Positions 1 through 64,000 of a stretch of DNA of 64,000 nucleotides are shown here, one piece after another. Below the pieces are notes generated by a model. It searched no databases, was not told where the DNA came from, and saw only the letters and a list, made by a program, of their open reading frames with translations. Every line of letters begins with the position of its first letter. Positions within the stretch are counted from its first letter, which is position 1. Both the position numbers and the translations under genes were made by a program. The stretch spans positions 1,622,501 to 1,686,500 of the forward strand of contig CP016269.1 of NCBI GenBank assembly GCA_001880285.1. Reading direction: 5' to 3'. The stretch is from Flavobacteriaceae bacterium UJ101 (lineage in GTDB: Bacteria; Bacteroidota; Bacteroidia; Flavobacteriales; UJ101).

Positions 1-501
1 GCTAATGTTATAGATATAGTTTTACCTATTGAAGATACTAGAAGAGCAATACATGGGACTAATATAGCAGGAGAAGAAGACCCTATTACAGAAGGAGAAA
101 TTGGTGTAGTAATTGTTTCAGCAGTAGCAAAACCATTAAAGTTATTACAAAAAGTTAAAAAGTTTGGAGGTAAGGCTTGGAAATGGGTTAAAGGGTTGTT
201 TAAGAAAAGTAAAAAAACTCCTACCCCAAAACCTGGAACTCGGTATGAACCAAAAGATCTTCAAGAACAATTAACTTTAGAGGAAGCAAAAGGAGGTGCA
301 GGTAAACCAATTATGAAAGGTAAATTGAAAGATAAAAAGTATGACCCAGAGAAGGGGACACATGATAAATATGGTCACAATCATGATCATGGTGATGGTA
401 CTAGTACTGAGATTCATTATGATGTTGATAGAAAAACTGGTAAGGGTTCTGGGTATAAAATTAAAGATGATACTAATGCGAAAAGTAGAGGGAATAATTA
501 A
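1..501 (+). CDS. RHS-type polymorphic toxin, C-terminal end (5' partial)
   Basis: The reading frame is open from the first base of the window, so only the last 166 codons of a larger protein are present; the TTG at 196 is not a credible start. The visible part has a hydrophobic stretch (about residues 30-55 of the fragment), a Lys-rich linker, then a compact C-terminal domain with a His/Asp-rich core (GTHDKYGHNHDHGDGTSTEI) followed by HYDVDRKTGKGSGYKIK. A variable basic domain of this kind, ending a long ORF and followed at once by a small unrelated gene, is typical of RHS/polymorphic toxins, where the tip is often a nuclease. The downstream RHS fragment at 1920-2186 supports this. The exact toxin family is not recognised with certainty, and RNase activity is a guess from the His/Asp-rich core. 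Confidence 0.72.
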   Translation, partial: ANVIDIVLPIEDTRRAIHGTNIAGEEDPITEGEIGVVIVSAVAKPLKLLQKVKKFGGKAWKWVKGLFKKSKKTPTPKPGTRYEPKDLQEQLTLEEAKGGAGKPIMKGKLKDKKYDPEKGTHDKYGHNHDHGDGTSTEIHYDVDRKTGKGSGYKIKDDTNAKSRGNN

Positions 502-513
502 CTATTGATAATT

Positions 514-1008
514 ATGAAAGTGATATATAAGGATAACATAGATTTATTAAATGGATTTTCTTATTTAAAAGAATATGTTGTATATGGAGTGAATTATATA
601 GATAAGGAAAGAACTGAATACTTACTTATAAATGATTTTGAATTAATATATCCTAATTTATATTCATCATATTTTTTTGATATTATAGATGAAAGAGAGT
701 CCATATATTGGACAAAGGATTCAATTGATCCAAAGTTTAATACAGTTAATGAGTTTTTAGCTCCATATTTTTTTGATAATTTAATAAACGCTTCCTTCAA
801 AGAAAGTACTATTTTTCAAAAATATAAAGAATTGATGGATAAGGAGTTTTGTTCAAATCAGTATGAAAAGGCTATTATTTTAGATGAAAACTTGAATTGG
901 GTTAGTTGTTCTTATTGTGATAATGTTTTTGAAATAAAAATGATTGATCAAGGTATTATAGTTTGTAGTAAGTGTAATAATAATAATAATAATCCTTTTC
1001 TATGTTAG
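514..1008 (+). CDS. Probable immunity protein with C-terminal zinc-ribbon-like cysteines
   Basis: This 164-residue acidic, aromatic-rich protein follows the toxin stop codon by 12 nt, the usual position for an immunity gene. I chose the ATG at 514 over an in-frame TTG at 505. The N-terminal two thirds have no motif I recognise. The C-terminus has two CxxC pairs (CSYC and CSKC), which could bind one zinc ion, then a run of six Asn encoded by an AAT/AAC tract and a final Cys. A hairpin terminator follows at 1133. The function is inferred from position only. A cargo or regulatory protein cannot be excluded. Confidence 0.6.
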   Translation: MKVIYKDNIDLLNGFSYLKEYVVYGVNYIDKERTEYLLINDFELIYPNLYSSYFFDIIDERESIYWTKDSIDPKFNTVNEFLAPYFFDNLINASFKESTIFQKYKELMDKEFCSNQYEKAIILDENLNWVSCSYCDNVFEIKMIDQGIIVCSKCNNNNNNPFLC

Positions 1009-1450
1009 TTTTTTTCTTGTTAGACCCTAGCTGGTCCAAGTCTGATAAAAAAGAGTTGAAGGCTCGTTCAAGATTGCATCTTGGACTTATAAATAAAGAC
1101 AGTTTGTAACTGTCGGGTTAAAGTAAACAAAGCAGTCTAACGATAAAAAAGTTAGACTGTTTTTAGTATTGAAAAGGTTTAAACCCCAACCTTTCTACAA
1201 CCTGTATAAACAGTAGGTTATAGAGGGTGTGTTTTTTCTTCTTCGGAGGAGCAAACTTTGCATCGAGGAGGAAGAAATACGCTATCGAAGAGGAAATTTC
1301 ATGCAATAAGGAAGGAAAAAGCGGATGGTGTAAAAAACGAATATCAATTAATTAGAGTCGAAAAGTTGTTAAAAGGTTACGGATATTAAAAAGGCTTAGT
1401 TATTAAGAAATTAAAGGGTTATCTTAAAGACTAATAAAAACCATAAACAC
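1009..1450. other. Gene-free stretch between immunity gene and HU-like gene
   Basis: About 440 nt hold no full-length gene. It contains the terminator at 1133-1164 and a separated inverted repeat (GTCCAAG near 1034, CTTGGAC near 1080). A short open stretch ends at 1389 and has a coding-like look (translation ends KNEYQLIRVEKLLKGYGY) but no convincing start. It is probably debris of earlier toxin cassettes. Confidence 0.5.
1133..1164 (+). terminator. Rho-independent terminator after toxin/immunity genes
   Basis: A perfect 9-bp stem (CAGTCTAAC at 1133-1141 with GTTAGACTG at 1151-1159) is followed by five T. Confidence 0.75.
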
Positions 1451-1831
1451 ATGAAATACAAATTAGTAGAAAGAGGCAATCCGGGTAATGCAGAAGCAGC
1501 GAAGAAATGGTATGCCAATCCGGTAAAACAAGGCACAAAAACCTTAGATACGATATCGAAAGATATATCAGGACGGTCATCGCTTACCAGTGGAGACGTG
1601 AGTAATGTGATTGAGAATTTAATCGAACAATTACCCAAATATTTAGTAGAAGGCAATAGTGTTAAGTTAGGTAACTTAGGTACGTTTCGAATTTCGTTTA
1701 GTAGTGAAGGTGTAGAAAAGCCAGCAGATTTTACTACAGATAAGATTCGAGGCGTTAAGATATTGTTTACACCCAGTAGTATCGTAAAGAAGGAGTTGGA
1801 AACGATGAAATTTGAGCAAATGAGTAGCTAG
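1451..1831 (+). CDS. HU-family (HU-HIG type) DNA-binding protein
   Basis: This 126-residue protein has the architecture of the Bacteroidota HU-like proteins. It has a short N-terminal extension (GNPGNAEAAKKWYANPV), a helical HU core with SSLTSGDVSNVIENL at about residues 48-62, and the HU beta-arm start GNSVKLGNLGTFRISF at about residues 74-89, followed by a basic arm and a C-terminal tail. Such proteins bind DNA without strong sequence specificity and often sit beside mobile or variable loci. It lies between the toxin/immunity pair and an RHS fragment. No clear promoter was seen. A nucleoid-protein role is family knowledge. Any role in cassette variation is only suggested by position. Confidence 0.85.
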   Translation: MKYKLVERGNPGNAEAAKKWYANPVKQGTKTLDTISKDISGRSSLTSGDVSNVIENLIEQLPKYLVEGNSVKLGNLGTFRISFSSEGVEKPADFTTDKIRGVKILFTPSSIVKKELETMKFEQMSS

Positions 1832-1867
1832 TGAAAAGGCGATGTAGCGCTAGGGATAGAGGTGGTA

Positions 1868-1890
1868 TCTTCCGAACTTGTTTCGGAGAT
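1868..1890. repeat. Palindromic repeat, TCCGAA-cttgt-TTCGGA
   Basis: Arms at 1871-1876 and 1882-1887 flank a 5-nt loop CTTGT, and flanking ATC/GAT extends the pairing. It is one of four copies in the window of a CCCGAA-CTTRT-TTCGGG type element (others near 1990, 20590 and 25580). Confidence 0.6.
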
Positions 1891-1919
1891 AAAGCCGAAA
1901 GCCCGACCTATTAGGGTAG

Positions 1920-2186
1920 CGCCCTATTGATAAGGGAAATAATGTTAGTTCCTATGAATCGAGTGTGATAACGGGTGTCACTTCGAGTGTCCCGAACTCG
2001 ATTCGGGACGTATCGAGAAGTGTGGGCGGATCAATGAGTCATAAATACACTTACGACGGCTTGTACCGTTTAAAAGCGGGAATGGGAACGTTTACAGGTG
2101 GCAATGGTAAAACAGCGGCTTATGAACTGACGATGGGTTACGATAATTTACATAACATCACGGCAAAGAAACAAACAGTAGAATAA
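1920..2186 (+). pseudogene. RHS repeat protein fragment (broken)
   Basis: An open frame from 1920 to the stop at 2184-2186 encodes about 88 residues whose second half is recognisable RHS core sequence: SHKYTYDGLYRLK, then a GTFTGGNGKTAAYEL segment and MGYDNLHNITAKKQ. Complete RHS proteins of Bacteroidota carry this segment hundreds of residues from either end. Here it stands alone with no plausible start, secretion signal or downstream core, so it is a remnant. Its 5' part is made of the palindromic repeat at 1977-2022. It is probably a displaced cassette of the RHS gene at the window start. Confidence 0.75.
1977..2022. repeat. Dispersed intergenic repeat with TCCCGAA-ctcga-TTCGGGA core
   Basis: The core arms at 1990-1996 and 2002-2008 are perfectly complementary. 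They are framed by GTCACTTCGAG and TATCGAGAAGTG, which also pair in part. From memory, elements with this TTCGAG...CGAGAAG frame are common between genes in Flavobacteriaceae. Confidence 0.6.
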
Positions 2187-2429
2187 AGCGGAATTATGTT
2201 TGACGGAGCCCTGCTGCCGCACGAATCCTTTCGTGTGGTTGCTAAAGAAGTAAAACAATAAATAAAGACAGTTTAATGACAAAAAGTAATTTCAATACGA
2301 AATAACAGAGAGAAAATATTAGATTAAAATTATATTATAATGTAATAAAAAGAGTCAATCAACTATAAAACAAGTCTGTAGATCTAAAAAAAGAAAAGTA
2401 AACCTTTGAAATAAGTTATATTAAGGTTT

Positions 2430-2528
2430 ATGGAAAATTTTAATAAAATTTTAGACATACTAGGTGTTGTAATGGGGATTACATTACTCTTTTTAATTCT
2501 AGCTTTTACAATTCTTTTTGTTCGTTAG
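2430..2528 (+). CDS. Possible 32-residue single-span membrane peptide
   Basis: An ATG-to-TAG frame encodes MENFNKILDILGVVMGITLL followed by more hydrophobic residues ending FVR. This gives a charged N-terminus, one transmembrane segment at about residues 10-30 and an Arg just before the stop. That organisation is what a small membrane protein or a membrane-acting peptide would have. It converges on the toxin gene 10 nt away. No homology can be claimed and the frame is short enough to arise by chance. Confidence 0.35.
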   Translation: MENFNKILDILGVVMGITLLFLILAFTILFVR

Positions 2529-2538
2529 GTAAATTAAG

Positions 2539-2838
2539 CTATAGTAAAGATTTGATATGATCTTCTGACATTCGATTATGATGAAATGTTAGTAACTGAA
2601 TGGTTTTATTATGATCATCAACTTCATAAAAAAGAGAAGAAATATGTTGAATAAGAGCTCTTCTAACATGATGTTTTTCATTTAATTCAAATAGATAAGG
2701 ATTCCTTTCAATTAGAGAAATAATATGAAAAGTTTCATTATAAAAACTTTCAGCTTCTTTAAGTGAGAAACGTTGTTCTATATTTTGAAGGATTTCAATA
2801 AAAGTAAGTTTGGCATTAGTAGACCAAATAGCTTTCAC
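2539..2838 (-). CDS. RelE/ParE-family toxin of a type II toxin-antitoxin system
   Basis: This 99-residue protein begins MKAIWSTNAKLTFIEILQNI, the usual opening of ParE/RelE toxins (beta strand, then 'W...A...L..I...I'). It ends with the characteristic strand pattern SSLFYEVDDHNKTIQLLTF followed by HHNRMSE. Family members inhibit DNA gyrase (ParE-like) or cut ribosome-bound mRNA (RelE-like); the sequence alone does not decide which. It follows its antitoxin gene by 6 nt, so the two are one transcription unit with the antitoxin first. Confidence 0.82.
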   Translation of the reverse strand: MKAIWSTNAKLTFIEILQNIEQRFSLKEAESFYNETFHIISLIERNPYLFELNEKHHVRRALIQHISSLFYEVDDHNKTIQLLTFHHNRMSEDHIKSLL

Positions 2839-2844
2839 AGTTAG

Positions 2845-3078
2845 TTAAGAGAAATTAAATTGTTGTTTAATACGGTTTTTTACATCTTCATTAGAAGAAG
2901 TTAGGTTATTTTTAAAGTCTTTTCTCCCTTTTTGGATGAGTTTTATTTCATTAATAGACAATTCTTCAGAAATATCTTCAGAAGAAAATAGTGATTCTAT
3001 TTTCTCGATAAGGGATTCTTTATCAAGATGAATAATTTTATCAATAAGCTGTATTTTACGTTGTTGAATGTTATCCAT
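2845..3078 (-). CDS. Antitoxin partner of the RelE/ParE toxin
   Basis: This 77-residue protein is acidic in the middle, with a C-terminal part rich in Lys, Asn and Glu that would wrap a toxin. The start is set at the ATG at 3078 (MDNIQQRKIQLIDKI). A longer frame exists to 3105, but it would read through a promoter -7 element. The N-terminal pattern (QLIDKIIHLDKESLIEKIES) resembles the short helical antitoxins paired with ParE-like toxins in Bacteroidota. The assignment rests mainly on gene order and size. Confidence 0.75.
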   Translation of the reverse strand: MDNIQQRKIQLIDKIIHLDKESLIEKIESLFSSEDISEELSINEIKLIQKGRKDFKNNLTSSNEDVKNRIKQQFNFS

Positions 3079-3082
3079 ATAA

Positions 3083-3090
3083 CAAATATA
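3083..3090 (-). promoter_or_regulatory. -7 element TATATTTG ahead of the antitoxin gene
   Basis: It matches Bacteroidota consensus TAnnTTTG exactly. It ends 4 nt before the ATG at 3078, so transcription would begin at or near the start codon. No well-spaced -33 TTG is visible. Confidence 0.45.
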
Positions 3091-3149
3091 AGAAAAAACG
3101 TTCAAATAAGATAATGGTTATTGTATAGCTTTATGATTAGAATATAAAA

Positions 3150-3181
3150 CAAAAAACAGTTTAACTTTAAAAGTTAAACTG
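3150..3181 (-). terminator. Terminator of ssrA
   Basis: An 11-bp perfect stem (3157-3167 with 3171-3181) is followed, reading leftward, by six T. It lies just beyond the tmRNA 3' end. Confidence 0.8.
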
Positions 3182-3188
3182 CCTATAA

Positions 3189-3589
3189 TGGTGGAGCTGG
3201 AGGGATTCGAACCCTCGTCCAAACAAGCAATAAAAATGCTTTCTACATGCTTATTTTGTTATTTATTTTCGATTGCAACCTGAGAACAAACACCCGAATT
3301 ACAACTTAGCTTCTTTAATTTCAGAAAACAGCCAAAGCATCTATTTTCCTATTCCAATCTTACTATGCCTCTAAACCAAACGCCATCGGAAAAGGCTTTT
3401 GAGAGACATCTTACCTTCTAACCTTGTTAGAAAAATGCTTGATCCTACTATAATTCGGATAATTAAGCAGCAAGAGCGTAATTATTTTCGCCAGTTAAAA
3501 AATGTAACGATCTTTTGACAGAGTGGTACGTTACCTCACTCGACATGCTTACAAATCCATTGGTCTTGCTGTCAAAACCGGTCAGCCCC
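3189..3589 (-). ncRNA. ssrA: Transfer-messenger RNA (tmRNA)
   Basis: Read leftward, the gene begins GGGGCTGACCGGTTTTGACA, the conserved tmRNA 5' end. It ends with the T-arm GGTTCGAAT-like region (GAGGGTTCGAATCCCTCC) and CAGCTCCACCA. The 5' GGGGCTG pairs with 3' CAGCTCC to form the acceptor stem (one G-U), and CCA is encoded. The length is about 401 nt. The mRNA-like part encodes the tag GENNYALAA. tmRNA rescues ribosomes stalled on broken mRNA and marks the product for proteolysis, working with SmpB (not in this window). The 3' end faces the accessory region, and tmRNA 3' ends are known integration sites. Confidence 0.95.
3463..3492 (-). other. tmRNA tag-peptide reading frame (GENNYALAA)
   Basis: Ten codons, GGC GAA AAT AAT TAC GCT CTT GCT GCT TAA, lie inside ssrA. 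The hydrophobic ALAA end is the usual ClpXP recognition signal, and the GE-NYALAA form is typical of Bacteroidota. Confidence 0.92.
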
Positions 3590-3828
3590 AATAGTTTTAA
3601 AGAACTTCTACCTTATGAAAAGCAAATTCTGAACCAAATTAATATAATCTGACAACTTTTCATATTACCATTTTACAATATCTACCATAGAATGGGAAGA
3701 CAAAACTACACATTTTTTATGGATTTGTTAAAATGTTTAGAAATATGATGTTTTAAAAAGGAAATATGTCATTTATTTTTTGTGTTGCAGGTTCTTTTTT
3801 TACATTTATCAAAAATAAAAGAATCGTT

Positions 3829-4617
3829 ATGAAAGTTGCAATTATTGGTACAGGTAATTTAGGTTTATCTATTATAAAAGGATTGATTAATAATGAGTTT
3901 GTGAAAAAACATACTGTTGTTGCAACGCGTAGGAAAGTTGAAAAAATTCAATATCTCGCAGAGTATGGTGTAGAAGTTACTTCCAATAATCAAGAAGCAG
4001 TTCAAAAAGCTGATGTGGTTATTTTAGCATTGAAATCCTATACTTTTAAAAAGATTTTAAACGAAATAAACCCTATTTTAGAAGAAGGCCGTCATCAAAT
4101 TATATCATTAGCAGCTGGAATTACGTTAGAAGAAATCAATCAATTATTAGATAAAAAAATTCCGTTACACCGGGCTATGCCCAATACAGCATCTGCTATG
4201 AATGAATCTTTAACATTAACCGCTAGTTTTAAAGAAAATACGGTTTCTGATGAGGTGGTTTTTGAATTGTTTAATCAAGTTGGTATGACGATTACCATAA
4301 ACGAAGAGTTGATGGATGCAGGAACCGTTCTTGGAGCATCAGGAATTGCCTTTGTGATGCGATTCATGCGTGCTATGGCACAAGGAGGAATAGAAATAGG
4401 TTTTGATGCGAAAACGGCTGCTGATATTGTAAATCAGGTGACAAAAGGAGCCTCAGAATTATTGTTGCAAAGTGACAATCACCCAGAAGCAGAAATTGAT
4501 AAAGTGACCACACCAAGAGGTTGTACTATAAAAGGCTTGAATACAATGGAACATAACGGCTTTAGCTCTTCATTAATTCAAGGTATTGTAGCATCTCATG
4601 AGAAATTAGGAAACTAG
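3829..4617 (+). CDS. proC: Pyrroline-5-carboxylate reductase
   Basis: This enzyme catalyses the last step of proline synthesis, reducing 1-pyrroline-5-carboxylate with NAD(P)H in the cytoplasm. The 262-residue product (start at ATG 3829, MKVAIIGTGNLG) has the Rossmann motif GxGxxG at residues 7-12, the central HRAMPNTASAMNES region, and the family signature near the end (TTPRGCTIKGLNTME). An upstream ATG at 3766 would add 21 residues (MSFIFCVAGSFF...) not seen in the family, so I rejected it. It is divergent from ssrA. The next gene begins 39 nt downstream and may be co-transcribed. Confidence 0.94.
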   Translation: MKVAIIGTGNLGLSIIKGLINNEFVKKHTVVATRRKVEKIQYLAEYGVEVTSNNQEAVQKADVVILALKSYTFKKILNEINPILEEGRHQIISLAAGITLEEINQLLDKKIPLHRAMPNTASAMNESLTLTASFKENTVSDEVVFELFNQVGMTITINEELMDAGTVLGASGIAFVMRFMRAMAQGGIEIGFDAKTAADIVNQVTKGASELLLQSDNHPEAEIDKVTTPRGCTIKGLNTMEHNGFSSSLIQGIVASHEKLGN

Positions 4618-4656
4618 TTGTTTGAATTTATAATTTATAATTCATAATTTAGTCTT

Positions 4657-5292
4657 GTGCCTATTGTACATGAAATAAAAAGACGACATACGCATGTTGT
4701 GGTTTGGGAAGTTTCAGAAACCACTGAAGAACTTCTCCAAATACTCAACTTGGATGCTCAGCAACAAGCCAAATTCAATGAACTTACGGATAAAAGACAA
4801 CGTGAATTTTTAGGAATTCGTGCCTGTTTTCATTATTTGAAAATTGAAGGTGCTATTTTATACGAAGAGTCGGGGAAACCGTATATAAAAAGTAATCATC
4901 ATATTAGCATTTCACATTCGTGGGGGAAAGTCGCGTTTGCCATCAGTAAATTTGCAGTAGGGATTGATATTGAGAAAAACCGTCCGCAAAAAATACGTAA
5001 TATTCAGCAAAAATTTATTCGTGAAGATGAAGCCGTGTTTATTGAAAAGAAAAAATTGGATGATTATTTACACGTTATTTGGGGAATTAAAGAAGCTCAA
5101 TACAAACTGCATGATGGAAATCTTTGGAGTTTTTTAAACCATTATCGTACACAACCCTTTAAATATAATTATAACCATCAAATTATATGTGAAATCATTG
5201 ATGAAGAACATCATACACAATATTATACCGCTTATTATGACCGTATAAAAGATGGTTTTTACTTAATTTATGTTTTAGATAATATTTTATGA
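4657..5292 (+). CDS. 4'-phosphopantetheinyl transferase superfamily protein
   Basis: This enzyme transfers the phosphopantetheine arm of coenzyme A to a carrier protein. The 211-residue protein has the two metal and CoA-binding motifs of the Sfp/AcpT type: GIDIE at residues 102-106 and WGIKEAQYK at 142-150, in which the usual KEA.(F/Y)K pattern is kept. SISHSW at about 84-89 is the conserved His-Ser region. The start is a GTG at 4657, since no ATG lies nearby. The stop overlaps the start of pnuC by 4 nt, so they are translationally coupled. No polyketide or peptide synthase is nearby, so a housekeeping acyl carrier protein is a likely substrate. Confidence 0.88.
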   Translation: MPIVHEIKRRHTHVVVWEVSETTEELLQILNLDAQQQAKFNELTDKRQREFLGIRACFHYLKIEGAILYEESGKPYIKSNHHISISHSWGKVAFAISKFAVGIDIEKNRPQKIRNIQQKFIREDEAVFIEKKKLDDYLHVIWGIKEAQYKLHDGNLWSFLNHYRTQPFKYNYNHQIICEIIDEEHHTQYYTAYYDRIKDGFYLIYVLDNIL

Positions 5293-5966
5293 TAGAACTA
5301 GTTGACTACCTTGTAAAACCTTATGAAAGTTATTCCAATACTCAGATATATTTAGAAGCCATAGCGGCTTTTTTTGGCTTATTGAGCGTAGTGTTTTCTA
5401 TGTTGAAAAAGGTATGGGTATTTCCTACAGGTATGATTTCAACTTTTATATATGTATACCTTCTTTTTAATTGGGGTTTATATGGTGATACCATGATTAA
5501 TGCGTACTATTTTGTCATGAGTGTTTACGGTTGGTATTTTTGGTTATATGGAGGAGATGATGAAGATGAAGCACCTGTTTCGATGATGAATACTCAAGAA
5601 AAAAAACAAGCCGTTGGAATCTTTTTAGCTACTATTCTATTAGTTTTAACAGTATATTATTTTAAGCCGTATATTGAAAATGGATTTGATTCGATTCAAT
5701 TAGCCAATTTGAGTTTTCAGTACGATTGGATTCAATATGTCGATTCTATCACAACGGCTATTTTCTTTGTAGGAATGTGGCTTATGGCAAGAAAAAAAGT
5801 AGAAAATTGGGTGTTTTGGATTGTTGGAGATCTTATCTCAGTACCCATGTACTTAGTAAAAGGATATGGAATTACCGCTGGACAATATTTGATTTTTATA
5901 ATTCCGGCTGTGATGGGTTTAATTCTTTGGTATCGAGATTATAAGAAAACGATTCAAAAGGTTTGA
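5289..5966 (+). CDS. pnuC: Nicotinamide riboside transporter PnuC
   Basis: This 225-residue membrane protein has about seven hydrophobic segments. It carries PnuC features: an N-terminal EAIAAFFGLLSVVFS segment, VWVFPTGMIST, and WGLYGDTMINAYYFVMSVYG with the aromatic YGWYFW that follows. A C-terminal repeat of the same layout follows (WVFWIVGDLISVPMYLVKGY). PnuC moves nicotinamide riboside across the inner membrane by facilitated diffusion, and trapping requires intracellular phosphorylation by a NadR/NMNAT-type enzyme, which is not next door here. It overlaps the preceding gene by 4 nt and converges with tag, leaving 8 nt between the two stops. Confidence 0.92.
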   Translation: MIELVDYLVKPYESYSNTQIYLEAIAAFFGLLSVVFSMLKKVWVFPTGMISTFIYVYLLFNWGLYGDTMINAYYFVMSVYGWYFWLYGGDDEDEAPVSMMNTQEKKQAVGIFLATILLVLTVYYFKPYIENGFDSIQLANLSFQYDWIQYVDSITTAIFFVGMWLMARKKVENWVFWIVGDLISVPMYLVKGYGITAGQYLIFIIPAVMGLILWYRDYKKTIQKV

Positions 5967-5974
5967 TATTATTT

Positions 5975-6547
5975 TTAATGATTCATTACCGTTTCATAAC
6001 AAGGACAATTTACTAAGTGATCGTTAACCATACCTGTTGCTTGCATATAGGCATAAATAATAGTTGAGCCAACAAATTTAAATCCACGTTTTTTTAAATC
6101 TTTACTTATTTGATCTGAAATTTCAGTAGTTGCAGGTACTTCTTCTAAAGACTTCCATTTGTTTTGGATTGGTTTTCCTCCAACAAAAGCCCAAATATAG
6201 TTTGAAAAAGAATCAAACTCTTTTTGAATTTCCATAAAGCGTTGTGCATTAGAAATAGTAGCCTTGATTTTTAATTTATTTCGAATGATACCTTCATTTT
6301 GAATGAGTTCTTCAAATTTGGTGTCATCATATTGAGCAATTTTTTTATAATCGAACTGATCAAAAGCCTTTCTAAAGTTTTCACGTTTTTTTAAAATAGT
6401 TATCCAACTTAATCCAGCCTGAAAAGTTTCGAGGATTAAAAACTCAAAGATCGTTTCATCATCATAAACCGGTTTCCCCCATTCATCGTCATGATAATTT
6501 TGATAAATTTCAGAACCTTCTGCCCAAGCACATCGTTGTTTTTCCAT
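5975..6547 (-). CDS. tag: DNA-3-methyladenine glycosylase I
   Basis: This enzyme removes 3-methyladenine from alkylated DNA as the first step of base excision repair. The 190-residue protein keeps the zinc site of the family with exact spacing: Cys6 (RCAWAE), His19, His177 and Cys181 (NDHLVNCPCYE), the same intervals as in E. coli Tag. The base-binding segment FLILETFQAGLSW carries the catalytic Glu40. The length is normal. It lies 51 nt upstream (leftward direction) of nadA's stop and may be transcribed with nadA, although no functional link is known. Confidence 0.95.
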   Translation of the reverse strand: MEKQRCAWAEGSEIYQNYHDDEWGKPVYDDETIFEFLILETFQAGLSWITILKKRENFRKAFDQFDYKKIAQYDDTKFEELIQNEGIIRNKLKIKATISNAQRFMEIQKEFDSFSNYIWAFVGGKPIQNKWKSLEEVPATTEISDQISKDLKKRGFKFVGSTIIYAYMQATGMVNDHLVNCPCYETVMNH

Positions 6548-6598
6548 GTAATAATTCTTAATGAATAACTTTTAGTATTTCAACTTTTGAACAGGTTG

Positions 6599-7591
6599 TT
6601 ATTTACTTAACTCTAACATACGTTCAATAGGTTTAATAGCTTCCGCAGCCAATTTTTCTTCTACTTCGATATCAGGTAATTCATACTTCATACATAAGTA
6701 TAATTTTTCCATGGTATTACGCTTCATATAGAAACATTCAGAGCAGGCACAGCTTTCGTCTTGTGGTGGAGCTGGGATGAGTTTTTTCCCAGGAGCTCTT
6801 TTTTGCATTTCATACAAAATACCTTCTTCTGTTGCAACTATAAACTCTTCATTTGGATCTTCTTGAACAAATTTTAAAAGTTGTGAAGTACTTCCGATAA
6901 ATGCAGCAGCATTTAAAATGGGAGCTTCACTCTCTGGATGTGCAATTAATTTTGCATTGGGATGTTTTACCATCAATTCAGCAATACGTTCTAGTGAAAA
7001 TGCTTCGTGTACAATACAGGCTCCATCCCATAGAATCATGTCACGCCCTGTTTCTTTTATTAACCATGCTCCTAAATTTTTATCAGGAGCAAAAATGATT
7101 TCTTTATCTTTTGGAATAGATTCAATTATCTTTTTGGCATTTGATGAAGTACAAACAATGTCACTTAAAGCTTTAATGCCTGCTGAACAATTAATGTAAG
7201 TAACAACAACAGCATTAGGATGTTGCGCTTTGAAAGCAGCAAAATCTTTTGGAGGACAACTATCAGCTAATGAACAACCTGCAAGTAAATCGGGTAAAAC
7301 CACTTTTTTGTGTGGATTTAAAATTTTTGCTGTTTCAGCCATAAAATGTACTCCTGCAAAGACAATCATATCAGCTTCTGTTTTAGCAGCTTGTTGTGCT
7401 AAATATAAACTGTCACCTAAATAATCTGCAATCTCTTGAATATCACCAGTTTGATAGTAATGTGCTAAGATTACAGCATTTTTTTCTTTTTTTAACTTGT
7501 TGATTTCCTCAACATAATTAATTCCTTTAGTATCAAGGTCTAAATAACCTTTATGAGCTAATGCTGATTTTGCTTTATCTAGTGTTTCCAT
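6599..7591 (-). CDS. nadA: Quinolinate synthase A
   Basis: NadA condenses iminoaspartate with dihydroxyacetone phosphate to give quinolinate in de novo NAD synthesis. The 330-residue protein has the signature [18 protein letters not shown] near residue 40. It also has the three cysteine regions that hold the [4Fe-4S] cluster: [11 protein letters not shown] (Cys106), WDGACIVHE (Cys192) and [10 protein letters not shown] (about 281-286). nadB and nadC are not in the window. With pnuC next to tag, this 2.3-kb stretch holds one synthesis gene and one salvage gene for NAD. Confidence 0.96.
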
Positions 7592-7772
7592 TTGTCTTTA
7601 TTTGATGATAAAAATACAAAAATTAATCCAAAATTGATTTTCTGATTATGGTAAATTGATTTTTTTAGAGTTTAACTTACGAAAGTCGAAATAAGGGTTT
7701 AATATAGTGTGTTAGGAAAAGAGTCTATAGGAGTGTATATTTTTAGGTTATATATTAAAAATCAAGGTTTTA

Positions 7773-7803
7773 TTGTTTTTGTTAAAAAAAATACTTAACT
7801 TTG
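7773..7803 (+). promoter_or_regulatory. Promoter TTG-N20-TAACTTTG
   Basis: A -33 TTG at 7773-7775 and a perfect -7 element TAACTTTG at 7796-7803 are 20 nt apart, the ideal Bacteroidota spacing. It serves the small secreted protein gene at 7845 and argues against that ORF's longer start at 7773. Confidence 0.75.
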
Positions 7804-7844
7804 ACTTAACATTAAGAAAACAATTAATTAATACAATACTTGTT

Positions 7845-8180
7845 ATGAGAAATACCGCTATTTTTTTATTAATGATGATTCCTTTGTCCATGATGGCCTA
7901 TCCTTTAAAAAAGGTTTGTTCAGATACCATATGGATTGAAAATGTAGAAGAGTTAAAAGAATTAGTTTTAAAAAAAGGAGATCATCAAGTTTTTAAGCAT
8001 GAATATGTTCCCCATTATAAAATAGGAGATTTTCATATTTATTTAAAAGAAGGAGACATTATTTTATATAATCGATATGATAAAGAAAGAAGAGAATATA
8101 AAATAATGAATACGTGTAAAGATGAGCTTGAAAATAAGGCATATTCAGAAGCAATTCAAAAAGTATTAAAGCAAAACTAG
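7845..8180 (+). CDS. Small secreted protein of unknown function
   Basis: This 111-residue protein has a clear signal peptide (MRNTAIFLLMMIPLSMMAYP), then a charged soluble domain of about 90 residues with no motif I recognise. It contains two Cys (one soon after the signal, CSDTIW; one in NTCKDEL) that could form a disulfide in the periplasm. The start at 7845 is chosen because the promoter at 7773-7803 lies upstream of it. It is a single-gene unit ended by the hairpin at 8235-8266. No function is proposed. Confidence 0.7.
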   Translation: MRNTAIFLLMMIPLSMMAYPLKKVCSDTIWIENVEELKELVLKKGDHQVFKHEYVPHYKIGDFHIYLKEGDIILYNRYDKERREYKIMNTCKDELENKAYSEAIQKVLKQN

Positions 8181-8234
8181 TTGTGTGGTGTACACTGGTG
8201 GAATGAGTGGAATTAGTACTAATTTCATGAATTT

Positions 8235-8266
8235 TAAAAAGCCTTTGGAATTTCCAAAGGCTTTTC
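8235..8266. terminator. Bidirectional terminator
   Basis: AAAAGCCTTTGGAA pairs with TTCCAAAGGCTTTT (a nearly perfect 28-nt palindrome) with T tracts on both sides. It separates two convergent genes. Confidence 0.85.
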
Positions 8267-8295
8267 TATTTATTATAATATATCTTTTGTAAAGA

Positions 8296-8748
8296 TTAAT
8301 CTTGAGGAATGTATAATACTTGTCCTGGATAGATTTTGTCAGGGTGCTCTAACATGGGTTTGTTAGCCTCAAATATCTTTTGGTAAGCATTAGAATCTCC
8401 ATATACTTCAGCAGCAATTTTTGATAAGAAATCTCCACTTTTTACAGTATAAAACGTTTTAGACATATCAGGTAATTCAAAACTAATTGGAGCTACTGTT
8501 TCTAATTGATCTTCAACTTCAGAAACACCATCGATGTTCCCAGCTGTAGCTACTATTTTTTGTTTTTCATCTAAATTTTTTGCTTTTCCTGATAACGTTA
8601 CTTTTTCTTCAGCAACTGTTACGTTAACCATTGATGTGTCTAATCCAAAACCATCTAAGTGTGATTTGATTTTTGTTGCCTTTTCTTCAGCTGACTCTCC
8701 ACCGAATACTTTTGATCCTGCGTCTTTTAAGAATGATAATAATCCCAT
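8296..8748 (-). CDS. BON and LysM domain protein (Kbp/YgaU type)
   Basis: This 150-residue protein begins MGLLSFLKDAGSKVFG. It has a BON domain at about residues 22-85 (ending VSEVEDQLE) and a LysM domain at about 98-148 (TFYTVKSGDFLSKIAAEVYG ... KIYPGQVLYIP). This is the exact layout of E. coli Kbp (YgaU), a potassium-binding protein. In Bacteroidota the family is usually annotated only as LysM peptidoglycan-binding. There is no signal peptide, which fits the cytoplasmic Kbp. It is a single leftward gene. Potassium binding is inferred from the family only. Confidence 0.88.
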   Translation of the reverse strand: MGLLSFLKDAGSKVFGGESAEEKATKIKSHLDGFGLDTSMVNVTVAEEKVTLSGKAKNLDEKQKIVATAGNIDGVSEVEDQLETVAPISFELPDMSKTFYTVKSGDFLSKIAAEVYGDSNAYQKIFEANKPMLEHPDKIYPGQVLYIPQD

Positions 8749-8810
8749 TTCTAATAATTTAATTAAATTGTTTTTATTTTAATACTACTGTATACCGTAA
8801 AAATACGGAT

Positions 8811-9683
8811 TTATTTTTTAACTTCTTCTATTTTTCTCTTAATGTCTTGAATAACAGTTTTTTGGTCCTTTAATTCTTCTGCCTTTTTTACAATATCTTT
8901 ATAGGTTTTGGTAATATTGTCTTTATTTTCTGTGATTTTAACTTGGTAAGAAGAAATATCATCTTCATAATCAATTAACTTATGACTAAGTGATTCTTTT
9001 TGTTTTGTATATTTTGAAATTTCTTTATCACTTAATGAACCGCCTTCTAATTCACTTTGAATGGCTTCTAATTGTTTTTCACTTGAAGCCTTTTTTTGTT
9101 TCGTTTGAATGATTTTATTTTCTAAAGAAGTATTCTCTTTTTCTAGTTTTCCTTTAAAACGTTGAAGCTTAACATACTCATCATTTAAAGTTCCTTGATA
9201 ATCATAAGAATCTTGCAATTCAAGTTCAATACATTTTTTCTTAGCTGCGTACGCATAATCTGTTAATAACCGAACAGCATTTTCATATTCTTCAGGATGT
9301 GTTTTACTAGACAAAAATTCACCATCATTCAATATGAAAGCTGTAGCAACACGAAGTGTATCAGTTTTTGTGTCCAAAATTCGATAATAAACATCTACAG
9401 GTTGATCACTGATACCTTTAATATTAGCATCTGTAATAGAAATACCTTTAAAGATATTTTTGAAAGAGGTTTTTCCAAAATGCATGTTTACACTTTCCTT
9501 CCATTGTGCTTTTACCATTTTTTTTGAACAATAAGGCATCTGAAATAGTAATGCATTACCATAATGGTTACCATATTTTATATCTTCCTCATATATAGTA
9601 GTCTGAGCTTTTAAAGGAATTAAAAAGCTGATAAAAAGTAAGGGTATTAAAGAATGTATTTTAATCATTTTAAATAAATTCAT
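8811..9683 (-). CDS. Exported protein with C-terminal coiled coil, function unknown
   Basis: This 290-residue protein starts with a signal peptide (about residues 1-27, ending LIPLKAQ). A mixed alpha/beta region to about residue 155 follows, containing two Cys (YCSKK and KKKCIELE). A long heptad-like Lys/Glu-rich coiled coil makes up residues 160-288. No lipobox is present. Start codons at 9683 and 9668 (MIKIHS) are both possible. A TAATTTTG element at 9709-9716 upstream could be its -7 box. I do not recognise the family. Confidence 0.72.
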   Translation of the reverse strand: MNLFKMIKIHSLIPLLFISFLIPLKAQTTIYEEDIKYGNHYGNALLFQMPYCSKKMVKAQWKESVNMHFGKTSFKNIFKGISITDANIKGISDQPVDVYYRILDTKTDTLRVATAFILNDGEFLSSKTHPEEYENAVRLLTDYAYAAKKKCIELELQDSYDYQGTLNDEYVKLQRFKGKLEKENTSLENKIIQTKQKKASSEKQLEAIQSELEGGSLSDKEISKYTKQKESLSHKLIDYEDDISSYQVKITENKDNITKTYKDIVKKAEELKDQKTVIQDIKRKIEEVKK

Positions 9684-9787
9684 GTTTACAACAGTTCAAA
9701 AAGTGTTCCAAAATTATTGGAATAGGTTTATTTATTACTTTCAAATCTATGAATAATTATTAACTTTAACCGAATATAGTATAAAAA

Positions 9788-10816
9788 ATGAAAAGTAAAA
9801 TTCTTCTTATTTACACAGGTGGAACGATTGGAATGGTAAAAGATTATGAATCAGGATCATTGAAACCACTTGATTTTAATAACATTTATAAACGATTGCC
9901 TGAAATTAATCAACTGGATTGTGAAATTACTGCATTGAGTTTTGAAAATCCAATTGATTCTTCTAATATTAAACCAGATGATTGGATTTATTTAGCAGAA
10001 CTTATTGAAGAAAATTATGAAAAATTTGATGCATTTGTTGTTTTGCATGGAACAGATACGATGTCATTTACAGCATCAGCCTTAAGTTTTATGTTAGAAG
10101 GGTTGCAAAAGCCTGTTATTCTAACAGGTTCTCAATTACCAATAGGAGATTTAAGGACGGATGCTAAAGAAAATATGATTACCTCTATTTATATTGCTAC
10201 ATTAAAACAAGGGCATGAAGCATTGGTGAAAGAAGTAGGAGTTTATTTCGAATATAAATTATACAGAGGTAATCGAACGACAAAGTTCAGTGCAGAGCAA
10301 TTTGATGCCTTTAGATCTTCTAACTATCCTTTTTTAATAGAATCAGGAGTTAATTTACATATAAATCATTCACTTTTGTATCAAGCTCCTGAAAAGAATT
10401 TAAAAGTTTATAAAATGTTTTCAGAAGATGTAGCATTGCTGAAGATATTTCCAGGTATTACACAACAAGTTGTAGAAGCTGTTTTAAATATTCCGAATAT
10501 TAAAGGAATTATTTTAGAAACTTTTGGGGCAGGAAATGCTCCAACAGAGAAATGGTTTTTAGATTTAATAGAAAAAGCGATAGAAAAAGGTATTATCATT
10601 GTAAATGTGACACAATGTTTAGCAGGAGGAGTTGTTCAAGGTAAATATGAAGCGAGTTCTGGTTTAAAAAATAGAGGTGTAATAAGTAGTGAAGACATGA
10701 CAACAGAATCCGCTTTAACCAAAATGATGCTGGGTTTATGCATTACAGAAAGTCAAATACATTTTAAACAATATTTTACCTCAAATATTAGAGGAGAAAT
10801 TAGTAAAATGAATTAA
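9788..10816 (+). CDS. ansA: Type I (cytoplasmic) L-asparaginase
   Basis: This enzyme hydrolyses asparagine to aspartate and ammonia. The 342-residue protein has both catalytic signatures: IYTGGTIGM at residues 8-16 with the nucleophilic Thr10, and VLHGTDTMSFTASAL around 85-99 with the second Thr-Asp pair. GDLRTDAKENM carries the conserved Lys of the active site. No signal peptide is present, which fits the cytoplasmic type. It stands alone and is followed by tRNA-Ser 77 nt downstream. Confidence 0.94.
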   Translation: MKSKILLIYTGGTIGMVKDYESGSLKPLDFNNIYKRLPEINQLDCEITALSFENPIDSSNIKPDDWIYLAELIEENYEKFDAFVVLHGTDTMSFTASALSFMLEGLQKPVILTGSQLPIGDLRTDAKENMITSIYIATLKQGHEALVKEVGVYFEYKLYRGNRTTKFSAEQFDAFRSSNYPFLIESGVNLHINHSLLYQAPEKNLKVYKMFSEDVALLKIFPGITQQVVEAVLNIPNIKGIILETFGAGNAPTEKWFLDLIEKAIEKGIIIVNVTQCLAGGVVQGKYEASSGLKNRGVISSEDMTTESALTKMMLGLCITESQIHFKQYFTSNIRGEISKMN

Positions 10817-10892
10817 ATTTTATTTTTTTGAAAGAAAAAATTGCTTTATATTGCCGAATCGTTTGTAAGGATTAAAATATCCTTTATGCCGA

Positions 10893-10977
10893 GGAGAGGT
10901 GGCCGAGCGGTTTAAGGCGCACGCCTGGAAAGCGTGTTTACAGCAATGTATCGAGGGTTCGAATCCCTTCCTCTCCG
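10893..10977 (+). tRNA. tRNA-Ser (anticodon GGA)
   Basis: The cloverleaf is 85 nt long with acceptor stem GGAGAGG / CCTCTCC, D-arm GCCGAGCGGTTTAAGGC, anticodon GGA at 10927-10929, a long variable arm as expected for serine, and T-arm GAGGGTTCGAATCCCTT. The CCA end is not encoded in full. Confidence 0.95.
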
Positions 10978-11042
10978 CATTAGAATGATAAAAAGTAAAA
11001 CAATAAATAAATAGAAAAGTAATAATTTAAAGAAAAGTTAAA

Positions 11043-11882
11043 ATGAAAAAATTATTCTCAGTTTTAGCTATTGCCGGATTATTAGCGTTTAATCCTGTTA
11101 ATGCTCAAGATAGTGCAACAACAGATGCAGCTAATCAGACAGAACAAGTAGCAGCAGTTGTAGATAGTACTGCACAAGCAGCAACAGAAGTTGCAGTAGT
11201 AGAAGAAGTAGAAGTAGAAGAAGCTGCGGCTCCAGAAGTAGAAGAGAGTTCAATAGAGTGGATTAAAACAAAATTCATTGAAGGTGGACCAACTTTTATG
11301 GCGATTGTATTAGTATGTTTAATTTTAGGTTTAGCTTTCGTTATTGAAAGAATTATCTACTTAAACTTAGCTGATGTAAACACAAATAAATTATTAACTC
11401 AGATTGAAGATGCATTACAATCAGGAGGAGTAGAAGAAGCAAAAGATGTTGCTCGTAACGCTTCAGGACCTGTTGCTTCAATTTCTTATCAGGCTTTACA
11501 ACGTGTTGGTGATGGACAAGATATTGAGGATGTTGAAAAGTCTGTAATTGCTTATGGAGGTGTTGAAATGGGGCGTTTAGAAAGAAACGTATCTTGGATT
11601 GCTTTATTTATTGCAATTGCACCAATGTTAGGGTTTATGGGAACTGTAATTGGGATGATACAAGCATTTGATGGTATTGAAAGAGAAGGTTCAGTAGATC
11701 CTCAAGCAATGGCAAAAGATATTAAAGTAGCCTTATTAACGACGTTATTTGGTTTAGTTGTAGCCATTATATTACAAGTATTCTATAACTATATTGTAGC
11801 AAAAATTGACGGTATTGTAAATAAAATGGAAGATGCATCCATTTCTATGGTTGATATGTTAGTAAAATATGCTAAGAAGTAA
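11043..11882 (+). CDS. exbB: MotA/TolQ/ExbB proton channel family protein
   Basis: This is the inner-membrane channel subunit that uses proton flow to drive TonB- or Tol-like partners. The 279-residue protein has a cleavable signal peptide (residues 1-22, ending NPVNAQ). A Val/Glu/Ala-rich segment to about residue 75 follows, then the ExbB core with three transmembrane helices: GPTFMAIVLVCLILGLAF, WIALFIAIAPMLGFMGTVIG and VALLTTLFGLVVAIILQVF. The pore Thr/Ala pattern LGFMGTVIGMI is intact. The signal peptide and acidic extension are common in Bacteroidota ExbB. It heads a four-gene operon with a membrane protein and two ExbD genes. No tonB gene is present. Confidence 0.93.
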   Translation: MKKLFSVLAIAGLLAFNPVNAQDSATTDAANQTEQVAAVVDSTAQAATEVAVVEEVEVEEAAAPEVEESSIEWIKTKFIEGGPTFMAIVLVCLILGLAFVIERIIYLNLADVNTNKLLTQIEDALQSGGVEEAKDVARNASGPVASISYQALQRVGDGQDIEDVEKSVIAYGGVEMGRLERNVSWIALFIAIAPMLGFMGTVIGMIQAFDGIEREGSVDPQAMAKDIKVALLTTLFGLVVAIILQVFYNYIVAKIDGIVNKMEDASISMVDMLVKYAKK

Positions 11883-11960
11883 GAAAATCTTACCGAACGT
11901 GTATTATTAAGTGAAAACATTATAACCATGTTGCTTTAGCAACATAAAAATAGAATTGAT

Positions 11961-12467
11961 ATGAATAGTTTAGCACAAAAAATAACCATAGGGATTGCAG
12001 GACTTGTTTCTATTGTAGGAATTATCATGCTAGTTATGATAATGCTTACTGGGGATGATGCAATTGAGGCAGGTAATGCCGAGACTTTAAAAAATAGCTT
12101 TATATACTTAGTGTTAATAACATTAGCTATTGCTGTATTATATTTTGTAGTAACAGGGATTCTTTCTTTAGTGAAAAATCCATCAGCATTTAAAAAAGAT
12201 GCTCTACCATTAATCGTTTTGGTTATTATTGGGGTATTGTTATTTTGGATTTCTGGTTTAGATTCTTTTGAAAGTATTGGAAAAGCATCTTTTATTAATG
12301 AAGAGGATGCCAGATTAACAGGGTATCACGGTCTTTCAAATGACCAGTTAAGTTCCATTTCATCATGGAGATCATGGTTAACAGCAGGATTAGGGTTAAC
12401 AGGAATACTTTTAGCCATTGCATCGTTAGCTTTTGTTTATGATATGGTGAAATCATCATTAAAATAA
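11961..12467 (+). CDS. Four-helix membrane protein between ExbB and ExbD genes
   Basis: This 168-residue protein has about four predicted transmembrane helices: residues 8-28, 46-67, 79-98 and 138-160. A polar loop before the last helix contains GYHGLSNDQLSSISSWRSW. I do not recognise a named family. Its fixed place between exbB and exbD suggests that it is a component or assembly factor of this particular energy-transducing complex. It begins 78 nt after exbB and ends 22 nt before exbD. Confidence 0.8.
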   Translation: MNSLAQKITIGIAGLVSIVGIIMLVMIMLTGDDAIEAGNAETLKNSFIYLVLITLAIAVLYFVVTGILSLVKNPSAFKKDALPLIVLVIIGVLLFWISGLDSFESIGKASFINEEDARLTGYHGLSNDQLSSISSWRSWLTAGLGLTGILLAIASLAFVYDMVKSSLK

Positions 12468-12489
12468 TAACACTTAAACAACTAAGATT

Positions 12490-13125
12490 ATGGCAAAAAA
12501 AGAATTACCAGAAGTAAACGCAAGTTCGATGGCAGATATCGCTTTCTTACTTTTAACTTTCTTCTTAGTTGCAACATCTATTAACGTAGATAAGGGTGTA
12601 AGAACAACATTACCTCCTGAAAAAGATCCAGAGCAGATTCCTAGCGAAGTGAAAATGCGTAACGTATATACCATTCGTGTAGAATCTAATGGAGGACTTT
12701 TAGTAGAAGATGAAATCTTTATGGATAAGAATCAAATTCCTGAATTACGCGAAATGGTTAAAAAATTCGTGATTAATAATGGAGATGGTACTTGTAAAGA
12801 ATGTTATTATACCAATGCAGAAGGAGCTACAATTCAAGGTGAGCGTAAAGCAAATTCATCTGAAGAACCTTCGCAAGCTGTCGTTTTATTACAGAATAAA
12901 AATACCACACCATATCGTGTATATTTATCTGTTTACAATGAAATTAAAGCAGCTTATGCAGAGTTAAGAGACGATGTAGCTGAACGTAAATATGGACGAC
13001 CATATAAAGATCTATCGGATGGATATTCTAAAAATGGTAAAAAATATAACGAAGAAGACGATAAAAAGAAAGAAGTCAGAATGATTTTCAAAGAAGTTAT
13101 CGTAGAAGCAGATCCAATTCAATAA
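12490..13125 (+). CDS. exbD: ExbD/TolR family protein, first copy, with a periplasmic CxxC
   Basis: ExbD is the small channel partner anchored by one helix. This 211-residue protein has the conserved segment SSMADIAFLLLTFFLV with the essential Asp16 in the helix, preceded by a basic N-terminus. It is longer than E. coli ExbD (about 140). The extra periplasmic part contains TCKECYYTN, a CxxC pair (Cys102, Cys105), and a Lys/Asp-rich C-terminal tail. It lies 12 nt upstream of the second exbD. A redox or metal role for the CxxC is inference only. Confidence 0.93.
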   Translation: MAKKELPEVNASSMADIAFLLLTFFLVATSINVDKGVRTTLPPEKDPEQIPSEVKMRNVYTIRVESNGGLLVEDEIFMDKNQIPELREMVKKFVINNGDGTCKECYYTNAEGATIQGERKANSSEEPSQAVVLLQNKNTTPYRVYLSVYNEIKAAYAELRDDVAERKYGRPYKDLSDGYSKNGKKYNEEDDKKKEVRMIFKEVIVEADPIQ

Positions 13126-13137
13126 AAAAGAAGAGAG

Positions 13138-13635
13138 ATGAAACATAAATTTAAAAAAGATAGTGGAGATAAAAATCCTAAAGTATCGACAGCAGCATTG
13201 CCTGATATCGTTTTCATGTTGTTATTCTTCTTTATGACTGCAGCAACACCTAAGAAGGATAATGCTGATGCTTATGTATCAGTACAAACGCCTAATGCAA
13301 CAGAATTAAGTGAAATTAAAAATCCACTTATTGTTGGAAACGCTTATATCGGAATTCCAAAGCAACCTATAAAAGGAAGTATGGCACCTGTATTATGCTT
13401 AAATGATAAAGTATATACAAGAAGTCAAGCAAGGGAAGCCATTAAAACCTTTGTTGCAGAAACACGTAAGAAGATAGGTTTTAAAGATGCAGGTAAAATG
13501 GAAGTTGATTTACGTGTTGATGAATCAGTTGATTTAGGATTTGTAAACGAAGTAAAAGAATTACTTTCTGCACAAAAAGTGAGAACAGTATACTATAAAG
13601 CCGTACAAGGTAGTATAGACCGAAATATTAGATAG
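13138..13635 (+). CDS. exbD: ExbD/TolR family protein, second copy
   Basis: This 165-residue protein has the same one-helix plan: basic N-terminus, then ALPDIVFMLLFFFMTA with the conserved Asp23. A periplasmic domain follows that ends in the ExbD strand pattern VDLRVDESVDLGFVNEVKEL. It is clearly paralogous to the preceding gene but divergent. It closes the operon and is followed by a strong terminator at 13669. Two unlike ExbD subunits behind one ExbB are common in Bacteroidota and suggest a heteromeric complex. Confidence 0.93.
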   Translation: MKHKFKKDSGDKNPKVSTAALPDIVFMLLFFFMTAATPKKDNADAYVSVQTPNATELSEIKNPLIVGNAYIGIPKQPIKGSMAPVLCLNDKVYTRSQAREAIKTFVAETRKKIGFKDAGKMEVDLRVDESVDLGFVNEVKELLSAQKVRTVYYKAVQGSIDRNIR

Positions 13636-13668
13636 AATAACGAAACTTTTGTTATTTAATATATAATG

Positions 13669-13697
13669 AAACCCTCTCAATTTTGAGAGGGTTTTTT
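13669..13697. terminator. Bidirectional terminator after exb operon
   Basis: AACCCTCTCAA and TTGAGAGGGTT form a perfect stem with a two-nt loop, followed by T6. It lies between convergent genes. Confidence 0.88.
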
Positions 13698-13724
13698 ATT
13701 CAAAATGTTTAAAAGTCAAAGTTT

Positions 13725-14600
13725 TTACCAAGGATTGGTTACTAATACTTCTTCCTTAATAATAGGATTGGTTTGAATGATGTGTTTAATATAATTCAAG
13801 AATTGGGGTTGCATTTCGGGTAAATCTCCTTTCATAGGAGCGATATTATTACCATGATTTCCCCAATAAACGGTATTAATCTTTAAGTTTTCTAAAAGAT
13901 ACTGCTCTTCTTCTAGGATTTGTAAAGGTGTTGCTTGAATAAAAGCTCCACTTTCAACTTCTTTTGCTAAAGGTGTTCCAGGCTGGATGGCTAAGGCCAT
14001 AGGTGCTATTTCTTCTGGTTGTAGAATGTTGAGTAATTTTGTAGTTTCTGTAATATGTTCTTTTGAACGATATTTACCTCCAAGCCCAAATATAAAAGAT
14101 GCTAAAACTCTAATTCCTGCTTCTTTGGCTTTTGCTGCCCCTTCAATCGCTTGTTCTGGAGTCATTCCTGTAGTGGTATCTTTTAATATTTTAGCATCTC
14201 CAGACTCTAAACCAACATAAGCTTTTGTTAATCCTGCTGCTTTAATTTGTTTAAGTTCTTCTACGCTTTTGCGTCTAAAATCATTGTATTGACTGTATAA
14301 AGCAATATTCTTAGCTTCAGGGAAAAGTTCTTTAATTTTTTGAATGATTTTTATAATATGCTCAGCTCTTAATACCATTACATTTCCATCAATTAAGAAG
14401 AAATCTTCTACATAAGGATACAATTGTCGGGCTTCTTCTATGTCTTTATAAATAGCATCTAATTTTCTAATTCTAAATTTTGGTTTGTCACGATACATAT
14501 CACAAAATGAACATTCGTTATGTGAGCAACCAATGGTAGCTTGAATTAATAAACTATTTGCTTCCATCCAAGGGCGATATAATTTTCCTACGTATTCCAT
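13725..14600 (-). CDS. Radical SAM protein (COG1032/Elp3-like)
   Basis: This 291-residue protein has a radical SAM cluster motif in the form GCSHNECSFCDMY, with cysteines spaced C-x4-C-x2-C. That spacing is a known variant in this B12-independent subfamily and not a defect. YVEDFFLIDGNVMVL, AYVGLESGD and SFIFGLGG are the strand motifs of the SAM barrel. No extra iron-sulfur domain or B12 domain is present. The substrate is unknown. It is a single-gene unit converging on the exb operon. Confidence 0.88.
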   Translation of the reverse strand: MEYVGKLYRPWMEANSLLIQATIGCSHNECSFCDMYRDKPKFRIRKLDAIYKDIEEARQLYPYVEDFFLIDGNVMVLRAEHIIKIIQKIKELFPEAKNIALYSQYNDFRRKSVEELKQIKAAGLTKAYVGLESGDAKILKDTTTGMTPEQAIEGAAKAKEAGIRVLASFIFGLGGKYRSKEHITETTKLLNILQPEEIAPMALAIQPGTPLAKEVESGAFIQATPLQILEEEQYLLENLKINTVYWGNHGNNIAPMKGDLPEMQPQFLNYIKHIIQTNPIIKEEVLVTNPW

Positions 14601-14716
14601 TATAATCTTTTTGATTTATTATGTAAATGATTTTGTAAGTTTTTAAAAGTAGAGTAAGGAATTAGTGAGTAATGAAAAACTTACTTAAGAGAATAGCTAA
14701 GTTAAAATTGGTAAGA

Positions 14717-14750
14717 AACGGATGTCTTGATTTATGTAAAGACATCCGTT
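14717..14750 (-). terminator. Terminator after enoyl-CoA hydratase gene
   Basis: A perfect 12-bp stem (14717-14728 with 14739-14750) ends leftward in a T-rich run. A second palindrome, AATTCTTATATAAGAATT, lies next to it at 14753-14770 and overlaps the stop codon. Confidence 0.75.
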
Positions 14751-14768
14751 AGAATTCTTATATAAGAA

Positions 14769-15614
14769 TTAGTTGATTTCTTGTAAGTCAATTAACATAT
14801 TCTCCCAATTTTTTTGATTTTCATGGTCGAATTGTGCACCATTTTCATCAGCAATAGTAAAACGCTTAATTGCGGGGGTTTTACTTGTTGCTTGGAAAAG
14901 TTGGTAAGCTTCTTCTTTTAAAGCATCAGCAATTGGTAAATCGATAGAAGCATAAACAGCACGCTTACATGCTTCGATAGATTCCGCAGGGAATTTTGAA
15001 ATACGTTCAGCAAGTGCATCAACATAAGGTCCAATTTCATCAGCATCTAGAGCTTTGTTTATAGTACCGAATTTTTCAGCTTCATCAGCATCCCAATCTC
15101 TAGCACCTAAAATAATTTCTAATGCTTTACCTAAACCTGCTTGTCTAGCCATACGAGAAGCTCCACCTCCACAAGGTAAGATTCCCATACCTACTTCCAT
15201 TTGCATGAATTTAGCTTTTCCTCTAGCTGCGAAACGCATATCTAAGGCTAACGCCATTTCATGACCTCCTCCACGTGCAAAACCTTCTATTTTAGCGATG
15301 GTTGCTTGTGGAACATTACTTAATCGTTCTAAGACAGATTGTAAGTCTAATAACTTTACCTCATTCCTTGGAACGGCTTCTGTAGACATATCTTTTAATA
15401 AGTTGGTATCGTAGTGACATACCCAATAACCAGGATTTGATGATTGGAAAATAACAACTTTAACGCTTCTATCGCGTTCTAGTCGTAAGCAAAGACTGCT
15501 TAAGTCAGCTAACATCTCCTGTCCTTGTACGTTTACAGGCCCAAAATTAATTGTTACTGTTAAAATACCTCCTTTTTGTTCTGCTGTAAAAGTTTGAAAA
15601 TTTTTGTAGTCCAT
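14769..15614 (-). CDS. Enoyl-CoA hydratase/isomerase family protein
   Basis: Members of this family hydrate or isomerise acyl-CoA double bonds using an oxyanion hole. The 281-residue protein has the crotonase core: ILTVTINFGPVNVQG at the start, KVVIFQSSNPGYWVCHYD as the first oxyanion strand, and TIAKIEGFARGGGHEMALAL as the second. It continues with DMRFAARGKAKFMQMEVGMG and the helical C-terminus. The RGGGHE segment replaces the more usual A.GGG.EL, and the YW residues in the first loop are unusual. The substrate is therefore uncertain. It is adjacent to an NTF2-like gene with 18 nt between them, so they form an operon. Confidence 0.87.
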   Translation of the reverse strand: MDYKNFQTFTAEQKGGILTVTINFGPVNVQGQEMLADLSSLCLRLERDRSVKVVIFQSSNPGYWVCHYDTNLLKDMSTEAVPRNEVKLLDLQSVLERLSNVPQATIAKIEGFARGGGHEMALALDMRFAARGKAKFMQMEVGMGILPCGGGASRMARQAGLGKALEIILGARDWDADEAEKFGTINKALDADEIGPYVDALAERISKFPAESIEACKRAVYASIDLPIADALKEEAYQLFQATSKTPAIKRFTIADENGAQFDHENQKNWENMLIDLQEIN

Positions 15615-15632
15615 TATATTTATATTTAAAAA

Positions 15633-15968
15633 TTAATTATTTACTGCTACAAATGTGTGTTGTTTAATCTTACCATTTTCGATAATATAAGTATCGGTTG
15701 CAAGTTGTATATTCAGGTGTTCATTTTTTCCATTCCAAACAAAATAGACTATAGTGTCAAAAGTTTCTTGTTTAATGGTTATAAAATTAAAGCCTGCAAA
15801 ATTTGGAAGGAATTCTTTATAGAAGTTAAAGATTTCAGTTTTTCCTTTATAAGTATGATCTGGAGTAACGAATATAGCATCATCTGCATAATCTTCCATT
15901 ACTTTAGATGGATTTAATGTGTCAACAGCTTTCATGTGGCTCTCGAAGACCTCTTGTGGTTTTTTCAT
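15633..15968 (-). CDS. NTF2/SnoaL-like small protein
   Basis: This 111-residue protein has the SnoaL/NTF2-like pattern: an N-terminal helix (VFESHMKAVDTLNPSKVMED), then YADDAIFVTPDHTYKGKTEI, and a beta-sheet ending in IIENGKIKQHTFVAV. The family has a cone-shaped pocket and includes small isomerases, cyclases and binding proteins; the substrate cannot be read from sequence. It is the first gene of an operon with the enoyl-CoA hydratase family gene, which suggests a shared lipid or ketone-type substrate, but this is only inference. Confidence 0.8.
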   Translation of the reverse strand: MKKPQEVFESHMKAVDTLNPSKVMEDYADDAIFVTPDHTYKGKTEIFNFYKEFLPNFAGFNFITIKQETFDTIVYFVWNGKNEHLNIQLATDTYIIENGKIKQHTFVAVNN

Positions 15969-16157
15969 TATAATAGTTATATTGAGAATTATAATGCAAA
16001 TTTACATCAAGATCTAAGTAGGGCTTTTGTAAGAAAAAAAGAAGTTTTAGTAAAAAAAGAAGTAGGAAGGTTTACACAAAGTCTTTATAATTTATTATTG
16101 AGTATAAAAGTATTTTAGAGGTATTTATTTCCTTAGTATATTGAAGTGTATAAGATG

Positions 16158-16319
16158 TTATTTTTGAAGCGTATTTTGCTTATTAACTTTACTAGAGCAT
16201 CCACTGCTCGCACATCCACCACTTGAACAATCTCCCTTAAATGAATTTTTAAATTTTCGATATAAGAATAAAATAGCGCCTATTGTTAAAAGTCCGATAA
16301 TGATGTATTGTAATGTCAT
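16158..16319 (-). CDS. FeoB-associated Cys-rich membrane protein
   Basis: This 53-residue protein starts at ATG 16319 (MTLQYIIIGLLTIGAILFLY), giving one transmembrane helix and a basic segment. The cytoplasmic tail carries three Cys at residues 31, 36 and 41 (CSSGGCASSGC), five apart. An upstream start at 16409 would run into feoB coding sequence and is rejected. Proteins of this type follow feoB in many Bacteroidota and Firmicutes and may hand over or sense ferrous iron. It lies 5 nt after the feoB stop. Confidence 0.85.
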   Translation of the reverse strand: MTLQYIIIGLLTIGAILFLYRKFKNSFKGDCSSGGCASSGCSSKVNKQNTLQK

Positions 16320-16324
16320 ATTAT

Positions 16325-18421
16325 TTATTTTAAAAATTGATAAGCTATCAAAGCACTGATGTAAGCAATTCCAGTCATAAAAAATAGTTGTAAAGTAGGC
16401 CATTTCCATGATTTGGTTTCTTTACGTACAGTAGCTAAAGTACTAATACATTGCATTGCAAAAGCGTAAAAGAGTAATAAAGAAATTCCTGATGCAAAAT
16501 TGATAACAGGTTTTCCTGTATTTGGGTTTATTTCTTGTTCTAAACGATCCTTTATTTTTTTACGGTCTTCTTTGGTGTCTTCAACTTCTCCCATACTGTA
16601 AATACTAGCCAATGTTCCTACAAATACTTCACGAGCAGCGATAGAGGAGATTAAAGCAATACCCATTTTCCAGTCATAACCTAAGGGTTCTACGATAGGT
16701 TCTATGGCTTGTCCCATTTTTCCTAAATAAGAATGTTTTAATTCGTAACCTGCTACTTTGTTGGCCAGCTCATCATCTGATAAATTAGGATTTTCTTTTA
16801 GTACTTGTTCTTCTGCTTGTCCAAAAGTAGGTTGAGGGCCATGTGAACCTAATATCCAAAGGATGATAGATACAGCTAATATAATTTGCCCTGCTCCTAA
16901 AACAAATGCTTTTGATTTTTCATAAACCGATAATATCACATTTTTCCATAGTGGAATTTTGTAATTAGGCATTTCAAGTAACAAATAGCTTTTATATTCT
17001 GATTTAATAAAATGCTTTAAAATAAAAGCTGAAATGAGAGCTGCGGCAACACCTAATAAATAAAGCCCCATAAGTACAAGTGCTTTTAAACTAAAGCCTA
17101 AAAATTGAGAATCAGGAATAATCATTTCAATCAAAATAGCATATACAGGTAAACGAGCAGCACAAGTAATAAAAGGGGTTACTAAAATAGAAATGAGTCG
17201 TTCACGATTGTTTTCAATATTTCGTGCAGCCATAATAGCTGGAATAGCACAAGCTACACCTGACATTAAAGGAACAACACTTTTTCCACTCAAACCAAAT
17301 GGACGCATTAAACGATCCATTAGAAAGACCACACGAGACATATAACCTGTTTCTTCCATTATTGATAAGAAAAGGAATAAAATAGCAATCTGAGGTACAA
17401 AAATGACAACACCTCCAATTCCTGGAATAATACCATCTGCTACTAAACTGTTTATAGGTCCTGCAGGTAGGGTATCAGCTGCCCAAGCGCTAAAATCTCC
17501 AAAAAAGCCATCAATTAAATCCATTGGAACAGAAGACCAGGAAAATAAGGCTTCAAAAACTAAAAATAGAATTCCTAAAAAGATAGCAAAACCAAAAAAT
17601 TTATGCGTTAAAATAGCATCGATTTTTTCAGTTAACGATTCTCGACGATCTTCTTTATATTGAACGTGATTTTCTAAAATAGTATCAATTTCTTTATATC
17701 GATCAATGGTTTCTTTTACTTGTAATCGTTTAGGAATGATTTGATATTCCTTTTTAAAAGCTTCAATACGAGCTTTATCCTGATTGTCCAAATAAAAAAT
17801 ATCCTTCTGAGTGATATAATGCCAAGCTAAATAAGGATTTTGTAAAGAAAATGTATTTTGAACTTCTTTTACAAGATCTTTAAAAGGTAAGGCTGGAGAA
17901 AAATGAGGATCATTTTTAATTTCAGAGAAGACACTTTTCTTTAGTTCTGTAATTCCTTTTCCTGTTCGAGCATTAGTTGTTATAATCTGAGTGTCTAATG
18001 TTTTTTCAAGATTCTTTAAATCAATGATAAGACCTTTTGACTGAGCCTCATCCATCATGTTCATCACTAAAATTACAGGAATCCCTAGATCTTTTACTTG
18101 TCCAAAAAGGAGTAAACTTCTTTTTAAATTAGAAGCATCTGCTACAACAATTACTTTGTCAGGAAAGTTTTGACTTGTTTGATCGGTTAAAATATTAAAA
18201 ACAACTTCCTCATCTCTGGAAGAAGGAAAAAGGCTATAAGTCCCAGGTAAATCAATGACTTCAACAGTTTTGTCTTCAATTGAAAATTTTCCAGTCTTTT
18301 TGTCAACTGTTATTCCTGGATAATTTCCTACCTTTTGATTTAATCCAGTCAGTTGGTTAAAAATAGAAGTTTTTCCAACATTAGGATTCCCAACCAGTGC
18401 TATTTTGAGGTTTTGATTCAT
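16325..18421 (-). CDS. feoB: Ferrous iron transporter FeoB
   Basis: FeoB imports Fe2+ across the inner membrane and is driven or gated by its N-terminal GTPase. The 698-residue protein has G1 GNPNVGKT at residues 11-18, GITVDKKTG (G2), DLPGTYSL (G3) and VMNMMDEA (G4). The membrane half has the Gate motif regions around GVACAIPAIMAARNIENNRE and ITCAARLPVYAIL, and Cys residues in both halves. The C-terminus ends in two helices containing AFAMQCISTLATVRKET. It lies 15 nt after feoA and upstream of the Cys-rich partner, forming a three-gene feo operon. Confidence 0.97.
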   Translation of the reverse strand: MNQNLKIALVGNPNVGKTSIFNQLTGLNQKVGNYPGITVDKKTGKFSIEDKTVEVIDLPGTYSLFPSSRDEEVVFNILTDQTSQNFPDKVIVVADASNLKRSLLLFGQVKDLGIPVILVMNMMDEAQSKGLIIDLKNLEKTLDTQIITTNARTGKGITELKKSVFSEIKNDPHFSPALPFKDLVKEVQNTFSLQNPYLAWHYITQKDIFYLDNQDKARIEAFKKEYQIIPKRLQVKETIDRYKEIDTILENHVQYKEDRRESLTEKIDAILTHKFFGFAIFLGILFLVFEALFSWSSVPMDLIDGFFGDFSAWAADTLPAGPINSLVADGIIPGIGGVVIFVPQIAILFLFLSIMEETGYMSRVVFLMDRLMRPFGLSGKSVVPLMSGVACAIPAIMAARNIENNRERLISILVTPFITCAARLPVYAILIEMIIPDSQFLGFSLKALVLMGLYLLGVAAALISAFILKHFIKSEYKSYLLLEMPNYKIPLWKNVILSVYEKSKAFVLGAGQIILAVSIILWILGSHGPQPTFGQAEEQVLKENPNLSDDELANKVAGYELKHSYLGKMGQAIEPIVEPLGYDWKMGIALISSIAAREVFVGTLASIYSMGEVEDTKEDRKKIKDRLEQEINPNTGKPVINFASGISLLLFYAFAMQCISTLATVRKETKSWKWPTLQLFFMTGIAYISALIAYQFLK

Positions 18422-18436
18422 GTTTTTAGAAAAATT

Positions 18437-18673
18437 TTAAGCAATTTGAATAAGGATGCTTTTCGCTTCTCTTTTTCGTAAAGCCAATTTTGTCTCACTT
18501 TTACCATAGCAAATACAAATAGGATCTTTAAAAGGTCCTGAGTATTTGATTTCAACTTTAGTACCTGGAAGAATACCAATTTCATACAGTTTTGAAGGTA
18601 ATTCGTGATCATTAAATTCTTTAATGACAGCTTTTTCACCTTTTTTAAGATCAAATAATGTTTTTTCTTCCAT
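18437..18673 (-). CDS. feoA: Ferrous iron transport protein A
   Basis: This is a small SH3-like cytoplasmic partner of FeoB. The 78-residue protein starts at ATG 18673 (MEEKTLFDLKKGEKAVIKEF); an in-frame ATG at 18697 would overlap the -7 promoter element and is rejected. Family features are LYEIGILPGTKVEIKYSGPF, the Pro/Gly loop, and the end KLALRKREAKSILI. It is the first gene of the feo operon. The upstream palindrome at 18698-18719 overlaps its promoter and probably mediates repression by an iron-loaded regulator. Confidence 0.93.
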   Translation of the reverse strand: MEEKTLFDLKKGEKAVIKEFNDHELPSKLYEIGILPGTKVEIKYSGPFKDPICICYGKSETKLALRKREAKSILIQIA

Positions 18674-18694
18674 GACGGTATAATTAAAGTATGA

Positions 18695-18722
18695 CAAATT
18701 TAGTCTATTTAAACTAAATCAA
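18695..18722 (-). promoter_or_regulatory. feoA promoter with overlapping 22-nt operator-like palindrome
   Basis: The -7 box TAAATTTG (18695-18702) and a TTG (18720-18722) 17 nt away form a fair promoter. An inverted repeat ATTTAGT-N8-ACTAAAT at 18698-18719 spans the gap between them. Bound protein would block polymerase. The sequence resembles DtxR/IdeR- or Fur-type AT-rich iron boxes, but the regulator is not known. Confidence 0.6.
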
Positions 18723-18973
18723 AATAAAAAAATACATTTAATTCTTAAATACAGCGTATAAATTAGTTGAAAAGTGAATTGAATATTATAAAAAAGATGA
18801 AAAAGAAAAAATAAAGATCTGTTAATAGAGTATAGGTGGAAGGTTATAGCCTGATAAAACCAAATAAATGAAAATAGAAGTCTTGAATTTTCATTGATCA
18901 CCTATTTTCAATTTAATTTCAATAGTAATTTTAAAACCATTACTTTTGTAAATTCATATTTAAAAAAGAATAA
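18723..18973. other. Intergenic region between feo operon and rseP
   Basis: About 250 nt without a gene. It contains a good -7 element TACTTTTG at 18941-18948 for rseP (start 18974), without a well-placed TTG. The remainder is AT-rich with no conserved structure that I can see. Confidence 0.5.
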
Positions 18974-20314
18974 ATGGATTCTGGAGTATTGATTCAAATC
19001 GCACAATTAGTTTTGTGTTTATCTATATTAGTCGTTTTACATGAATTAGGTCACTTCTTACCTGCAAAATGGTTTAAAACAAAGGTTGAGAAGTTCTATT
19101 TGTTTTTTGATCCTTATTTTTCATTAGTAAAGAAGAAAATAGGAGAAACAGAATATGGAATTGGATGGTTGCCGTTAGGTGGTTATGTGAAAATTGCAGG
19201 TATGGTTGATGAATCAATGGATACAGAGCAGATGAAAAAAGATCCTGAACCATGGGAATTTCGTTCAAAACCAGCTTGGCAACGTTTGATTATAATGGCA
19301 GGAGGAATTATTGTAAATGTTATTCTTGGAGGTTTTATATTCGCAGGAATTTTATTTACTTGGGGTGTAAGTTATTTACCTAATGAAAATGTTGAAAATG
19401 GAATTGTAACCGATTCATTAACACAAGCGATTGGTTTTCAAACAGGAGACAAGGTTTTATCAATTGATGGAGAAAAAATAGTGAAATTTAACGATATCAA
19501 TCGCTTAATTTTAGAAGGAGCAGAAGATGTTGAGGTAGATCGAAATGGGCAAATTGTTCATATTCCTATTAAAGATGAGGATGCCGTTCCTTTAATGGAT
19601 TTTCAACAAGCAAATGGAAGCCTTTTTGTACCAAGAGGTCCTGTAAAAGTTGGTTTTGTAGCAGAAGATACGGCTGCTTCTAAAGGAGGTTTACAAGTAG
19701 ATGATCAGGTTACTAAAGTAAATAATCAAGAGGTTGTTTTCTTTGATGAGTTTCAAAAGTTGATTAAAGCCAATAAAGGGAAAACATTAAATGTCGAAGT
19801 GTTGAGAGAAGGAAAACCTCAAAATTTAGTAATTAATGTTCCTGATTCTATTAATCCAAAAATAGGTGTGGCGCCAAGTCAAAGTTATTTAAAAGATAAA
19901 GTAGCACGTGTTGAATATGGTTTTTTAGAGTCAATACCAGCAGGGTTTAAAGAAGCGTTTACAAGCTTAGGAACTCAAGTTAAAGTTTTAGGAGGTATTT
20001 TTACTCGAGATGCAAAAATTGCTAAAAATATGGGAAGTTTTTTCTCTATTACAAAGCAGTTTGATAAAACATGGGATTGGCACCGATTCTGGATTTTAAC
20101 AGGAACTTTATCCATGTTTTTAGCCTTTATTAATTTATTACCGATTCCTGCTTTGGATGGTGGACATATTGTATTTACACTATATGAGATGATTACAGGA
20201 AAGAAACCTTCTCAAAAATTTCTTGAAACGGCACAAATTATTGGAGGTATTTTCTTAATGACGTTGATGGCTGTTGTGATAGGCTGGGATGTCATAAAGA
20301 ACTTCTTTTTATAA
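18974..20314 (+). CDS. rseP: RIP site-2 metalloprotease RseP
   Basis: RseP is an intramembrane zinc protease that cleaves signal-peptide remnants and anti-sigma factors. The 446-residue protein has the zinc motif HELGH at residues 23-27 in the first helix and the second active-site motif NLLPIPALDGGH near the C-terminus, with the Asp ligand. Between them lie two PDZ-like regions (around residues 135-165 and 205-265, the second with KGGLQVDDQVTKVNNQEV). KMAG-type WQRLIIMAGGIIVNVILGG is the membrane-reentrant region. The length fits the family. A -7 box at 18941-18948 precedes it. Confidence 0.95.
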   Translation: MDSGVLIQIAQLVLCLSILVVLHELGHFLPAKWFKTKVEKFYLFFDPYFSLVKKKIGETEYGIGWLPLGGYVKIAGMVDESMDTEQMKKDPEPWEFRSKPAWQRLIIMAGGIIVNVILGGFIFAGILFTWGVSYLPNENVENGIVTDSLTQAIGFQTGDKVLSIDGEKIVKFNDINRLILEGAEDVEVDRNGQIVHIPIKDEDAVPLMDFQQANGSLFVPRGPVKVGFVAEDTAASKGGLQVDDQVTKVNNQEVVFFDEFQKLIKANKGKTLNVEVLREGKPQNLVINVPDSINPKIGVAPSQSYLKDKVARVEYGFLESIPAGFKEAFTSLGTQVKVLGGIFTRDAKIAKNMGSFFSITKQFDKTWDWHRFWILTGTLSMFLAFINLLPIPALDGGHIVFTLYEMITGKKPSQKFLETAQIIGGIFLMTLMAVVIGWDVIKNFFL

Positions 20315-20328
20315 AAATTAAAAATATG

Positions 20329-20359
20329 TTGCATTATAATGATCTTTAAATTATATTTG
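20329..20359 (+). promoter_or_regulatory. Promoter TTG-N20-TATATTTG of the tRNA-Asn genes
   Basis: TTG at 20329-20331 and TATATTTG at 20352-20359 are exactly 20 nt apart. Transcription would start near 20364, about 20 nt before the first tRNA. Confidence 0.8.
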
Positions 20360-20384
20360 CAATCGCAAAATTAGGAAAACAAAT

Positions 20385-20458
20385 TCCTCCTTAGCTCAGT
20401 TGGTTAGAGCATCTGACTGTTAATCAGAGGGTCCTTGGTTCGAGCCCAAGAGGAGGAG
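20385..20458 (+). tRNA. tRNA-Asn (anticodon GTT), copy 1
   Basis: A 74-nt cloverleaf: acceptor TCCTCCT / AGGAGGA, D-arm TAGCTCAGTTGGTTAGAGCA, anticodon GTT at 20419-20421, T-arm CCTTGGTTCGAGCCCAAG. A G discriminator follows and CCA is not encoded. Confidence 0.96.
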
Positions 20459-20502
20459 CTAATAACTTGAAAAAGTTATTAACTGTTTGTTGTTAATCTG
20501 AT

Positions 20503-20576
20503 TCCTCTTTAGCTCAGTTGGTTAGAGCATCTGACTGTTAATCAGAGGGTCCTTGGTTCGAGCCCAAGAAGAGGAG
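20503..20576 (+). tRNA. tRNA-Asn (anticodon GTT), copy 2
   Basis: It matches copy 1 except for one acceptor-stem pair: TCCTCTT / AAGAGGA replaces TCCTCCT / AGGAGGA, so both strands of the pair changed together. Anticodon GTT is at 20537-20539. A small hairpin (AATAACTT / AAGTTATT) lies at 20461-20480 between the two genes. Confidence 0.96.
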
Positions 20577-20580
20577 CTTA

Positions 20581-20617
20581 AAGAGCATCCCGAACTTATT
20601 TCGGGATGCTCTTTTTT
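20581..20617 (+). terminator. Terminator after tRNA-Asn pair, built from a palindromic repeat
   Basis: A perfect 14-bp stem (20581-20594 with 20600-20613) has loop CTTAT and is followed by T5-6. The core CCCGAACTTATTTCGGG is the dispersed element also seen at 1990 and 25580. Confidence 0.9.
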
Positions 20618-20640
20618 ATTAATTTTAATAAAAAAAGAAA

Positions 20641-20847
20641 ATGAAATTTGAATTAATCAATCAAGAATATATCCAATTAAATCAATTATTAAAGCATTTG
20701 AGCTTAGTTTCAACGGGTGGTGAAGCCTTAATTGTAATTGATAATGGTGAAGTAAAGGTGAATGGTGAAGTTGAATTACGACGTAGGAATAAACTGTATA
20801 AAGGTTTTGTTGTAGAGTTTAGAGACCATAAAATTGAAATAGTATAA
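20641..20847 (+). CDS. S4-domain RNA-binding protein (YbcJ type)
   Basis: This 68-residue protein is essentially a lone S4 domain: YIQLNQLLKHLSLVSTGGEA followed by the turn DNGEVKVNGEVELRRRNKLY and a final beta-strand (HKIEIV). The KVNGEVE.RRRKK-type loop is the RNA-contact surface. Proteins of this size and sequence are the YbcJ/YaaA group, presumed to bind structured RNA near the ribosome. The target is not known. It is monocistronic, 64 nt after the tRNA-Asn genes. Confidence 0.88.
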   Translation: MKFELINQEYIQLNQLLKHLSLVSTGGEALIVIDNGEVKVNGEVELRRRNKLYKGFVVEFRDHKIEIV

Positions 20848-20964
20848 AAGTTAAGAATAAAGACGTATGTTGTAATAAGATGGAATAGTTAGATTTAAAA
20901 AAAGAGAAGGATCTTTTATAGAAATCATCCGTATCTTTTGGGTAAATCGTCTTTATCTTTTATA

Positions 20965-21003
20965 AAAAAGAACCATATCTTTTTGAGTATAGATACAGTT
21001 CTT
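20965..21003 (-). terminator. Probable terminator of the DUF2147 gene
   Basis: Read leftward, AAGAAC..TATCT pairs with AGATA..GTTCTT in an interrupted stem, then T6. It sits 23 nt past the stop codon of the DUF2147 gene. Confidence 0.6.
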
Positions 21004-21025
21004 ATTATCTTAAAAATAGTATAGA

Positions 21026-21451
21026 CTATTGTACTTTATGCCATGTTTGTGTTCTTCCAATTAAAGAGAATCCTATATATCCTCTTACATCTAATTTATC
21101 AGAACCGTTTGTTTTAATTAAGCATTTGTATACTTTTCCCGTTTTTGGATCTACAATTGTACCTCCTTCATACTCATCATCATCCAATTCCATATCACGG
21201 ATAATTTCTAACCCAACTAAAGATTGATTTTTACGATCACCTTTACATTTGACACAGGTTTCAGATGCAGGTTTAATTAATAATTCTACAATTTTTCCAA
21301 AATATTGGTCTCCTTTTTTGTAAATTTCTACAATTGATTTGGCTTTACCAGTTTCATCATCTATGGTTTTCCATTTTCCAACGATACTTTGAGCATTGAT
21401 AAAACTTACTGAAAAAAGCATAAATAATGCTCCGACTATGATTCTCTTCAT
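21026..21451 (-). CDS. DUF2147 family exported protein
   Basis: This 141-residue protein has a signal peptide (residues 1-20, ending SFINAQ), then SIVGKWKTIDDETGKAKSIV. This is the calycin-like opening of DUF2147 proteins, and the family continues with YFGKIVELL and the strand pattern GGTIVDPKTGKVYKCL. A CVKCKG pair of Cys lies mid-protein. These are small periplasmic beta-barrel proteins of unknown function, common in Bacteroidota. It is monocistronic. Confidence 0.88.
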   Translation of the reverse strand: MKRIIVGALFMLFSVSFINAQSIVGKWKTIDDETGKAKSIVEIYKKGDQYFGKIVELLIKPASETCVKCKGDRKNQSLVGLEIIRDMELDDDEYEGGTIVDPKTGKVYKCLIKTNGSDKLDVRGYIGFSLIGRTQTWHKVQ

Positions 21452-21635
21452 AACTTATGTTTATGTTTGTTTTGGTCAATTTAATAAAAATAAATGAACT
21501 CTAACGAGTTTAATTGTTAAAAAACAAAGATTATACCACGATTTAAGACGAAATAAAAATGAATAACGAACAATAAAAAGTAAAAGTATATAATTCATCA
21601 TTCAGAAATCATCAATATAGGTTCTAAAATTAACT

Positions 21636-22676
21636 TTAATTCAATTCCTCAATCTTTTTGGTAACTTTATGTTCTTTGACAGCTATTTTTTCTCTATTAT
21701 ATACTTCAAAATCATGCTCATGATTTTGTAAAAGATGGTCATAAGGCCCTTTAGGAGCAATTAACTTGACAAAAATAGGAGCGGTTTCGAGTATTAAAAA
21801 TAAGAGCATAATAAAAGTGCTGGCAATTGAAATAGCTTTTTCTTTTTTACTTAAAGAACTTAAAGCATGTAATTGAGCGGCAACACCATTATAGCCTTTT
21901 AATACTTTAGAATCTTCTTGATAAATAGTGTCTTTTGTACTTTGAAGCTTATCTAATTTAGTTTGAATATTCTGTAATGATGATTTGCTTTCTTCACGAT
22001 ACTGATCACGTTCTAATTTAGCTAAATTCATTTGCTTTTCTTTTTCTTTAGCTAAAGGTCCATAACCTGCTTTTCCACTAGTGCGATCCCCTTTAGTTCC
22101 CAAACGTTCTAAATCAAATTCTTCTTGGCGTTTTAAATAAATACTGTCTTTTTCTTTTAAAGTTTGGTTAATGAGGTTGTATTCTCTTAAAAGATCTGCA
22201 TTATTAGACTGATAAGTAGAATCGATTTTCGATTTAAGTGTTTTTTGATTTTCTTGATTGATTTCAACCAATTCTTTGTTAATTTCTTTTTGAAAGATAC
22301 GTAGTTCAAGAGGTTTTGAAATGACAACAGCTAGAATAGAAGCTAAAATAATTCGAGGGATTGCCATGGTAAATTGTTTCCAAAACGAATTGGTTTTTCT
22401 CATAGAGGAAACAATAAATCGATCTAAGTTGAAAATCATAAGGCCCCAAACGATACCAAAGCCAATAGCCGCCCAAAGGTTATCAAAAACACTGAACAAA
22501 GCATAACCACCTGATAGAGTTGCTAATAAACCTGTGAAAAAAATAGTACCACCTATTCCAACATGTTTATTGATTTCAGATGGGGTTCTTTTTAAAATAG
22601 AAAGTGAACTTCCTGAACAATAAAGAAAGAATTGGGTTATATAAGAATATTCTTGATGTTTTTGCATGCTTTTCAT
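21636..22676 (-). CDS. DUF4407 membrane protein
   Basis: This 346-residue protein starts with a short cytoplasmic tail. It has two helices at about 33-85 (GIGGTIFFTGLLATLSGGYA), the motif FGIVWGLMIFNLDRFIVSSM at about 75-95, a third helix to about 125, and a long Gln/Lys-rich coiled coil at about 130-255. A last helix near 280-300 (STFIMLLFLILETAPIFVKL) is followed by a charged tail. This layout is DUF4407, a family of unknown function whose coiled coil probably sits in the periplasm. It is the only gene in its unit. Confidence 0.88.
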   Translation of the reverse strand: MKSMQKHQEYSYITQFFLYCSGSSLSILKRTPSEINKHVGIGGTIFFTGLLATLSGGYALFSVFDNLWAAIGFGIVWGLMIFNLDRFIVSSMRKTNSFWKQFTMAIPRIILASILAVVISKPLELRIFQKEINKELVEINQENQKTLKSKIDSTYQSNNADLLREYNLINQTLKEKDSIYLKRQEEFDLERLGTKGDRTSGKAGYGPLAKEKEKQMNLAKLERDQYREESKSSLQNIQTKLDKLQSTKDTIYQEDSKVLKGYNGVAAQLHALSSLSKKEKAISIASTFIMLLFLILETAPIFVKLIAPKGPYDHLLQNHEHDFEVYNREKIAVKEHKVTKKIEELN

Positions 22677-22830
22677 CCTTGTATATAAGACGTTTTAAAA
22701 AGTAATTTGTTACAGGTTTTGTTAATTAAAACGAATAAAAAGGTTTAAAATTGTCAAAAAGGTTCAATTTTATAATAAAAACCATTTGAATCAAGACAAA
22801 AAGTCATTAAAAATAAAATAAATCAAACAA

Positions 22831-22858
22831 AAACAGTCAAAATGGCTGTTTTTTTTAT
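22831..22858. terminator. Orphan hairpin with T tract ahead of clpB
   Basis: AACAGTC-aaaat-GGCTGTT (one G-U pair) is followed by eight T on the + strand. No rightward gene lies upstream (the neighbour is leftward), so it could be a leader attenuator of clpB or the end of a small RNA. On the other strand the T tract is five. Confidence 0.45.
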
Positions 22859-22924
22859 TTGGTTATGATTTTGAATAGTAAAAATTGTAAACTTTTTAAA
22901 TCATTAATACAAATTAAAAAAAAG

Positions 22925-25525
22925 ATGAATCTAAATAATTTCACATTAAAATCACAGGAGGTTATCCAACAAGCGCAACAAATTGCGTTTTCAATGGAGA
23001 ACCAAGCAATTGATACAGGTCATATTTTAAAAGCTGTTTTTGAAAAAGACCAAAACGTAACACCTTTTCTTTTGAAAAAATTAGGAGTTAACGTAGAATT
23101 AACCAAAACCATATTAGACAAAACCTTAGATAGCTATTCTAAAGTGCAAGGAGGGCAGCAACATTTATCACAAAATGCAGGGAAAGTCATCAATATAGCG
23201 CAAGAAGAAGCGAAGAAAATGAATGATGAATTTGTTTCTGTAGAACATTTGTTACTAGGTTTGTTAAATTCAGGTGATGGAATTTCCCAAATCTTAAAGG
23301 ATCAAGGCGTAACAAAAAAAGCATTATTAGAGGCAATTAAGGAATTGCGAAAAGGAGAGCGTGTAACTTCAGCTTCAGCGGAAGAGACTTATAATTCATT
23401 GTCTAAATATGCCAATAATTTAAATGAACAAGCAGAGACAGGAAAATTAGACCCTGTAATTGGGCGAGATGAAGAAATTCGTCGTGTACTGCAAATTTTA
23501 TCACGAAGAACTAAGAATAATCCTATTCTAATTGGAGAGCCTGGAGTTGGTAAAACCGCTATTGCAGAAGGTTTAGCACATCGAATTATCAAAGGAGATG
23601 TCCCTGAGAATCTAAAGGATAAATTATTGTATTCGTTGGATATGGGAGCTTTAATTGCAGGTGCTAAATATAAAGGTGAATTTGAAGAACGTTTGAAATC
23701 AGTAGTAAAAGAAGTAACCAATTCAGATGGTAAAATTATTTTATTTATTGATGAAATTCACACTTTAGTAGGTGCTGGAGGTGGTGAAGGAGCCATGGAT
23801 GCGGCCAATATTTTAAAACCCGCTTTGGCAAGAGGTGAATTACGTGCGATTGGAGCTACAACTTTGAATGAATATCAAAAATATTTTGAAAAAGATAAAG
23901 CTTTAGAAAGACGTTTTCAAAAAGTACTGGTCGATGAACCGGATACGGAATCAGCAATTTCAATTTTACGTGGAATTAAAGAAAAATACGAAACCCATCA
24001 TAAAGTACGAATTAAAGATGAGGCGATTATTGCTTCGGTAGAATTATCACAACGTTATATTGCAGACCGTTTTTTACCTGATAAAGCTATTGATTTGATT
24101 GACGAAGCTTCTTCTAAATTGCGTATGGAAATCAATTCAAAACCAGAAGAATTGGATGTATTGGATCGTAAAATTATGCAATTAGAAATTGAAATTGAAG
24201 CCATTAAACGAGAAGATGATGAGGCAAAATTAGCTTTGTTGAAGCAAGATTTGGCACAACTGAATGAAGAACGAAACGATATCAATGCAAAATGGAAGAG
24301 TGAAAAAGAAGTAGTGGAAACACTTCAATCAACCAAAGAAGAGATTGAACAGTTAAAATTTGAAGCAGAACAAGCAGAGCGTTCAGGTGATTATGGTAAA
24401 GTAGCTGAAATTCGTTATGGAAAAATGAAAGAAGCAGAAGAAAAACTGAGAGACTATGAAACAAAATTAGCTGAAAATACAGATGTTAATCGTCTTATTA
24501 AAGAAGAAGTAACACGAGAAGATATCGCGGAAGTTGTTGCGAAGTGGACAGGTATTCCGGTTACGAAGATGATTCAAAGTGAACGTGAAAAGTTGTTGTA
24601 TTTAGAAGATGAATTGCATAAGCGTGTCATTGGTCAAGAAGAAGCAATTCAAGCTGTTTCCGATGCCATACGCCGTTCGAGAGCTGGTTTGCAAGATGAA
24701 AAGAAACCCATAGGTTCCTTCTTATTCTTAGGTTCTACTGGAGTTGGTAAAACGGAATTGGCAAAAGCTTTAGCAGAATATCTTTTTGATGATGAAAACA
24801 ATATGACACGAATTGATATGAGTGAATACCAAGAACGTCATTCGGTAAGTCGTTTAATTGGAGCGCCTCCGGGTTATGTAGGGTATGATGAAGGAGGGCA
24901 ATTAACAGAAGCAGTTCGTCGTCGTCCTTATTCGGTTGTTTTGTTAGATGAAATTGAAAAAGCCCATCCAGATACCTTTAATATTTTATTACAAGTGTTG
25001 GATGATGGTCATTTAACCGATAATAAAGGGCGTACGGTTAACTTTAAGAATACGATCATTATTATGACATCGAATATGGGAGCTCATATTATTCAAGAGA
25101 ATTTTGAAAACTTAGATGGAAAAGATATTGACTCGGTTATGGAAGCAACTAAAAAAGATGTCTTTGGATTATTAAAACAAACCATTCGTCCAGAGTTTTT
25201 AAATCGGATTGATGAAGTGCTGATGTTCAAGCCACTAAGTAAAAAGGAGATTCGAGAAATTGTTCAAATTCAATTAAAAGGATTAACCAGCATCTTAGCA
25301 AAAAAAGAAATCACATTAGATGCTACAGAACAGGCCTTAGATTGGATTGCAACAAAAGGATATGAACCTCAATTTGGAGCTAGACCTTTAAAACGAGTAA
25401 TTCAAACCGAAGTGTTAAATGCTTTATCAAAAGAAATTATTGCAGGTAGAGTAAAAGAAAATAGTGTAGTGTTGTTGGATTATTTCGAAGGAGAAGATCA
25501 TTTAGCTTTTCGAATGGAGCCATAA
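22925..25525 (+). CDS. clpB: ATP-dependent chaperone ClpB
   Basis: ClpB is a hexameric AAA+ disaggregase that works with DnaK. The start is ATG 22925 (MNLNNFTLKSQEVIQQAQQI), giving 866 residues, the family size; the ATG at 22859 would add 22 unconserved residues. It shows a Clp N-domain (residues 1-145), AAA-1 with Walker A GEPGVGKTA and Walker B IILFIDEIHTL, and the coiled-coil middle domain (about 400-530). AAA-2 follows with GSTGVGKTE, the Walker B VVLLDEIEKAHPD and the sensor GARPLKR. No HrcA/CIRCE-like repeat was seen upstream. Confidence 0.97.
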   Translation: MNLNNFTLKSQEVIQQAQQIAFSMENQAIDTGHILKAVFEKDQNVTPFLLKKLGVNVELTKTILDKTLDSYSKVQGGQQHLSQNAGKVINIAQEEAKKMNDEFVSVEHLLLGLLNSGDGISQILKDQGVTKKALLEAIKELRKGERVTSASAEETYNSLSKYANNLNEQAETGKLDPVIGRDEEIRRVLQILSRRTKNNPILIGEPGVGKTAIAEGLAHRIIKGDVPENLKDKLLYSLDMGALIAGAKYKGEFEERLKSVVKEVTNSDGKIILFIDEIHTLVGAGGGEGAMDAANILKPALARGELRAIGATTLNEYQKYFEKDKALERRFQKVLVDEPDTESAISILRGIKEKYETHHKVRIKDEAIIASVELSQRYIADRFLPDKAIDLIDEASSKLRMEINSKPEELDVLDRKIMQLEIEIEAIKREDDEAKLALLKQDLAQLNEERNDINAKWKSEKEVVETLQSTKEEIEQLKFEAEQAERSGDYGKVAEIRYGKMKEAEEKLRDYETKLAENTDVNRLIKEEVTREDIAEVVAKWTGIPVTKMIQSEREKLLYLEDELHKRVIGQEEAIQAVSDAIRRSRAGLQDEKKPIGSFLFLGSTGVGKTELAKALAEYLFDDENNMTRIDMSEYQERHSVSRLIGAPPGYVGYDEGGQLTEAVRRRPYSVVLLDEIEKAHPDTFNILLQVLDDGHLTDNKGRTVNFKNTIIIMTSNMGAHIIQENFENLDGKDIDSVMEATKKDVFGLLKQTIRPEFLNRIDEVLMFKPLSKKEIREIVQIQLKGLTSILAKKEITLDATEQALDWIATKGYEPQFGARPLKRVIQTEVLNALSKEIIAGRVKENSVVLLDYFEGEDHLAFRMEP

Positions 25526-25571
25526 AATTGAAACTAGATAATTTTTCATAATACTTTTTTTATTAAACGTG

Positions 25572-25606
25572 AATCTGTTCCCGAAATAAGTTTGGGAGCA
25601 GATTTT
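25572..25606. terminator. Terminator between clpB and amidase gene
   Basis: AATCTGTTCCC (25572-25582) pairs with GGGAGCAGATT (25594-25604, one G-U), then T. The apex is the CCCGAA-type repeat in reverse orientation. Confidence 0.8.
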
Positions 25607-25644
25607 TAGTTTATAGTAGATTTAGATTTTATAATGATAGTAAA

Positions 25645-27219
25645 TTAGTTTTCTTTATAGAGGTCTATTGGCTTTTTTCGATGTAAAGTACTTTGTTCAT
25701 AACTGTAGGCCATTTCGATTAATAAAGGTTCGCTCCAAGCACGTCCAAAAAAAGAAATACCCACAGGAAGCCCATCAATAAAGCCCATGGGAACTGTAAT
25801 ACTAGGATAGCCTGCAATTGCAGCTGGAGAACTAGAAAAAACGCCAAAGTTATCACCATTTATTAAATCTGTTTTCCATGCGGGAGAACCTGTAGGAGCA
25901 ATTAAGGCATCTAATTGATGTTCATTCATTATCTTGTCTAATCCTTTTTCTTGACTATGTTCTAATAAGGTTGATAAAGCATTTTGATATTCTTTTGAAT
26001 TGAGGTTTCCTTTTTCTTGTGCCATTTTTAATAATGTATGATCAAAATATTGCATTTCAATAGAGTCTTGAAAAGTTTGAGAAATCAATTCTTCTAAATT
26101 TTGTATAGGAGCATTAGGGCCTAAATTTTTTAAATAATGATTTAACCCATCTTTAAATTCGTAGAGCATTACTTCAAAAGAAGGAGACTCCACATCAATT
26201 TCAGAAATTTGGTCAATTTCAATAATCTGGGCACCTTGTTTTTTTATATGATCAATAGCTTGTTGCATCACATTGTCTAATCGATAATTGTGTCCCATAG
26301 GAAGAGTATATAATCCAATACGTTTACCTTTTAATCCTTCTTTTTTTAAGAACTGAGTATAATTATGGTAGTTCTTGCTTTTCAAAGTTTTGGAATCTGT
26401 AGAGTCAATACCTGTTAATGTTCCTAAGCAAATGGTAGCATCTGTTACAGTTCGAGCCATAGGACCAGCAGTGTCTTGAGTAAAAGAAATAGGAATAATT
26501 CCTGTTCGACTAATTAATCCAACGGTAGGTTTTATGCCTACGATTCCATTATTATTAGAAGGGCAAACTATAGAGCCATTTGTTTCTGTTCCAATAGCTA
26601 ATGTAGCTAAGTTAGCTGCAACTGCAACTCCAGATCCAGAACTTGATCCACAAGGATTGCGTGTGGTATCATAAGGATTTTTTGTTTGGCCTCCTAAACC
26701 ACTCCAGCCGCTTGAAGAATAAGAACTATGAAAATTAGCTAATTCACTTAAATTGGTTTTTGCTAAAATAATCGCACCATTTTCCTTTAGTTTTTTAGTA
26801 ACCCAGCTATCTTGCAAAGGGTAGGAGTTTCTTAAAATACGAGATCCAGCGGTAGTCGGTAATGATAGGATATCTATATTGTCTTTAATAACAACAGGAA
26901 CTCCAAACAGAGGAGGTAATGATGTTGTGATTCCTTTTTTAAGTTGTATATCCAGTGAGTCTGCTATTTCTAAAGCTTTTGGGTTTAATTGAATAATAGA
27001 ATTTAACTGAGGACCATTTTGATCCAATGAATCAATACGGTTTAAATAAGTTTGTACAAGTTCTCGAACAGTAAATGTGTCATTTAGATAACTTTGATGA
27101 ATGTCTTTTATGGTAGTTTCTTCAATATTAATTTTGTCTTTTGAAAAAGAGGAGGGGTTACTATTATGACAATTTGAAATAAAAAATATTATTATAAGTG
27201 AAAGTAGTAAGTGTCTCAT
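25645..27219 (-). CDS. Amidase lipoprotein (amidase signature family)
   Basis: This 524-residue protein has a lipoprotein signal peptide with Cys17 (IIFFISNC), so it is anchored outside the inner membrane. The amidase signature domain fills the rest. The catalytic triad is readable: Lys112 in VVIKDNID, a Ser within the GSSSGSGVA loop (191-199) and Ser216 in GTETNGSIVCP. GPMARTVTD is the family's next conserved block. Amidases hydrolyse a wide range of amides and the substrate is unknown. It is the last gene of a leftward operon, 23 nt after mevalonate decarboxylase. Confidence 0.92.
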   Translation of the reverse strand: MRHLLLSLIIIFFISNCHNSNPSSFSKDKINIEETTIKDIHQSYLNDTFTVRELVQTYLNRIDSLDQNGPQLNSIIQLNPKALEIADSLDIQLKKGITTSLPPLFGVPVVIKDNIDILSLPTTAGSRILRNSYPLQDSWVTKKLKENGAIILAKTNLSELANFHSSYSSSGWSGLGGQTKNPYDTTRNPCGSSSGSGVAVAANLATLAIGTETNGSIVCPSNNNGIVGIKPTVGLISRTGIIPISFTQDTAGPMARTVTDATICLGTLTGIDSTDSKTLKSKNYHNYTQFLKKEGLKGKRIGLYTLPMGHNYRLDNVMQQAIDHIKKQGAQIIEIDQISEIDVESPSFEVMLYEFKDGLNHYLKNLGPNAPIQNLEELISQTFQDSIEMQYFDHTLLKMAQEKGNLNSKEYQNALSTLLEHSQEKGLDKIMNEHQLDALIAPTGSPAWKTDLINGDNFGVFSSSPAAIAGYPSITVPMGFIDGLPVGISFFGRAWSEPLLIEMAYSYEQSTLHRKKPIDLYKEN

Positions 27220-27242
27220 ACCTCTAAAGATATGAAAAATTA

Positions 27243-28310
27243 CTAAAAAAGAATTTGATCATGGATATAAAAACCGTCCTCACAATAAGTAGCTAGGTCA
27301 TTTTGAATAAATTCATGAACGATAGTAGTATCTTTTTCTGGGTAAAGAAGGTGTACATTGGCTCCTGCATCAAGTGTAAAATATAGGTCAACAGCTTCTT
27401 TTTTTCTAAAATCCCAAACCTTATGGAGAACTTCTAATGTGTTGGGTTGCATAAGGATGAAATAAGGGATAGAAGTCATCATCATAGCATGTAAAGTCAA
27501 AGCTTCACTTTCAACTAATTCTCCGAAAGCTTTTAAATCTCCAGATTGTAAAATTGTTTGTAGTTTTGTAATATTTTCAAATGCTTGTTCAAAACGCCTC
27601 TGAGCATAAGCATGGTGGTGCATTAAATCATGACCTTGAGTACTTGAAACAGTTTTCTGACCTTTATGAACAATTAAAATAGTATCATTGAATTTTTTGA
27701 AAATAGGATGAATTTCAGATTGTAGAGGTTGTGCAATCAAGTTTGAACTATAATCAATTTTAGGATGTTTTCCCCATAAAATTAATCCATTATAAACTGA
27801 TCTGGAAGCACTTCCAGAACCTAAACGAGCTAAGAAGGAAGCTCTTTTTAATTTTTCCTCTTCTGAATAATTAGCACCCATTTCTTTTTCCAATTCGACT
27901 AAACATAATGCTAAAGCACTCATTCCACTAGCAGAAGATGCAATACCACTACTATGAGGAAATGTGTTTTCTGTATGAATTTCAAATTGTAAAGTATATA
28001 AATAAGGACAAAATTCAGCTATTTTTGAGAAAAAAGTATGAATCTTTTTATTGAATGTTTCATTTTCTTTTCCTTCAAAAATGACACTTGATTTAAAACG
28101 TAAATCTTTGGTTCTCTTAGGTCTAAAATGTAAAGTCGTGTGAGTTCGACATTGACTTAAGGTATACGATATAGATGGATTGGCAGGAATTTGATTTTCC
28201 ATTTTTCCCCAATATTTGACTAAAGCAATATTAGAAGGGCTTGAAGCAGATACGTCTCCTTGAATTATAGTGTCATTGCTTTTAAAAGTTTGAGGAATAT
28301 AATCGGCCAT
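27243..28310 (-). CDS. mvaD: Diphosphomevalonate decarboxylase
   Basis: This enzyme makes isopentenyl diphosphate from mevalonate diphosphate using ATP. The 355-residue GHMP-fold protein has SNIALVKYWGKMENQIPANP near residue 25 and the phosphate-binding loop FPHSSGIASSASGMSALAL at about residues 117-135. SGSASRSVYNGLILW follows, as in the family. Use of the mevalonate pathway fits many Flavobacteriaceae. The other mevalonate genes are not in the window. Its start codon overlaps the stop of the upstream SPOR gene by one base (TAATG), so it is translationally coupled. Confidence 0.93.
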   Translation of the reverse strand: MADYIPQTFKSNDTIIQGDVSASSPSNIALVKYWGKMENQIPANPSISYTLSQCRTHTTLHFRPKRTKDLRFKSSVIFEGKENETFNKKIHTFFSKIAEFCPYLYTLQFEIHTENTFPHSSGIASSASGMSALALCLVELEKEMGANYSEEEKLKRASFLARLGSGSASRSVYNGLILWGKHPKIDYSSNLIAQPLQSEIHPIFKKFNDTILIVHKGQKTVSSTQGHDLMHHHAYAQRRFEQAFENITKLQTILQSGDLKAFGELVESEALTLHAMMMTSIPYFILMQPNTLEVLHKVWDFRKKEAVDLYFTLDAGANVHLLYPEKDTTIVHEFIQNDLATYCEDGFYIHDQILF

Positions 28311-28861
28311 TATTTTTTAATTGAATCGTTTTTATTAGAGTTATTAGGCTTCTTTTTAGATTTAGAAGGGCAATATTTGCTGTTCCAATCATCTTTGTCA
28401 ACATATACTTTTGATTGAACAGAAAAGGCTCCTTTAAAAGTTTTACGTATTTTTCTTAAATCAGTTTCCATCTTTTTAGAAGTGAAATAGTTTCCTACGT
28501 AAACTTTATAATTAGGCGTTTCATATCGAACAGAAGCATGAATACTTGGGTACATTTTAGAAAATTGTGCTGCTTTAAAATCAGCTTCAGCTTTACTCTT
28601 AAAACGATCTAATTGAATTTTGTAACCGGGTACTAATCCATTTTTAGGGTAGGGGTGGCAAATATCTTTAGGAGTTTCTTCCGCTATAATTCTTCCTCTG
28701 TTAGAAGCTCTTTTTTTTACGATAAGACTATCAATAGAGGCATCTTGTTCCACTATTAAATTGCTGTTTTGTATTTTTTGTAGAGGTTGTATAGAGTCAT
28801 TTATTTGTGAAAATACCCAAAAAGATAGAAAAAATAAAATGCCTAAAAGTATATTTTTCAT
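28310..28861 (-). CDS. SPOR-domain exported protein
   Basis: This 183-residue protein has an N-terminal signal peptide (to about residue 20, ending WVFSQ), a polar linker, and a C-terminal SPOR domain at about residues 82-158: GYKIQLDRFKSKAEADFKAA through VRYETPNYKVYVGNYFTS and GAFSVQSKVY. A basic Lys-rich tail follows. SPOR domains bind denuded peptidoglycan at division sites. It is paralogous to the next gene upstream, with matching blocks RYETP.YKVY and GAFSVQ. It overlaps mvaD by 1 nt. Confidence 0.88.
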   Translation of the reverse strand: MKNILLGILFFLSFWVFSQINDSIQPLQKIQNSNLIVEQDASIDSLIVKKRASNRGRIIAEETPKDICHPYPKNGLVPGYKIQLDRFKSKAEADFKAAQFSKMYPSIHASVRYETPNYKVYVGNYFTSKKMETDLRKIRKTFKGAFSVQSKVYVDKDDWNSKYCPSKSKKKPNNSNKNDSIKK

Positions 28862-28921
28862 AAATCGATTTCTAAATTCAGGTGTAAATGTACTTAATTT
28901 TTTTTAAGTCTTTTTGATTGT

Positions 28922-29326
28922 TTAGTTTTTAAATTGAACAGAAAATGCTCCTGCATATTTTGAACGTAATTTTAGTGCCGCTTCATCAGCTTCGGCTTCT
29001 GAATTATAAATCCCAGTATAGACTTTATATCGAGGTGTTTCGTATCGAATTTTAATAGGGAGTAATGGGAATTGACTCTTAAATTCATCTACAAGTTTAT
29101 CTGCTTCCTTTTTTGTCTCAAATCGATCTATTAATACAGAGTAATAATATAACCTTTTTGGAGGTTTTGAAATAGTTTTCTCTGGAGTGTTGTTTTTTAT
29201 TGAAAGAGGAATTGCAGGCTTTTTTATATAGGTTATATCAGAAGATTGATTGGGAGTAGTTACCTTTTTGGTAGTGTTACAGCTCAATAGAAAAATGAAT
29301 CCAGTTATTAAGAAGAGATGTCTCAT
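28922..29326 (-). CDS. SPOR-domain lipoprotein
   Basis: This 134-residue protein has a lipobox (FIFLLSC, Cys16), a Thr/Lys/Pro-rich linker and a C-terminal SPOR domain at about residues 58-132 (YYSVLIDRFETKKEADKLVD, RYETPRYKVYTGIYNS, GAFSVQ). It starts the operon that continues with the second SPOR gene, mvaD and the amidase. Both SPOR proteins bear the same YETP.YKVY.G.Y core, so one arose by duplication. Septal peptidoglycan binding is family knowledge. Confidence 0.88.
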   Translation of the reverse strand: MRHLFLITGFIFLLSCNTTKKVTTPNQSSDITYIKKPAIPLSIKNNTPEKTISKPPKRLYYYSVLIDRFETKKEADKLVDEFKSQFPLLPIKIRYETPRYKVYTGIYNSEAEADEAALKLRSKYAGAFSVQFKN

Positions 29327-29435
29327 GTTATAGTATATAGTGAATTACGTCATTATAACGATAAAAATTAAAAAAAGATTGTGGGGGAGAAGGTTAAATT
29401 AACAATGATTAACAAAGTTATAAATGAAAATTCCT

Positions 29436-30593
29436 TTATTCAAAAACACCTGAATACACTTCTAAAATTTCTTTTTCTAGTTTTAATAGATCCATTTTTT
29501 TCTCTAAAAGATTTTTTCTAGAGTTAATAAAAGCAAAAAGTTGGTCAATATTGGTTTTAGGAATGGTAGTGTGATTTTCTAACAGTGAGATGTTTTTTTT
29601 GTACAGAGTATGTTTTTTAAGGAGGTTTTGTATTTGTAATTTAATATAGGTGTTTTCTTCTTGGTGTTTTTTATTTTGATATTGTTTTAAAAGACTAAGG
29701 TTTTCTTTTTTAATGGCTAATTCAGCTTCTTTTAAGCTTTTTTTACGAGGAATGAGTAACCCAATTCCTAGTGAAACATTTTTTCTAAATTCAGGAGTAT
29801 CCAAATCTCCAGCTTCTATTTGAAAGAAATCAATAATCTTTCTGTTTTTTTCCTTTTCAAGATTGTGAGATAAATCAAGAAGTTTTTCCTTATAAAGTAA
29901 TTCCTCAATTTCAGTATTCTTTTTTGTAAAATAAGAAGAATCATTATCATTCAATTTTTCTTTGAAATTTTCAATTGAAAAATGATTATGGAAACTATTA
30001 TAATCAAAAACAACATCTTTTTTTTCTAATAAAGAGTGTAAAGTCTCTTCATTTAGTTGACGTTCAGCTATATTTAGCTCTTTTTTTAACTGTATATCGA
30101 GTGTGGTCTCTTTATTTTTTAATAAATCATTAAAAAGTTTAGTATTAGAAGAAGATAGATTGGTTAAAAGCTTTTTTTCTGTATCAGTAATTAATAATAG
30201 ACTGTCCAAAAGAACTTGTTCTTTCTTTAATATGTAAGAATTCATCCAGGTAAGATACCCCAATTGTATTTTTTCATTTTGGAGAATATCTAATTCATCA
30301 TATTTTTCTAATAATGACATATATTGTTTTTCATAATCACGAGTTTTTTTATTAGAAGTGGAAAAACGAACGGAGTAGGATTGTTTCCCTATTTCAAAAT
30401 CTTTGGTTTGAGACCGAACCGAAATTTCAGTAAAAAAATTAGGTTTATAGGATGTTGTTTTTTTATAAGATGTTGATTTTTTTTGAAGTTCCGTTATAAA
30501 AGTATTATACGAAATGGTCTCTTGAGCAGAGAGGATACTCAATGAAAGTATAAACGAAAAGATAAAGAATCTATATTGAAATAGTGTTTTCAT
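29436..30593 (-). CDS. Divergent TolC-like outer-membrane protein
   Basis: This 385-residue protein has a signal peptide (residues 1-23, ending SILSAQ). The rest is almost entirely helical, with long Lys/Glu/Leu stretches and short turns. The order of helix pairs, the repeat-like ends (LDLSHNLEKEKNRKIIDFFQ and KKHTLYKKNISLLENHTTIP) and GIGLLIPRKKSLKEAELAIK are those of TolC-type channels, where the last matches the second-repeat 'GIGISIPL..' region. It is shorter than typical TolC (about 430-490). It ends the DUF4956-HlyD-TolC operon, 14 nt after the adaptor. Confidence 0.72.
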   Translation of the reverse strand: MKTLFQYRFFIFSFILSLSILSAQETISYNTFITELQKKSTSYKKTTSYKPNFFTEISVRSQTKDFEIGKQSYSVRFSTSNKKTRDYEKQYMSLLEKYDELDILQNEKIQLGYLTWMNSYILKKEQVLLDSLLLITDTEKKLLTNLSSSNTKLFNDLLKNKETTLDIQLKKELNIAERQLNEETLHSLLEKKDVVFDYNSFHNHFSIENFKEKLNDNDSSYFTKKNTEIEELLYKEKLLDLSHNLEKEKNRKIIDFFQIEAGDLDTPEFRKNVSLGIGLLIPRKKSLKEAELAIKKENLSLLKQYQNKKHQEENTYIKLQIQNLLKKHTLYKKNISLLENHTTIPKTNIDQLFAFINSRKNLLEKKMDLLKLEKEILEVYSGVFE

Positions 30594-30607
30594 GTTTTAT
30601 AAGGTTT

Positions 30608-31618
30608 TTATTCTATGGAAATAATTACTTTTTCATTTAGAGAAAAGCGGTTATTTTCAGGAATGGTAATAGTTAATTCTTTTCCATAGGTTTTAATTTC
30701 AGGAAATTTTCGTAGTCTTTCAGGAATTTCAATAATTCTTTGTCCAATACTTTTTACATCGCCATTACATAGAAAAGTTTCTTCATCAAAGGTCGAAACA
30801 AGAAGCGTGTCATTTTTTTGAAGATTTAGACGGATATCTTCATGTATAAATCCTTTTACGATGGATGGGTGTGGTTCATAAATAGTAAGTAAGGTATCAA
30901 AAGCAGAGGTGTTTTCGCCTTGTTTACACAAAATAGTTCCTACAACTCCATCTATAGGGGTTCTAATTTCGAGTTGTTTCATTTTACTGGAAATTAAGTT
31001 GATATCATTTTTAATGATTTCCTCACGAGTACTGATTAATTCTTTAGATTGAAGAGCGGTTTGTCTAATCTGTTTAAGGTCTGTATTAAATTTTTGGTTT
31101 AATAATCTTTTTTGTTGATATAAAATATCCAGTTGATGATTGATTTCCGAATAATTTAAGTTTTTAGAATCTTCTCCTATGATTTTTTCAAGAGCTTCTA
31201 TTTGAAATTTCTTGTCCTTTTTTAATTGTGAAATTTGTAAATCGAGCTGTTTTAACTGCTGATTTAAAGTAAGTCTTAGGGTTTGTTCTTGTTGATTGTA
31301 TAGTGTTTGTCCATCTTGTTTTTCTAATGAAAGACCTTCTAAAGCTAAAGAGTTGTTTTTTAATTCTTTTTCTAATTCTATATGTGTTGCAGTTAAGAGT
31401 AAATCTCCCGCTTTTACATGGTCTCCTGTATTCACAAAAACCTCATTAATTTTCACATTTTCTTTAGTGTTAATTTCAGTTTCTTTATTGGTGACTACTC
31501 CATAGAAAGTAACGGTTTCATTATTTACACGATCATTGATGAACCACAGTAAAACAATGGTTATGTAGGTGAAAATATGAATAGGTGTTAAGAATTTATT
31601 TTTAATAAAGGTCTTCAT
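30608..31618 (-). CDS. HlyD-family periplasmic adaptor
   Basis: This 336-residue protein has one N-terminal membrane helix (MKTFIKNKFLTPIHIFTYIT). A barrel-lipoyl part follows (VKINEVFVNTGDHVKAGDLL), then a coiled-coil hairpin of about 120 residues, the second lipoyl half (RTPIDGVVGTILCKQGENTS) and a beta-barrel ending NRFSLNEKVIISIE. The start is the ATG at 31618. The TTG at 31627 is possible but weaker. The 5' end overlaps the DUF4956 gene by 17 nt, implying translational coupling. Adaptors join an inner-membrane exporter to TolC. Confidence 0.85.
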   Translation of the reverse strand: MKTFIKNKFLTPIHIFTYITIVLLWFINDRVNNETVTFYGVVTNKETEINTKENVKINEVFVNTGDHVKAGDLLLTATHIELEKELKNNSLALEGLSLEKQDGQTLYNQQEQTLRLTLNQQLKQLDLQISQLKKDKKFQIEALEKIIGEDSKNLNYSEINHQLDILYQQKRLLNQKFNTDLKQIRQTALQSKELISTREEIIKNDINLISSKMKQLEIRTPIDGVVGTILCKQGENTSAFDTLLTIYEPHPSIVKGFIHEDIRLNLQKNDTLLVSTFDEETFLCNGDVKSIGQRIIEIPERLRKFPEIKTYGKELTITIPENNRFSLNEKVIISIE

Positions 31619-32330
31619 TTTTTGCAAATTTTATTTTGATATTTGAAATAAAAGAAAGTTTTTCTAAATTGTTAATCAATTGAATTGCAGACACATGCTG
31701 TTTTAGCTTTATAGAGTAAGTATAGTCTAATACCTTTTTTTCTTTTTTAGTAGGAGGATCTGTTGTGTTGTCTTCAAAAAGATTTTTTTTAGATAGACAT
31801 TCTGTTAACGAATAAGTAGAACAGTTTTGATTGAGAGCATCAATGGTTTTTAATACTTTCGTCTCCTCAGAATCTGTTGTGAATTTTAAAATACCTTCTT
31901 TGTCATTATTTCGTTGTATGATATTAGGAAAACTGTAGTGTAACAAAATAGCTACGATACAAAAAAACAATGTGCCTATTGTGGCTATCATAACTCCAGT
32001 TACCCCACAAGCAATTCCAGCAGCTAGTGAAGCAAATACAAAGCAGATGTTTCTAGGGTTTTTAAGGTTAGTTCGGAATCGAATAATAGATAAAGCCCCT
32101 AGCATACCTAAACCTCTTGCAAGACTGTCTCCAACGGCCTGTACAATAACACATGAAATAATTCCTATTAAAAAAAGAGTTTGTGTAAAATGATTTGAAT
32201 TATAAGGCTCTTTTTTCGTAAATTCATACGTGAAAGATATAAGAGCTGATAATGCAAAACTCAGCAATATAATGATGAGTATGTTTATTGAGGAATGTTC
32301 AGATGTATTTTGCTTTAGAATTTCAAACAT
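31602..32330 (-). CDS. DUF4956 membrane protein with MgtC-like core
   Basis: This 242-residue protein has about four transmembrane helices in residues 15-140, including VQAVGDSLARGLGMLGALSI then IRFRTNLKNPRNICFVFASL and AAGIACGVTGVMIATIGT. The pattern resembles MgtC (GFLGAG...R...GLTTAAS...AAIGIA.G). The cytoplasmic C-terminus ends like an ACT/ferredoxin-type domain (YTYSIKLKQHVSAIQLINNL). Both similarities were judged by eye. DUF4956 has no established function. It is the first gene of a three-gene operon and takes the place where an ABC or RND exporter would normally sit. Confidence 0.8.
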   Translation of the reverse strand: MFEILKQNTSEHSSINILIIILLSFALSALISFTYEFTKKEPYNSNHFTQTLFLIGIISCVIVQAVGDSLARGLGMLGALSIIRFRTNLKNPRNICFVFASLAAGIACGVTGVMIATIGTLFFCIVAILLHYSFPNIIQRNNDKEGILKFTTDSEETKVLKTIDALNQNCSTYSLTECLSKKNLFEDNTTDPPTKKEKKVLDYTYSIKLKQHVSAIQLINNLEKLSFISNIKIKFAKNEDLY

Positions 32331-32707
32331 AGTTGTATGGTTATTTTGGGTTTATTTTGGCGCAAGTTAAACCTTAATTATGGAAAGAAAAACGTTTATT
32401 TATCAGTTATACTGTATGGTACATTATTAGAGAAAAACAGCTCAAATTCAGGGTGTTAATGTTGTGTAATAATAGGGTTTTTATAGGGTGGATTAATGAA
32501 ATGATGATAAAATTGGGTTTTTCTTAATAATGTGCTGTTTTTTAGGGTTGAATATTGATGAAATGATGAAAAGAGGTTTTTAAAAGTTATAAATTCAAAT
32601 TTAGCCCCGCTTTTTTTTATTAACATAGTATTAACTTATGTGTAAGATGTGTTTCTTTAAAATATGAAACAAAGCATTATTTAGAATGGTTATAAATTTA
32701 AAACGCT

Positions 32708-32723
32708 TGTGATTTAAATCATA
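32708..32723. promoter_or_regulatory. CRP/FNR-like palindrome TGTGA-N6-TCATA
   Basis: TGTGATTTAAATCATA contains the perfect 12-bp palindrome TGATTTAAATCA. It matches the E. coli CRP form TGTGA-N6-TCACA at 9 of 10 positions. Its centre lies about 50 nt upstream of the start site predicted from the -7 box at 32754, a position from which an activator could act on the act operon. Confidence 0.55.
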
Positions 32724-32753
32724 AATTAGTTTTACAAAACTAAAGTTTAATAC

Positions 32754-32761
32754 TACATTTG
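32754..32761 (+). promoter_or_regulatory. -7 element TACATTTG of the act operon
   Basis: It matches TAnnTTTG exactly and lies 39 nt before the actA start. A good -33 TTG is missing at 20 nt (TTTTAC is there), which fits a promoter that needs an activator. Confidence 0.6.
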
Positions 32762-32799
32762 TAGCTATTAATTGAGAGAGAATACAATACTAGAATCAA

Positions 32800-34215
32800 A
32801 TGATAAAACATAAAACAGTGTATTTTAAACGTTTATTTGTTCTGAGTTTAATACTGGTTTCGTCAGTGTTATCTGCGCAAGATGGTGATGAAAAAAATGG
32901 GTATGGACTCTTTGATGATAAGTGTACTTCTTGTCATAAAATTGGAGGAAAGTTAATTGGACCTGATTTAACAGGTGTAACTGAAAAATACGATGCAGAA
33001 TGGTTGCAGAAATGGATCTTAAATAACAAAGCTTTAATAGAAAGTGGAGATGCCAAAGCAATTGAAGCAGCTAAATTTGATCCAAATTCTGAAATGGATG
33101 TTTTTGAGGGGCAGCTTTCAGAACAAGATGTTAATGATATTATAACATGGTTAAAAGACCCTGTAGAGATTGATACTGATGGTGATGGTATTCCTGATCC
33201 TAAAGATAAATGTCCTACAGAAGCAGGTGTTAAAGAAAATAAAGGGTGCCCTGCAGAACCAGTTGTAGATACTGCAAATGCTGGTGGTGATATGCCAACA
33301 AAAATTCTTTTAGTAGGGTTTGGTGTAATTGCTGTTTTATTATTGTGGTTATTGTACAAAGTTTTCTCTTTAGTGAACGTAATGACAGCACAAGTTCAGA
33401 GTGCAAGTGGAGAAGAAGTTCAGAAAAAGGGTGTAGTAGAATTATTACAACAATACAGACCAGCTGTTAATTTCCTTATTCTATTATTTGGATTATTCGC
33501 AATGAAAGCCATTTTTGGTTGGTTATTAAATATTGATGTGAATAAAGGATATGCTCCAGAGCAACCGATTTATTTCTCACATAAAGTTCACGTAGGAGAT
33601 AATGGTATCGACTGTCAATATTGCCACTCTTCGGCTAAACATAGTAAAACATCAGGAATTCCTTCATTAAATGTTTGTATGAATTGTCATATGTCTATTA
33701 ATGAGTTTACTGGGGAGTTAGATAACGATCGTATCGATGGAACCAAAGAAATGCATAAGATTTATGATTATATCGGATACGATTTAGACAAAGTTGAATA
33801 TACAGGTGAACAAAAACCAATAGAATGGAAACGTATTCACAATATGCAAGACTTTGTTTACTTTAATCACTCACAACACGTGGTGGCTGGTGAGAAAGCA
33901 ATTAAAAAGGCCATTAAAGAAGGGACAGTTCCTAATATTAAAAATATTAATCCAGAACTAGACGATTCACAAGTATGTTTTGCTTGTCATGGAAAAGTAG
34001 ATCAAATGGAAGTGGTTGAAATGGCCAATGATTTCACTATGGGATGGTGTATAGAATGCCACCGTACTACTGAAGTAGATGGTTCAAGTGAATACTATAA
34101 AGCTCATGATTATGATAAAATGCATGAGATGGCTAAAAAAGCACATGGTGAACAAGGTGATAAAATGACTGTAGCTACTATTGGTGGTCTAGAGTGTGGA
34201 AAATGTCATTATTAA
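32800..34215 (+). CDS. actA: Alternative complex III cytochrome c subunit ActA, with extra N-terminal heme domain
   Basis: ActA is the multiheme electron-transfer subunit of the quinol oxidising complex ACIII. The 471-residue protein has a signal peptide (1-27) and one heme site, CTSCH at residues 42-46, in a class I cytochrome domain. A thrombospondin type 3 calcium-binding segment (DTDGDGIPDPKDKCP, about 125-139) follows, then two membrane helices (about 168-190 and 223-243) and five more heme sites at 272, 293, 393, 417 and 466 (all CxxCH). The usual ActA has the last five. The N-terminal heme plus TSP3 linker looks like a fused second cytochrome. It is the first gene of the act operon. 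Confidence 0.93.
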   Translation: MIKHKTVYFKRLFVLSLILVSSVLSAQDGDEKNGYGLFDDKCTSCHKIGGKLIGPDLTGVTEKYDAEWLQKWILNNKALIESGDAKAIEAAKFDPNSEMDVFEGQLSEQDVNDIITWLKDPVEIDTDGDGIPDPKDKCPTEAGVKENKGCPAEPVVDTANAGGDMPTKILLVGFGVIAVLLLWLLYKVFSLVNVMTAQVQSASGEEVQKKGVVELLQQYRPAVNFLILLFGLFAMKAIFGWLLNIDVNKGYAPEQPIYFSHKVHVGDNGIDCQYCHSSAKHSKTSGIPSLNVCMNCHMSINEFTGELDNDRIDGTKEMHKIYDYIGYDLDKVEYTGEQKPIEWKRIHNMQDFVYFNHSQHVVAGEKAIKKAIKEGTVPNIKNINPELDDSQVCFACHGKVDQMEVVEMANDFTMGWCIECHRTTEVDGSSEYYKAHDYDKMHEMAKKAHGEQGDKMTVATIGGLECGKCHY

Positions 34216-34248
34216 TTAATTAGAAAAGTATAAAGAGGTTTTAATAAT

Positions 34249-37200
34249 ATGGCTTCAAATAAACAATATTGGAGAGGTTTCGCAGAATTAGAAGACAATA
34301 CTTTAATTGAAAAATTAGAGACGTCTAATGAATTTCCAGAAAACCTTCCTACAGATGAATTTTTAGGAAACAAACAAGGATTGGATACAACCAAAACCTC
34401 AAGACGTGATTTCTTGAAGTTTGTAGGTTTTTCAACAGCAGCAGCTACATTAGCTTCATGTGAAGGGCCTGTAATTAAATCAATTCCTTATGTAATTAAA
34501 CCTGAAGATGTTACTCCAGGAGTTGCAAGTTATTATGCAACAACTTTAATGAATAATGGAGATTTTGCCTCCATTTTAGTGAAGACTCGTGAAGGACGTC
34601 CAATTAAAATAGAAGCAAATGATTCTGCTAAATATTATGGAGCTACTTCTGCAAGAGTGCAAGGTTCTGTTTTATCGCTATATAATAATGAGCGTTTAAA
34701 AACACCTTTTGTAAAAGGTAAAGAAGCTGACTTTTATGAAGCGGATAAATTTGTAATGGCTGGTTTATATAAAGCTGCTGGAGCTGGAAAACAGATCGTG
34801 ATTCTAACACCTTCTTATCCAAGTCCGTCATTCAAAAAATTAGTAGAAGACTTTAAAACTAAATTTCCAACAGCCAAACAAGTAGTTTACGACGCTATTT
34901 CTGATTCAGCTGCAATTGATGCTTATGAAGAATTTGCGGGTGTTCGTGCATTACCTTCCTATGATTTAGAAAAAGCTAAATTAGTAGTATCATTTGGTGC
35001 AGATTTCTTAGGAGATTGGAATGGTGGAGGATATGAAAAGTCTTACATCAAAGGTAGAAAACCAGGGAAGGATATGGCACGTCATATTCAAGTAGAAGCT
35101 AATATGTCCATGACAGGAGCGAATGCGGATACTCGTTTCCCAATGAAACCAACTAATGTTGAAAAAACATTAGCTAATGTATATCAAATATTAACAGGAG
35201 GTAGTTCTACAGATAAAGTAGCAGGTGCCATTGCTAAAGAAATTAAAGGAGCAGGAAGTAATGCTGTAGTATTAGCTGATGGAAGTAAAGAAGCTTATAC
35301 AATTGCATATACTATTAATGCATTAATTAATTCACAAGTAATTAATACTTCAAAAGCTGTTTTAGTAAAAGAAAGTAATGATAAAGCATTCAACCAATTT
35401 GTAGCTGATTTAAAAGCAGGACAAGTAGGTGCTGTTTTAAACTTTAATACCAATATAGTATACTCTGCTCCTAATACTGCGGAAATCAAAGAAGCATTGA
35501 AAAAAGCAGATTTAAGAGTATCATTTAATATCTTAAAAGATGAGACAAGTGATGTGATGAATGTTTTAATGCCTTCAACACATTGGTTAGAGTCTTGGGG
35601 AGATGCAAACCCTGTTACAGGTGTTTATACACTAATGCAGCCTACCATTCGTCCATTATTTAAAGGAATTCGCCAGTTTGAAGATTCTTTAATGAAGTGG
35701 GCTGATATAGCGGGTACTTATTATGATTATATGAAAGCAAATTGGGATGGAGCTATTTTAGCAAAATCTTCAATAAGCAAATTCAATAAAGCATTGTATG
35801 ATGGAGTGATTGAAACTTCTGATACATTTACAGCAGGAACAGCAACTGGAACTGTTGCAACCGCTGTTTCTAAATTAGCGGCTTCTAAAGCGGGTGCTAC
35901 AGAATTATTATTATATACCAAAGCAGGTATTGGTAATGGTAGTGAATTTCATAATCCATGGATGCAGGAATTCCCTGATCCGATTTCACGTACTTCTTGG
36001 GATAACTATGTTACCATGTCGTATGCAGATGCAAAAGAGCATGGATTATTGAATACCAATGAAATGAACGGAGCAATGAATGGAGGTTATATCAATCTAA
36101 CGATTGGTAAAACTAAAATTGAAAAAATTCCTGTTTTAGTTCAGCCAGGACAAGCAAAAGGTTCTTTAGGATTGGCCGTAGGATATGGTCAACAATCACC
36201 TAAATTAGCTGAGGCAATTGGTCAAAAAGATACAATAGGAGTAAATGCTTATCCTGCTTATAAAAACTTTAATAAAGCACAAAATGTTTCATTTGAAAAA
36301 GTAAGTGGACAACATGGTTTCGCCTGTATCCAATTACAAAACACCTTAATGGGACGTGATAAAATCATGCGTGAAGTAACATTAGCTGATTTTATCAACA
36401 AAAAACCAGAAGAGTGGAATGAAGTAGAAACATTGGCAACACATAATGGTAAGGAACATGTTTCTACCATCGATTTATGGACAAGTTTTGATCGTTCAAG
36501 TGGACATTATTTTAATATGTCAATCGATTTATCAGCTTGTACAGGTTGTGGAGCATGTGTAATATCATGTACAGCAGAGAATAACGTTCCTGTTGTAGGA
36601 AAACATGAAATACGAGTTTCTCGTGATATGCAATGGTTGAGAATTGACCGTTATTATTCTTCTGATCCAACATTTGAAGAAGATGCAGAAAAAGCTGAGA
36701 ATTTAGAAGGTTTAGGTTTAGTTGATTATTTAACAGGTGCAGAAGGTTCTAATGGATCATTACCTGGAAATGCTGAATTAGAAATTCCTCAAGCAGAGAA
36801 TCCTCAAGTTGCTTTCCAACCTGTAATGTGTCAACACTGTAACCATGCACCATGTGAAACAGTATGTCCAGTAGCAGCAACATCACACGGAAAACAAGGT
36901 CAAAATCAAATGGCTTATAACCGATGTGTAGGTACTCGTTATTGTGCAAATAACTGTCCATATAAAGTACGTCGCTTTAACTGGTTTAATTATGCAAATA
37001 ATGATCAATTTAACTTCAATATGAATAACGATATGGGACGTATGGTATTGAATCCAGACGTAGCGGTTCGTTCTCGAGGAGTTATGGAAAAATGCTCTAT
37101 GTGTATTCAAATGACACAGGCAACTATTTTAAAAGCGAAAAGAGAAGGAAGAGCTGTTAACACAGATGAGTTTAAAGTAGCTTGTTCTACAGCATGTCCA

Positions 37201-37356
37201 ACTAATGCAATTGTTTTTGGTGACATAAACAATGAAAATGATGAGATTGTTGCTAAGCTACAAGACAAGAGACAATATTACTTATTAGAACACATTGGAA
37301 CAAAGCCAAATATGTTCTATCAAGTAAAAGTTCGAAATACAGGAAAGAAAAGTTAA
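34249..37356 (+). CDS. actB: Alternative complex III molybdopterin-like/iron-sulfur subunit ActB
   Basis: This 1035-residue protein joins a molybdopterin-oxidoreductase-like domain (about 75-740, which lacks the cofactor in ACIII) to an iron-sulfur domain (about 755-1030). A Tat-type signal lies inside at residues 51-70 (SRRDFLKFVGFSTAAATLAS). The iron-sulfur part has four cysteine clusters: ACTGCGACVISC, MCQHCNHAPCETVCP, CVGTRYCANNCPYK and KCSMC with ACSTACPTN. These fit three 4Fe-4S and one 3Fe-4S centre. Quinol-derived electrons pass through it to the hemes of ActA. It lies 33 nt after actA. Confidence 0.95.
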   Translation: MASNKQYWRGFAELEDNTLIEKLETSNEFPENLPTDEFLGNKQGLDTTKTSRRDFLKFVGFSTAAATLASCEGPVIKSIPYVIKPEDVTPGVASYYATTLMNNGDFASILVKTREGRPIKIEANDSAKYYGATSARVQGSVLSLYNNERLKTPFVKGKEADFYEADKFVMAGLYKAAGAGKQIVILTPSYPSPSFKKLVEDFKTKFPTAKQVVYDAISDSAAIDAYEEFAGVRALPSYDLEKAKLVVSFGADFLGDWNGGGYEKSYIKGRKPGKDMARHIQVEANMSMTGANADTRFPMKPTNVEKTLANVYQILTGGSSTDKVAGAIAKEIKGAGSNAVVLADGSKEAYTIAYTINALINSQVINTSKAVLVKESNDKAFNQFVADLKAGQVGAVLNFNTNIVYSAPNTAEIKEALKKADLRVSFNILKDETSDVMNVLMPSTHWLESWGDANPVTGVYTLMQPTIRPLFKGIRQFEDSLMKWADIAGTYYDYMKANWDGAILAKSSISKFNKALYDGVIETSDTFTAGTATGTVATAVSKLAASKAGATELLLYTKAGIGNGSEFHNPWMQEFPDPISRTSWDNYVTMSYADAKEHGLLNTNEMNGAMNGGYINLTIGKTKIEKIPVLVQPGQAKGSLGLAVGYGQQSPKLAEAIGQKDTIGVNAYPAYKNFNKAQNVSFEKVSGQHGFACIQLQNTLMGRDKIMREVTLADFINKKPEEWNEVETLATHNGKEHVSTIDLWTSFDRSSGHYFNMSIDLSACTGCGACVISCTAENNVPVVGKHEIRVSRDMQWLRIDRYYSSDPTFEEDAEKAENLEGLGLVDYLTGAEGSNGSLPGNAELEIPQAENPQVAFQPVMCQHCNHAPCETVCPVAATSHGKQGQNQMAYNRCVGTRYCANNCPYKVRRFNWFNYANNDQFNFNMNNDMGRMVLNPDVAVRSRGVMEKCSMCIQMTQATILKAKREGRAVNTDEFKVACSTACPTNAIVFGDINNENDEIVAKLQDKRQYYLLEHIGTKPNMFYQVKVRNTGKKS

Positions 37357-37385
37357 ATTTTTAATAGTAAGAAATTATAATAAAT

Positions 37386-38780
37386 ATGTCAGGTCATTAC
37401 GAAGCACCGATTAGGGTTCCATTGATTTTAGGTGATAAAACCTATCATGATATTACGGAAGATATAGCCAGACCCGTTGAAGAAAAAGCTGGAAAGCTAT
37501 GGTGGATAGCATTTTCGATTGCATTTGTTACCTTCCTATGGTTAATAGGATGCGTTTCTTATACAATTGGAACGGGTATTGGAGTTTGGGGATTAAACAG
37601 GACGGTTAACTGGGCATGGGATATTACCAACTTTGTATGGTGGGTAGGTATCGGTCACGCCGGAACATTAATCTCAGCCGTATTACTATTATTCCGCCAA
37701 AAATGGAGAATGTCAATTAACCGTTCCGCAGAGGCCATGACTATTTTTGCCGTGGTTCAAGCAGGATTATTCCCGGTAATTCACATGGGACGTCCTTGGT
37801 TAGGTTATTTTGTAATGCCAATTCCAAATGCATTCGGTTCTTTATGGGTGAATTTTAATTCTCCATTACTTTGGGATGTATTTGCCATCTCAACCTATTT
37901 ATCAGTATCTTTAGTATTCTGGTATATTGGTTTAATTCCTGATTTTGCTATGTTACGTGACCGTGCAAATAAACCTATTACAAAAAAGATCTATAGTATC
38001 TTATCTTTTGGTTGGGGAGGTAAAGCAAAGCACTGGCAACGTTTTGAAGAAGTATCATTGGTATTAGCAGGATTAGCAACACCATTAGTATTCTCAGTAC
38101 ATACCATTGTATCATTTGACTTCGCAACTTCCGTTATACCAGGTTGGCATACCACGATTTTCCCTCCATATTTTGTTGCTGGGGCGATTTTTTCAGGATT
38201 TGCAATGGTACAAACTTTATTAATTGTAGCGAGAAAAGTATGTCATTTAGAAGATTATATTACAATTCAACATATTGAATTAATGAATATTGTAATCATG
38301 GTAACAGGATCTGTGGTAGGGGTAGCCTATATTACAGAGTTAGTGATTGCATGGTATTCAGGAGTAGTATACGAGCAATATGCCTTTTTAAATAGAGCAA
38401 CAGGACCATTTGCATGGGCTTACTGGGCTATGATGTCTTGTAACGTATTCTCTCCACAATTTATGTGGTTTAAAAAGTTGAGAACTTCTATTTCGTTTAC
38501 ATTCTTCTTAGCATTAATTGTAAATATCGGAATGTGGTTTGAGCGATTTGTAATTATTGTAACTTCATTACACAGAGATTATTTACCATCATCATGGACC
38601 GGTTTTGCACCGACGTTTGTAGATGTTGGAATTTTTATAGGAACAATCGGATTTTTCTTTGTACTATTTTTATTATATGCAAGATCCTTCCCAATTGTTG
38701 CACAAGCAGAATTAAAGACGATTTTAAAATCATCAGGTGAAAGTCAAAAAAAGTTAAGAGATGAACATGGAGAACACTAA
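37386..38780 (+). CDS. actC: Alternative complex III membrane subunit ActC (NrfD type)
   Basis: This 464-residue integral membrane protein has about ten helices, the NrfD/PsrC fold that binds menaquinol. The N-terminal cytoplasmic part reads YHDITEDIARPVEEK. Further family features are VWWVGIGHAGTLISAVLLLF (loop and helix with conserved His and Gly), HMGRPWLGYF and GWHTTIFPPYFVAGAIFSGF. The C-terminus ends in a Lys/Glu-rich tail. It follows actB by 29 nt and overlaps actD by 14-20 nt. Quinol binding is family knowledge. Confidence 0.95.
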   Translation: MSGHYEAPIRVPLILGDKTYHDITEDIARPVEEKAGKLWWIAFSIAFVTFLWLIGCVSYTIGTGIGVWGLNRTVNWAWDITNFVWWVGIGHAGTLISAVLLLFRQKWRMSINRSAEAMTIFAVVQAGLFPVIHMGRPWLGYFVMPIPNAFGSLWVNFNSPLLWDVFAISTYLSVSLVFWYIGLIPDFAMLRDRANKPITKKIYSILSFGWGGKAKHWQRFEEVSLVLAGLATPLVFSVHTIVSFDFATSVIPGWHTTIFPPYFVAGAIFSGFAMVQTLLIVARKVCHLEDYITIQHIELMNIVIMVTGSVVGVAYITELVIAWYSGVVYEQYAFLNRATGPFAWAYWAMMSCNVFSPQFMWFKKLRTSISFTFFLALIVNIGMWFERFVIIVTSLHRDYLPSSWTGFAPTFVDVGIFIGTIGFFFVLFLLYARSFPIVAQAELKTILKSSGESQKKLRDEHGEH

Positions 38781-39306
38781 AACAATATACGGCTTATATA
38801 ATGATGACGATGTTTTAATGGACGGGATTCATCATATACAAGAGAAAGGCGTAGAAATTAAAGAAGTTTATACACCATTTCCAGTACACGGTTTAGATCA
38901 TGCTTTAGGGTTGAAAAAAACACGTTTATCTGACTTAGCATTTTGCTATGGTGTTTACGGATTATGTTTAGCTATATTTATGACTTGGTACATCATGACA
39001 TATGATTGGCCACAGGATATTGGAGGGAAACCTTCTGTACATTTTGGAGGAAGTATTCAAGCATGGTTAAGAAGCATGCCAGCATTCGTTCCTGTAATGT
39101 TTGAGCTTACTGTTTTTTGTACGGCTCACTTAATGTGTTTAACCTATTTATTTAGAAATAAGTTATTCCCAGGAGCTAAACCTCAAAATCCAGATGTTCG
39201 TACTACAGATGATATGTTTATGGTTGAAATCGAGGTAGATGATAATCAAGAAGAAGTAATTCAGATTTTGAAAGACTCTGGAGTAGTAGAAATATCAACA
39301 AAATAA
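38767..39306 (+). CDS. actD: Alternative complex III subunit ActD (DUF3341)
   Basis: This 179-residue protein has the ActD plan. An N-terminal soluble part starts TIYGLYNDDDVLMDGIHHIQ, with the motif VYTPFPVHGLDHALGLKKTR and two helices (about 65-85 and 110-130). ALGLK-type family sequence and FRNKLFPGAKPQNPDVRTTD follow. The C-terminus is an acidic tail. Two in-frame ATG codons at 38761 and 38767 are both possible; the second gives MENTKTIYG. It lies inside the operon, overlapping actC. The subunit has no known redox centre. Confidence 0.93.
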   Translation: MENTKTIYGLYNDDDVLMDGIHHIQEKGVEIKEVYTPFPVHGLDHALGLKKTRLSDLAFCYGVYGLCLAIFMTWYIMTYDWPQDIGGKPSVHFGGSIQAWLRSMPAFVPVMFELTVFCTAHLMCLTYLFRNKLFPGAKPQNPDVRTTDDMFMVEIEVDDNQEEVIQILKDSGVVEISTK

Positions 39307-39318
39307 GAAACAGAAAAG

Positions 39319-39918
39319 ATGAAAAAATATATAAAATCAATCGCTATTTTAGGTTTTGCATCCATGATGTTATCTTCTTGTTGGATTGATAAATCAGAAC
39401 CTAATTATGTGTTCATGCCGAATATGTATTATTCAGAAGCATATGAACCTTATGCAAAGGCAGAAAGACCTTGGGATGATCGAGAAAATACTGTAGAAGC
39501 TTTTAAAGATGGTATGACTGCTTTAAAGCCAGTTGCAGGAACAGTTCCAAGAACAGAAGGTGATATTTTACCTATGGATTTGCCTAATACACCAGAAGGT
39601 TATGCAACTTCTAAAACGATTACACAATCACCTTTACCTTTAGATGAGAAAGAGGCTGATTTAGAAAGAGGAGAATACCTTTATGGAATTTATTGTGCGG
39701 TATGCCACGGAGCTAATGGTGATGGAAAAGGTATCTTAGTACAAAATGATAAAATAAAAGGGGTCCCAAATTATAAAGATCGTTCTTATATAACAGTAGG
39801 AAGTGCTCATTGGGTTATTACCAATGGTAGAGGAATCATGGGATCACATGCTTCTCAATTGACATCTAAAGAAAGATGGCAAGTAGCAGAATATGTGATG
39901 AAATTAAAAGGAGAATAA
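39319..39918 (+). CDS. actE: Alternative complex III cytochrome c lipoprotein ActE
   Basis: This 199-residue protein has a lipobox (MMLSSC, Cys21). A proline-rich region of about 90 residues follows, then a class I cytochrome c domain with CAVCHG at 126-131 and the axial Met region GRGIMGSHASQL near residue 175. ActE carries one heme and passes electrons from ACIII to a terminal oxidase or to periplasmic cytochromes. It lies 12 nt after actD and 28 nt before actF. Confidence 0.94.
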   Translation: MKKYIKSIAILGFASMMLSSCWIDKSEPNYVFMPNMYYSEAYEPYAKAERPWDDRENTVEAFKDGMTALKPVAGTVPRTEGDILPMDLPNTPEGYATSKTITQSPLPLDEKEADLERGEYLYGIYCAVCHGANGDGKGILVQNDKIKGVPNYKDRSYITVGSAHWVITNGRGIMGSHASQLTSKERWQVAEYVMKLKGE

Positions 39919-39946
39919 TTTAGGTTGCTAATATAAAAGAAATACA

Positions 39947-41380
39947 ATGTTTAAATTTCCATTTGGATTAAAAGCAATATCAGGAGTTTTAATAGTAGTT
40001 GGATTGTTAGCTTTCATAGTTGGAACTTACCAATCAAGCACAGCTGCACATGATATTGAAGAAAACGGTTATAAATCTGAATATTTAGAAGCTCATCATG
40101 AGCATCAAAAAGAAATAAATGATGAAATGATTGCTAGCGGAGACAGTCCGGCATTAGTTTTAGAAGAACATAATGCTGAAACGGAAGCAAAACACATTCA
40201 TCATGCATACAATCAAATGAAGAATAAGCCATGGACTGCTATTTATATTGCAGCAATTATGTTCTTATTGATTTCATTAGGTGCATTATTTTTCTTAGCA
40301 ATTCAACATGCAGCAAGCGTTGGATGGTCGATCATTCTTGTTCGTATTATGGAAGGTATTGCAACCTATTTGCCCATTGGAGGTGCTATTTTCTTTATTC
40401 TATTAGTTATATCTGGAATGCATTTTAATCATCTATTTCACTGGATGGATGAAAGTTTATTGAATAAATTTATGATTATAGGTGCAGATGGAACAAAAGA
40501 ATATGTTGCTGAAATGGTAGATGGAGCAATTCCTAATCCAGATTATGATTCTATTTTAGCAGGGAAAGAAGCTTATTTAAATGTACCATTCTGGTTAACG
40601 AGAGCAGCTATTTACATAGGAGGATGGATTTTCTTCTTATTTAAATTAAAAGGTCTTTCTATGAAGTTAGATGCTAATCCATTTGATAAAGAAATCTTTA
40701 TTTCTCAACGAAATTGGTCAGCAGGATTTATTGTGTTCTTTGCTGTAACCTCTTCTATGTTGGCATGGGATTGGATTATGTCATTTGACCCACACTGGTT
40801 CTCAACTTTATTCGGATGGTATACATTTGCAAGTTACATGAGTTGTGTATTAGCTGTGATTATTTTAGTGTCTGTATTCTTGAAAGCACAAGGTGTCTTC
40901 CCTGAATTTAATGATAATCATTTACATGATTTAACTAAATTTATGTTTGGATTCTCATTATTATGGACTTATTTATGGTTCTCACAATTTATGTTGATAT
41001 GGTACGCTAATATTCCAGAAGAAGTAACGTATTATTATGCACGTTTTGATGAGCACAAAGTACGCTTCTTAGGAATGTTGATTCCGAACTTCGTAATGCC
41101 ATTATTAATATTAGTAAGTTCATCTATCAAAAGAAATTATAAAGTTGTTTGTAGTATGGCATTTGTTGTGATTTTTGGTCACTATTTAGATTTCTTTACT
41201 ATGATGGAACCAGGTTCAGTAGGAAGCTTTGCTAATATTGGATTTGCTGAAGTAGGTGCTTTCTTGTTCTTTGCAGGATTATTTATCTTTGTGATATTTA
41301 GTGCTCTTACAAAAAGACCTTCTCAACCAAAAGGAAATCCACTACATCATGAAAGTGAAATTTATCATTATCCTTTCTAA
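39947..41380 (+). CDS. actF: Alternative complex III membrane subunit ActF
   Basis: This 477-residue integral membrane protein has a related fold to ActC, with about ten helices. Features are an N-terminal helix, an acidic His/Glu-rich periplasmic loop, WSIILVRIMEGIATYLPIGG, DWIMSFDPHWFSTLFGWYTF, the middle segment FGFSLLWTYLWFSQFMLIWY, and the Lys/Arg loop near the end. It is the last gene of the act operon, which stops at the terminator at 41403-41441. In many Flavobacteriaceae cytochrome oxidase genes follow here, but they do not in this window. Confidence 0.94.
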   Translation: MFKFPFGLKAISGVLIVVGLLAFIVGTYQSSTAAHDIEENGYKSEYLEAHHEHQKEINDEMIASGDSPALVLEEHNAETEAKHIHHAYNQMKNKPWTAIYIAAIMFLLISLGALFFLAIQHAASVGWSIILVRIMEGIATYLPIGGAIFFILLVISGMHFNHLFHWMDESLLNKFMIIGADGTKEYVAEMVDGAIPNPDYDSILAGKEAYLNVPFWLTRAAIYIGGWIFFLFKLKGLSMKLDANPFDKEIFISQRNWSAGFIVFFAVTSSMLAWDWIMSFDPHWFSTLFGWYTFASYMSCVLAVIILVSVFLKAQGVFPEFNDNHLHDLTKFMFGFSLLWTYLWFSQFMLIWYANIPEEVTYYYARFDEHKVRFLGMLIPNFVMPLLILVSSSIKRNYKVVCSMAFVVIFGHYLDFFTMMEPGSVGSFANIGFAEVGAFLFFAGLFIFVIFSALTKRPSQPKGNPLHHESEIYHYPF

Positions 41381-41402
41381 GGTTTGATAATATAAATGAT
41401 AT

Positions 41403-41441
41403 AAAAAGAAGCTTATAACATGACTTATAAGCTTCTTTTTT
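41403..41441 (+). terminator. Terminator at the end of the act operon
   Basis: AAAAGAAGCTTATAA pairs with TTATAAGCTTCTTTT around loop CATGAC, followed by T-rich sequence. Confidence 0.88.
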
Positions 41442-41535
41442 TGCTTTATAATAAATTTTTTTAGATCACATTAATTGTTCTTTCATAATATCTAATTTTT
41501 TATTTTTACATAATTATAATTTAAAACATATAAAA

Positions 41536-42780
41536 ATGAAAAAAGATTATTTTTACGGGAAGTTATTTATGATGTTACTATGTACATCACTATGGATGAG
41601 TTGTTCAGATGATGATGATAAAGATCCTTGCTCAGCCTCCGAAAATGTTAATTTAGTAGATACAGATAAGGATGGAATAGTTGATAATTGCGATGAAGAT
41701 GATGATAATGATGGGATTTTAGATGAAGCAGATAATTGTCCTCTTGTACCAAATGCAGACCAGTTGGATATTGATCAAGATGGAATAGGGGATGTTTGTG
41801 ATGAAGAAGTGATTGGTAGATGTGCAGATGATTCTTTTGTAATTAGTTTTACTGATCCTCTTGTTGAATCAACAGTAAGAACAGAATTGGGAAAATCAAC
41901 AGGAGATATTACGTGTGGAGATGCAAAGACAGTAAAGGTTTTAGATTTTGGTAATGCCGGGGTTAGCAATTTAGAAGGTTTAGAGTATTTTGTTAATTTG
42001 GAAGAATTGAATTTGTTTGGAAATAATGTTGAAGATATTTCTTCTTTAGCAAGTTTAACAAAATTGAAATTTTTAAGTTTAGCATACAATCCATTAGCTA
42101 ATACAGATTTATCTCCGTTATTAAATATGGTTGAAATGGAAGCATTTGTTTCAATTAATTCACAAGTTCAAGATATTTCAGCACTAAAAAACATGAAGAA
42201 ATTAACATATTTAATGATTTTTTCAAATGCTATTAAAGATTTGTCTCCATTAGATGGTATGACCGAATTAGAGAATTTAATGATCAGTGGTAATCCTTTA
42301 GAAGGTAGTTTAAAGGCTTTAGGATCGATGAAAAAATTAGAAAAATTGAGTTTAAGTAATTGTAATTTGAATAATGATCAATTAGAAGAATTATCTAATG
42401 GTTTACTTTCTGAAACATTGACTAATTTAACTTTGGGAGGAAATAATTTTAATAATCCAGAAGTGCTTGAAAACTTAAATTTACCTAATTTATTAGGGTT
42501 ATCATTATACGAGAATGATATAAGCATAGTTCCTTTATTATCAAAATTAACTAAGCTTGAAACTTTGGATATTGATGAGTCAGGAGTGTCAAATATTGAA
42601 AATTTATCAGTGTTAACTAGTTTAAAAGATCTTTCATTAGGTAAAAATCAAATAGAAGATGTTACACCACTCTATCAATTATCTAATTTAACGTTATTAA
42701 TGATTTATGAAAATCCAATTGTTGAAGTAAAAAAGCAAGAGTTAAGAGAAAAACTTCCAAATTGTTATATAACATTTTGA
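41536..42780 (+). CDS. Leucine-rich-repeat lipoprotein with TSP3 linker
   Basis: This 414-residue protein has a lipobox (SLWMSC, Cys23) and an Asp-rich spacer with thrombospondin type 3-like calcium motifs at about 43-95 (DTDKDGIVDNCDEDDDNDGI and DIDQDGIGDVCD). About ten internalin-type leucine-rich repeats of about 22 residues follow from about 138 to 400 (LEELNLFGNNVEDISSLASL is one). Repeats end at NPIVEVKKQELREK. It should be surface or periplasm exposed and bind another protein. There is no sortase or T9SS tail. It is monocistronic between two terminators. Confidence 0.85.
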   Translation: MKKDYFYGKLFMMLLCTSLWMSCSDDDDKDPCSASENVNLVDTDKDGIVDNCDEDDDNDGILDEADNCPLVPNADQLDIDQDGIGDVCDEEVIGRCADDSFVISFTDPLVESTVRTELGKSTGDITCGDAKTVKVLDFGNAGVSNLEGLEYFVNLEELNLFGNNVEDISSLASLTKLKFLSLAYNPLANTDLSPLLNMVEMEAFVSINSQVQDISALKNMKKLTYLMIFSNAIKDLSPLDGMTELENLMISGNPLEGSLKALGSMKKLEKLSLSNCNLNNDQLEELSNGLLSETLTNLTLGGNNFNNPEVLENLNLPNLLGLSLYENDISIVPLLSKLTKLETLDIDESGVSNIENLSVLTSLKDLSLGKNQIEDVTPLYQLSNLTLLMIYENPIVEVKKQELREKLPNCYITF

Positions 42781-42790
42781 TCATAAATTT

Positions 42791-42824
42791 AAAAGTCTCC
42801 TTAAATTTTAAGGAGACTTTTTTT
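42791..42824. terminator. Bidirectional terminator
   Basis: AAAAGTCTCCTTAAA pairs with TTTAAGGAGACTTTT (perfect 15-bp arms), followed by T tracts. It lies between the convergent LRR gene and the 42851-43261 gene. Confidence 0.88.
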
Positions 42825-42850
42825 AGTGTAATAAAGTAGCATATTGCATT

Positions 42851-43261
42851 TTAATTTATAATAATCCATGATGATCCATTATAAAAATAAAAAGCATTTG
42901 TGGTATTATCATAAACAATCATACCTTTCTTATCCTTACCGTCAGAAAAGTTGTCTAAATTGTCTTTATTGGTTACTCTAGGAATTAATAGCCCTTTAGT
43001 TGTTGAATCAATTTGTAATTGAGCACCTGTTTCAATGTTATTATCCGAATATAAGCCAGTGCGGTATTCATTGCTACCGTCTGTGGCGTCATTTTTATCA
43101 TTATCTGTTTGTTGATCAACAATAGTTACTCCATTTGAAGAACCATGACTTGTTAAATCAGCAATTAATAATTGATTAGCATTATCGTTAATGCCTGACA
43201 TTTGTGCATGAGTTAATCCAAACAATAAGCTTGTGATAGTATATAATATTATTTTCTTCAT
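42851..43261 (-). CDS. Small secreted protein with GLLIPR module
   Basis: This 136-residue protein starts at ATG 43261 (MKKIILYTITSLLFGLTHAQ, signal peptide to about residue 20). A longer start at 43291 would overlap the preceding gene. It is rich in Asn, Asp, Ser and Thr. The module AQLQIDSTTKGLLIPRVTNK followed by DGKDKKGMIVYDNTTNAFYF and NGSSWIIIN matches the opening of the upstream gene's product (ALEIESNSKGLLLPRLTN, GLMIYD). Such modules are frequent in secreted Bacteroidota proteins. It has no known function. Confidence 0.78.
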   Translation of the reverse strand: MKKIILYTITSLLFGLTHAQMSGINDNANQLLIADLTSHGSSNGVTIVDQQTDNDKNDATDGSNEYRTGLYSDNNIETGAQLQIDSTTKGLLIPRVTNKDNLDNFSDGKDKKGMIVYDNTTNAFYFYNGSSWIIIN

Positions 43262-43265
43262 AAGC

Positions 43266-44642
43266 TTAGTTTTTAGTACAAATTGGGACATAAACAGGAG
43301 TTGATATAGTGGGTTTCCCAGCAGGACTTATTCCACTTCCTTCAGCAATAGGGTCTCCATTTCCAGTATTAGGACCAGTTCCAGTATCATCAGCTGCCCA
43401 AACAGCCAAATTGCCATCTATTATTGCCATAACACCTTTAAGATTACCTGGTGTAGAAAAATCAACTGTTGTTGGGTCAGAAACTTTAATTTCGTATTCA
43501 TGATACCATCCAGTATCATCAGTATGACTATAAACATTTCCTTTGTTTGTAACAAAATGACCTGTATCAGATTGTGCTACTCCAACTTTTACGACTTTTT
43601 CATCTGAATCTAAAGCTCTATCAATAGGAGTAAGAGTTAATGCTAAGGGAGTTGTAAAATCAGTACCAGTTAGTCCATAATAGCTAAGAGCACCTATTAA
43701 ATATAAATCACCATTGTTTAGGGTAATCATAGTAGGTGTTATATTTCGAGGTTTTCCCCCAGAATCAACATCAGCTATACCTGAGGTAAACGTATGAGAT
43801 TGAACATTAGTAGGATCAGTTTCCCAATAGTATAATTTAGTATCACCTGTTGCCCAAGCATAATTTATGTAAGTAGTTCCTCCAGAGGTTCCATTTCCAC
43901 CACCCGCTACTATATTAGTAATGGTTACTGCATCTAAAGAAGCAATTTTTGAAAAAGTGTCAGATGATAGACTAGAAGTATAATAAACATCACCATTTAC
44001 ATCTAAAATACTTGTCCCACCACTTTTTGAAACTTGAACTTTTGTAATGGTTCCTCCTGAATATGAAGTAGCTTTTGTCCAATTAGCACTTCCTCCTAAT
44101 TGATAATACAAGCCATCAGTAGTTCCAACTACAGCATATAGCGCAGTAGTACTATTGGTTGCTGTTAAATCAGCATATAATACGGATCCTGAAGGCCAAG
44201 GACCGTTAATAACGTTAAAATCATAATTGAATTGATCAGTCATCCCTTCAAATTGATTAAAAACTCTTCCCGCAACCATTAATTCTCCAGAGTCAGTCAC
44301 AAGAAAGCTCACACCATTTTGACCTGTAACTTCTATAGATTTTACAGTTTCAGTTGTATAACCATCCCCGCATTGAATAGAGGCTCCAGTTGAAGCACAT
44401 AAGTTAACCCACTTTTTTCCTGCATATATATTGACACAGGCATCATCGATGTCGTAAATCATCAATCCATCAGTAGGGTCTGTTACTAATGTATGATTGG
44501 TAAGCCTAGGAAGAAGTAATCCTTTTGAATTGGATTCGATTTCTAGAGCAGCACTGGCATCAATTGTATTCCCTGTATTTATTCCAATTTGACCATACAT
44601 ACTCCCTCCAATAAAAATAGTTAATAGTAATTTTTTCCCCAT
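43266..44642 (-). CDS. Secreted RCC1-like repeat protein with GLLLPR module
   Basis: This 458-residue protein has a signal peptide (MGKKLLLTIFIGGSMYGQ) and then IGINTGNTIDASAALEIESN, SKGLLLPRLTNHTLVTDPTDGL and one Cys-rich turn (DDACVNIYAGKKWVNLCAST). The rest consists of beta-rich segments resembling RCC1/propeller blades, each with a GELMVAGRVF-like or TNKGNVYSHTDDTGW-like core. It is Thr/Gly/Asp-rich and acidic. I start at the ATG 44642, with 44648 as alternative. It is probably co-transcribed with the smaller gene 4 nt downstream. Confidence 0.78.
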   Translation of the reverse strand: MGKKLLLTIFIGGSMYGQIGINTGNTIDASAALEIESNSKGLLLPRLTNHTLVTDPTDGLMIYDIDDACVNIYAGKKWVNLCASTGASIQCGDGYTTETVKSIEVTGQNGVSFLVTDSGELMVAGRVFNQFEGMTDQFNYDFNVINGPWPSGSVLYADLTATNSTTALYAVVGTTDGLYYQLGGSANWTKATSYSGGTITKVQVSKSGGTSILDVNGDVYYTSSLSSDTFSKIASLDAVTITNIVAGGGNGTSGGTTYINYAWATGDTKLYYWETDPTNVQSHTFTSGIADVDSGGKPRNITPTMITLNNGDLYLIGALSYYGLTGTDFTTPLALTLTPIDRALDSDEKVVKVGVAQSDTGHFVTNKGNVYSHTDDTGWYHEYEIKVSDPTTVDFSTPGNLKGVMAIIDGNLAVWAADDTGTGPNTGNGDPIAEGSGISPAGKPTISTPVYVPICTKN

Positions 44643-44873
44643 AATCATTTAATTTTTAAAGGTCATTATAAGAAAAATTCTAAATAAGAATTGATTATTT
44701 AGTCTAAAATCCTTTAACATTCGCTTAACAAATGATATTCATGATATTTATCATGTTTTTAATAAGCTTATCATCATGGATGAAACATGATTTTTGATTT
44801 GTTTATGGGGAAATATTTATATTATGATGGTAGTATAGAAAGTAAAATTAATTAAGTATAGGCTTTAATAAAT

Positions 44874-44906
44874 AAAAAGACTTCTAATCAATTAGAAGTC
44901 TTTTTA
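44874..44906. terminator. Bidirectional terminator
   Basis: AAAAAGACTTCTAAT-ca-ATTAGAAGTCTTTTT, a 32-nt perfect palindrome, lies just past the VOC gene stop codon. Confidence 0.85.
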
Positions 44907-44924
44907 CTTTGGAATTATGATAAT

Positions 44925-45449
44925 CTATTTAGCATATGCTCCTGATGAGTAGGTTAGTTCATAACTATGTGTGTAAATTTCGAAAACAATACCAAAAGGA
45001 TCTTCCACATAACACATTTTATAAGGTTTATCGTTAGGATAATATTCTCGAATAGGCATTCGTTGTTTTCCTCCTGCAGCAACTATTTTTTCGACAAGAG
45101 AATCAATTTCTGGATCTTGAACACAAAAGTGAAAAAGCCCAGTATTAAAAGGATTGAAATCAGGAGCTTTTTTAACTCCTGTTGGATGATTTGGGAAAGA
45201 GAATAATTCTACACCAATACCATCAGAAGTTGATAAATGAGCAATTTGAAACGTTTCCCATTCTTCTCCGAAAACATCAATGCACATTTGTCCGATAGCT
45301 GTATTTCGCTCTTTCTTCACGATAGAAGGCTCCATGATAATATACCAGCCCATAACATTAGAGTAAAATTCTACAGCTTTATGTAGATCGGGAACTGTGA
45401 TTCCAATATGTGAAAATGATTTTGGGTAATTTTTGTTGACTTTATCCAT
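44925..45449 (-). CDS. VOC-family (glyoxalase/dioxygenase-fold) protein
   Basis: This 174-residue protein has the paired beta-alpha-beta-beta-beta modules of the vicinal oxygen chelate fold. The first is FSHIGITVPDLHKAVEFYSN (His14 is a likely metal ligand). The second is GLFHFCVQDPEIDSLVEKIV (His112) with the end YVEDPFGIVFEIYTHSYEL, where Glu and His are metal ligands. The substrate is not clear; dioxygenases and glyoxalases share this fold. It is divergent from a HxlR regulator 119 nt away, which probably controls it. Confidence 0.87.
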   Translation of the reverse strand: MDKVNKNYPKSFSHIGITVPDLHKAVEFYSNVMGWYIIMEPSIVKKERNTAIGQMCIDVFGEEWETFQIAHLSTSDGIGVELFSFPNHPTGVKKAPDFNPFNTGLFHFCVQDPEIDSLVEKIVAAGGKQRMPIREYYPNDKPYKMCYVEDPFGIVFEIYTHSYELTYSSGAYAK

Positions 45450-45568
45450 TTTTTATAATTTTATACCAAAGTAAGTGTGCTTTTATTTAAAAAACAATAA
45501 CTTACTAAGAAGTAGTATAGTAACCTAAAGGTGTAAAATATAGAATATTAATTAGTTAATAATATTAA

Positions 45569-45880
45569 ATGATTGAAAATAATTGCCCACTTCATTACAC
45601 AATGAATTTAATTGGTACAAAATGGAAACCTTTAATATTATTTCATCTTTTGGAAGGAACATTACGTTCTGGAGTATTACAAAAAAAAATTCCAGAGATT
45701 TCAAATAAAATGTTCACACAATCTGTTAGAGAGTTAGAAAAAGATGGACTTATTAATAGGGAAATTTATCCAGTTACACCACCAAGGGTGGAATATTCAT
45801 TAACTAAAAGAGGAAAATCACTTGAGAATATTTTAAGGAGCATGGATCAGTGGGGAATTGAGTATTATAATTCAAAATAA
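45569..45880 (+). CDS. HxlR-family transcriptional regulator
   Basis: This 103-residue winged-helix protein has the HxlR opening CPLHYTMNLIGTKWKPLILF, where the single Cys near the start is the redox-sensing residue in several relatives. The recognition helix SNKMFTQSVRELEKDGLINR and the wing VEYSLTKRGKSLENIL follow. Divergent orientation to the VOC gene suggests that it controls that gene and itself in response to a reactive aldehyde or oxidant. AATATTAATTAGTTAATAATATT at 45544-45566 and ACCTAAAGGT near 45524 are possible operators. Confidence 0.9.
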   Translation: MIENNCPLHYTMNLIGTKWKPLILFHLLEGTLRSGVLQKKIPEISNKMFTQSVRELEKDGLINREIYPVTPPRVEYSLTKRGKSLENILRSMDQWGIEYYNSK

Positions 45881-45945
45881 TAAAAGGTTTGATAGAAGAT
45901 TTAAATAAATACAATTTTCCTTTAAAGTGATTTTGCTTTTTAAAC

Positions 45946-45953
45946 TATCTTTG
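45946..45953 (+). promoter_or_regulatory. -7 element TATCTTTG directly before rbfA
   Basis: It matches TAnnTTTG exactly and ends 4 nt before the ATG at 45958, so the transcript would be leaderless. No good -33 TTG lies at 20 nt. Confidence 0.5.
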
Positions 45954-45957
45954 CATC

Positions 45958-46317
45958 ATGGAAACAAATAGACAGAAGAAAATAGCACAATTATTACAAA
46001 ATGATTTAGGAGATATCTTTAGGGAAATCAGTAAAGCAGCAAAAGAAAGTTTGCTTATTACGGTTACAAAGGTTCGCGTAACTCCTGATTTGTCTTATGC
46101 TAAGGTCTATTTAAGTATTTTTCCATTAGATGATAAGCAAGGTGTTTTAGAAGATATTAAAGTCTTAAAGCCACAAATTCGAAAAGCACTTTCGGATCGA
46201 ATTAGTCAACAATTACGAAAAACTCCTGATTTGAATTTTTTTATAGATGATTCATTGGATTATATTGAAACGATAGAACAAGAGCTAAGTGGAGAAGGAG
46301 ATAACCCAGAATTATAG
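45958..46317 (+). CDS. rbfA: Ribosome-binding factor A
   Basis: RbfA is a late 30S assembly factor with a single KH-like fold. The 119-residue protein begins METNRQKKIAQLLQNDLGDI, and continues with VTKVRVTPDLSYAKVYLSIF and a helix ending LRKTPDLNFFIDDSLDY, all family hallmarks. It is normal length. The -7 element at 45946 predicts a leaderless mRNA. It sits 6 nt before a LolC/E-type permease gene, a pairing seen in other flavobacteria. Confidence 0.94.
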   Translation: METNRQKKIAQLLQNDLGDIFREISKAAKESLLITVTKVRVTPDLSYAKVYLSIFPLDDKQGVLEDIKVLKPQIRKALSDRISQQLRKTPDLNFFIDDSLDYIETIEQELSGEGDNPEL

Positions 46318-46323
46318 TACGTA

Positions 46324-47508
46324 TTGAATACACCATTTTACATTGCGAAGAAGTATTTTCTTACCAAAAAGAAAACAAGTTCTGCCAATTTTATTAACAT
46401 CACAGCTATAATTGGGGTTATTATTGGTACGATGGCACTGTTTATTATTCTTTCAACATTTAGTGGTTTAGAAAAGTTAACAGTTGAAATTCTTTTTGAA
46501 AAAAACTCTACTTTAAAAATTGAGCCACAATCAGGAAAAAAATTGACTATATCATCTTCACTTTTTGAACAGATAGAACATATTCCTGAAATTACTTCAG
46601 TATCTGGTTTGATAGAAGAGAAGGTGCAATTAACGTATAAAGGTCGTGGAGATTTTATATATCTGAGAGGAATTGACAGTATATACCAAAAAACAAATTT
46701 AGATTCTTTACGGCTTTTTGGAGAACTTCCGATCTATGATGATGAAATTGCATTAGCCAATAGTATTGTTGCAAAGTTAGATATAACACTTGAAGATACT
46801 CAAGATTCTATAAAATTATATGTGCCTAAAGTTGGAAAGATTAAAGTAAATAGCCCTCAAAATGCTTTCAAGATTGAAAAGGTTATTATGACAGGAATCT
46901 TTCATGAAGAAGAACCTATTGCTTATACAACTATTCAATTGGCTAGAGAACTTTTAAATTTAAATAGTAATGAAGTATATGCGTTAGAAATTAGTCATAG
47001 CCAGGTTTTATCTGATGAAGAAATAAAGCAAAAAATAGAGAAAGAAATAGGAACTGGATATAAGATTTTAACTCAGAAAGACCAATTAGGTTCTTTTTAT
47101 AAGATGCTAAAGACAGAAAATATTATGGTCTATCTGATATTTACGTTAATTTTAATTATTTCTACTTTTAATTTAATAGGATCCATTATTATTCTCATCA
47201 TAGAAAAGCGGGAAGATTTGGTTACGCTACATGCTATGGGGATGGATTTTAGCCGTATTAAGCGAATTTTTTTAATAGAAGGTTTTGTTGTTTCATTTAT
47301 AGGTGGTTTAGTAGGTATATTTTTAGGATTAATTTTAATCATAGTTCAACAACAATTTGGAATTGTTCGTGTTAATTCAGCATTACCTTATCCAGCAGAA
47401 ATTACCTTATCAAATTTTGGAATTGTACTCATTACGGTTATTGTAATAGGAATATTAGCTTCTTTTATAGGAACGATTAAATTGACTAAAGAATTCTTGA
47501 AAAAATAA
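46324..47508 (+). CDS. LolC/E-type ABC transporter permease (FtsX family)
   Basis: This 394-residue protein starts at TTG 46324 (MNTPFYIAKKYFLTKKKTSS; no ATG nearby). It has a first helix near residue 25, a periplasmic domain of about 200 residues (MacB_PCD-like) and three C-terminal helices with the FtsX core (IMVYLIFTLILIISTFNLIG). The N-terminal NFINITAIIGVIIGTMALFI matches LolC/LolE, which release lipoproteins from the inner membrane with LolD. No ATPase gene is next door, so partner LolD must be elsewhere. Confidence 0.9.
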   Translation: MNTPFYIAKKYFLTKKKTSSANFINITAIIGVIIGTMALFIILSTFSGLEKLTVEILFEKNSTLKIEPQSGKKLTISSSLFEQIEHIPEITSVSGLIEEKVQLTYKGRGDFIYLRGIDSIYQKTNLDSLRLFGELPIYDDEIALANSIVAKLDITLEDTQDSIKLYVPKVGKIKVNSPQNAFKIEKVIMTGIFHEEEPIAYTTIQLARELLNLNSNEVYALEISHSQVLSDEEIKQKIEKEIGTGYKILTQKDQLGSFYKMLKTENIMVYLIFTLILIISTFNLIGSIIILIIEKREDLVTLHAMGMDFSRIKRIFLIEGFVVSFIGGLVGIFLGLILIIVQQQFGIVRVNSALPYPAEITLSNFGIVLITVIVIGILASFIGTIKLTKEFLKK

Positions 47509-47540
47509 AACACCCTATAAAAGTTTATAGGATGTTTTTA
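47509..47540 (+). terminator. Terminator after lolC/E-like gene
   Basis: ACACCCTATAAA pairs with TTTATAGGATGT (one mismatch), followed by T5. Confidence 0.75.
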
Positions 47541-47557
47541 TAATAAGATAGATTATT

Positions 47558-48406
47558 TTAATGTCTATAGGTTCCATCTGGTAAAACAGTAGGAAAAGCA
47601 TATTGTGCATCAGTTAGTAAAGCATACACATCTGTATCAGTATTTTCAACTAAGGTTTTGGTATTTAGTTTCCATTCGTTAGAAATTTCATTCAAACGGT
47701 TTTCTTGAGCTCCTAATATAGAAGTCATAGCCCAATAAATATATTCTGTTGCCATACAATTGTAATCACAAGTAGTATCATCATATGTATACCAAGCATT
47801 AGAAGGGTATGGAGTTGGAATAGTTGTAAATTGTCCACCTCGTGCAATATCCATTGCATTGGTTAAAGAAGTTCCAGTGTTTTCACCAAATATAGTAGGG
47901 TAGGCATTAGCATATCCAGAATGGGTTATTACATGCCAAACTTCCTCTAAAGAAGCATCAAACTGTCCTGTTTGACCATTTGTATACCAAGTTGGAATCG
48001 TTTCGTCTGCACCTAAATCTTGTGCATCAAGAGTTCCTTGCTGAGCTTCAGTTTTCCATAAATATAGGGCTGCTTTGTTGGCTTTTAAAGCTTCTAATAA
48101 AGTAGGGTTATCAACGGTCCCATCTTCGTTGTTATCTAAATATTGAGCCATGATATTAGCTGCATGTAATAATTTAGAATCTTCTACATCAGCATAGGCA
48201 TAAATAGGAATACCAAAAACTTCAACTTTTCTATTTGCTGCTGTATATCCAGGATCAGAGTTTGCTACAATAGTAAAATTTGGATCATTTCCTGGGTTAA
48301 TTGTTGAAGGGGAAGTTGTAGTTGAATTGTCATCATCATTAGAACAAGCAAAAAAGATACTTGTTGTAATTAAAATAGTACTGGTTAATCTTGAAACTTT
48401 TCTCAT
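47558..48406 (-). CDS. Lipoprotein with EEVWHxxxH motif and EF-hand-like loop
   Basis: This 282-residue protein has a lipobox (IFFAC, Cys21) and an Asp/Thr-rich spacer. A domain follows with AAANIMAQYLDNNEDGTVDN-type sequence at about 82-100, whose DNNEDGTVDN is an EF-hand-like calcium loop. The segment SLEEVWHVITHSGYANAYP at about 152-170 has Glu154, Glu155, His158 and His162 in a metal-site-like arrangement. It ends with a Tyr/Asp/Cys-rich region (YDDTTCDYNCMATEYIYW). I know no characterised relative. A metal-dependent hydrolase is a guess. It is monocistronic next to an AraC-type gene. Confidence 0.7.
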   Translation of the reverse strand: MRKVSRLTSTILITTSIFFACSNDDDNSTTTSPSTINPGNDPNFTIVANSDPGYTAANRKVEVFGIPIYAYADVEDSKLLHAANIMAQYLDNNEDGTVDNPTLLEALKANKAALYLWKTEAQQGTLDAQDLGADETIPTWYTNGQTGQFDASLEEVWHVITHSGYANAYPTIFGENTGTSLTNAMDIARGGQFTTIPTPYPSNAWYTYDDTTCDYNCMATEYIYWAMTSILGAQENRLNEISNEWKLNTKTLVENTDTDVYALLTDAQYAFPTVLPDGTYRH

Positions 48407-48502
48407 TTTTTTGAATTTTAGATTTTATACTTGTTTTATTACAAACAAACGTCCAAATACAGGAAATATGCAGTTTAAAGAGTTTGAATAACGGTATTCG
48501 AA

Positions 48503-49552
48503 CTATTTTAATTGTTTTTTATATTGGTTGGGTGTTATACCTTCAATACGTTTAAAAGCAGAATAAAATACTGATTTTGAGTTGAATCCAACTTCTTCAG
48601 CAAGCCCTAGAATACTTAATTTGTTTGCTTCTTCTGATTTTAGAAGTTTTTTGAATTCTTCTATCCTAAACTCATTGATATAGTGATAAAAATTATTTTT
48701 TGAATATTGATTGATGAGTTTTGATAATTCTTTTTCTTGAATAGAGAGTTTCTTAGCTAGTTTTTTTAAGGTTAAATTAGAGTGTTTAAAAAGTTGTTGT
48801 GTTTTAATTTTAGTAGAAATTATTTCAAATTGTTTTTGATCTTCTAAATTAAAAGCTATTGGATTTTTAGTAGAATTATGATCGAATTTAAAATGATGTT
48901 CTTGAAAAATTTTTTGTTGTGAAAAACCAAAATACCCTACCCACAAAACTAAGAAAAAAGTTAGGAGAGAAGAACTTGTAATGAAAAGAAGTTTAAATCG
49001 TTCTGTAAAAGTAATGTCTAAAAAATCTTCGGTTATCCAAATAATGTGAAATAAAAGGAAAATAGCTAAAATAGTGTAAATCCATTGAATGGTTTTGCTT
49101 TCTATGTCAGAATAATAGTGTAAAAGCTGTTGTCTGTGTAATTTAATTTGAAAAAAGATGATACCAATCAAAGAAAGGTTAAATACATAACCTATAAGTG
49201 TATAAAAAAGATCATCTTGTTGTATAATATTGAAAAGAATGCCAGGTATAAACAATAAGGTCCACTCCTTTTTGAAAGGTAGATTGATCGTGAAATTTAC
49301 ATAAAGATAAAGAAAAGGAAGTGTGAAAAAGGTAGTATCAAAATATTGGTCAAAATGAGTATGATTAAGTTCATTAAAACTTTCGATAAGAACAGGTGAA
49401 ATTTCAAATCCGAGACTTAATAGAAATAAGGATAGAAAAATATTAGCTTTCTTATTTCTAAAGTTTTTACTTAAGAAAAAAAGAGCAAAAATAAAAGTAC
49501 ATGAAAAAGTTAAAAAGTCTAGTAACGAAAAAAGGGAGAAATTAAAAACCAT
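48503..49552 (-). CDS. Membrane-bound AraC-family regulator
   Basis: This 349-residue protein has about seven hydrophobic helices in the first 220 residues and a cytoplasmic AraC-type DNA-binding domain at about 245-349. The second HTH is well kept: LSILGLAEEVGFNSKSVFYS then AFKRIEGITPNQYKK. This architecture (7-TM plus AraC) is frequent in Bacteroidota and senses a ligand in or across the membrane. A target is not known. The nearest candidate is the lipoprotein gene 96 nt downstream. Confidence 0.9.
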   Translation of the reverse strand: MVFNFSLFSLLDFLTFSCTFIFALFFLSKNFRNKKANIFLSLFLLSLGFEISPVLIESFNELNHTHFDQYFDTTFFTLPFLYLYVNFTINLPFKKEWTLLFIPGILFNIIQQDDLFYTLIGYVFNLSLIGIIFFQIKLHRQQLLHYYSDIESKTIQWIYTILAIFLLFHIIWITEDFLDITFTERFKLLFITSSSLLTFFLVLWVGYFGFSQQKIFQEHHFKFDHNSTKNPIAFNLEDQKQFEIISTKIKTQQLFKHSNLTLKKLAKKLSIQEKELSKLINQYSKNNFYHYINEFRIEEFKKLLKSEEANKLSILGLAEEVGFNSKSVFYSAFKRIEGITPNQYKKQLK

Positions 49553-49565
49553 TTTAGAATAGAAA

Positions 49566-50168
49566 CTAGTTTAACTCTAAAGAATAGTGCGTATTGTTTT
49601 TTACTTGCCAACCTAATGATTTAGAAAGAATAAAAATATTACGTAATTCTTCTTCTAAACGTGTGTTAGCACGCTTTTTTAAATCGGATAGTTCAACCAT
49701 ACCTTCAATCTCTTTGAGAGCTTTATCTTTAACTTTATTCATTTCGTTTGATGAAAATTGATTAAAGGTACTTTGTTGAATATCATAATATTTAACATCG
49801 GGTATAATTTGAATTTCAGCTTCAGGTACTTTATTTAAAAAGATAGTTTTGGTAATAGAATCCAATTCTATATCCAAAAGTTTCATGTCGTACATTACTT
49901 GAGCTTTAGCATTAACTACAATGAGAACTTTCTTTTCAAATGAAATCCAATCTCCAAAATACTGATCTACATCTTTATAGGAATAAACATCAGAATAACT
50001 TCCTTCAACTACAATAAGTTTACTCAAATTTTTAATTTCATTTTGAATAACATGAGAATTTTCAGAAATGGTTGAATCATTTTTGAAAGAAAAATAGGCA
50101 TACGTTAAAAGTATACCTATTAGTAATGTTATGATTGGAAATATTATTTTTGTATTATTGGTTTGCAT
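49566..50168 (-). CDS. DUF4230 membrane-anchored protein
   Basis: This 200-residue protein starts MQTNNTKIIFPIITLLIGIL, one membrane anchor. A DUF4230-like domain follows (KLIVVEGSYSDVYSYKDVDQ, then KKVLIVVNAKAQVMYDMKLL and a C-terminal amphipathic helix region). The family is of unknown function and resembles stomatin/SPFH-type beta-strand patterns only loosely. I chose the ATG at 50168. ATG 50180 and GTG 50189 are in frame upstream, inside the preceding gene. The overlap with the thioredoxin-like gene is 14 nt, indicating coupled translation. Confidence 0.82.
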   Translation of the reverse strand: MQTNNTKIIFPIITLLIGILLTYAYFSFKNDSTISENSHVIQNEIKNLSKLIVVEGSYSDVYSYKDVDQYFGDWISFEKKVLIVVNAKAQVMYDMKLLDIELDSITKTIFLNKVPEAEIQIIPDVKYYDIQQSTFNQFSSNEMNKVKDKALKEIEGMVELSDLKKRANTRLEEELRNIFILSKSLGWQVKNNTHYSLELN

Positions 50169-50754
50169 AATTTGGGACATAAAGATCACCTAAAATAATT
50201 TTTAACATATCTTTCTCTAATGTTTCTACGGGGTATTCCACAATCCGTCCAATTTCAGTAGGTGAACGATCTGCAAATTCATTATGATAAAAAATAAAGG
50301 TAGCAACACGTTTAATTCTTTTTCCAAGGTCCTGACCTGCAAAAGCATGATAGTGATCGTTAACACCAATCAATTTAATTTTACTTCTAGGAATTTCTAG
50401 AAAGTCCATTATTTTCATAAATCGAGGTACTTCTCTTCTACTATCAGGACACCATGTTCCCATAAAAATTTCAATACTTTTATTTTTAAAAAGTTTTTTA
50501 AATTCTTTTTTATTAGCTTTAAAAACATCATCTACAACATAATTATTGTACTCAGTAGTGTACCAATCAGAAAAACTAGGGCGTTCTTGTAAATCTTCAA
50601 TAGTAAAATCTCCTGTGATATTAACATTTCCCTTTTGATCTTTATAAAGTTTTAAAACTTTTTCTCCATTAACAGGATCTCTAAAAAGCATACTACAGCT
50701 TGTAGAAAATAGTAAAGTAAAAACACTTATAAAAAGTATGATAATTTTATTCAT
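50155..50754 (-). CDS. Thioredoxin-like lipoprotein with CPDS active site
   Basis: This 199-residue protein has a lipobox (STSC, Cys20) and a thioredoxin fold: FKNKSIEIFMGTWCPDSRRE then VPRFMKIMDF. The active site is CPDS (residues 102-105) instead of CxxC, so only one Cys is left to act, as in monothiol or redox-inactive members. The substrate is unknown. Its stop overlaps the start of the DUF4230 gene downstream. The same CPDS pattern occurs, from memory, in other Bacteroidota homologues, so it is probably not an error. Confidence 0.85.
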   Translation of the reverse strand: MNKIIILFISVFTLLFSTSCSMLFRDPVNGEKVLKLYKDQKGNVNITGDFTIEDLQERPSFSDWYTTEYNNYVVDDVFKANKKEFKKLFKNKSIEIFMGTWCPDSRREVPRFMKIMDFLEIPRSKIKLIGVNDHYHAFAGQDLGKRIKRVATFIFYHNEFADRSPTEIGRIVEYPVETLEKDMLKIILGDLYVPNYANQ

Positions 50755-50817
50755 TTGATGATTTTAATTTTGTCAAAGATATAAATTATTCGTTTTATAG
50801 TCTTTTGAAAAACTATT

Positions 50818-52476
50818 TTATACAAAAATTTGTTCCAATATCTTTTCTGTTATTAAATAAGTAGGTTTTACACCAGTAAATCCTAAAGCTCCGGAGGCTA
50901 GTGTTGATCCTGTTTTTAAAGGGTTGTCAGAAGCATAATAAGCATATCGAACGACTACGTTGGGTGAAATATGCCCACGAATATGTGCAGCAGCTTGAAT
51001 AGCTTTTTGATAATGAGCTCCTTCCATTTCCAATCCAGTAGCACCCCAAGTAGATTCTTTAAAATACTCTAAGATATCTTTGTTTTGAAGTGAGGTACCC
51101 ATTACCGAAATCATAGCTCCTTCATAAACACCAATTCGGTTTCCTTTAAAATCTTCCACTTTTAAAGCGTTTTCAAAAGGATAATTATCAGCTGATCCTT
51201 CTAAAATATGTGAAGTTGGGATCATAATATCACCTTTTTCCCCTTGTAAAATACCCGCTTTTCCCATAATGGAAATAGATTTCATATTCAAAAAGAGTTC
51301 TTCTTTTTTCGTTTTATAAGGTTTTAATAATTCATCCATTACTTCAAAAGCCTGTTCTCCAAAAGCATAGTCCATTACAATAATAACATCATTACCTTTA
51401 AATTTTGAAGAGGCAAAAGGTGTGTTTTTTACATTGATTTTAGATAAATCAAAAATCTGTACATTAATGTTTGAACCTGATTCATCTTTAATATAGTACA
51501 TCCCTTTTTTAAGTGCGGTATTAAAAACACGTTCTCGTAGAGAACTATTTTTAGCAACACTTAAATCTTTGTAAACTTCTAAATTAGTTTTATTATCAAA
51601 TGCTTTTTCTCCAATTTGCCTTGCGTAAAGTGTGTTCATAACCGAGTGCATATTAGCACTTATAATATGAAGAGGTCTGTCAATCAGGTTGTTATTGTAT
51701 AAGGTGTCTTTAATTTGTTTGGCCCAACGTTCTCCATGAAAATGTAATCCGATATTATCTCGTAAAGCAGAACTAAATGAGATTTCACGTTTTAAATTAT
51801 CAATATGTTCGTCGATAGACAATTTACCCATCCAATAGATTAATTTAAAGAAGCGCTCTTTGTTGTGAGGTTGTTGCATAGCCTTATATGCAAGTAAAGT
51901 CTCTTCATAAGTTCTCCCTAATATCCCTGCTAAATGCATTAAAGCAACTTCTCGATCTTTTCGATTTAAAATTTCATCATGCAATGCAATTTCCTCAATT
52001 CGTTTCCATGCTCGAGAAGTTTCTCCAACCTCTGTATAATAAGCTCGATTCATTATTTTTGAAGCTTCATTAAACATAAAGGTTAAATGCGTTAAGATAT
52101 CATAGATTTCAGACCTTCCACGAGTTATTTCAATATTCATTTGGTCTTTATCAATGCGGTAACAGTTGCGTCTTCTTTTTTCAGGAATAATGGCTTCAAA
52201 ATGAGTCTTATCATAACCTTCATCTGAAGTCAAATTAATAAAACGACATTCTTCAATTCCTTCAGGAAGACGATCTATGACATAAGTTAATCCTGCTAGT
52301 TCTACTTTGTCTTTGTTGGCCATAACACCATATATTTCAGGATTCAGAACGAGTAGCATTTCTCGTAAAGATTGTCCAGAAGCATTACAAGGCTTATAAA
52401 AACCACGATTAAATAAGTGACGCATGGTAATGTAAAGTCGTTCTATGGCTATGGTTGATTTTCTTGATTTTTTCAT
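50818..52476 (-). CDS. Two-domain protein with phosphorylase-like C-terminus (DUF6909 type)
   Basis: This 552-residue protein has a helical N-terminal half (to about residue 280, with RAWKRIEEIALHDEILNRKD-like helices and HLAGILGRTYEET). The C-terminal half is alpha/beta. It reads FKGNDVIIVMDYAFGEQAFE, GDIMIPTSHILEGSADNYPF and WGATGLEMEGAHYQKAIQAA; the EMEG at 483-486 is a hallmark of nucleoside phosphorylase/nucleosidase folds (DMEG/EMEG). A link to AMP or purine nucleoside hydrolysis is inferred from that fold only. I recall the family as DUF6909 but have not checked. Gene order: 14 nt downstream of GH3. Confidence 0.7.
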   Translation of the reverse strand: MKKSRKSTIAIERLYITMRHLFNRGFYKPCNASGQSLREMLLVLNPEIYGVMANKDKVELAGLTYVIDRLPEGIEECRFINLTSDEGYDKTHFEAIIPEKRRRNCYRIDKDQMNIEITRGRSEIYDILTHLTFMFNEASKIMNRAYYTEVGETSRAWKRIEEIALHDEILNRKDREVALMHLAGILGRTYEETLLAYKAMQQPHNKERFFKLIYWMGKLSIDEHIDNLKREISFSSALRDNIGLHFHGERWAKQIKDTLYNNNLIDRPLHIISANMHSVMNTLYARQIGEKAFDNKTNLEVYKDLSVAKNSSLRERVFNTALKKGMYYIKDESGSNINVQIFDLSKINVKNTPFASSKFKGNDVIIVMDYAFGEQAFEVMDELLKPYKTKKEELFLNMKSISIMGKAGILQGEKGDIMIPTSHILEGSADNYPFENALKVEDFKGNRIGVYEGAMISVMGTSLQNKDILEYFKESTWGATGLEMEGAHYQKAIQAAAHIRGHISPNVVVRYAYYASDNPLKTGSTLASGALGFTGVKPTYLITEKILEQIFV

Positions 52477-52490
52477 TTCTTCTAAAATTT

Positions 52491-53993
52491 TTAATGATTG
52501 ATTATAAATTTAGATAATAGATTGGCTATTTTTCTATCATTAGATAGTCTTGGAATTTTGTTTTGACCTCCCAATTTTCCTACAGATTTCATATAAGAAT
52601 TAAAACTATCCTTTTTTACTTTAGTGATGATTGCTTCACGAAGCATTTTACTTGTAATTAAATCATCATAATATACATTCTTTTTTCGTAATTCTTTGTC
52701 AATATCTAATGCAAATGCTGCTAAATTTTCGGGTTCTTTTTCAAATTCAATAAACCATTCGTGATAAGGTAATCCAGAGGAAGGATTTACTTGAGGTGCA
52801 ACGGTGAATTCATTAATTTGAGCATGGTGTTTTTTTAGCGATTCTTTCATTGCATGTTCTACTTCATGTCCGATAACGTGTTCTCCAAAGGCAGAAATAA
52901 AATGTTTAACGCGTCCTGTAACAATAATTCGATAAGGATTTTTGTTAACAAATTGAACCGTATCACCAATTAAATAACCCCAAAGCCCAGCATTCGTATT
53001 TAAAACAACAGCATAATCTTGGTATAGTTCAACGTCTTCAATTGATAGACGTGTTGGATTTTCATCAAAATATTCTTCTACAGGAATAAATTCATAAAAA
53101 ATACCATGATTTAATTGCAATAAAAGACCTTCTTCTGTTTGTGTATCTTGATAAGCGATAAACCCTTCAGAAGCAGGATAAGTTTCGATTAAGTCAATAT
53201 CTTTTCCAATTAATTCTTTAAACCGCGTGCGATAAGGTTCAAAATTAACTCCTCCGGTTGCCAAAAGTGAAAAATTAGGAAAGATCTCTGAAATAGTCTT
53301 TTTCCCTGATTTTTTAATTAATAATTCAAAATAATTTTGCAACCACGGTGGAATGCCACTAATAAGTGACATATTTTTAGGAAGCGTTTCTTTAACAATT
53401 TCATTAATTTTGGTTTCCCAATCTTCAATACAATTGGTTTCCCAAGAAGGCATTCGGTTTTGTTTTGCATAAAAAGGAATATAATGTGCAACAATTCCTG
53501 ATAAACGGCCTAATTGAATTCCATTTTTTTCTTGTAAAACAGGACTTCCTTGTAAAAAAATCATTTTTCCAGAAAAAATAGAAGTATTTCCTGTTTCATG
53601 GATATAAGACATAAGACTGTCTCGAGCACTTTGAATATGATGAGGCATTGATTCTTTTGAAATAGGGATATATTTTGCTCCAGATGTTGTTCCAGATGTT
53701 TTAGCAAAATAAAGTGGTTTCCCTTTCCATAAAATATCCGATTTCCCCTCAACAATTGAATTAATATAGGGTTTTAATCCTTCATAATCCCGTAAGGGAA
53801 TATTTTGTTTAAAATCTTGATAAGATTGTATGGTTTCGAAATGATGTTCTTTCCCAAAGGCGGTATTTTTCGCTTGGAGAATTAGATTATGGAGTACCTT
53901 TTTTTGTGTCTCAACGGGTTTAGATGACCATTTTTTTATTTTATTAGTATAAAATTTGGCCGCAATCTTGACAATTTTAGGTTTTATCGGCAT
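52491..53993 (-). CDS. GH3-superfamily acyl-adenylate/amide synthetase-like protein
   Basis: This 500-residue protein belongs to the GH3 group, which in plants joins acyl acids such as indoleacetate to amino acids. The adenylation motifs are readable: YFAKTSGTTSGAKYIPIS (P-loop), NLLATGGVNFEPYRTRF-like, TYPASEGFIAYQ (acyl/AMP binding) and YLIGDTVQFVNKNPYRIIVT then GRVKHFISAFGEHV. Bacterial GH3 proteins are common in Bacteroidota but their substrates are not known. It lies 14 nt upstream of the DUF6909-type gene and 52 nt from the M23 gene, all leftward. Confidence 0.9.
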   Translation of the reverse strand: MPIKPKIVKIAAKFYTNKIKKWSSKPVETQKKVLHNLILQAKNTAFGKEHHFETIQSYQDFKQNIPLRDYEGLKPYINSIVEGKSDILWKGKPLYFAKTSGTTSGAKYIPISKESMPHHIQSARDSLMSYIHETGNTSIFSGKMIFLQGSPVLQEKNGIQLGRLSGIVAHYIPFYAKQNRMPSWETNCIEDWETKINEIVKETLPKNMSLISGIPPWLQNYFELLIKKSGKKTISEIFPNFSLLATGGVNFEPYRTRFKELIGKDIDLIETYPASEGFIAYQDTQTEEGLLLQLNHGIFYEFIPVEEYFDENPTRLSIEDVELYQDYAVVLNTNAGLWGYLIGDTVQFVNKNPYRIIVTGRVKHFISAFGEHVIGHEVEHAMKESLKKHHAQINEFTVAPQVNPSSGLPYHEWFIEFEKEPENLAAFALDIDKELRKKNVYYDDLITSKMLREAIITKVKKDSFNSYMKSVGKLGGQNKIPRLSNDRKIANLLSKFIINH

Positions 53994-54045
53994 AGATTGA
54001 GATTCTTCTTAAAATCAAAGATACTAAAAATAGATGGAACTCTTC

Positions 54046-54942
54046 TTAAAAATCAATATATGCTTCAGGGTCAACAGCATAACCTTCTATCCATAATTCG
54101 AAATGTAAATGGGCTCCTGTTGAAAGTTCTCCAGAAGATCCAGCAGCTGCAATTACATCTCCTGATTGAACTACATCTCCTTGCTTTTTATAGAGTTGGG
54201 AATTGTGTTTATAAATTGACACAATGTTTTGTTTATGTTGTAATACCAGTACATAGCCACCATCTGATGTCCAATCAGAAAAAACAACAAAGCCATTCAT
54301 AATGGCCTTAATAGGTTCCCCTTCATCACAAGCAATATCAAGTGCTAAATGTTCTTCTCCAATGTCATATTTTGAAGTGATAATTCCTTTTACAGGTGGA
54401 AATAAAACAATTTTATCCTCTTCAGTTTTTAAATCATCTGTTTTAACTGCTACCGTTGAAAAACCATCTTCGATAATTTCAGTTCTAAATTGTATATCTT
54501 GTTCAGAAGGAGCAATAGAATCTTTATCTAATTTATGTTCTGCTATAGGGATAAGTTGTTCTTCGTTAACTAGAGAGTCATAACTAGCTGTTACATTTCC
54601 ATCAATAACATTTGAAATACTATTGACGTATAATTTATATTTTTCTAACTCTTCTGATAAAGAATCGGTACGTTTTAATAATCGAATCGAAGCATCTTTT
54701 GAAATTTTAGGATTAACCGATTGAATTTGTGCTATTTCTTTATTTGAAAAAGAATTAAAATTCCAATTACCTGTAAAATATAAAGTGCCTAAAATAATTA
54801 AAACGCCTAAAGCTAAAAACCATAGAAAAAATCTAGATAAGCTACTCTTATAGAGTACCTTTTTTTCAGAAGTAATAGGGTCTATAATAATTTCTTGCTT
54901 GCCCAAAAATAACTTTTCCAATATGTTTTTTTCGCCACTCAT
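54046..54942 (-). CDS. M23-family peptidase (cell-wall endopeptidase type)
   Basis: This 298-residue protein starts at ATG 54942 (MSGEKNILEKLFLGKQEIII). A bitopic helix lies at about 36-57, followed by a charged/coiled linker and a C-terminal M23 domain. The zinc motifs are DIGEEHLALDIA (H-x3-D) and GAHLHFELW (HxH), with GYVLVLQHKQNIVSIYKHNS between. The first motif is HLALD where HxGxD is common, as in other non-secreted M23 proteins of this family. It is divergent from sprE. The coiled-coil M23 layout resembles envelope-shape hydrolases that work with bactofilins, and one lies 2.6 kb away. Confidence 0.9.
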   Translation of the reverse strand: MSGEKNILEKLFLGKQEIIIDPITSEKKVLYKSSLSRFFLWFLALGVLIILGTLYFTGNWNFNSFSNKEIAQIQSVNPKISKDASIRLLKRTDSLSEELEKYKLYVNSISNVIDGNVTASYDSLVNEEQLIPIAEHKLDKDSIAPSEQDIQFRTEIIEDGFSTVAVKTDDLKTEEDKIVLFPPVKGIITSKYDIGEEHLALDIACDEGEPIKAIMNGFVVFSDWTSDGGYVLVLQHKQNIVSIYKHNSQLYKKQGDVVQSGDVIAAAGSSGELSTGAHLHFELWIEGYAVDPEAYIDF

Positions 54943-55015
54943 GCGTTGCAAATATCCAAAATAACTAGTTAATAATATAATTTTTAACAATTTAAAACGC
55001 TTTTTTTATAAGATA

Positions 55016-55048
55016 TTGTAGAAAAATGCGTTTTTTAACTTAGTTTTG
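55016..55048 (+). promoter_or_regulatory. Promoter of sprE
   Basis: TTG at 55016-55018 and TAGTTTTG at 55041-55048, spacing 22 nt (slightly long). The start codon is 16 nt beyond the -7 element. Confidence 0.6.
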
Positions 55049-55064
55049 TAATTCAAATTTTCCT

Positions 55065-57479
55065 ATGAAGAATTTTGTTAAATATAGTACAGTTTTTATT
55101 TTTTTATTGATCATTATAGGGTGTTCAGTAAAGAAAGATAACTTTACAAATCGTTTTTATCACAAATCTACAGCCTGGTTCAATACATTATTCAACGGTG
55201 AGGAAGCTCTTAAGCAAGAGCTTAAAAATACTGAAAAAAATTACGAAGAAGATTACGGAGGAATACTTCCTGTTTTACCGGGTCAATTGGTTTCTCAGTT
55301 AGAAGATGAAGATTATGAATATGAGTATTCTTCTATAAACGCTAAAAAAAAGGATGTTTTTAATAGCGTTTCAGGTTTTTTAGGTGGAAATGATTCTAAT
55401 AATAATGAAGAAGGAACTTCAGGAAGTCCGTATGAGTATGCTGAAAAGAAGGCTATTAAGGCTATTGAAAATCATTCTATGATGATTCGAGGTACGGAGC
55501 GTAATACTTTTATGGCTAATGCTTATCTTTTGTTAGGGAAATCACGTTATTATCAAGGAAAGAGTTATGAAGCTTTAGATGCATTTAATTATATTTCTCA
55601 AAATGTAAAAGGAAGTAAGAAAAATGATGAAGCACAGTTTTGGGTTGCAAAAACTAATTTTCAAGCAGGAAATAGATTTTATGCGTTAGAGGAATTAGTT
55701 AAACTGTACGATAAGAAAGATCTTAAAAAAGGATTAAAAGAAGAAATAGCCGCTTTATATAGTCAAATTTTAATTGATGAAGGGAAATATCAAACTGCTT
55801 TTGATGCTTTAGATAAAGCAAAACAAAATACCAAAAATAAAAAGAGAAAAGGACGTTATACTTTTATACAAGCTCAATTACAAAATCAATTAGGAAATAA
55901 CTTAGAATCTTCAAAGTTATTTGATCAAGTAAGAAAATACCATCCAGGTTTCGAAATGGAATTTCAAGCAAAGATGGGAATTGCTCAAAATTTTATTCCA
56001 GAGAAAAATAATTACGATGCTTTTCAAAAGGAATTTAAAAAAATGTTGAAGGACAGTAAATACAGGGAGTATAAAGATCAAATTTATTATAATAGTGGAT
56101 TGATAGCAGAACGTTCAAGAAAACTAGATGAAGCTGAAACATTATATAAGAAAGGATTGTTAGAGCAAAGTTCTTCTGGTCGAATTAAAAGTTTGATGTT
56201 TGCTCATACAGGAAATGTTTTGTTTGATAAAGAAGATTACATTGCTGCTGGAAATTATTATGATAGTGCCGTTACTGTATCTGAAAATGATCTAATCAAG
56301 CAATTTTTAGGAAGTCGTAAAGAGCATTTGGTAGAGTTGATTGATAATTATAAAGTTGTAAATCATAATGATAGTGTTCTTACTATAGCAAAAATGAGTT
56401 CTGAAGAACAAAATGCTTATTTTCAAAAATATGTTGACGAATTAAAAAAAGAAGATGATAAAAAGAAAAAAGAATTAGAAGAATCTTTAAATGAATTTGA
56501 ATCTTTAAACAGAGTTTCTGCTTTTAATAATCCATATGAAAATAAAAAGAAGTTCTATTTTTATAATGATAACTTACGTATTAAGGGACAGCAAGAATTT
56601 AAACAAAGATGGGGAGATCGTCAATTAAATGATAATTGGCGTATAGCGAGTGTCGTTTCTAAAATTGAATCAGTTGAAGACCTTCCAGAGGATACAATCT
56701 TAGATGAAACACAACGATACGATATCAATACATATCTAGCACAAATTCCAACGGATACAAAAGTTCTTCATAATATGAAAGAAGCACGTGATAGTGCACA
56801 ATTCAATATGGGATTAATATATTTAGATAAGATTAAGAATAATAAAAAAACAGTATCTACTTTAGAGAGTTTGATTGCCAACGATCCTAATGAAGATTTG
56901 AAAGTGAAAGCTTATTTTAATTTGTTTAAAGCATTAGAAGATAATCCACAAGAAGCAGCTAAGTATAAAGAAATTTTGATTGCTCAATATCCTAATACTT
57001 CGTATGCAGAATATGCTCAAAACCCAGAGGCAGAAAGCTTTGTAGTTGGAAATTCTAAAGAAAGTGTTCAAATGTATGAGAAAGCTTTTGAGGCTTATGA
57101 ATCAGGAGATTGGAATACATACAATCAGATAGCACAAGAAGCCCTTTCAAAATATGGAAAGGAAGAGATTATTGCAAAATTTGGTTTATTAAACGCTTTT
57201 GTTAAAGGGAAAACAGAGGGTAAAGATGCTATGTTAGCTTCTCTGAATACCATAGTGATGGTGTATCCTAATCTACCTGAAGGAGAAAAAGCCAAAGAAT
57301 TGATTTCTCTATTCAATGAATCTAAACCTAGCGATACCCATAATGCTACTTCGAGTACTTCTAATGTTAAAAAAGAATCAAATTCAAATAAGAAGATTTC
57401 TAAACCTAAAAATAAATTGGAAAAAGAACCATCTTCAGAAGATGATTTACCAGCATTTTTAAAGAAAAAGAATAAATAG
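55065..57479 (+). CDS. sprE: Gliding-motility/T9SS lipoprotein SprE (PorW)
   Basis: SprE is an outer-membrane-associated lipoprotein needed for gliding and type IX secretion. The 804-residue protein has a lipobox (FIFLLIIIGC, Cys20) and the family start KKDNFTNRFYHKSTAWFNTL. A Glu/Asp-rich spacer follows, then about ten TPR-like helix pairs (residues 125-400, for example AYLLLGKSRYYQGKSYEALD). A middle Lys/Glu-rich region, TPR-like repeats near 590-690, and a Lys/Ser-rich tail complete it. Its presence predicts T9SS and gliding ability. Core T9SS genes are not in the window. Confidence 0.92.
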   Translation: MKNFVKYSTVFIFLLIIIGCSVKKDNFTNRFYHKSTAWFNTLFNGEEALKQELKNTEKNYEEDYGGILPVLPGQLVSQLEDEDYEYEYSSINAKKKDVFNSVSGFLGGNDSNNNEEGTSGSPYEYAEKKAIKAIENHSMMIRGTERNTFMANAYLLLGKSRYYQGKSYEALDAFNYISQNVKGSKKNDEAQFWVAKTNFQAGNRFYALEELVKLYDKKDLKKGLKEEIAALYSQILIDEGKYQTAFDALDKAKQNTKNKKRKGRYTFIQAQLQNQLGNNLESSKLFDQVRKYHPGFEMEFQAKMGIAQNFIPEKNNYDAFQKEFKKMLKDSKYREYKDQIYYNSGLIAERSRKLDEAETLYKKGLLEQSSSGRIKSLMFAHTGNVLFDKEDYIAAGNYYDSAVTVSENDLIKQFLGSRKEHLVELIDNYKVVNHNDSVLTIAKMSSEEQNAYFQKYVDELKKEDDKKKKELEESLNEFESLNRVSAFNNPYENKKKFYFYNDNLRIKGQQEFKQRWGDRQLNDNWRIASVVSKIESVEDLPEDTILDETQRYDINTYLAQIPTDTKVLHNMKEARDSAQFNMGLIYLDKIKNNKKTVSTLESLIANDPNEDLKVKAYFNLFKALEDNPQEAAKYKEILIAQYPNTSYAEYAQNPEAESFVVGNSKESVQMYEKAFEAYESGDWNTYNQIAQEALSKYGKEEIIAKFGLLNAFVKGKTEGKDAMLASLNTIVMVYPNLPEGEKAKELISLFNESKPSDTHNATSSTSNVKKESNSNKKISKPKNKLEKEPSSEDDLPAFLKKKNK

Positions 57480-57509
57480 GATAACTCATAAAAGAATATT
57501 TTTTTAAAC

Positions 57510-57878
57510 ATGATTAAAAAAAAAGGTAACGAAACCACTGCTACAAACGAACGAAACTTTTTAAGTGCTCAAACTAAAATTAAAGGAGATATTTCAACAC
57601 ACGGAATTTTACGAATCGACGGTATTGTTGAAGGAAATATATCGGTAGAAGGGCGTTTAATTTTAGGTAGTAAAGCTAAAGTACAAGGGAATATTATAGC
57701 AGAATCTTTGGAAGTAGAGGGAATTTTAATTGGAGATTGTCAAATTAAAGGAACTTTAGCATTAAAAGAAAGTGCTGTTGTGAATGGAAATATGGCATAT
57801 GGAAATATTTCTATTGATTTGGGTGCTCAATTTACTGGGACTAGTAAAATCTTATCAGGAGAACAAAAAAAAGTATAA
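57510..57878 (+). CDS. Bactofilin
   Basis: This 122-residue polymer-forming cytoskeletal protein has a variable N-terminus (MIKKKGNETTATNERNFLSA) and a right-handed beta-helix core: LSAQTKIKGDISTHGILRID through GIVEGNISVEGRLILGSKAK. The regular six-residue rungs continue to SIDLGAQFTGTS. Bactofilins form filaments at the membrane and often recruit M23 endopeptidases. It follows sprE by 30 nt, probably in one transcript. The M23 gene upstream of sprE is a plausible partner. Confidence 0.93.
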   Translation: MIKKKGNETTATNERNFLSAQTKIKGDISTHGILRIDGIVEGNISVEGRLILGSKAKVQGNIIAESLEVEGILIGDCQIKGTLALKESAVVNGNMAYGNISIDLGAQFTGTSKILSGEQKKV

Positions 57879-57904
57879 AAGTTGTAGATTTCTACAACTT
57901 TTTT
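57877..57904. terminator. Bidirectional terminator between bactofilin and upp
   Basis: AAAAGTTGTAGA pairs perfectly with TCTACAACTTTT around a 2-nt loop. It begins inside the bactofilin stop codon and its right arm contains the upp stop (TAG on the minus strand, 57892-57894). Confidence 0.88.
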
Positions 57905-58545
57905 CCAAATGCTAAATCTCCAGCATCACCTAATCCTGGAACAATATATTTTTTATCATTTAAAATAGGATCGACAGCAGCAATCCATAAGTTTGTATTT
58001 TCTGGAAAATGTTTTGAAATATATTCTACACCTTCTTTTGAACCGATAGCAGCTACTACATGAATTTCTTTTGGAATTCCCTGCTTTTTTAAAACTTCAT
58101 AAACACTTACCATACTTTCTCCTGTAGCAAGCATTGGATCTGCAATAATTAAAGTTTTTCCATTAAGATCAGGAGTAGCTAAATATTCAACTACAATTTC
58201 AAATTCTTTTCCCTCTTCAGGATGTGTACGAAAGGCGGATACAAATGTAGTTTCTGATTGATCAAAGTAATTTAACATTCCTAAATGTAAGGGTAACCCA
58301 GCACGCAAAATGGTACAAATAACGGGTTGTTCTTTAAGTAATTTGGATTCTTTTGTACCTAAAGGTGTTTTTACATCTTGTTGATGGTATTGCAATGTTT
58401 TACTAAGTTCGTAAGCCAAAACTTCTCCAATACGTTCTAAATTTCTTCTAAAACGCATAGAATCTTTTTGAATGGTAATATCACGAAGTTCAGCTACAAA
58501 ATGATTTAAAACTGAATTCTCTTTACTAAAATCTTGTATAATCAT
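57892..58545 (-). CDS. upp: Uracil phosphoribosyltransferase
   Basis: This pyrimidine-salvage enzyme makes UMP from uracil and PRPP. The 217-residue protein has the PRPP motif DPMLATGESMVSVYEVLKK, close to the family form DPMLATGGS, and VICTILRAGLPLHLGMLNYF at about residue 74. The C-terminal motif PGLGDAGDLAFG carries the uracil-contacting region of Upp. It is of normal length. It converges on bactofilin through the shared hairpin. Confidence 0.95.
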   Translation of the reverse strand: MIIQDFSKENSVLNHFVAELRDITIQKDSMRFRRNLERIGEVLAYELSKTLQYHQQDVKTPLGTKESKLLKEQPVICTILRAGLPLHLGMLNYFDQSETTFVSAFRTHPEEGKEFEIVVEYLATPDLNGKTLIIADPMLATGESMVSVYEVLKKQGIPKEIHVVAAIGSKEGVEYISKHFPENTNLWIAAVDPILNDKKYIVPGLGDAGDLAFGKKL

Positions 58546-58620
58546 ATGCTAAAATTACAATAATATGTTTTAAGAGTTTAAAAAAATGATAAAAACTGTT
58601 TTTTCTTTCATAATTTCTTC

Positions 58621-58652
58621 TAATTTTGCTCTTATGTTTAATAAGTCTAAAT
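58621..58652 (+). promoter_or_regulatory. Promoter and operator-like motif of the TonB receptor gene
   Basis: TAATTTTG at 58621-58628 is a perfect -7 element (CTG at 58596 in place of TTG). TTTAATAAGTCTAAAT at 58637-58652 lies just downstream of the predicted start and matches 13 of 16 bases of the feoA palindrome region read leftward (TTTAAATAGACTAAAT). Confidence 0.5.
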
Positions 58653-58660
58653 AATAATTA

Positions 58661-61060
58661 ATGAAAAATTTTAACTTTTTACTACTAACAATTTGTTTGA
58701 GTATTGTTGTGGAAGCACAAAATTTGGGAAATTTAACAGGAGTTATAAAAAATGATAAAAATGAAGGTGTAGATGCAATAGAGGTTGTCATTAAAGAGCT
58801 CGATAAATCCACTTTTTCAGAAAAGAATGGGTATTTTACATTTGAAAATGTACCTTTTGGTCATTATACGTTAACAGTTAGTTCGATGGAATATGAAGTA
58901 CAACAAATTCCATTTGAGATGAAAGAAACAAGTCAAGCGTTATCTAGTATTCAACTTGTAAGAGACTATAGTACGGTGAGTACAGTAGAACTTTTTGGGG
59001 AACGTTATAAAAGAGCAGATAAATTAGATGTTTTAACACGCTTACCTTTAGACCCAAATGAACAAATACAGAGTATATCAATATTATCACATAAACTAAT
59101 TGAAGAACAAGGAGCTTTAACATTAAGCGATGTAACACGTAATGTTGCAGGTGTTTATACGTTTGCTACTTATGGTAATACAAAAGAAAGTATGTCGATG
59201 AGAGGTTTTAGAGGAGTTCCTTTACTAAAAAATGGTGTGCGTGTTAATTCAGATTTTAGAGGTACAGGAATGATTATCGATCCTGCTGGAGTAGATAATA
59301 TTCAAGTATTAAAAGGTGTTTCAGCTATTTCTCAAGGTTTAGGAGGAGATTTAGGCTCTGCTGGTGGTGTAATTAATGTCGTTACTAAAACCCCAAAATT
59401 TTATAAAGGAGGTGAAGTTTCACTTAGAACAGGAAGCTGGGGACTATTTCGACCAACATTTGATTTTTATGGTCCTTTAAATGAAAAGAAAAATACAGCA
59501 TTTCGAATTAATGGAGCTTACGAACGAGCAGATAGTTATCGTGATAAAGTAGATCGAGAACGGTTCTATATTAATCCATCTTTTAAATGGAGACTAGATG
59601 ATAAAACAACCATAATTGCTGAATTGGATTATTTAGATGATACCAGAACTCCAGATCAAGGAACAGTTAACTTAGGGGATTATTCAACGAATAATATCTA
59701 CGATTTACCCCATAGCCAATTTTTAGGTTTCGAATCGGATCGTTCTACTACAGAAAATACCACATACGCCCTTAGAATAAACCGTGAGTTAACTGATAAA
59801 TTGAGTATACGTGGAGCTTATTTTCGTTCTGATTTAAATACGTATTATGAAAATGCTTATTCCAGTCAAATGTCTCAAACAGAAAATTTTAATTTAAGAG
59901 AACGTGAATATGAATCGGGAAAACGAGATGATAAAAATAGTGTGATTCAATTTGACTTTGTTGGAAAAGATATTGCAACAGGAAAAATTAAGCATACTTT
60001 TCAAGTAGGAATGGATTATAAAACTACTAAATATGATACGGGTTATGCTTCAGCAGGTGTAATTGATACCATTGATGTTTTTCAACCAATTAATAACGTA
60101 TTACCATCTGATGTTTCACTATCAGAATATTCTCATTCAGGTGCTACTATAAAATCATTTGGAATAATGTTTCAAGACAAAATCACCTTTACAGATTGGT
60201 TTGATATGTTTGTAGGACTACGTTATAGTTCATCAGAAACCAGTGAAAGTTATTCTAGAGGAACTCCTGTAGCAGGAGTGGTCCGAAGTGATGCATGGAA
60301 TCCTTTGATTGGATTTAACTTAAAACCAGTTGAAAATGTGCGATTTTTTGCTTCTTATGTGAATAGTGAAGATCCTAGAACTGCTGGACGCCGTGATATC
60401 AATGGAAATGAATTAGGAAATGAACGTTGGGATCAATTTGAAACGGGTATTAAATCCAGTTGGTTAGATGAACGCTTACGATTTAATGCAACATACTATT
60501 ATGTACAAAATAAAAATATTAACATGACAGCTTTTGATGAGAGTGGAAATGATTTAGGTTATTATCTCAAGGGAGGTGAAGATGTAAGGCAAGGAGTTGA
60601 ATTAGAGGTGATAGGGCGTGTTTTAGATAATTTGGAATTAATTGCTGGTTATTCATTCTTAGATGCGAAATATAAAGAACATACTTATTACTATTATAAT
60701 TCAGCTCCTTTAAATACACCAAAACATACTGCTAATTTTTGGACAAGGTATACCTTTAATCGTGATTTCTTAAATGGACTATCATTAGGAGCTGGAATTT
60801 ATTATTTAGGAGAAAGACCTTCCAATGTATATGCAAAAGAATATACACATACAGGTGTAGTTCCAGGAGCTAAACCTTTTGATTTAAAATCATATACAAC
60901 CGTGAATTTACAAGCATCGTATAAGTTTAATAAGCATTTTGATGTAAGTGTTTTTGCAAATAATATTTTTGATGCAGAAGGATACAATGCATATAGAACG
61001 GTTTATATTAACCCTATAGATCCAGTAAATTATTCAATTTCTGGACGGTATAGATTTTAA
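58661..61060 (+). CDS. TonB-dependent siderophore-type receptor
   Basis: This 799-residue outer-membrane receptor has a signal peptide (residues 1-20, ending VVEAQ) and a carboxypeptidase-D regulatory-like domain at about 25-105 (TGVIKNDKNEGVDAIEVVIK). A plug follows at about 120-225 (LTLSDVTRNVAGVYTFATYG, VLKGVSAISQGLGGDLGSAG) and a 22-strand barrel with TonB-barrel motifs such as FFASYVNSEDPRTAGRRD. It ends in SISGRYRF, the typical aromatic C-terminus of outer-membrane proteins. Together with the PepSY gene it probably imports a ferric siderophore. It needs TonB/ExbBD energy. Confidence 0.92.
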   Translation: MKNFNFLLLTICLSIVVEAQNLGNLTGVIKNDKNEGVDAIEVVIKELDKSTFSEKNGYFTFENVPFGHYTLTVSSMEYEVQQIPFEMKETSQALSSIQLVRDYSTVSTVELFGERYKRADKLDVLTRLPLDPNEQIQSISILSHKLIEEQGALTLSDVTRNVAGVYTFATYGNTKESMSMRGFRGVPLLKNGVRVNSDFRGTGMIIDPAGVDNIQVLKGVSAISQGLGGDLGSAGGVINVVTKTPKFYKGGEVSLRTGSWGLFRPTFDFYGPLNEKKNTAFRINGAYERADSYRDKVDRERFYINPSFKWRLDDKTTIIAELDYLDDTRTPDQGTVNLGDYSTNNIYDLPHSQFLGFESDRSTTENTTYALRINRELTDKLSIRGAYFRSDLNTYYENAYSSQMSQTENFNLREREYESGKRDDKNSVIQFDFVGKDIATGKIKHTFQVGMDYKTTKYDTGYASAGVIDTIDVFQPINNVLPSDVSLSEYSHSGATIKSFGIMFQDKITFTDWFDMFVGLRYSSSETSESYSRGTPVAGVVRSDAWNPLIGFNLKPVENVRFFASYVNSEDPRTAGRRDINGNELGNERWDQFETGIKSSWLDERLRFNATYYYVQNKNINMTAFDESGNDLGYYLKGGEDVRQGVELEVIGRVLDNLELIAGYSFLDAKYKEHTYYYYNSAPLNTPKHTANFWTRYTFNRDFLNGLSLGAGIYYLGERPSNVYAKEYTHTGVVPGAKPFDLKSYTTVNLQASYKFNKHFDVSVFANNIFDAEGYNAYRTVYINPIDPVNYSISGRYRF

Positions 61061-61071
61061 AAACGAATTTG

Positions 61072-62193
61072 ATGAACTATTCCTTTAGGAAATTAATGAA
61101 TGATTTACACTTGTGGTTAGGTATAGCAAGTGGCCTTATATTGTTTATAGTATGTTTAACAGGTACAATTTATACATTTCGAACAGAAATTGAAGAATGG
61201 TTAGAACCTCATAAATTTGAAGTAGAAGTTTTAGAAAATAAGCCTCTTGCAATAGAAACTTTAATAACGAAAGTAGAAGCTCAAACTCAAGGGAAAGTTG
61301 TGGGATTTACTATTCCAACAAGATTAGATCAATCTTATTCATTCACAGTTAAAAAATCCCTAAAAGAAAGAAGAGGGAAAAAATATTATGTAAATGCTTA
61401 CAATGGAACTGTTTTAGGGAACTCTGATAGTTCTAGTAAGCCTTTTTTTATGATAATTTTCAAACTTCACAGATGGTTGTTATTAGACATGGAGATAGGT
61501 AGGATTATTGTCGGTAGTGCTACCTTGATCTTTGTTTTTCTTTGTTTTTCAGGATTGATTTTATGGTTTCCAAGAAAATGGAAACGAAGAAATTTTAAAC
61601 AAGGTTTGAAAATTAAAACCAATGCCAATTGGAAACGAATCAATTATGATTTACATAATACATTAGGGTTTTATGCTTTGATTATTATGTTAATTATGGC
61701 TTTAACAGGGCTTTGCTGGTCGTTTGATTGGTATCGTACAGGATTGGGAAATATGATTGGAACAGAAATCTGGGGGCGCTCAAAAGAAAAAATAATTTCT
61801 GATACATTACAAATTTCATCTAAGATGAATTATGATGCATTGCAAAATACGATTGAAAATGAGGTGAACTATAAAGGGATATTAAAAGTGTACTTACCTA
61901 ATAAAAAAGAAGATGTAATCAGTATTAGAACCTATAACCCTGAAAAATGGAGCCCATCAACTCCTGATAAACTTATAGTGGACCAATATTCAGGTAAGAT
62001 TTTAAAGACAACTATTTTTTCAGAATTACCTTTAAATGAAAGGATAGCTAATTTAATTTATCCACTCCATACAGGAGAAATCTATGGAATTTATTCTAAA
62101 ATAATTTATTGTATAGTGTGTTTAATAGCTACAACTTTACCTGTAACAGGTACCATAATCTGGATCAATAAATTAAAAAAGAAGAAAAAATAA
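61072..62193 (+). CDS. PepSY-associated TM helix protein (siderophore reductase type)
   Basis: This 373-residue protein has four transmembrane helices (residues 18-38, 141-163, 199-222 and 338-360). A first helix with LHLWLGIASGLILFIVCLTG carries a His that may bind heme. LHRWLLLDMEIGRIIVGSAT and LHNTLGFYALIIMLIMALTG add His-containing helix starts, and PepSY domains fill the two periplasmic parts. I start at the ATG 61072, since the TTG at 61069 is weaker. Such proteins follow TonB receptors and are thought to reduce ferric siderophores in the periplasm. The gap to the receptor is 11 nt, so they form an operon. Confidence 0.9.
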   Translation: MNYSFRKLMNDLHLWLGIASGLILFIVCLTGTIYTFRTEIEEWLEPHKFEVEVLENKPLAIETLITKVEAQTQGKVVGFTIPTRLDQSYSFTVKKSLKERRGKKYYVNAYNGTVLGNSDSSSKPFFMIIFKLHRWLLLDMEIGRIIVGSATLIFVFLCFSGLILWFPRKWKRRNFKQGLKIKTNANWKRINYDLHNTLGFYALIIMLIMALTGLCWSFDWYRTGLGNMIGTEIWGRSKEKIISDTLQISSKMNYDALQNTIENEVNYKGILKVYLPNKKEDVISIRTYNPEKWSPSTPDKLIVDQYSGKILKTTIFSELPLNERIANLIYPLHTGEIYGIYSKIIYCIVCLIATTLPVTGTIIWINKLKKKKK

Positions 62194-62204
62194 AGCAAAA
62201 AGAG

Positions 62205-62212
62205 TATTTTTG
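62205..62212 (+). promoter_or_regulatory. -7 element TATTTTTG before the RNA methyltransferase gene
   Basis: It matches TAnnTTTG exactly, 17 nt before the TTG start at 62230. No clear -33 TTG at proper spacing. Confidence 0.45.
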
Positions 62213-62229
62213 TATGTAAAATTGATCCA

Positions 62230-63021
62230 TTGGTTTTAGAGAGTATTCATAATCCTAGAATAAAAAATATAATTTCTTTACAACAAAAATCCAAAACACG
62301 TAAAAAACAAGGTGTTTTTGTTGTAGAAGGAATTAAAGAAATGGAACTTGCTTTAGAAAGTGATTTTGAATTAATTGAAGTTTATTATTGCGAAGCAATT
62401 TTTAAAGAAATACATCTTTTAGAAAAAATAACTTTAAAACAACAATTTAAAGTATCACAAGCATTATTTGAAAAGTTAAGCTATCGAAACACAGGTGGAA
62501 TTATTGCTCTATTCAAAACCAAAAATATAGAATTAGAGGCTTTAAAATTAAAAAAACAACCATTGATTATTGTTTTGGAGGGGATAGAAAAGCCAGGGAA
62601 TTTAGGAGCTGTTTTAAGAACAGCTGATGCTGCAAATGTTGATGCTGTGATTGCTTGTGATCCTATTATTGATTTGTATAACCCTAACGTGGTACGTTCT
62701 AGCGTAGGATGTTTGTTTTCAGTTCCTTTAATCAAAACAACGTCAAAAAAAGCTATTGAATGGTTAAAAGAAAACCAAATTACAATTCATGTTACTTATT
62801 TACATGAAAATACAATTTCGTTATATGATTCAGATTTAGAGCAAAGCACTGCTATTGTGATGGGGACTGAAGCGGTGGGGGTTACTTCTCAATGGGTTGA
62901 ACATGCCGATGCCTTAATAAAAGTTCCTATGCAAGGAAAAATAGATTCCTTAAACGTTTCAAATGCAACCGCTATTTGTGTTTTTGAAGCTGTAAGACAA
63001 CGAAGCTTAAAGAATAATTAA
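62230..63021 (+). CDS. TrmH/SpoU-family RNA methyltransferase
   Basis: This enzyme places 2'-O-methyl groups on rRNA or tRNA. The 263-residue protein has a short N-terminal substrate-binding domain (MVLESIHNPRIKNIISLQQK to about residue 100) and a knotted SPOUT domain. Motif 1 is LEGIEKPGNLGAVLRTADAA (with the Asn-Leu-Gly and Arg of the family), motif 2 is IVMGTEAVGVT and motif 3 is IKVPMQGKIDSLNVSNATAI. The start is a TTG; no ATG lies close by. The exact RNA target is not known. Confidence 0.9.
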   Translation: MVLESIHNPRIKNIISLQQKSKTRKKQGVFVVEGIKEMELALESDFELIEVYYCEAIFKEIHLLEKITLKQQFKVSQALFEKLSYRNTGGIIALFKTKNIELEALKLKKQPLIIVLEGIEKPGNLGAVLRTADAANVDAVIACDPIIDLYNPNVVRSSVGCLFSVPLIKTTSKKAIEWLKENQITIHVTYLHENTISLYDSDLEQSTAIVMGTEAVGVTSQWVEHADALIKVPMQGKIDSLNVSNATAICVFEAVRQRSLKNN

Positions 63022-63160
63022 AAAGAAGTAATAGTTATAATATACTGTTTTTTAATTAATTAAGTATTTATTGAGTGTGATTTACCTTAACAAGGTAACG
63101 AATTTATTAATTTGAAAATAACATAAGTTATTTCGAAAGTTATTTAAGGAAAACAAACTT

Positions 63161-63190
63161 TTTTCACTTTTCACTTTTCACTTTTCACTT
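63161..63190. repeat. Tandem heptamer repeat (TTTTCAC)4
   Basis: Four perfect copies of TTTTCAC lie back to back, followed by TT. The last copies encode the end of queD on the minus strand (Ser-Glu-Lys-stop, in AGTGAAAAGTGA). Further copies lie beyond the stop. Confidence 0.75.
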
Positions 63191-63594
63191 CCTCTATATG
63201 TAACATAATTTCGTGGAGTTTCATAGAGTGTGATTTCTAAATCTAAACTCTTTTCAAGGTGTTTTCTTAGAATAGTCCAAATAACTACAGCAATATTTTC
63301 TACTGTAGGATTTAAATTTTTGAATTCTTCGATTTCGATGTTAAGATTTTTATGATCAAGCTTTTCCTTAATTTCTTGATTGATAATATCACGTAATATT
63401 TTTAAATCAACAACAAAACCTGTTCGAGGATCAATTTGTCCCGTGACAGAAACAATTAATTCATAGTTATGACCATGATAATGTGGATTGCTACATTTTC
63501 CAAACACAGAAAAATTTTGCTCATCGCTCCATTCTTTTACAAATAAACGATGTGCCGCATTAAAATAAGCCTTTCTATGAACTGTTGCTTTCAT
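63178..63594 (-). CDS. queD: QueD/PTPS-type 6-carboxytetrahydropterin synthase
   Basis: This family makes 6-carboxytetrahydropterin (queuosine pathway) or 6-pyruvoyl-tetrahydropterin. The 138-residue protein has the zinc ligands His15 (FNAAHRLF), His40 and His42 (NPHYHGHNYE), and a catalytic Cys34. The Cys-to-HGH gap is five residues (CSNPHYHGH), as in PTPS and not the three-residue gap of E. coli QueD (CxxxHGH). The GFVVDLKILRDIINQEIKEK and TVENIAVVIW segments are family features. It is a lone gene, and the C-terminus runs into a heptamer repeat. Confidence 0.9.
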   Translation of the reverse strand: MKATVHRKAYFNAAHRLFVKEWSDEQNFSVFGKCSNPHYHGHNYELIVSVTGQIDPRTGFVVDLKILRDIINQEIKEKLDHKNLNIEIEEFKNLNPTVENIAVVIWTILRKHLEKSLDLEITLYETPRNYVTYRGSEK

Positions 63595-63727
63595 ATTCTC
63601 TTGTTTGATTTATTCAAAGATTATAAAAATAGTTGACAATTAAAAATGAATAATTCTTTTATGCTAATTAATATAATCGACAATATTATAATTATGTATT
63701 TTTTAACTATTGTTATGTGTTTTGTAG

Positions 63728-63735
63728 TATATTTG
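63728..63735 (+). promoter_or_regulatory. -7 element TATATTTG before the last lipoprotein gene
   Basis: It matches TAnnTTTG exactly. The nearest TTG is at 63710-63712, only 15 nt away, so the -33 is uncertain. The start codon is 69 nt downstream. Confidence 0.5.
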
Positions 63736-63804
63736 TTATAAAAAGATGTAGATTTTAAATTATATATAAACCTTTATCAACAAATACCCAAAAAATTATC
63801 TGTC

Positions 63805-64000
63805 ATGAAAAATTTTATTAAACTATTAGTGATTAGTGTGTTTTTAGTGAATTGTCAAAAATCTAATAAAATGGATGTTTCTAAGAATAGTCAAATTCAA
63901 GAAAAATCGTCTTCTAGTGATGCATATGATACTTATAAAGAAGATTTTTCAGTTTCAGAAATTAAAAATGGTTATTCTAATTCCGAGTCGAATGAATTAC
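63805..64000 (+). CDS. Lipoprotein, N-terminal part (3' partial at window end)
   Basis: The frame begins MKNFIKLLVISVFLVNCQKS, a lipobox with Cys17, then a Ser/Lys/Asp-rich stretch, and runs open to the last base of the window. It continues beyond, so nothing can be said about its domain. The anchor and the charged spacer are typical of Bacteroidota surface or periplasmic lipoproteins. Confidence 0.75.
   Translation, partial: MKNFIKLLVISVFLVNCQKSNKMDVSKNSQIQEKSSSSDAYDTYKEDFSVSEIKNGYSNSESNEL

Follow-up and report, generated by a model that had tools for sequence, protein, structure and literature searches.

Here, we report that three genes of Flavobacteriaceae bacterium UJ101, encoding a DUF4956 membrane protein, a HlyD-family adaptor and a TolC-fold protein, form a unit that recurs in at least eight phyla and probably specifies an envelope-spanning conduit whose inner-membrane part is DUF4956; a phosphate-rich anion is our guess for its cargo. 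The genes lie in a 64,000-nucleotide stretch of contig CP016269.1 (hereafter the window). The original prediction, made from the letters of this stretch, described a three-gene set, and that observation is confirmed. Its interpretation, an undescribed tripartite envelope machine or sensor that uses an MgtC-like protein, is supported as far as sequence allows; that the three proteins join in one complex, and that the complex transports a substrate, is our inference. The features of the locus are collected in Table 1.

Table 1. Features of the three-gene locus (positions in the window)
Feature	Position	Strand	Basis
DUF4956 protein, 242 aa; proposed inner-membrane component	31602..32330	-	PF16316, AlphaFold, hhalign to MgtC
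HlyD-family adaptor, 339 aa	30608..31627	-	HlyD_3 and Biotin_lipoyl above cutoff
TolC-fold outer-membrane protein, 385 aa	29436..30593	-	AlphaFold and Foldseek
DUF4956 membrane helices, residues 10-133 of model	31932..32303	-	H10-38, H46-66, H70-86, H92-109, H113-133
Conserved DUF4956 core motif GDSLARGLGMLGALSIIRFRT, residues 67-87	32070..32132	-	80-sequence alignment
ACT-like C-terminal domain, residues 142-237	31620..31907	-	VIA-align
Adaptor family-specific motif GQRIIEIPERLRKFPEIKTYGKE	30677..30745 (approximate)	-	78-sequence alignment

The three-gene unit and its recurrence

The gene layout agreed with the predicted one of three leftward genes. The HlyD gene starts at a TTG or at an alternative ATG at 31618, and with the latter it overlaps the DUF4956 gene by 17 nt, as had been claimed; the TolC-like gene begins 14 nt past its end. 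The open reading frames at 22-42 kb of the window, read by eye and in part scanned with Pfam, included no recognisable exporter ATPase or pump.

Several other features of the window were recorded. Two successive SPOR-domain proteins are encoded downstream on the trio's strand (28310-29326), the first about 110 nt beyond the TolC-like gene, and the region 32800-41380, divergent from the trio, resembles by eye an alternative complex III-like cluster (multihaem cytochrome, molybdopterin-type and NrfD-like proteins). Elsewhere in the window, a pair of tRNA-Asn(gtt) genes stands side by side (20385-20577), and a DUF4407 membrane protein is encoded at 21636-22676 (PF14362, E 4.3e-94).

The original prediction proposed a survey of the genomic neighbourhoods of DUF4956. 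The window genome is the only one in its GTDB family, and a single-protein DUF4956 query of genome contigs gave no matches; an alignment query was used for the survey. The species-genome collection was scanned with the DUF4956 alignment alone and the best-scoring 80 of 565 loci were named, which is why the named loci lean to the window's clade. The 80 loci belong to Bacteroidota, Fibrobacterota, Thermodesulfobacteriota, Myxococcota, Bdellovibrionota, Pseudomonadota, Nitrospirota, Planctomycetota, Sumerlaeota and Delongbacteria. Among these best 80 of 565, HlyD and TolC genes together stand beside DUF4956 in 76 loci (HlyD in 77, TolC in 76), and the four incomplete loci all run into contig ends, so that the linkage was upheld and chance adjacency is rejected. 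The two genes mostly lie straight downstream of DUF4956 with gaps mostly near zero, and DUF4956 heads the unit in most loci across phyla. Among 396 evenly drawn Bacteroidia genomes (confident DUF4956 matches, E <1e-10), HlyD adjoins DUF4956 in the eight best-scoring loci, as does TolC where the stretch reaches. Locus L177 (G459) is excluded from the analysis because its reading was unreliable.

Besides the trio, the relatives' predicted operons contain 66 extra genes. No ABC, RND or MFS family recurs there among the 25 commonest of 101 families; neither the window's open reading frames at 22-42 kb nor these operons yielded an exporter completing the set, and the claim of a set without one stood. 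The recurrent families (again of the 25 commonest) include T9SS tails, CotH and arylsulfotransferase. Pumps and adaptors encoded apart are known, and with 18 OEP domain matches in the window genome the HlyD/TolC pair might serve a housekeeping pump encoded elsewhere, DUF4956 being an accessory of that system. We regard this as very unlikely, given the first position that DUF4956 keeps in most loci and the lack of any recurrent pump family beside it.

Families and folds of the three proteins

The window DUF4956 protein is a member of PF16316 (E 3.7e-16; 59.8 bits against a gathering cutoff of 30.6) and scores below the cutoff of MgtC/SapB, PF02308 (23.4 against 31.4 bits, E 8e-5). Profile comparison by hhalign with ten MgtC proteins aligned it over residues 16-237, most of its length (94.6%, E 6.9e-8), in line with the likeness to MgtC that had been noticed by eye. 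Its AlphaFold model (pLDDT 84) comprises five helices and a beta-alpha-beta-beta-alpha-beta tail; the predicted membrane protein was thus retained, while the predicted count of roughly four helices was not. The tail, suspected from the outset to be ACT-like, matched ACT-domain and NikR chains in VIA-align at Z 8.4-9.8, with ribosomal S6 tied. Foldseek with the whole model gave mostly ribosomal ferredoxin-like matches at E >1e-3, and a PDB profile search with the sequence returned no MgtC membrane structure. The model has the MgtC-type plan of membrane helices followed by an ACT-like domain, which would lie on the cytoplasmic side.

Across 80 DUF4956 sequences the invariant positions are T38, Q50, G67, G75, A79, I83-R86, F99, G105, G109 and F123, so that the core motif includes invariant G67, G75, A79, I83, R84, F85 and R86. 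Charge is fully conserved at D68, R84 and R86, and the basic residues R84, R86 and R93 are fully conserved. In a tree rooted on MgtC, whose root depends on long branches, the trio loci form one group (99/97), the DUF4956-VTC(-CotH) loci form a clade, and the window and G004 are paired. Profiles and model together mark DUF4956 as a distant relative of MgtC whose tail is ACT-like. It shares profile similarity with MgtC/SapB over both the membrane helices and the C-terminal domain, yet forms its own clade on a long branch and, unlike MgtC/SapB, is joined to HlyD/TolC, VTC and CotH.

This kinship brings in the main rival to a conduit, a regulatory role of the MgtC kind, in which DUF4956 would be a sensor and, by means of its ACT-like domain and by binding partners, would set the timing of the HlyD/TolC pair, or of CotH and a surface-polymer pathway. 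The MgtC similarity and the ACT-like tail fit such a sensor, as do the MgtC roles known so far, which are regulatory; Salmonella MgtC, for example, acts on ATP synthase and PhoR (cited in PMC12345266). In Streptococcus intermedius, deletion of SIR_1592, a DUF4956-like gene whose product is described as MgtC plus ACT, or of the CotH gene SIR_1594, altered the Pel level and lowered aggregation, and the SIR_1592 deletion shifted the amount of Pel and did not abolish it (PMC12345266). A sensor, however, leaves unexplained the pump-less linkage of HlyD and TolC to DUF4956 in nearly all loci of the clade, and we consider this reading unlikely, though deserving of serious attention.

The HlyD-type adaptor with a lipoyl part, as originally read, was corroborated by HlyD_3 (E 1.3e-6) and Biotin_lipoyl (E 8.9e-6) matches, both over the Pfam cutoff. 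A Pfam check of its cluster label found HlyD_D23 in 67 of 78 family members, and their alignment gave the motif consensus GSRIVEIPERLRKxPxxKTYGRE. For the TolC-like protein, Pfam found nothing above cutoff and no OEP match; OEP was matched by 25 of the 74 family members, the window copy not among them. Its AlphaFold model (pLDDT 91.6) has the TolC plan, with two beta-hairpins between long helices, and Foldseek matched it to SilC (E 3.5e-8) and a TolC model (E 8e-8), the SilC, TolC and OprM matches spanning E 3.5e-8 to ~1e-6. The third gene is therefore a divergent TolC-like one, as had been proposed.

In L107 (9690-11663), L110 (9671-11722) and L109 (4247-6877), all outside Bacteroidota, the HlyD protein is longer and its C-terminal part weakly matches beta-propeller-like families (Phytase-like, SdiA-regulated); in the non-Bacteroidota locus L103 (10744-11697) the beta-propeller-like part is a separate gene.

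VTC and CotH genes around DUF4956

The original prediction missed a wider setting of DUF4956, with VTC and CotH genes. We take VTC to have a polyphosphate-polymerase fold and CotH to be a secreted kinase. Near the trio, VTC was found in 18 of the best-scoring 80 of 565 loci, and CotH/LTD genes in 37 of the same 80; in the tree, no locus of the 18 bears a Bacteroidota label and four bear no phylum label. Some non-Bacteroidota loci hold all five genes, and in Gram-negative operons, L084, L105 and L116 among them, DUF4956, VTC and CotH stand together with HlyD/TolC. The VTC catalytic residues are invariant in 34 of 34 sequences. In the Bacteroidia draw, CotH is present in 33 of 33 genomes with DUF4956 against 228 of 396 overall (hypergeometric 4e-9, with kinship ignored; the 33 genomes fall in 14 families).

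A second arrangement, seen in 11 loci, joins DUF4956 and VTC with a different HlyD subfamily, and two of these loci have a canonical OEP TolC adjoining DUF4956. Other loci consist of DUF4956-VTC, with CotH next in the single one checked with Pfam. Some diderm loci, including other Bacteroidota, have DUF4956-VTC without HlyD, and the statement that HlyD/TolC were added in every diderm is therefore too strong. L195 and L196 (G296, G563) belong to genomes with a trio-type DUF4956 and extra DUF4956 copies, with VTC nearby.

The monoderm loci had neither HlyD nor TolC; their order is VTC-DUF4956-CotH in Planococcus, CotH-VTC-DUF4956 in Pseudobutyrivibrio and VTC-DUF4956 in Paenibacillus. A plasmid search for monoderm DUF4956 with the type C DUF4956 query gave no matches, and one with the window DUF4956 protein gave five. 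Two of the five regions were unannotated and read by our own ORF calls, which in the Nonomuraea region did not recover DUF4956; a Hymenobacter plasmid carries HlyD-DUF4956-TolC without VTC.

CotH, polyphosphate polymerase and DUF4956 genes are known from pel loci of streptococci, clostridia and bifidobacteria (PMC7112168), including SIR_1592-1594, and the DUF4956-VTC-CotH arrangement was stated as not found outside Pel loci (PMC12345266), a statement on which the L084, L105 and L116 operons bear. DUF4956 is common to these Gram-positive pel genes and the window trio; some relatives of the trio combine the pel-type CotH, VTC and DUF4956 genes with HlyD and TolC, whereas at the window locus both VTC and CotH are missing. 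A literature search, with most subscription journals outside its scope, found no paper joining CotH, HlyD and TolC, and none joining DUF4956 with MgtC and VTC.

No VTC was found in the window genome, nor in the trio genomes G004, G519, G566 and G660 of the Bacteroidia draw; the window genome has one ppk1. A VTC-made polymer as a general cargo is thus rejected for the window. Its three CotH genes are all unlinked to DUF4956. In G004, the trio adjoins a CotH/LTD protein of 1756 aa that bears a T9SS tail. Two proteins of the window genome resemble it, a CotH protein of 2493 aa at 41% identity and another protein at 29%. The canonical CotH active-site pattern, seen for example in L084 and L105, was matched by none of the window genome's three CotH proteins; this divergence is suggestive only, because the pattern is strict and failed to pick up L187 as well, which Pfam and a PDB match clearly mark as CotH.

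By Pfam, the neighbouring CotH/LTD cluster of 46 members includes 34 with LTD, 28 with CotH and 21 with a T9SS sorting tail. This company, together with the Pel or other glycan genes that adjoin monoderm DUF4956-VTC-CotH genes (PMC7112168), raises the question whether, instead of a phosphoryl donor, the trio handles CotH/LTD surface proteins, in export or maturation, or a surface glycan. We hold this to be quite improbable: glycan genes are not constant partners of the trio, and the sorting tails imply a type IX route for the CotH/LTD proteins.

A proposed conduit and its cargo

We favour a conduit in which the MgtC-like DUF4956 protein would fill the inner-membrane slot normally held by an ABC, RND or MFS pump, HlyD would span the periplasm and the TolC-fold protein would cross the outer membrane, the three forming a single complex that moves a substrate outwards and serves surface CotH-type proteins, to whose genes DUF4956 is tied in the genomes. 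This is the best reading because the unit recurs, the HlyD and TolC folds are those of its partners, and different HlyD and TolC subfamilies have been joined to DUF4956; the lack of a recurrent pump family and the monoderm VTC/CotH-DUF4956 relatives without HlyD and TolC lend it further support. As in type I secretion, MacAB, AcrAB and EmrAB, an adaptor and a TolC-fold protein share one operon, but the inner-membrane partner here is DUF4956 and no pump recurs at the loci. The conduit is weakened by the regulatory nature of the known MgtC roles and by the diderm loci with DUF4956 and VTC but no HlyD.

The cargo is the weakest step of the mechanism and a guess: polyphosphate or another phosphoryl donor, destined for surface CotH-family proteins. 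In the relatives, VTC might make the cargo and feed it to DUF4956, in the manner of yeast VTC, which links the synthesis of polyphosphate to its passage through a channel lined by basic residues (PMC9911596); the window genome would need Ppk1 or some other source for it. Like the yeast complex, the related loci pair a VTC-fold enzyme with a basic-residue membrane protein, but as separate proteins and with an unrelated membrane fold. A phosphoryl donor fits CotH, the intact VTC catalytic residues and R84, R86 and R93 of DUF4956; it is weakened by the lack of VTC in some trio genomes and by the divergence of the CotH motifs. The model is also weakened by the findings in S. intermedius, where no change in aggregation was reported on deletion of the polyphosphate-polymerase gene, in contrast to the DUF4956 and CotH genes (PMC12345266). 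A whole class of pump-less conduits exporting polyphosphate or a nucleotide donor to extracellular CotH-family kinases is a speculative extension that we think distinctly unlikely.

What defines an adaptor-TolC system is its inner-membrane pump, and here an MgtC-like protein appears to take its place in multiple phyla. The ATP source for CotH is an open question (PMC7821199); a donor-export conduit, if true, would answer how secreted bacterial kinases get phosphate, and the phosphoryl-donor question for CotH becomes testable. Overall, DUF4956, a domain of unknown function, gains a concrete setting and a tie to CotH-family secreted proteins.
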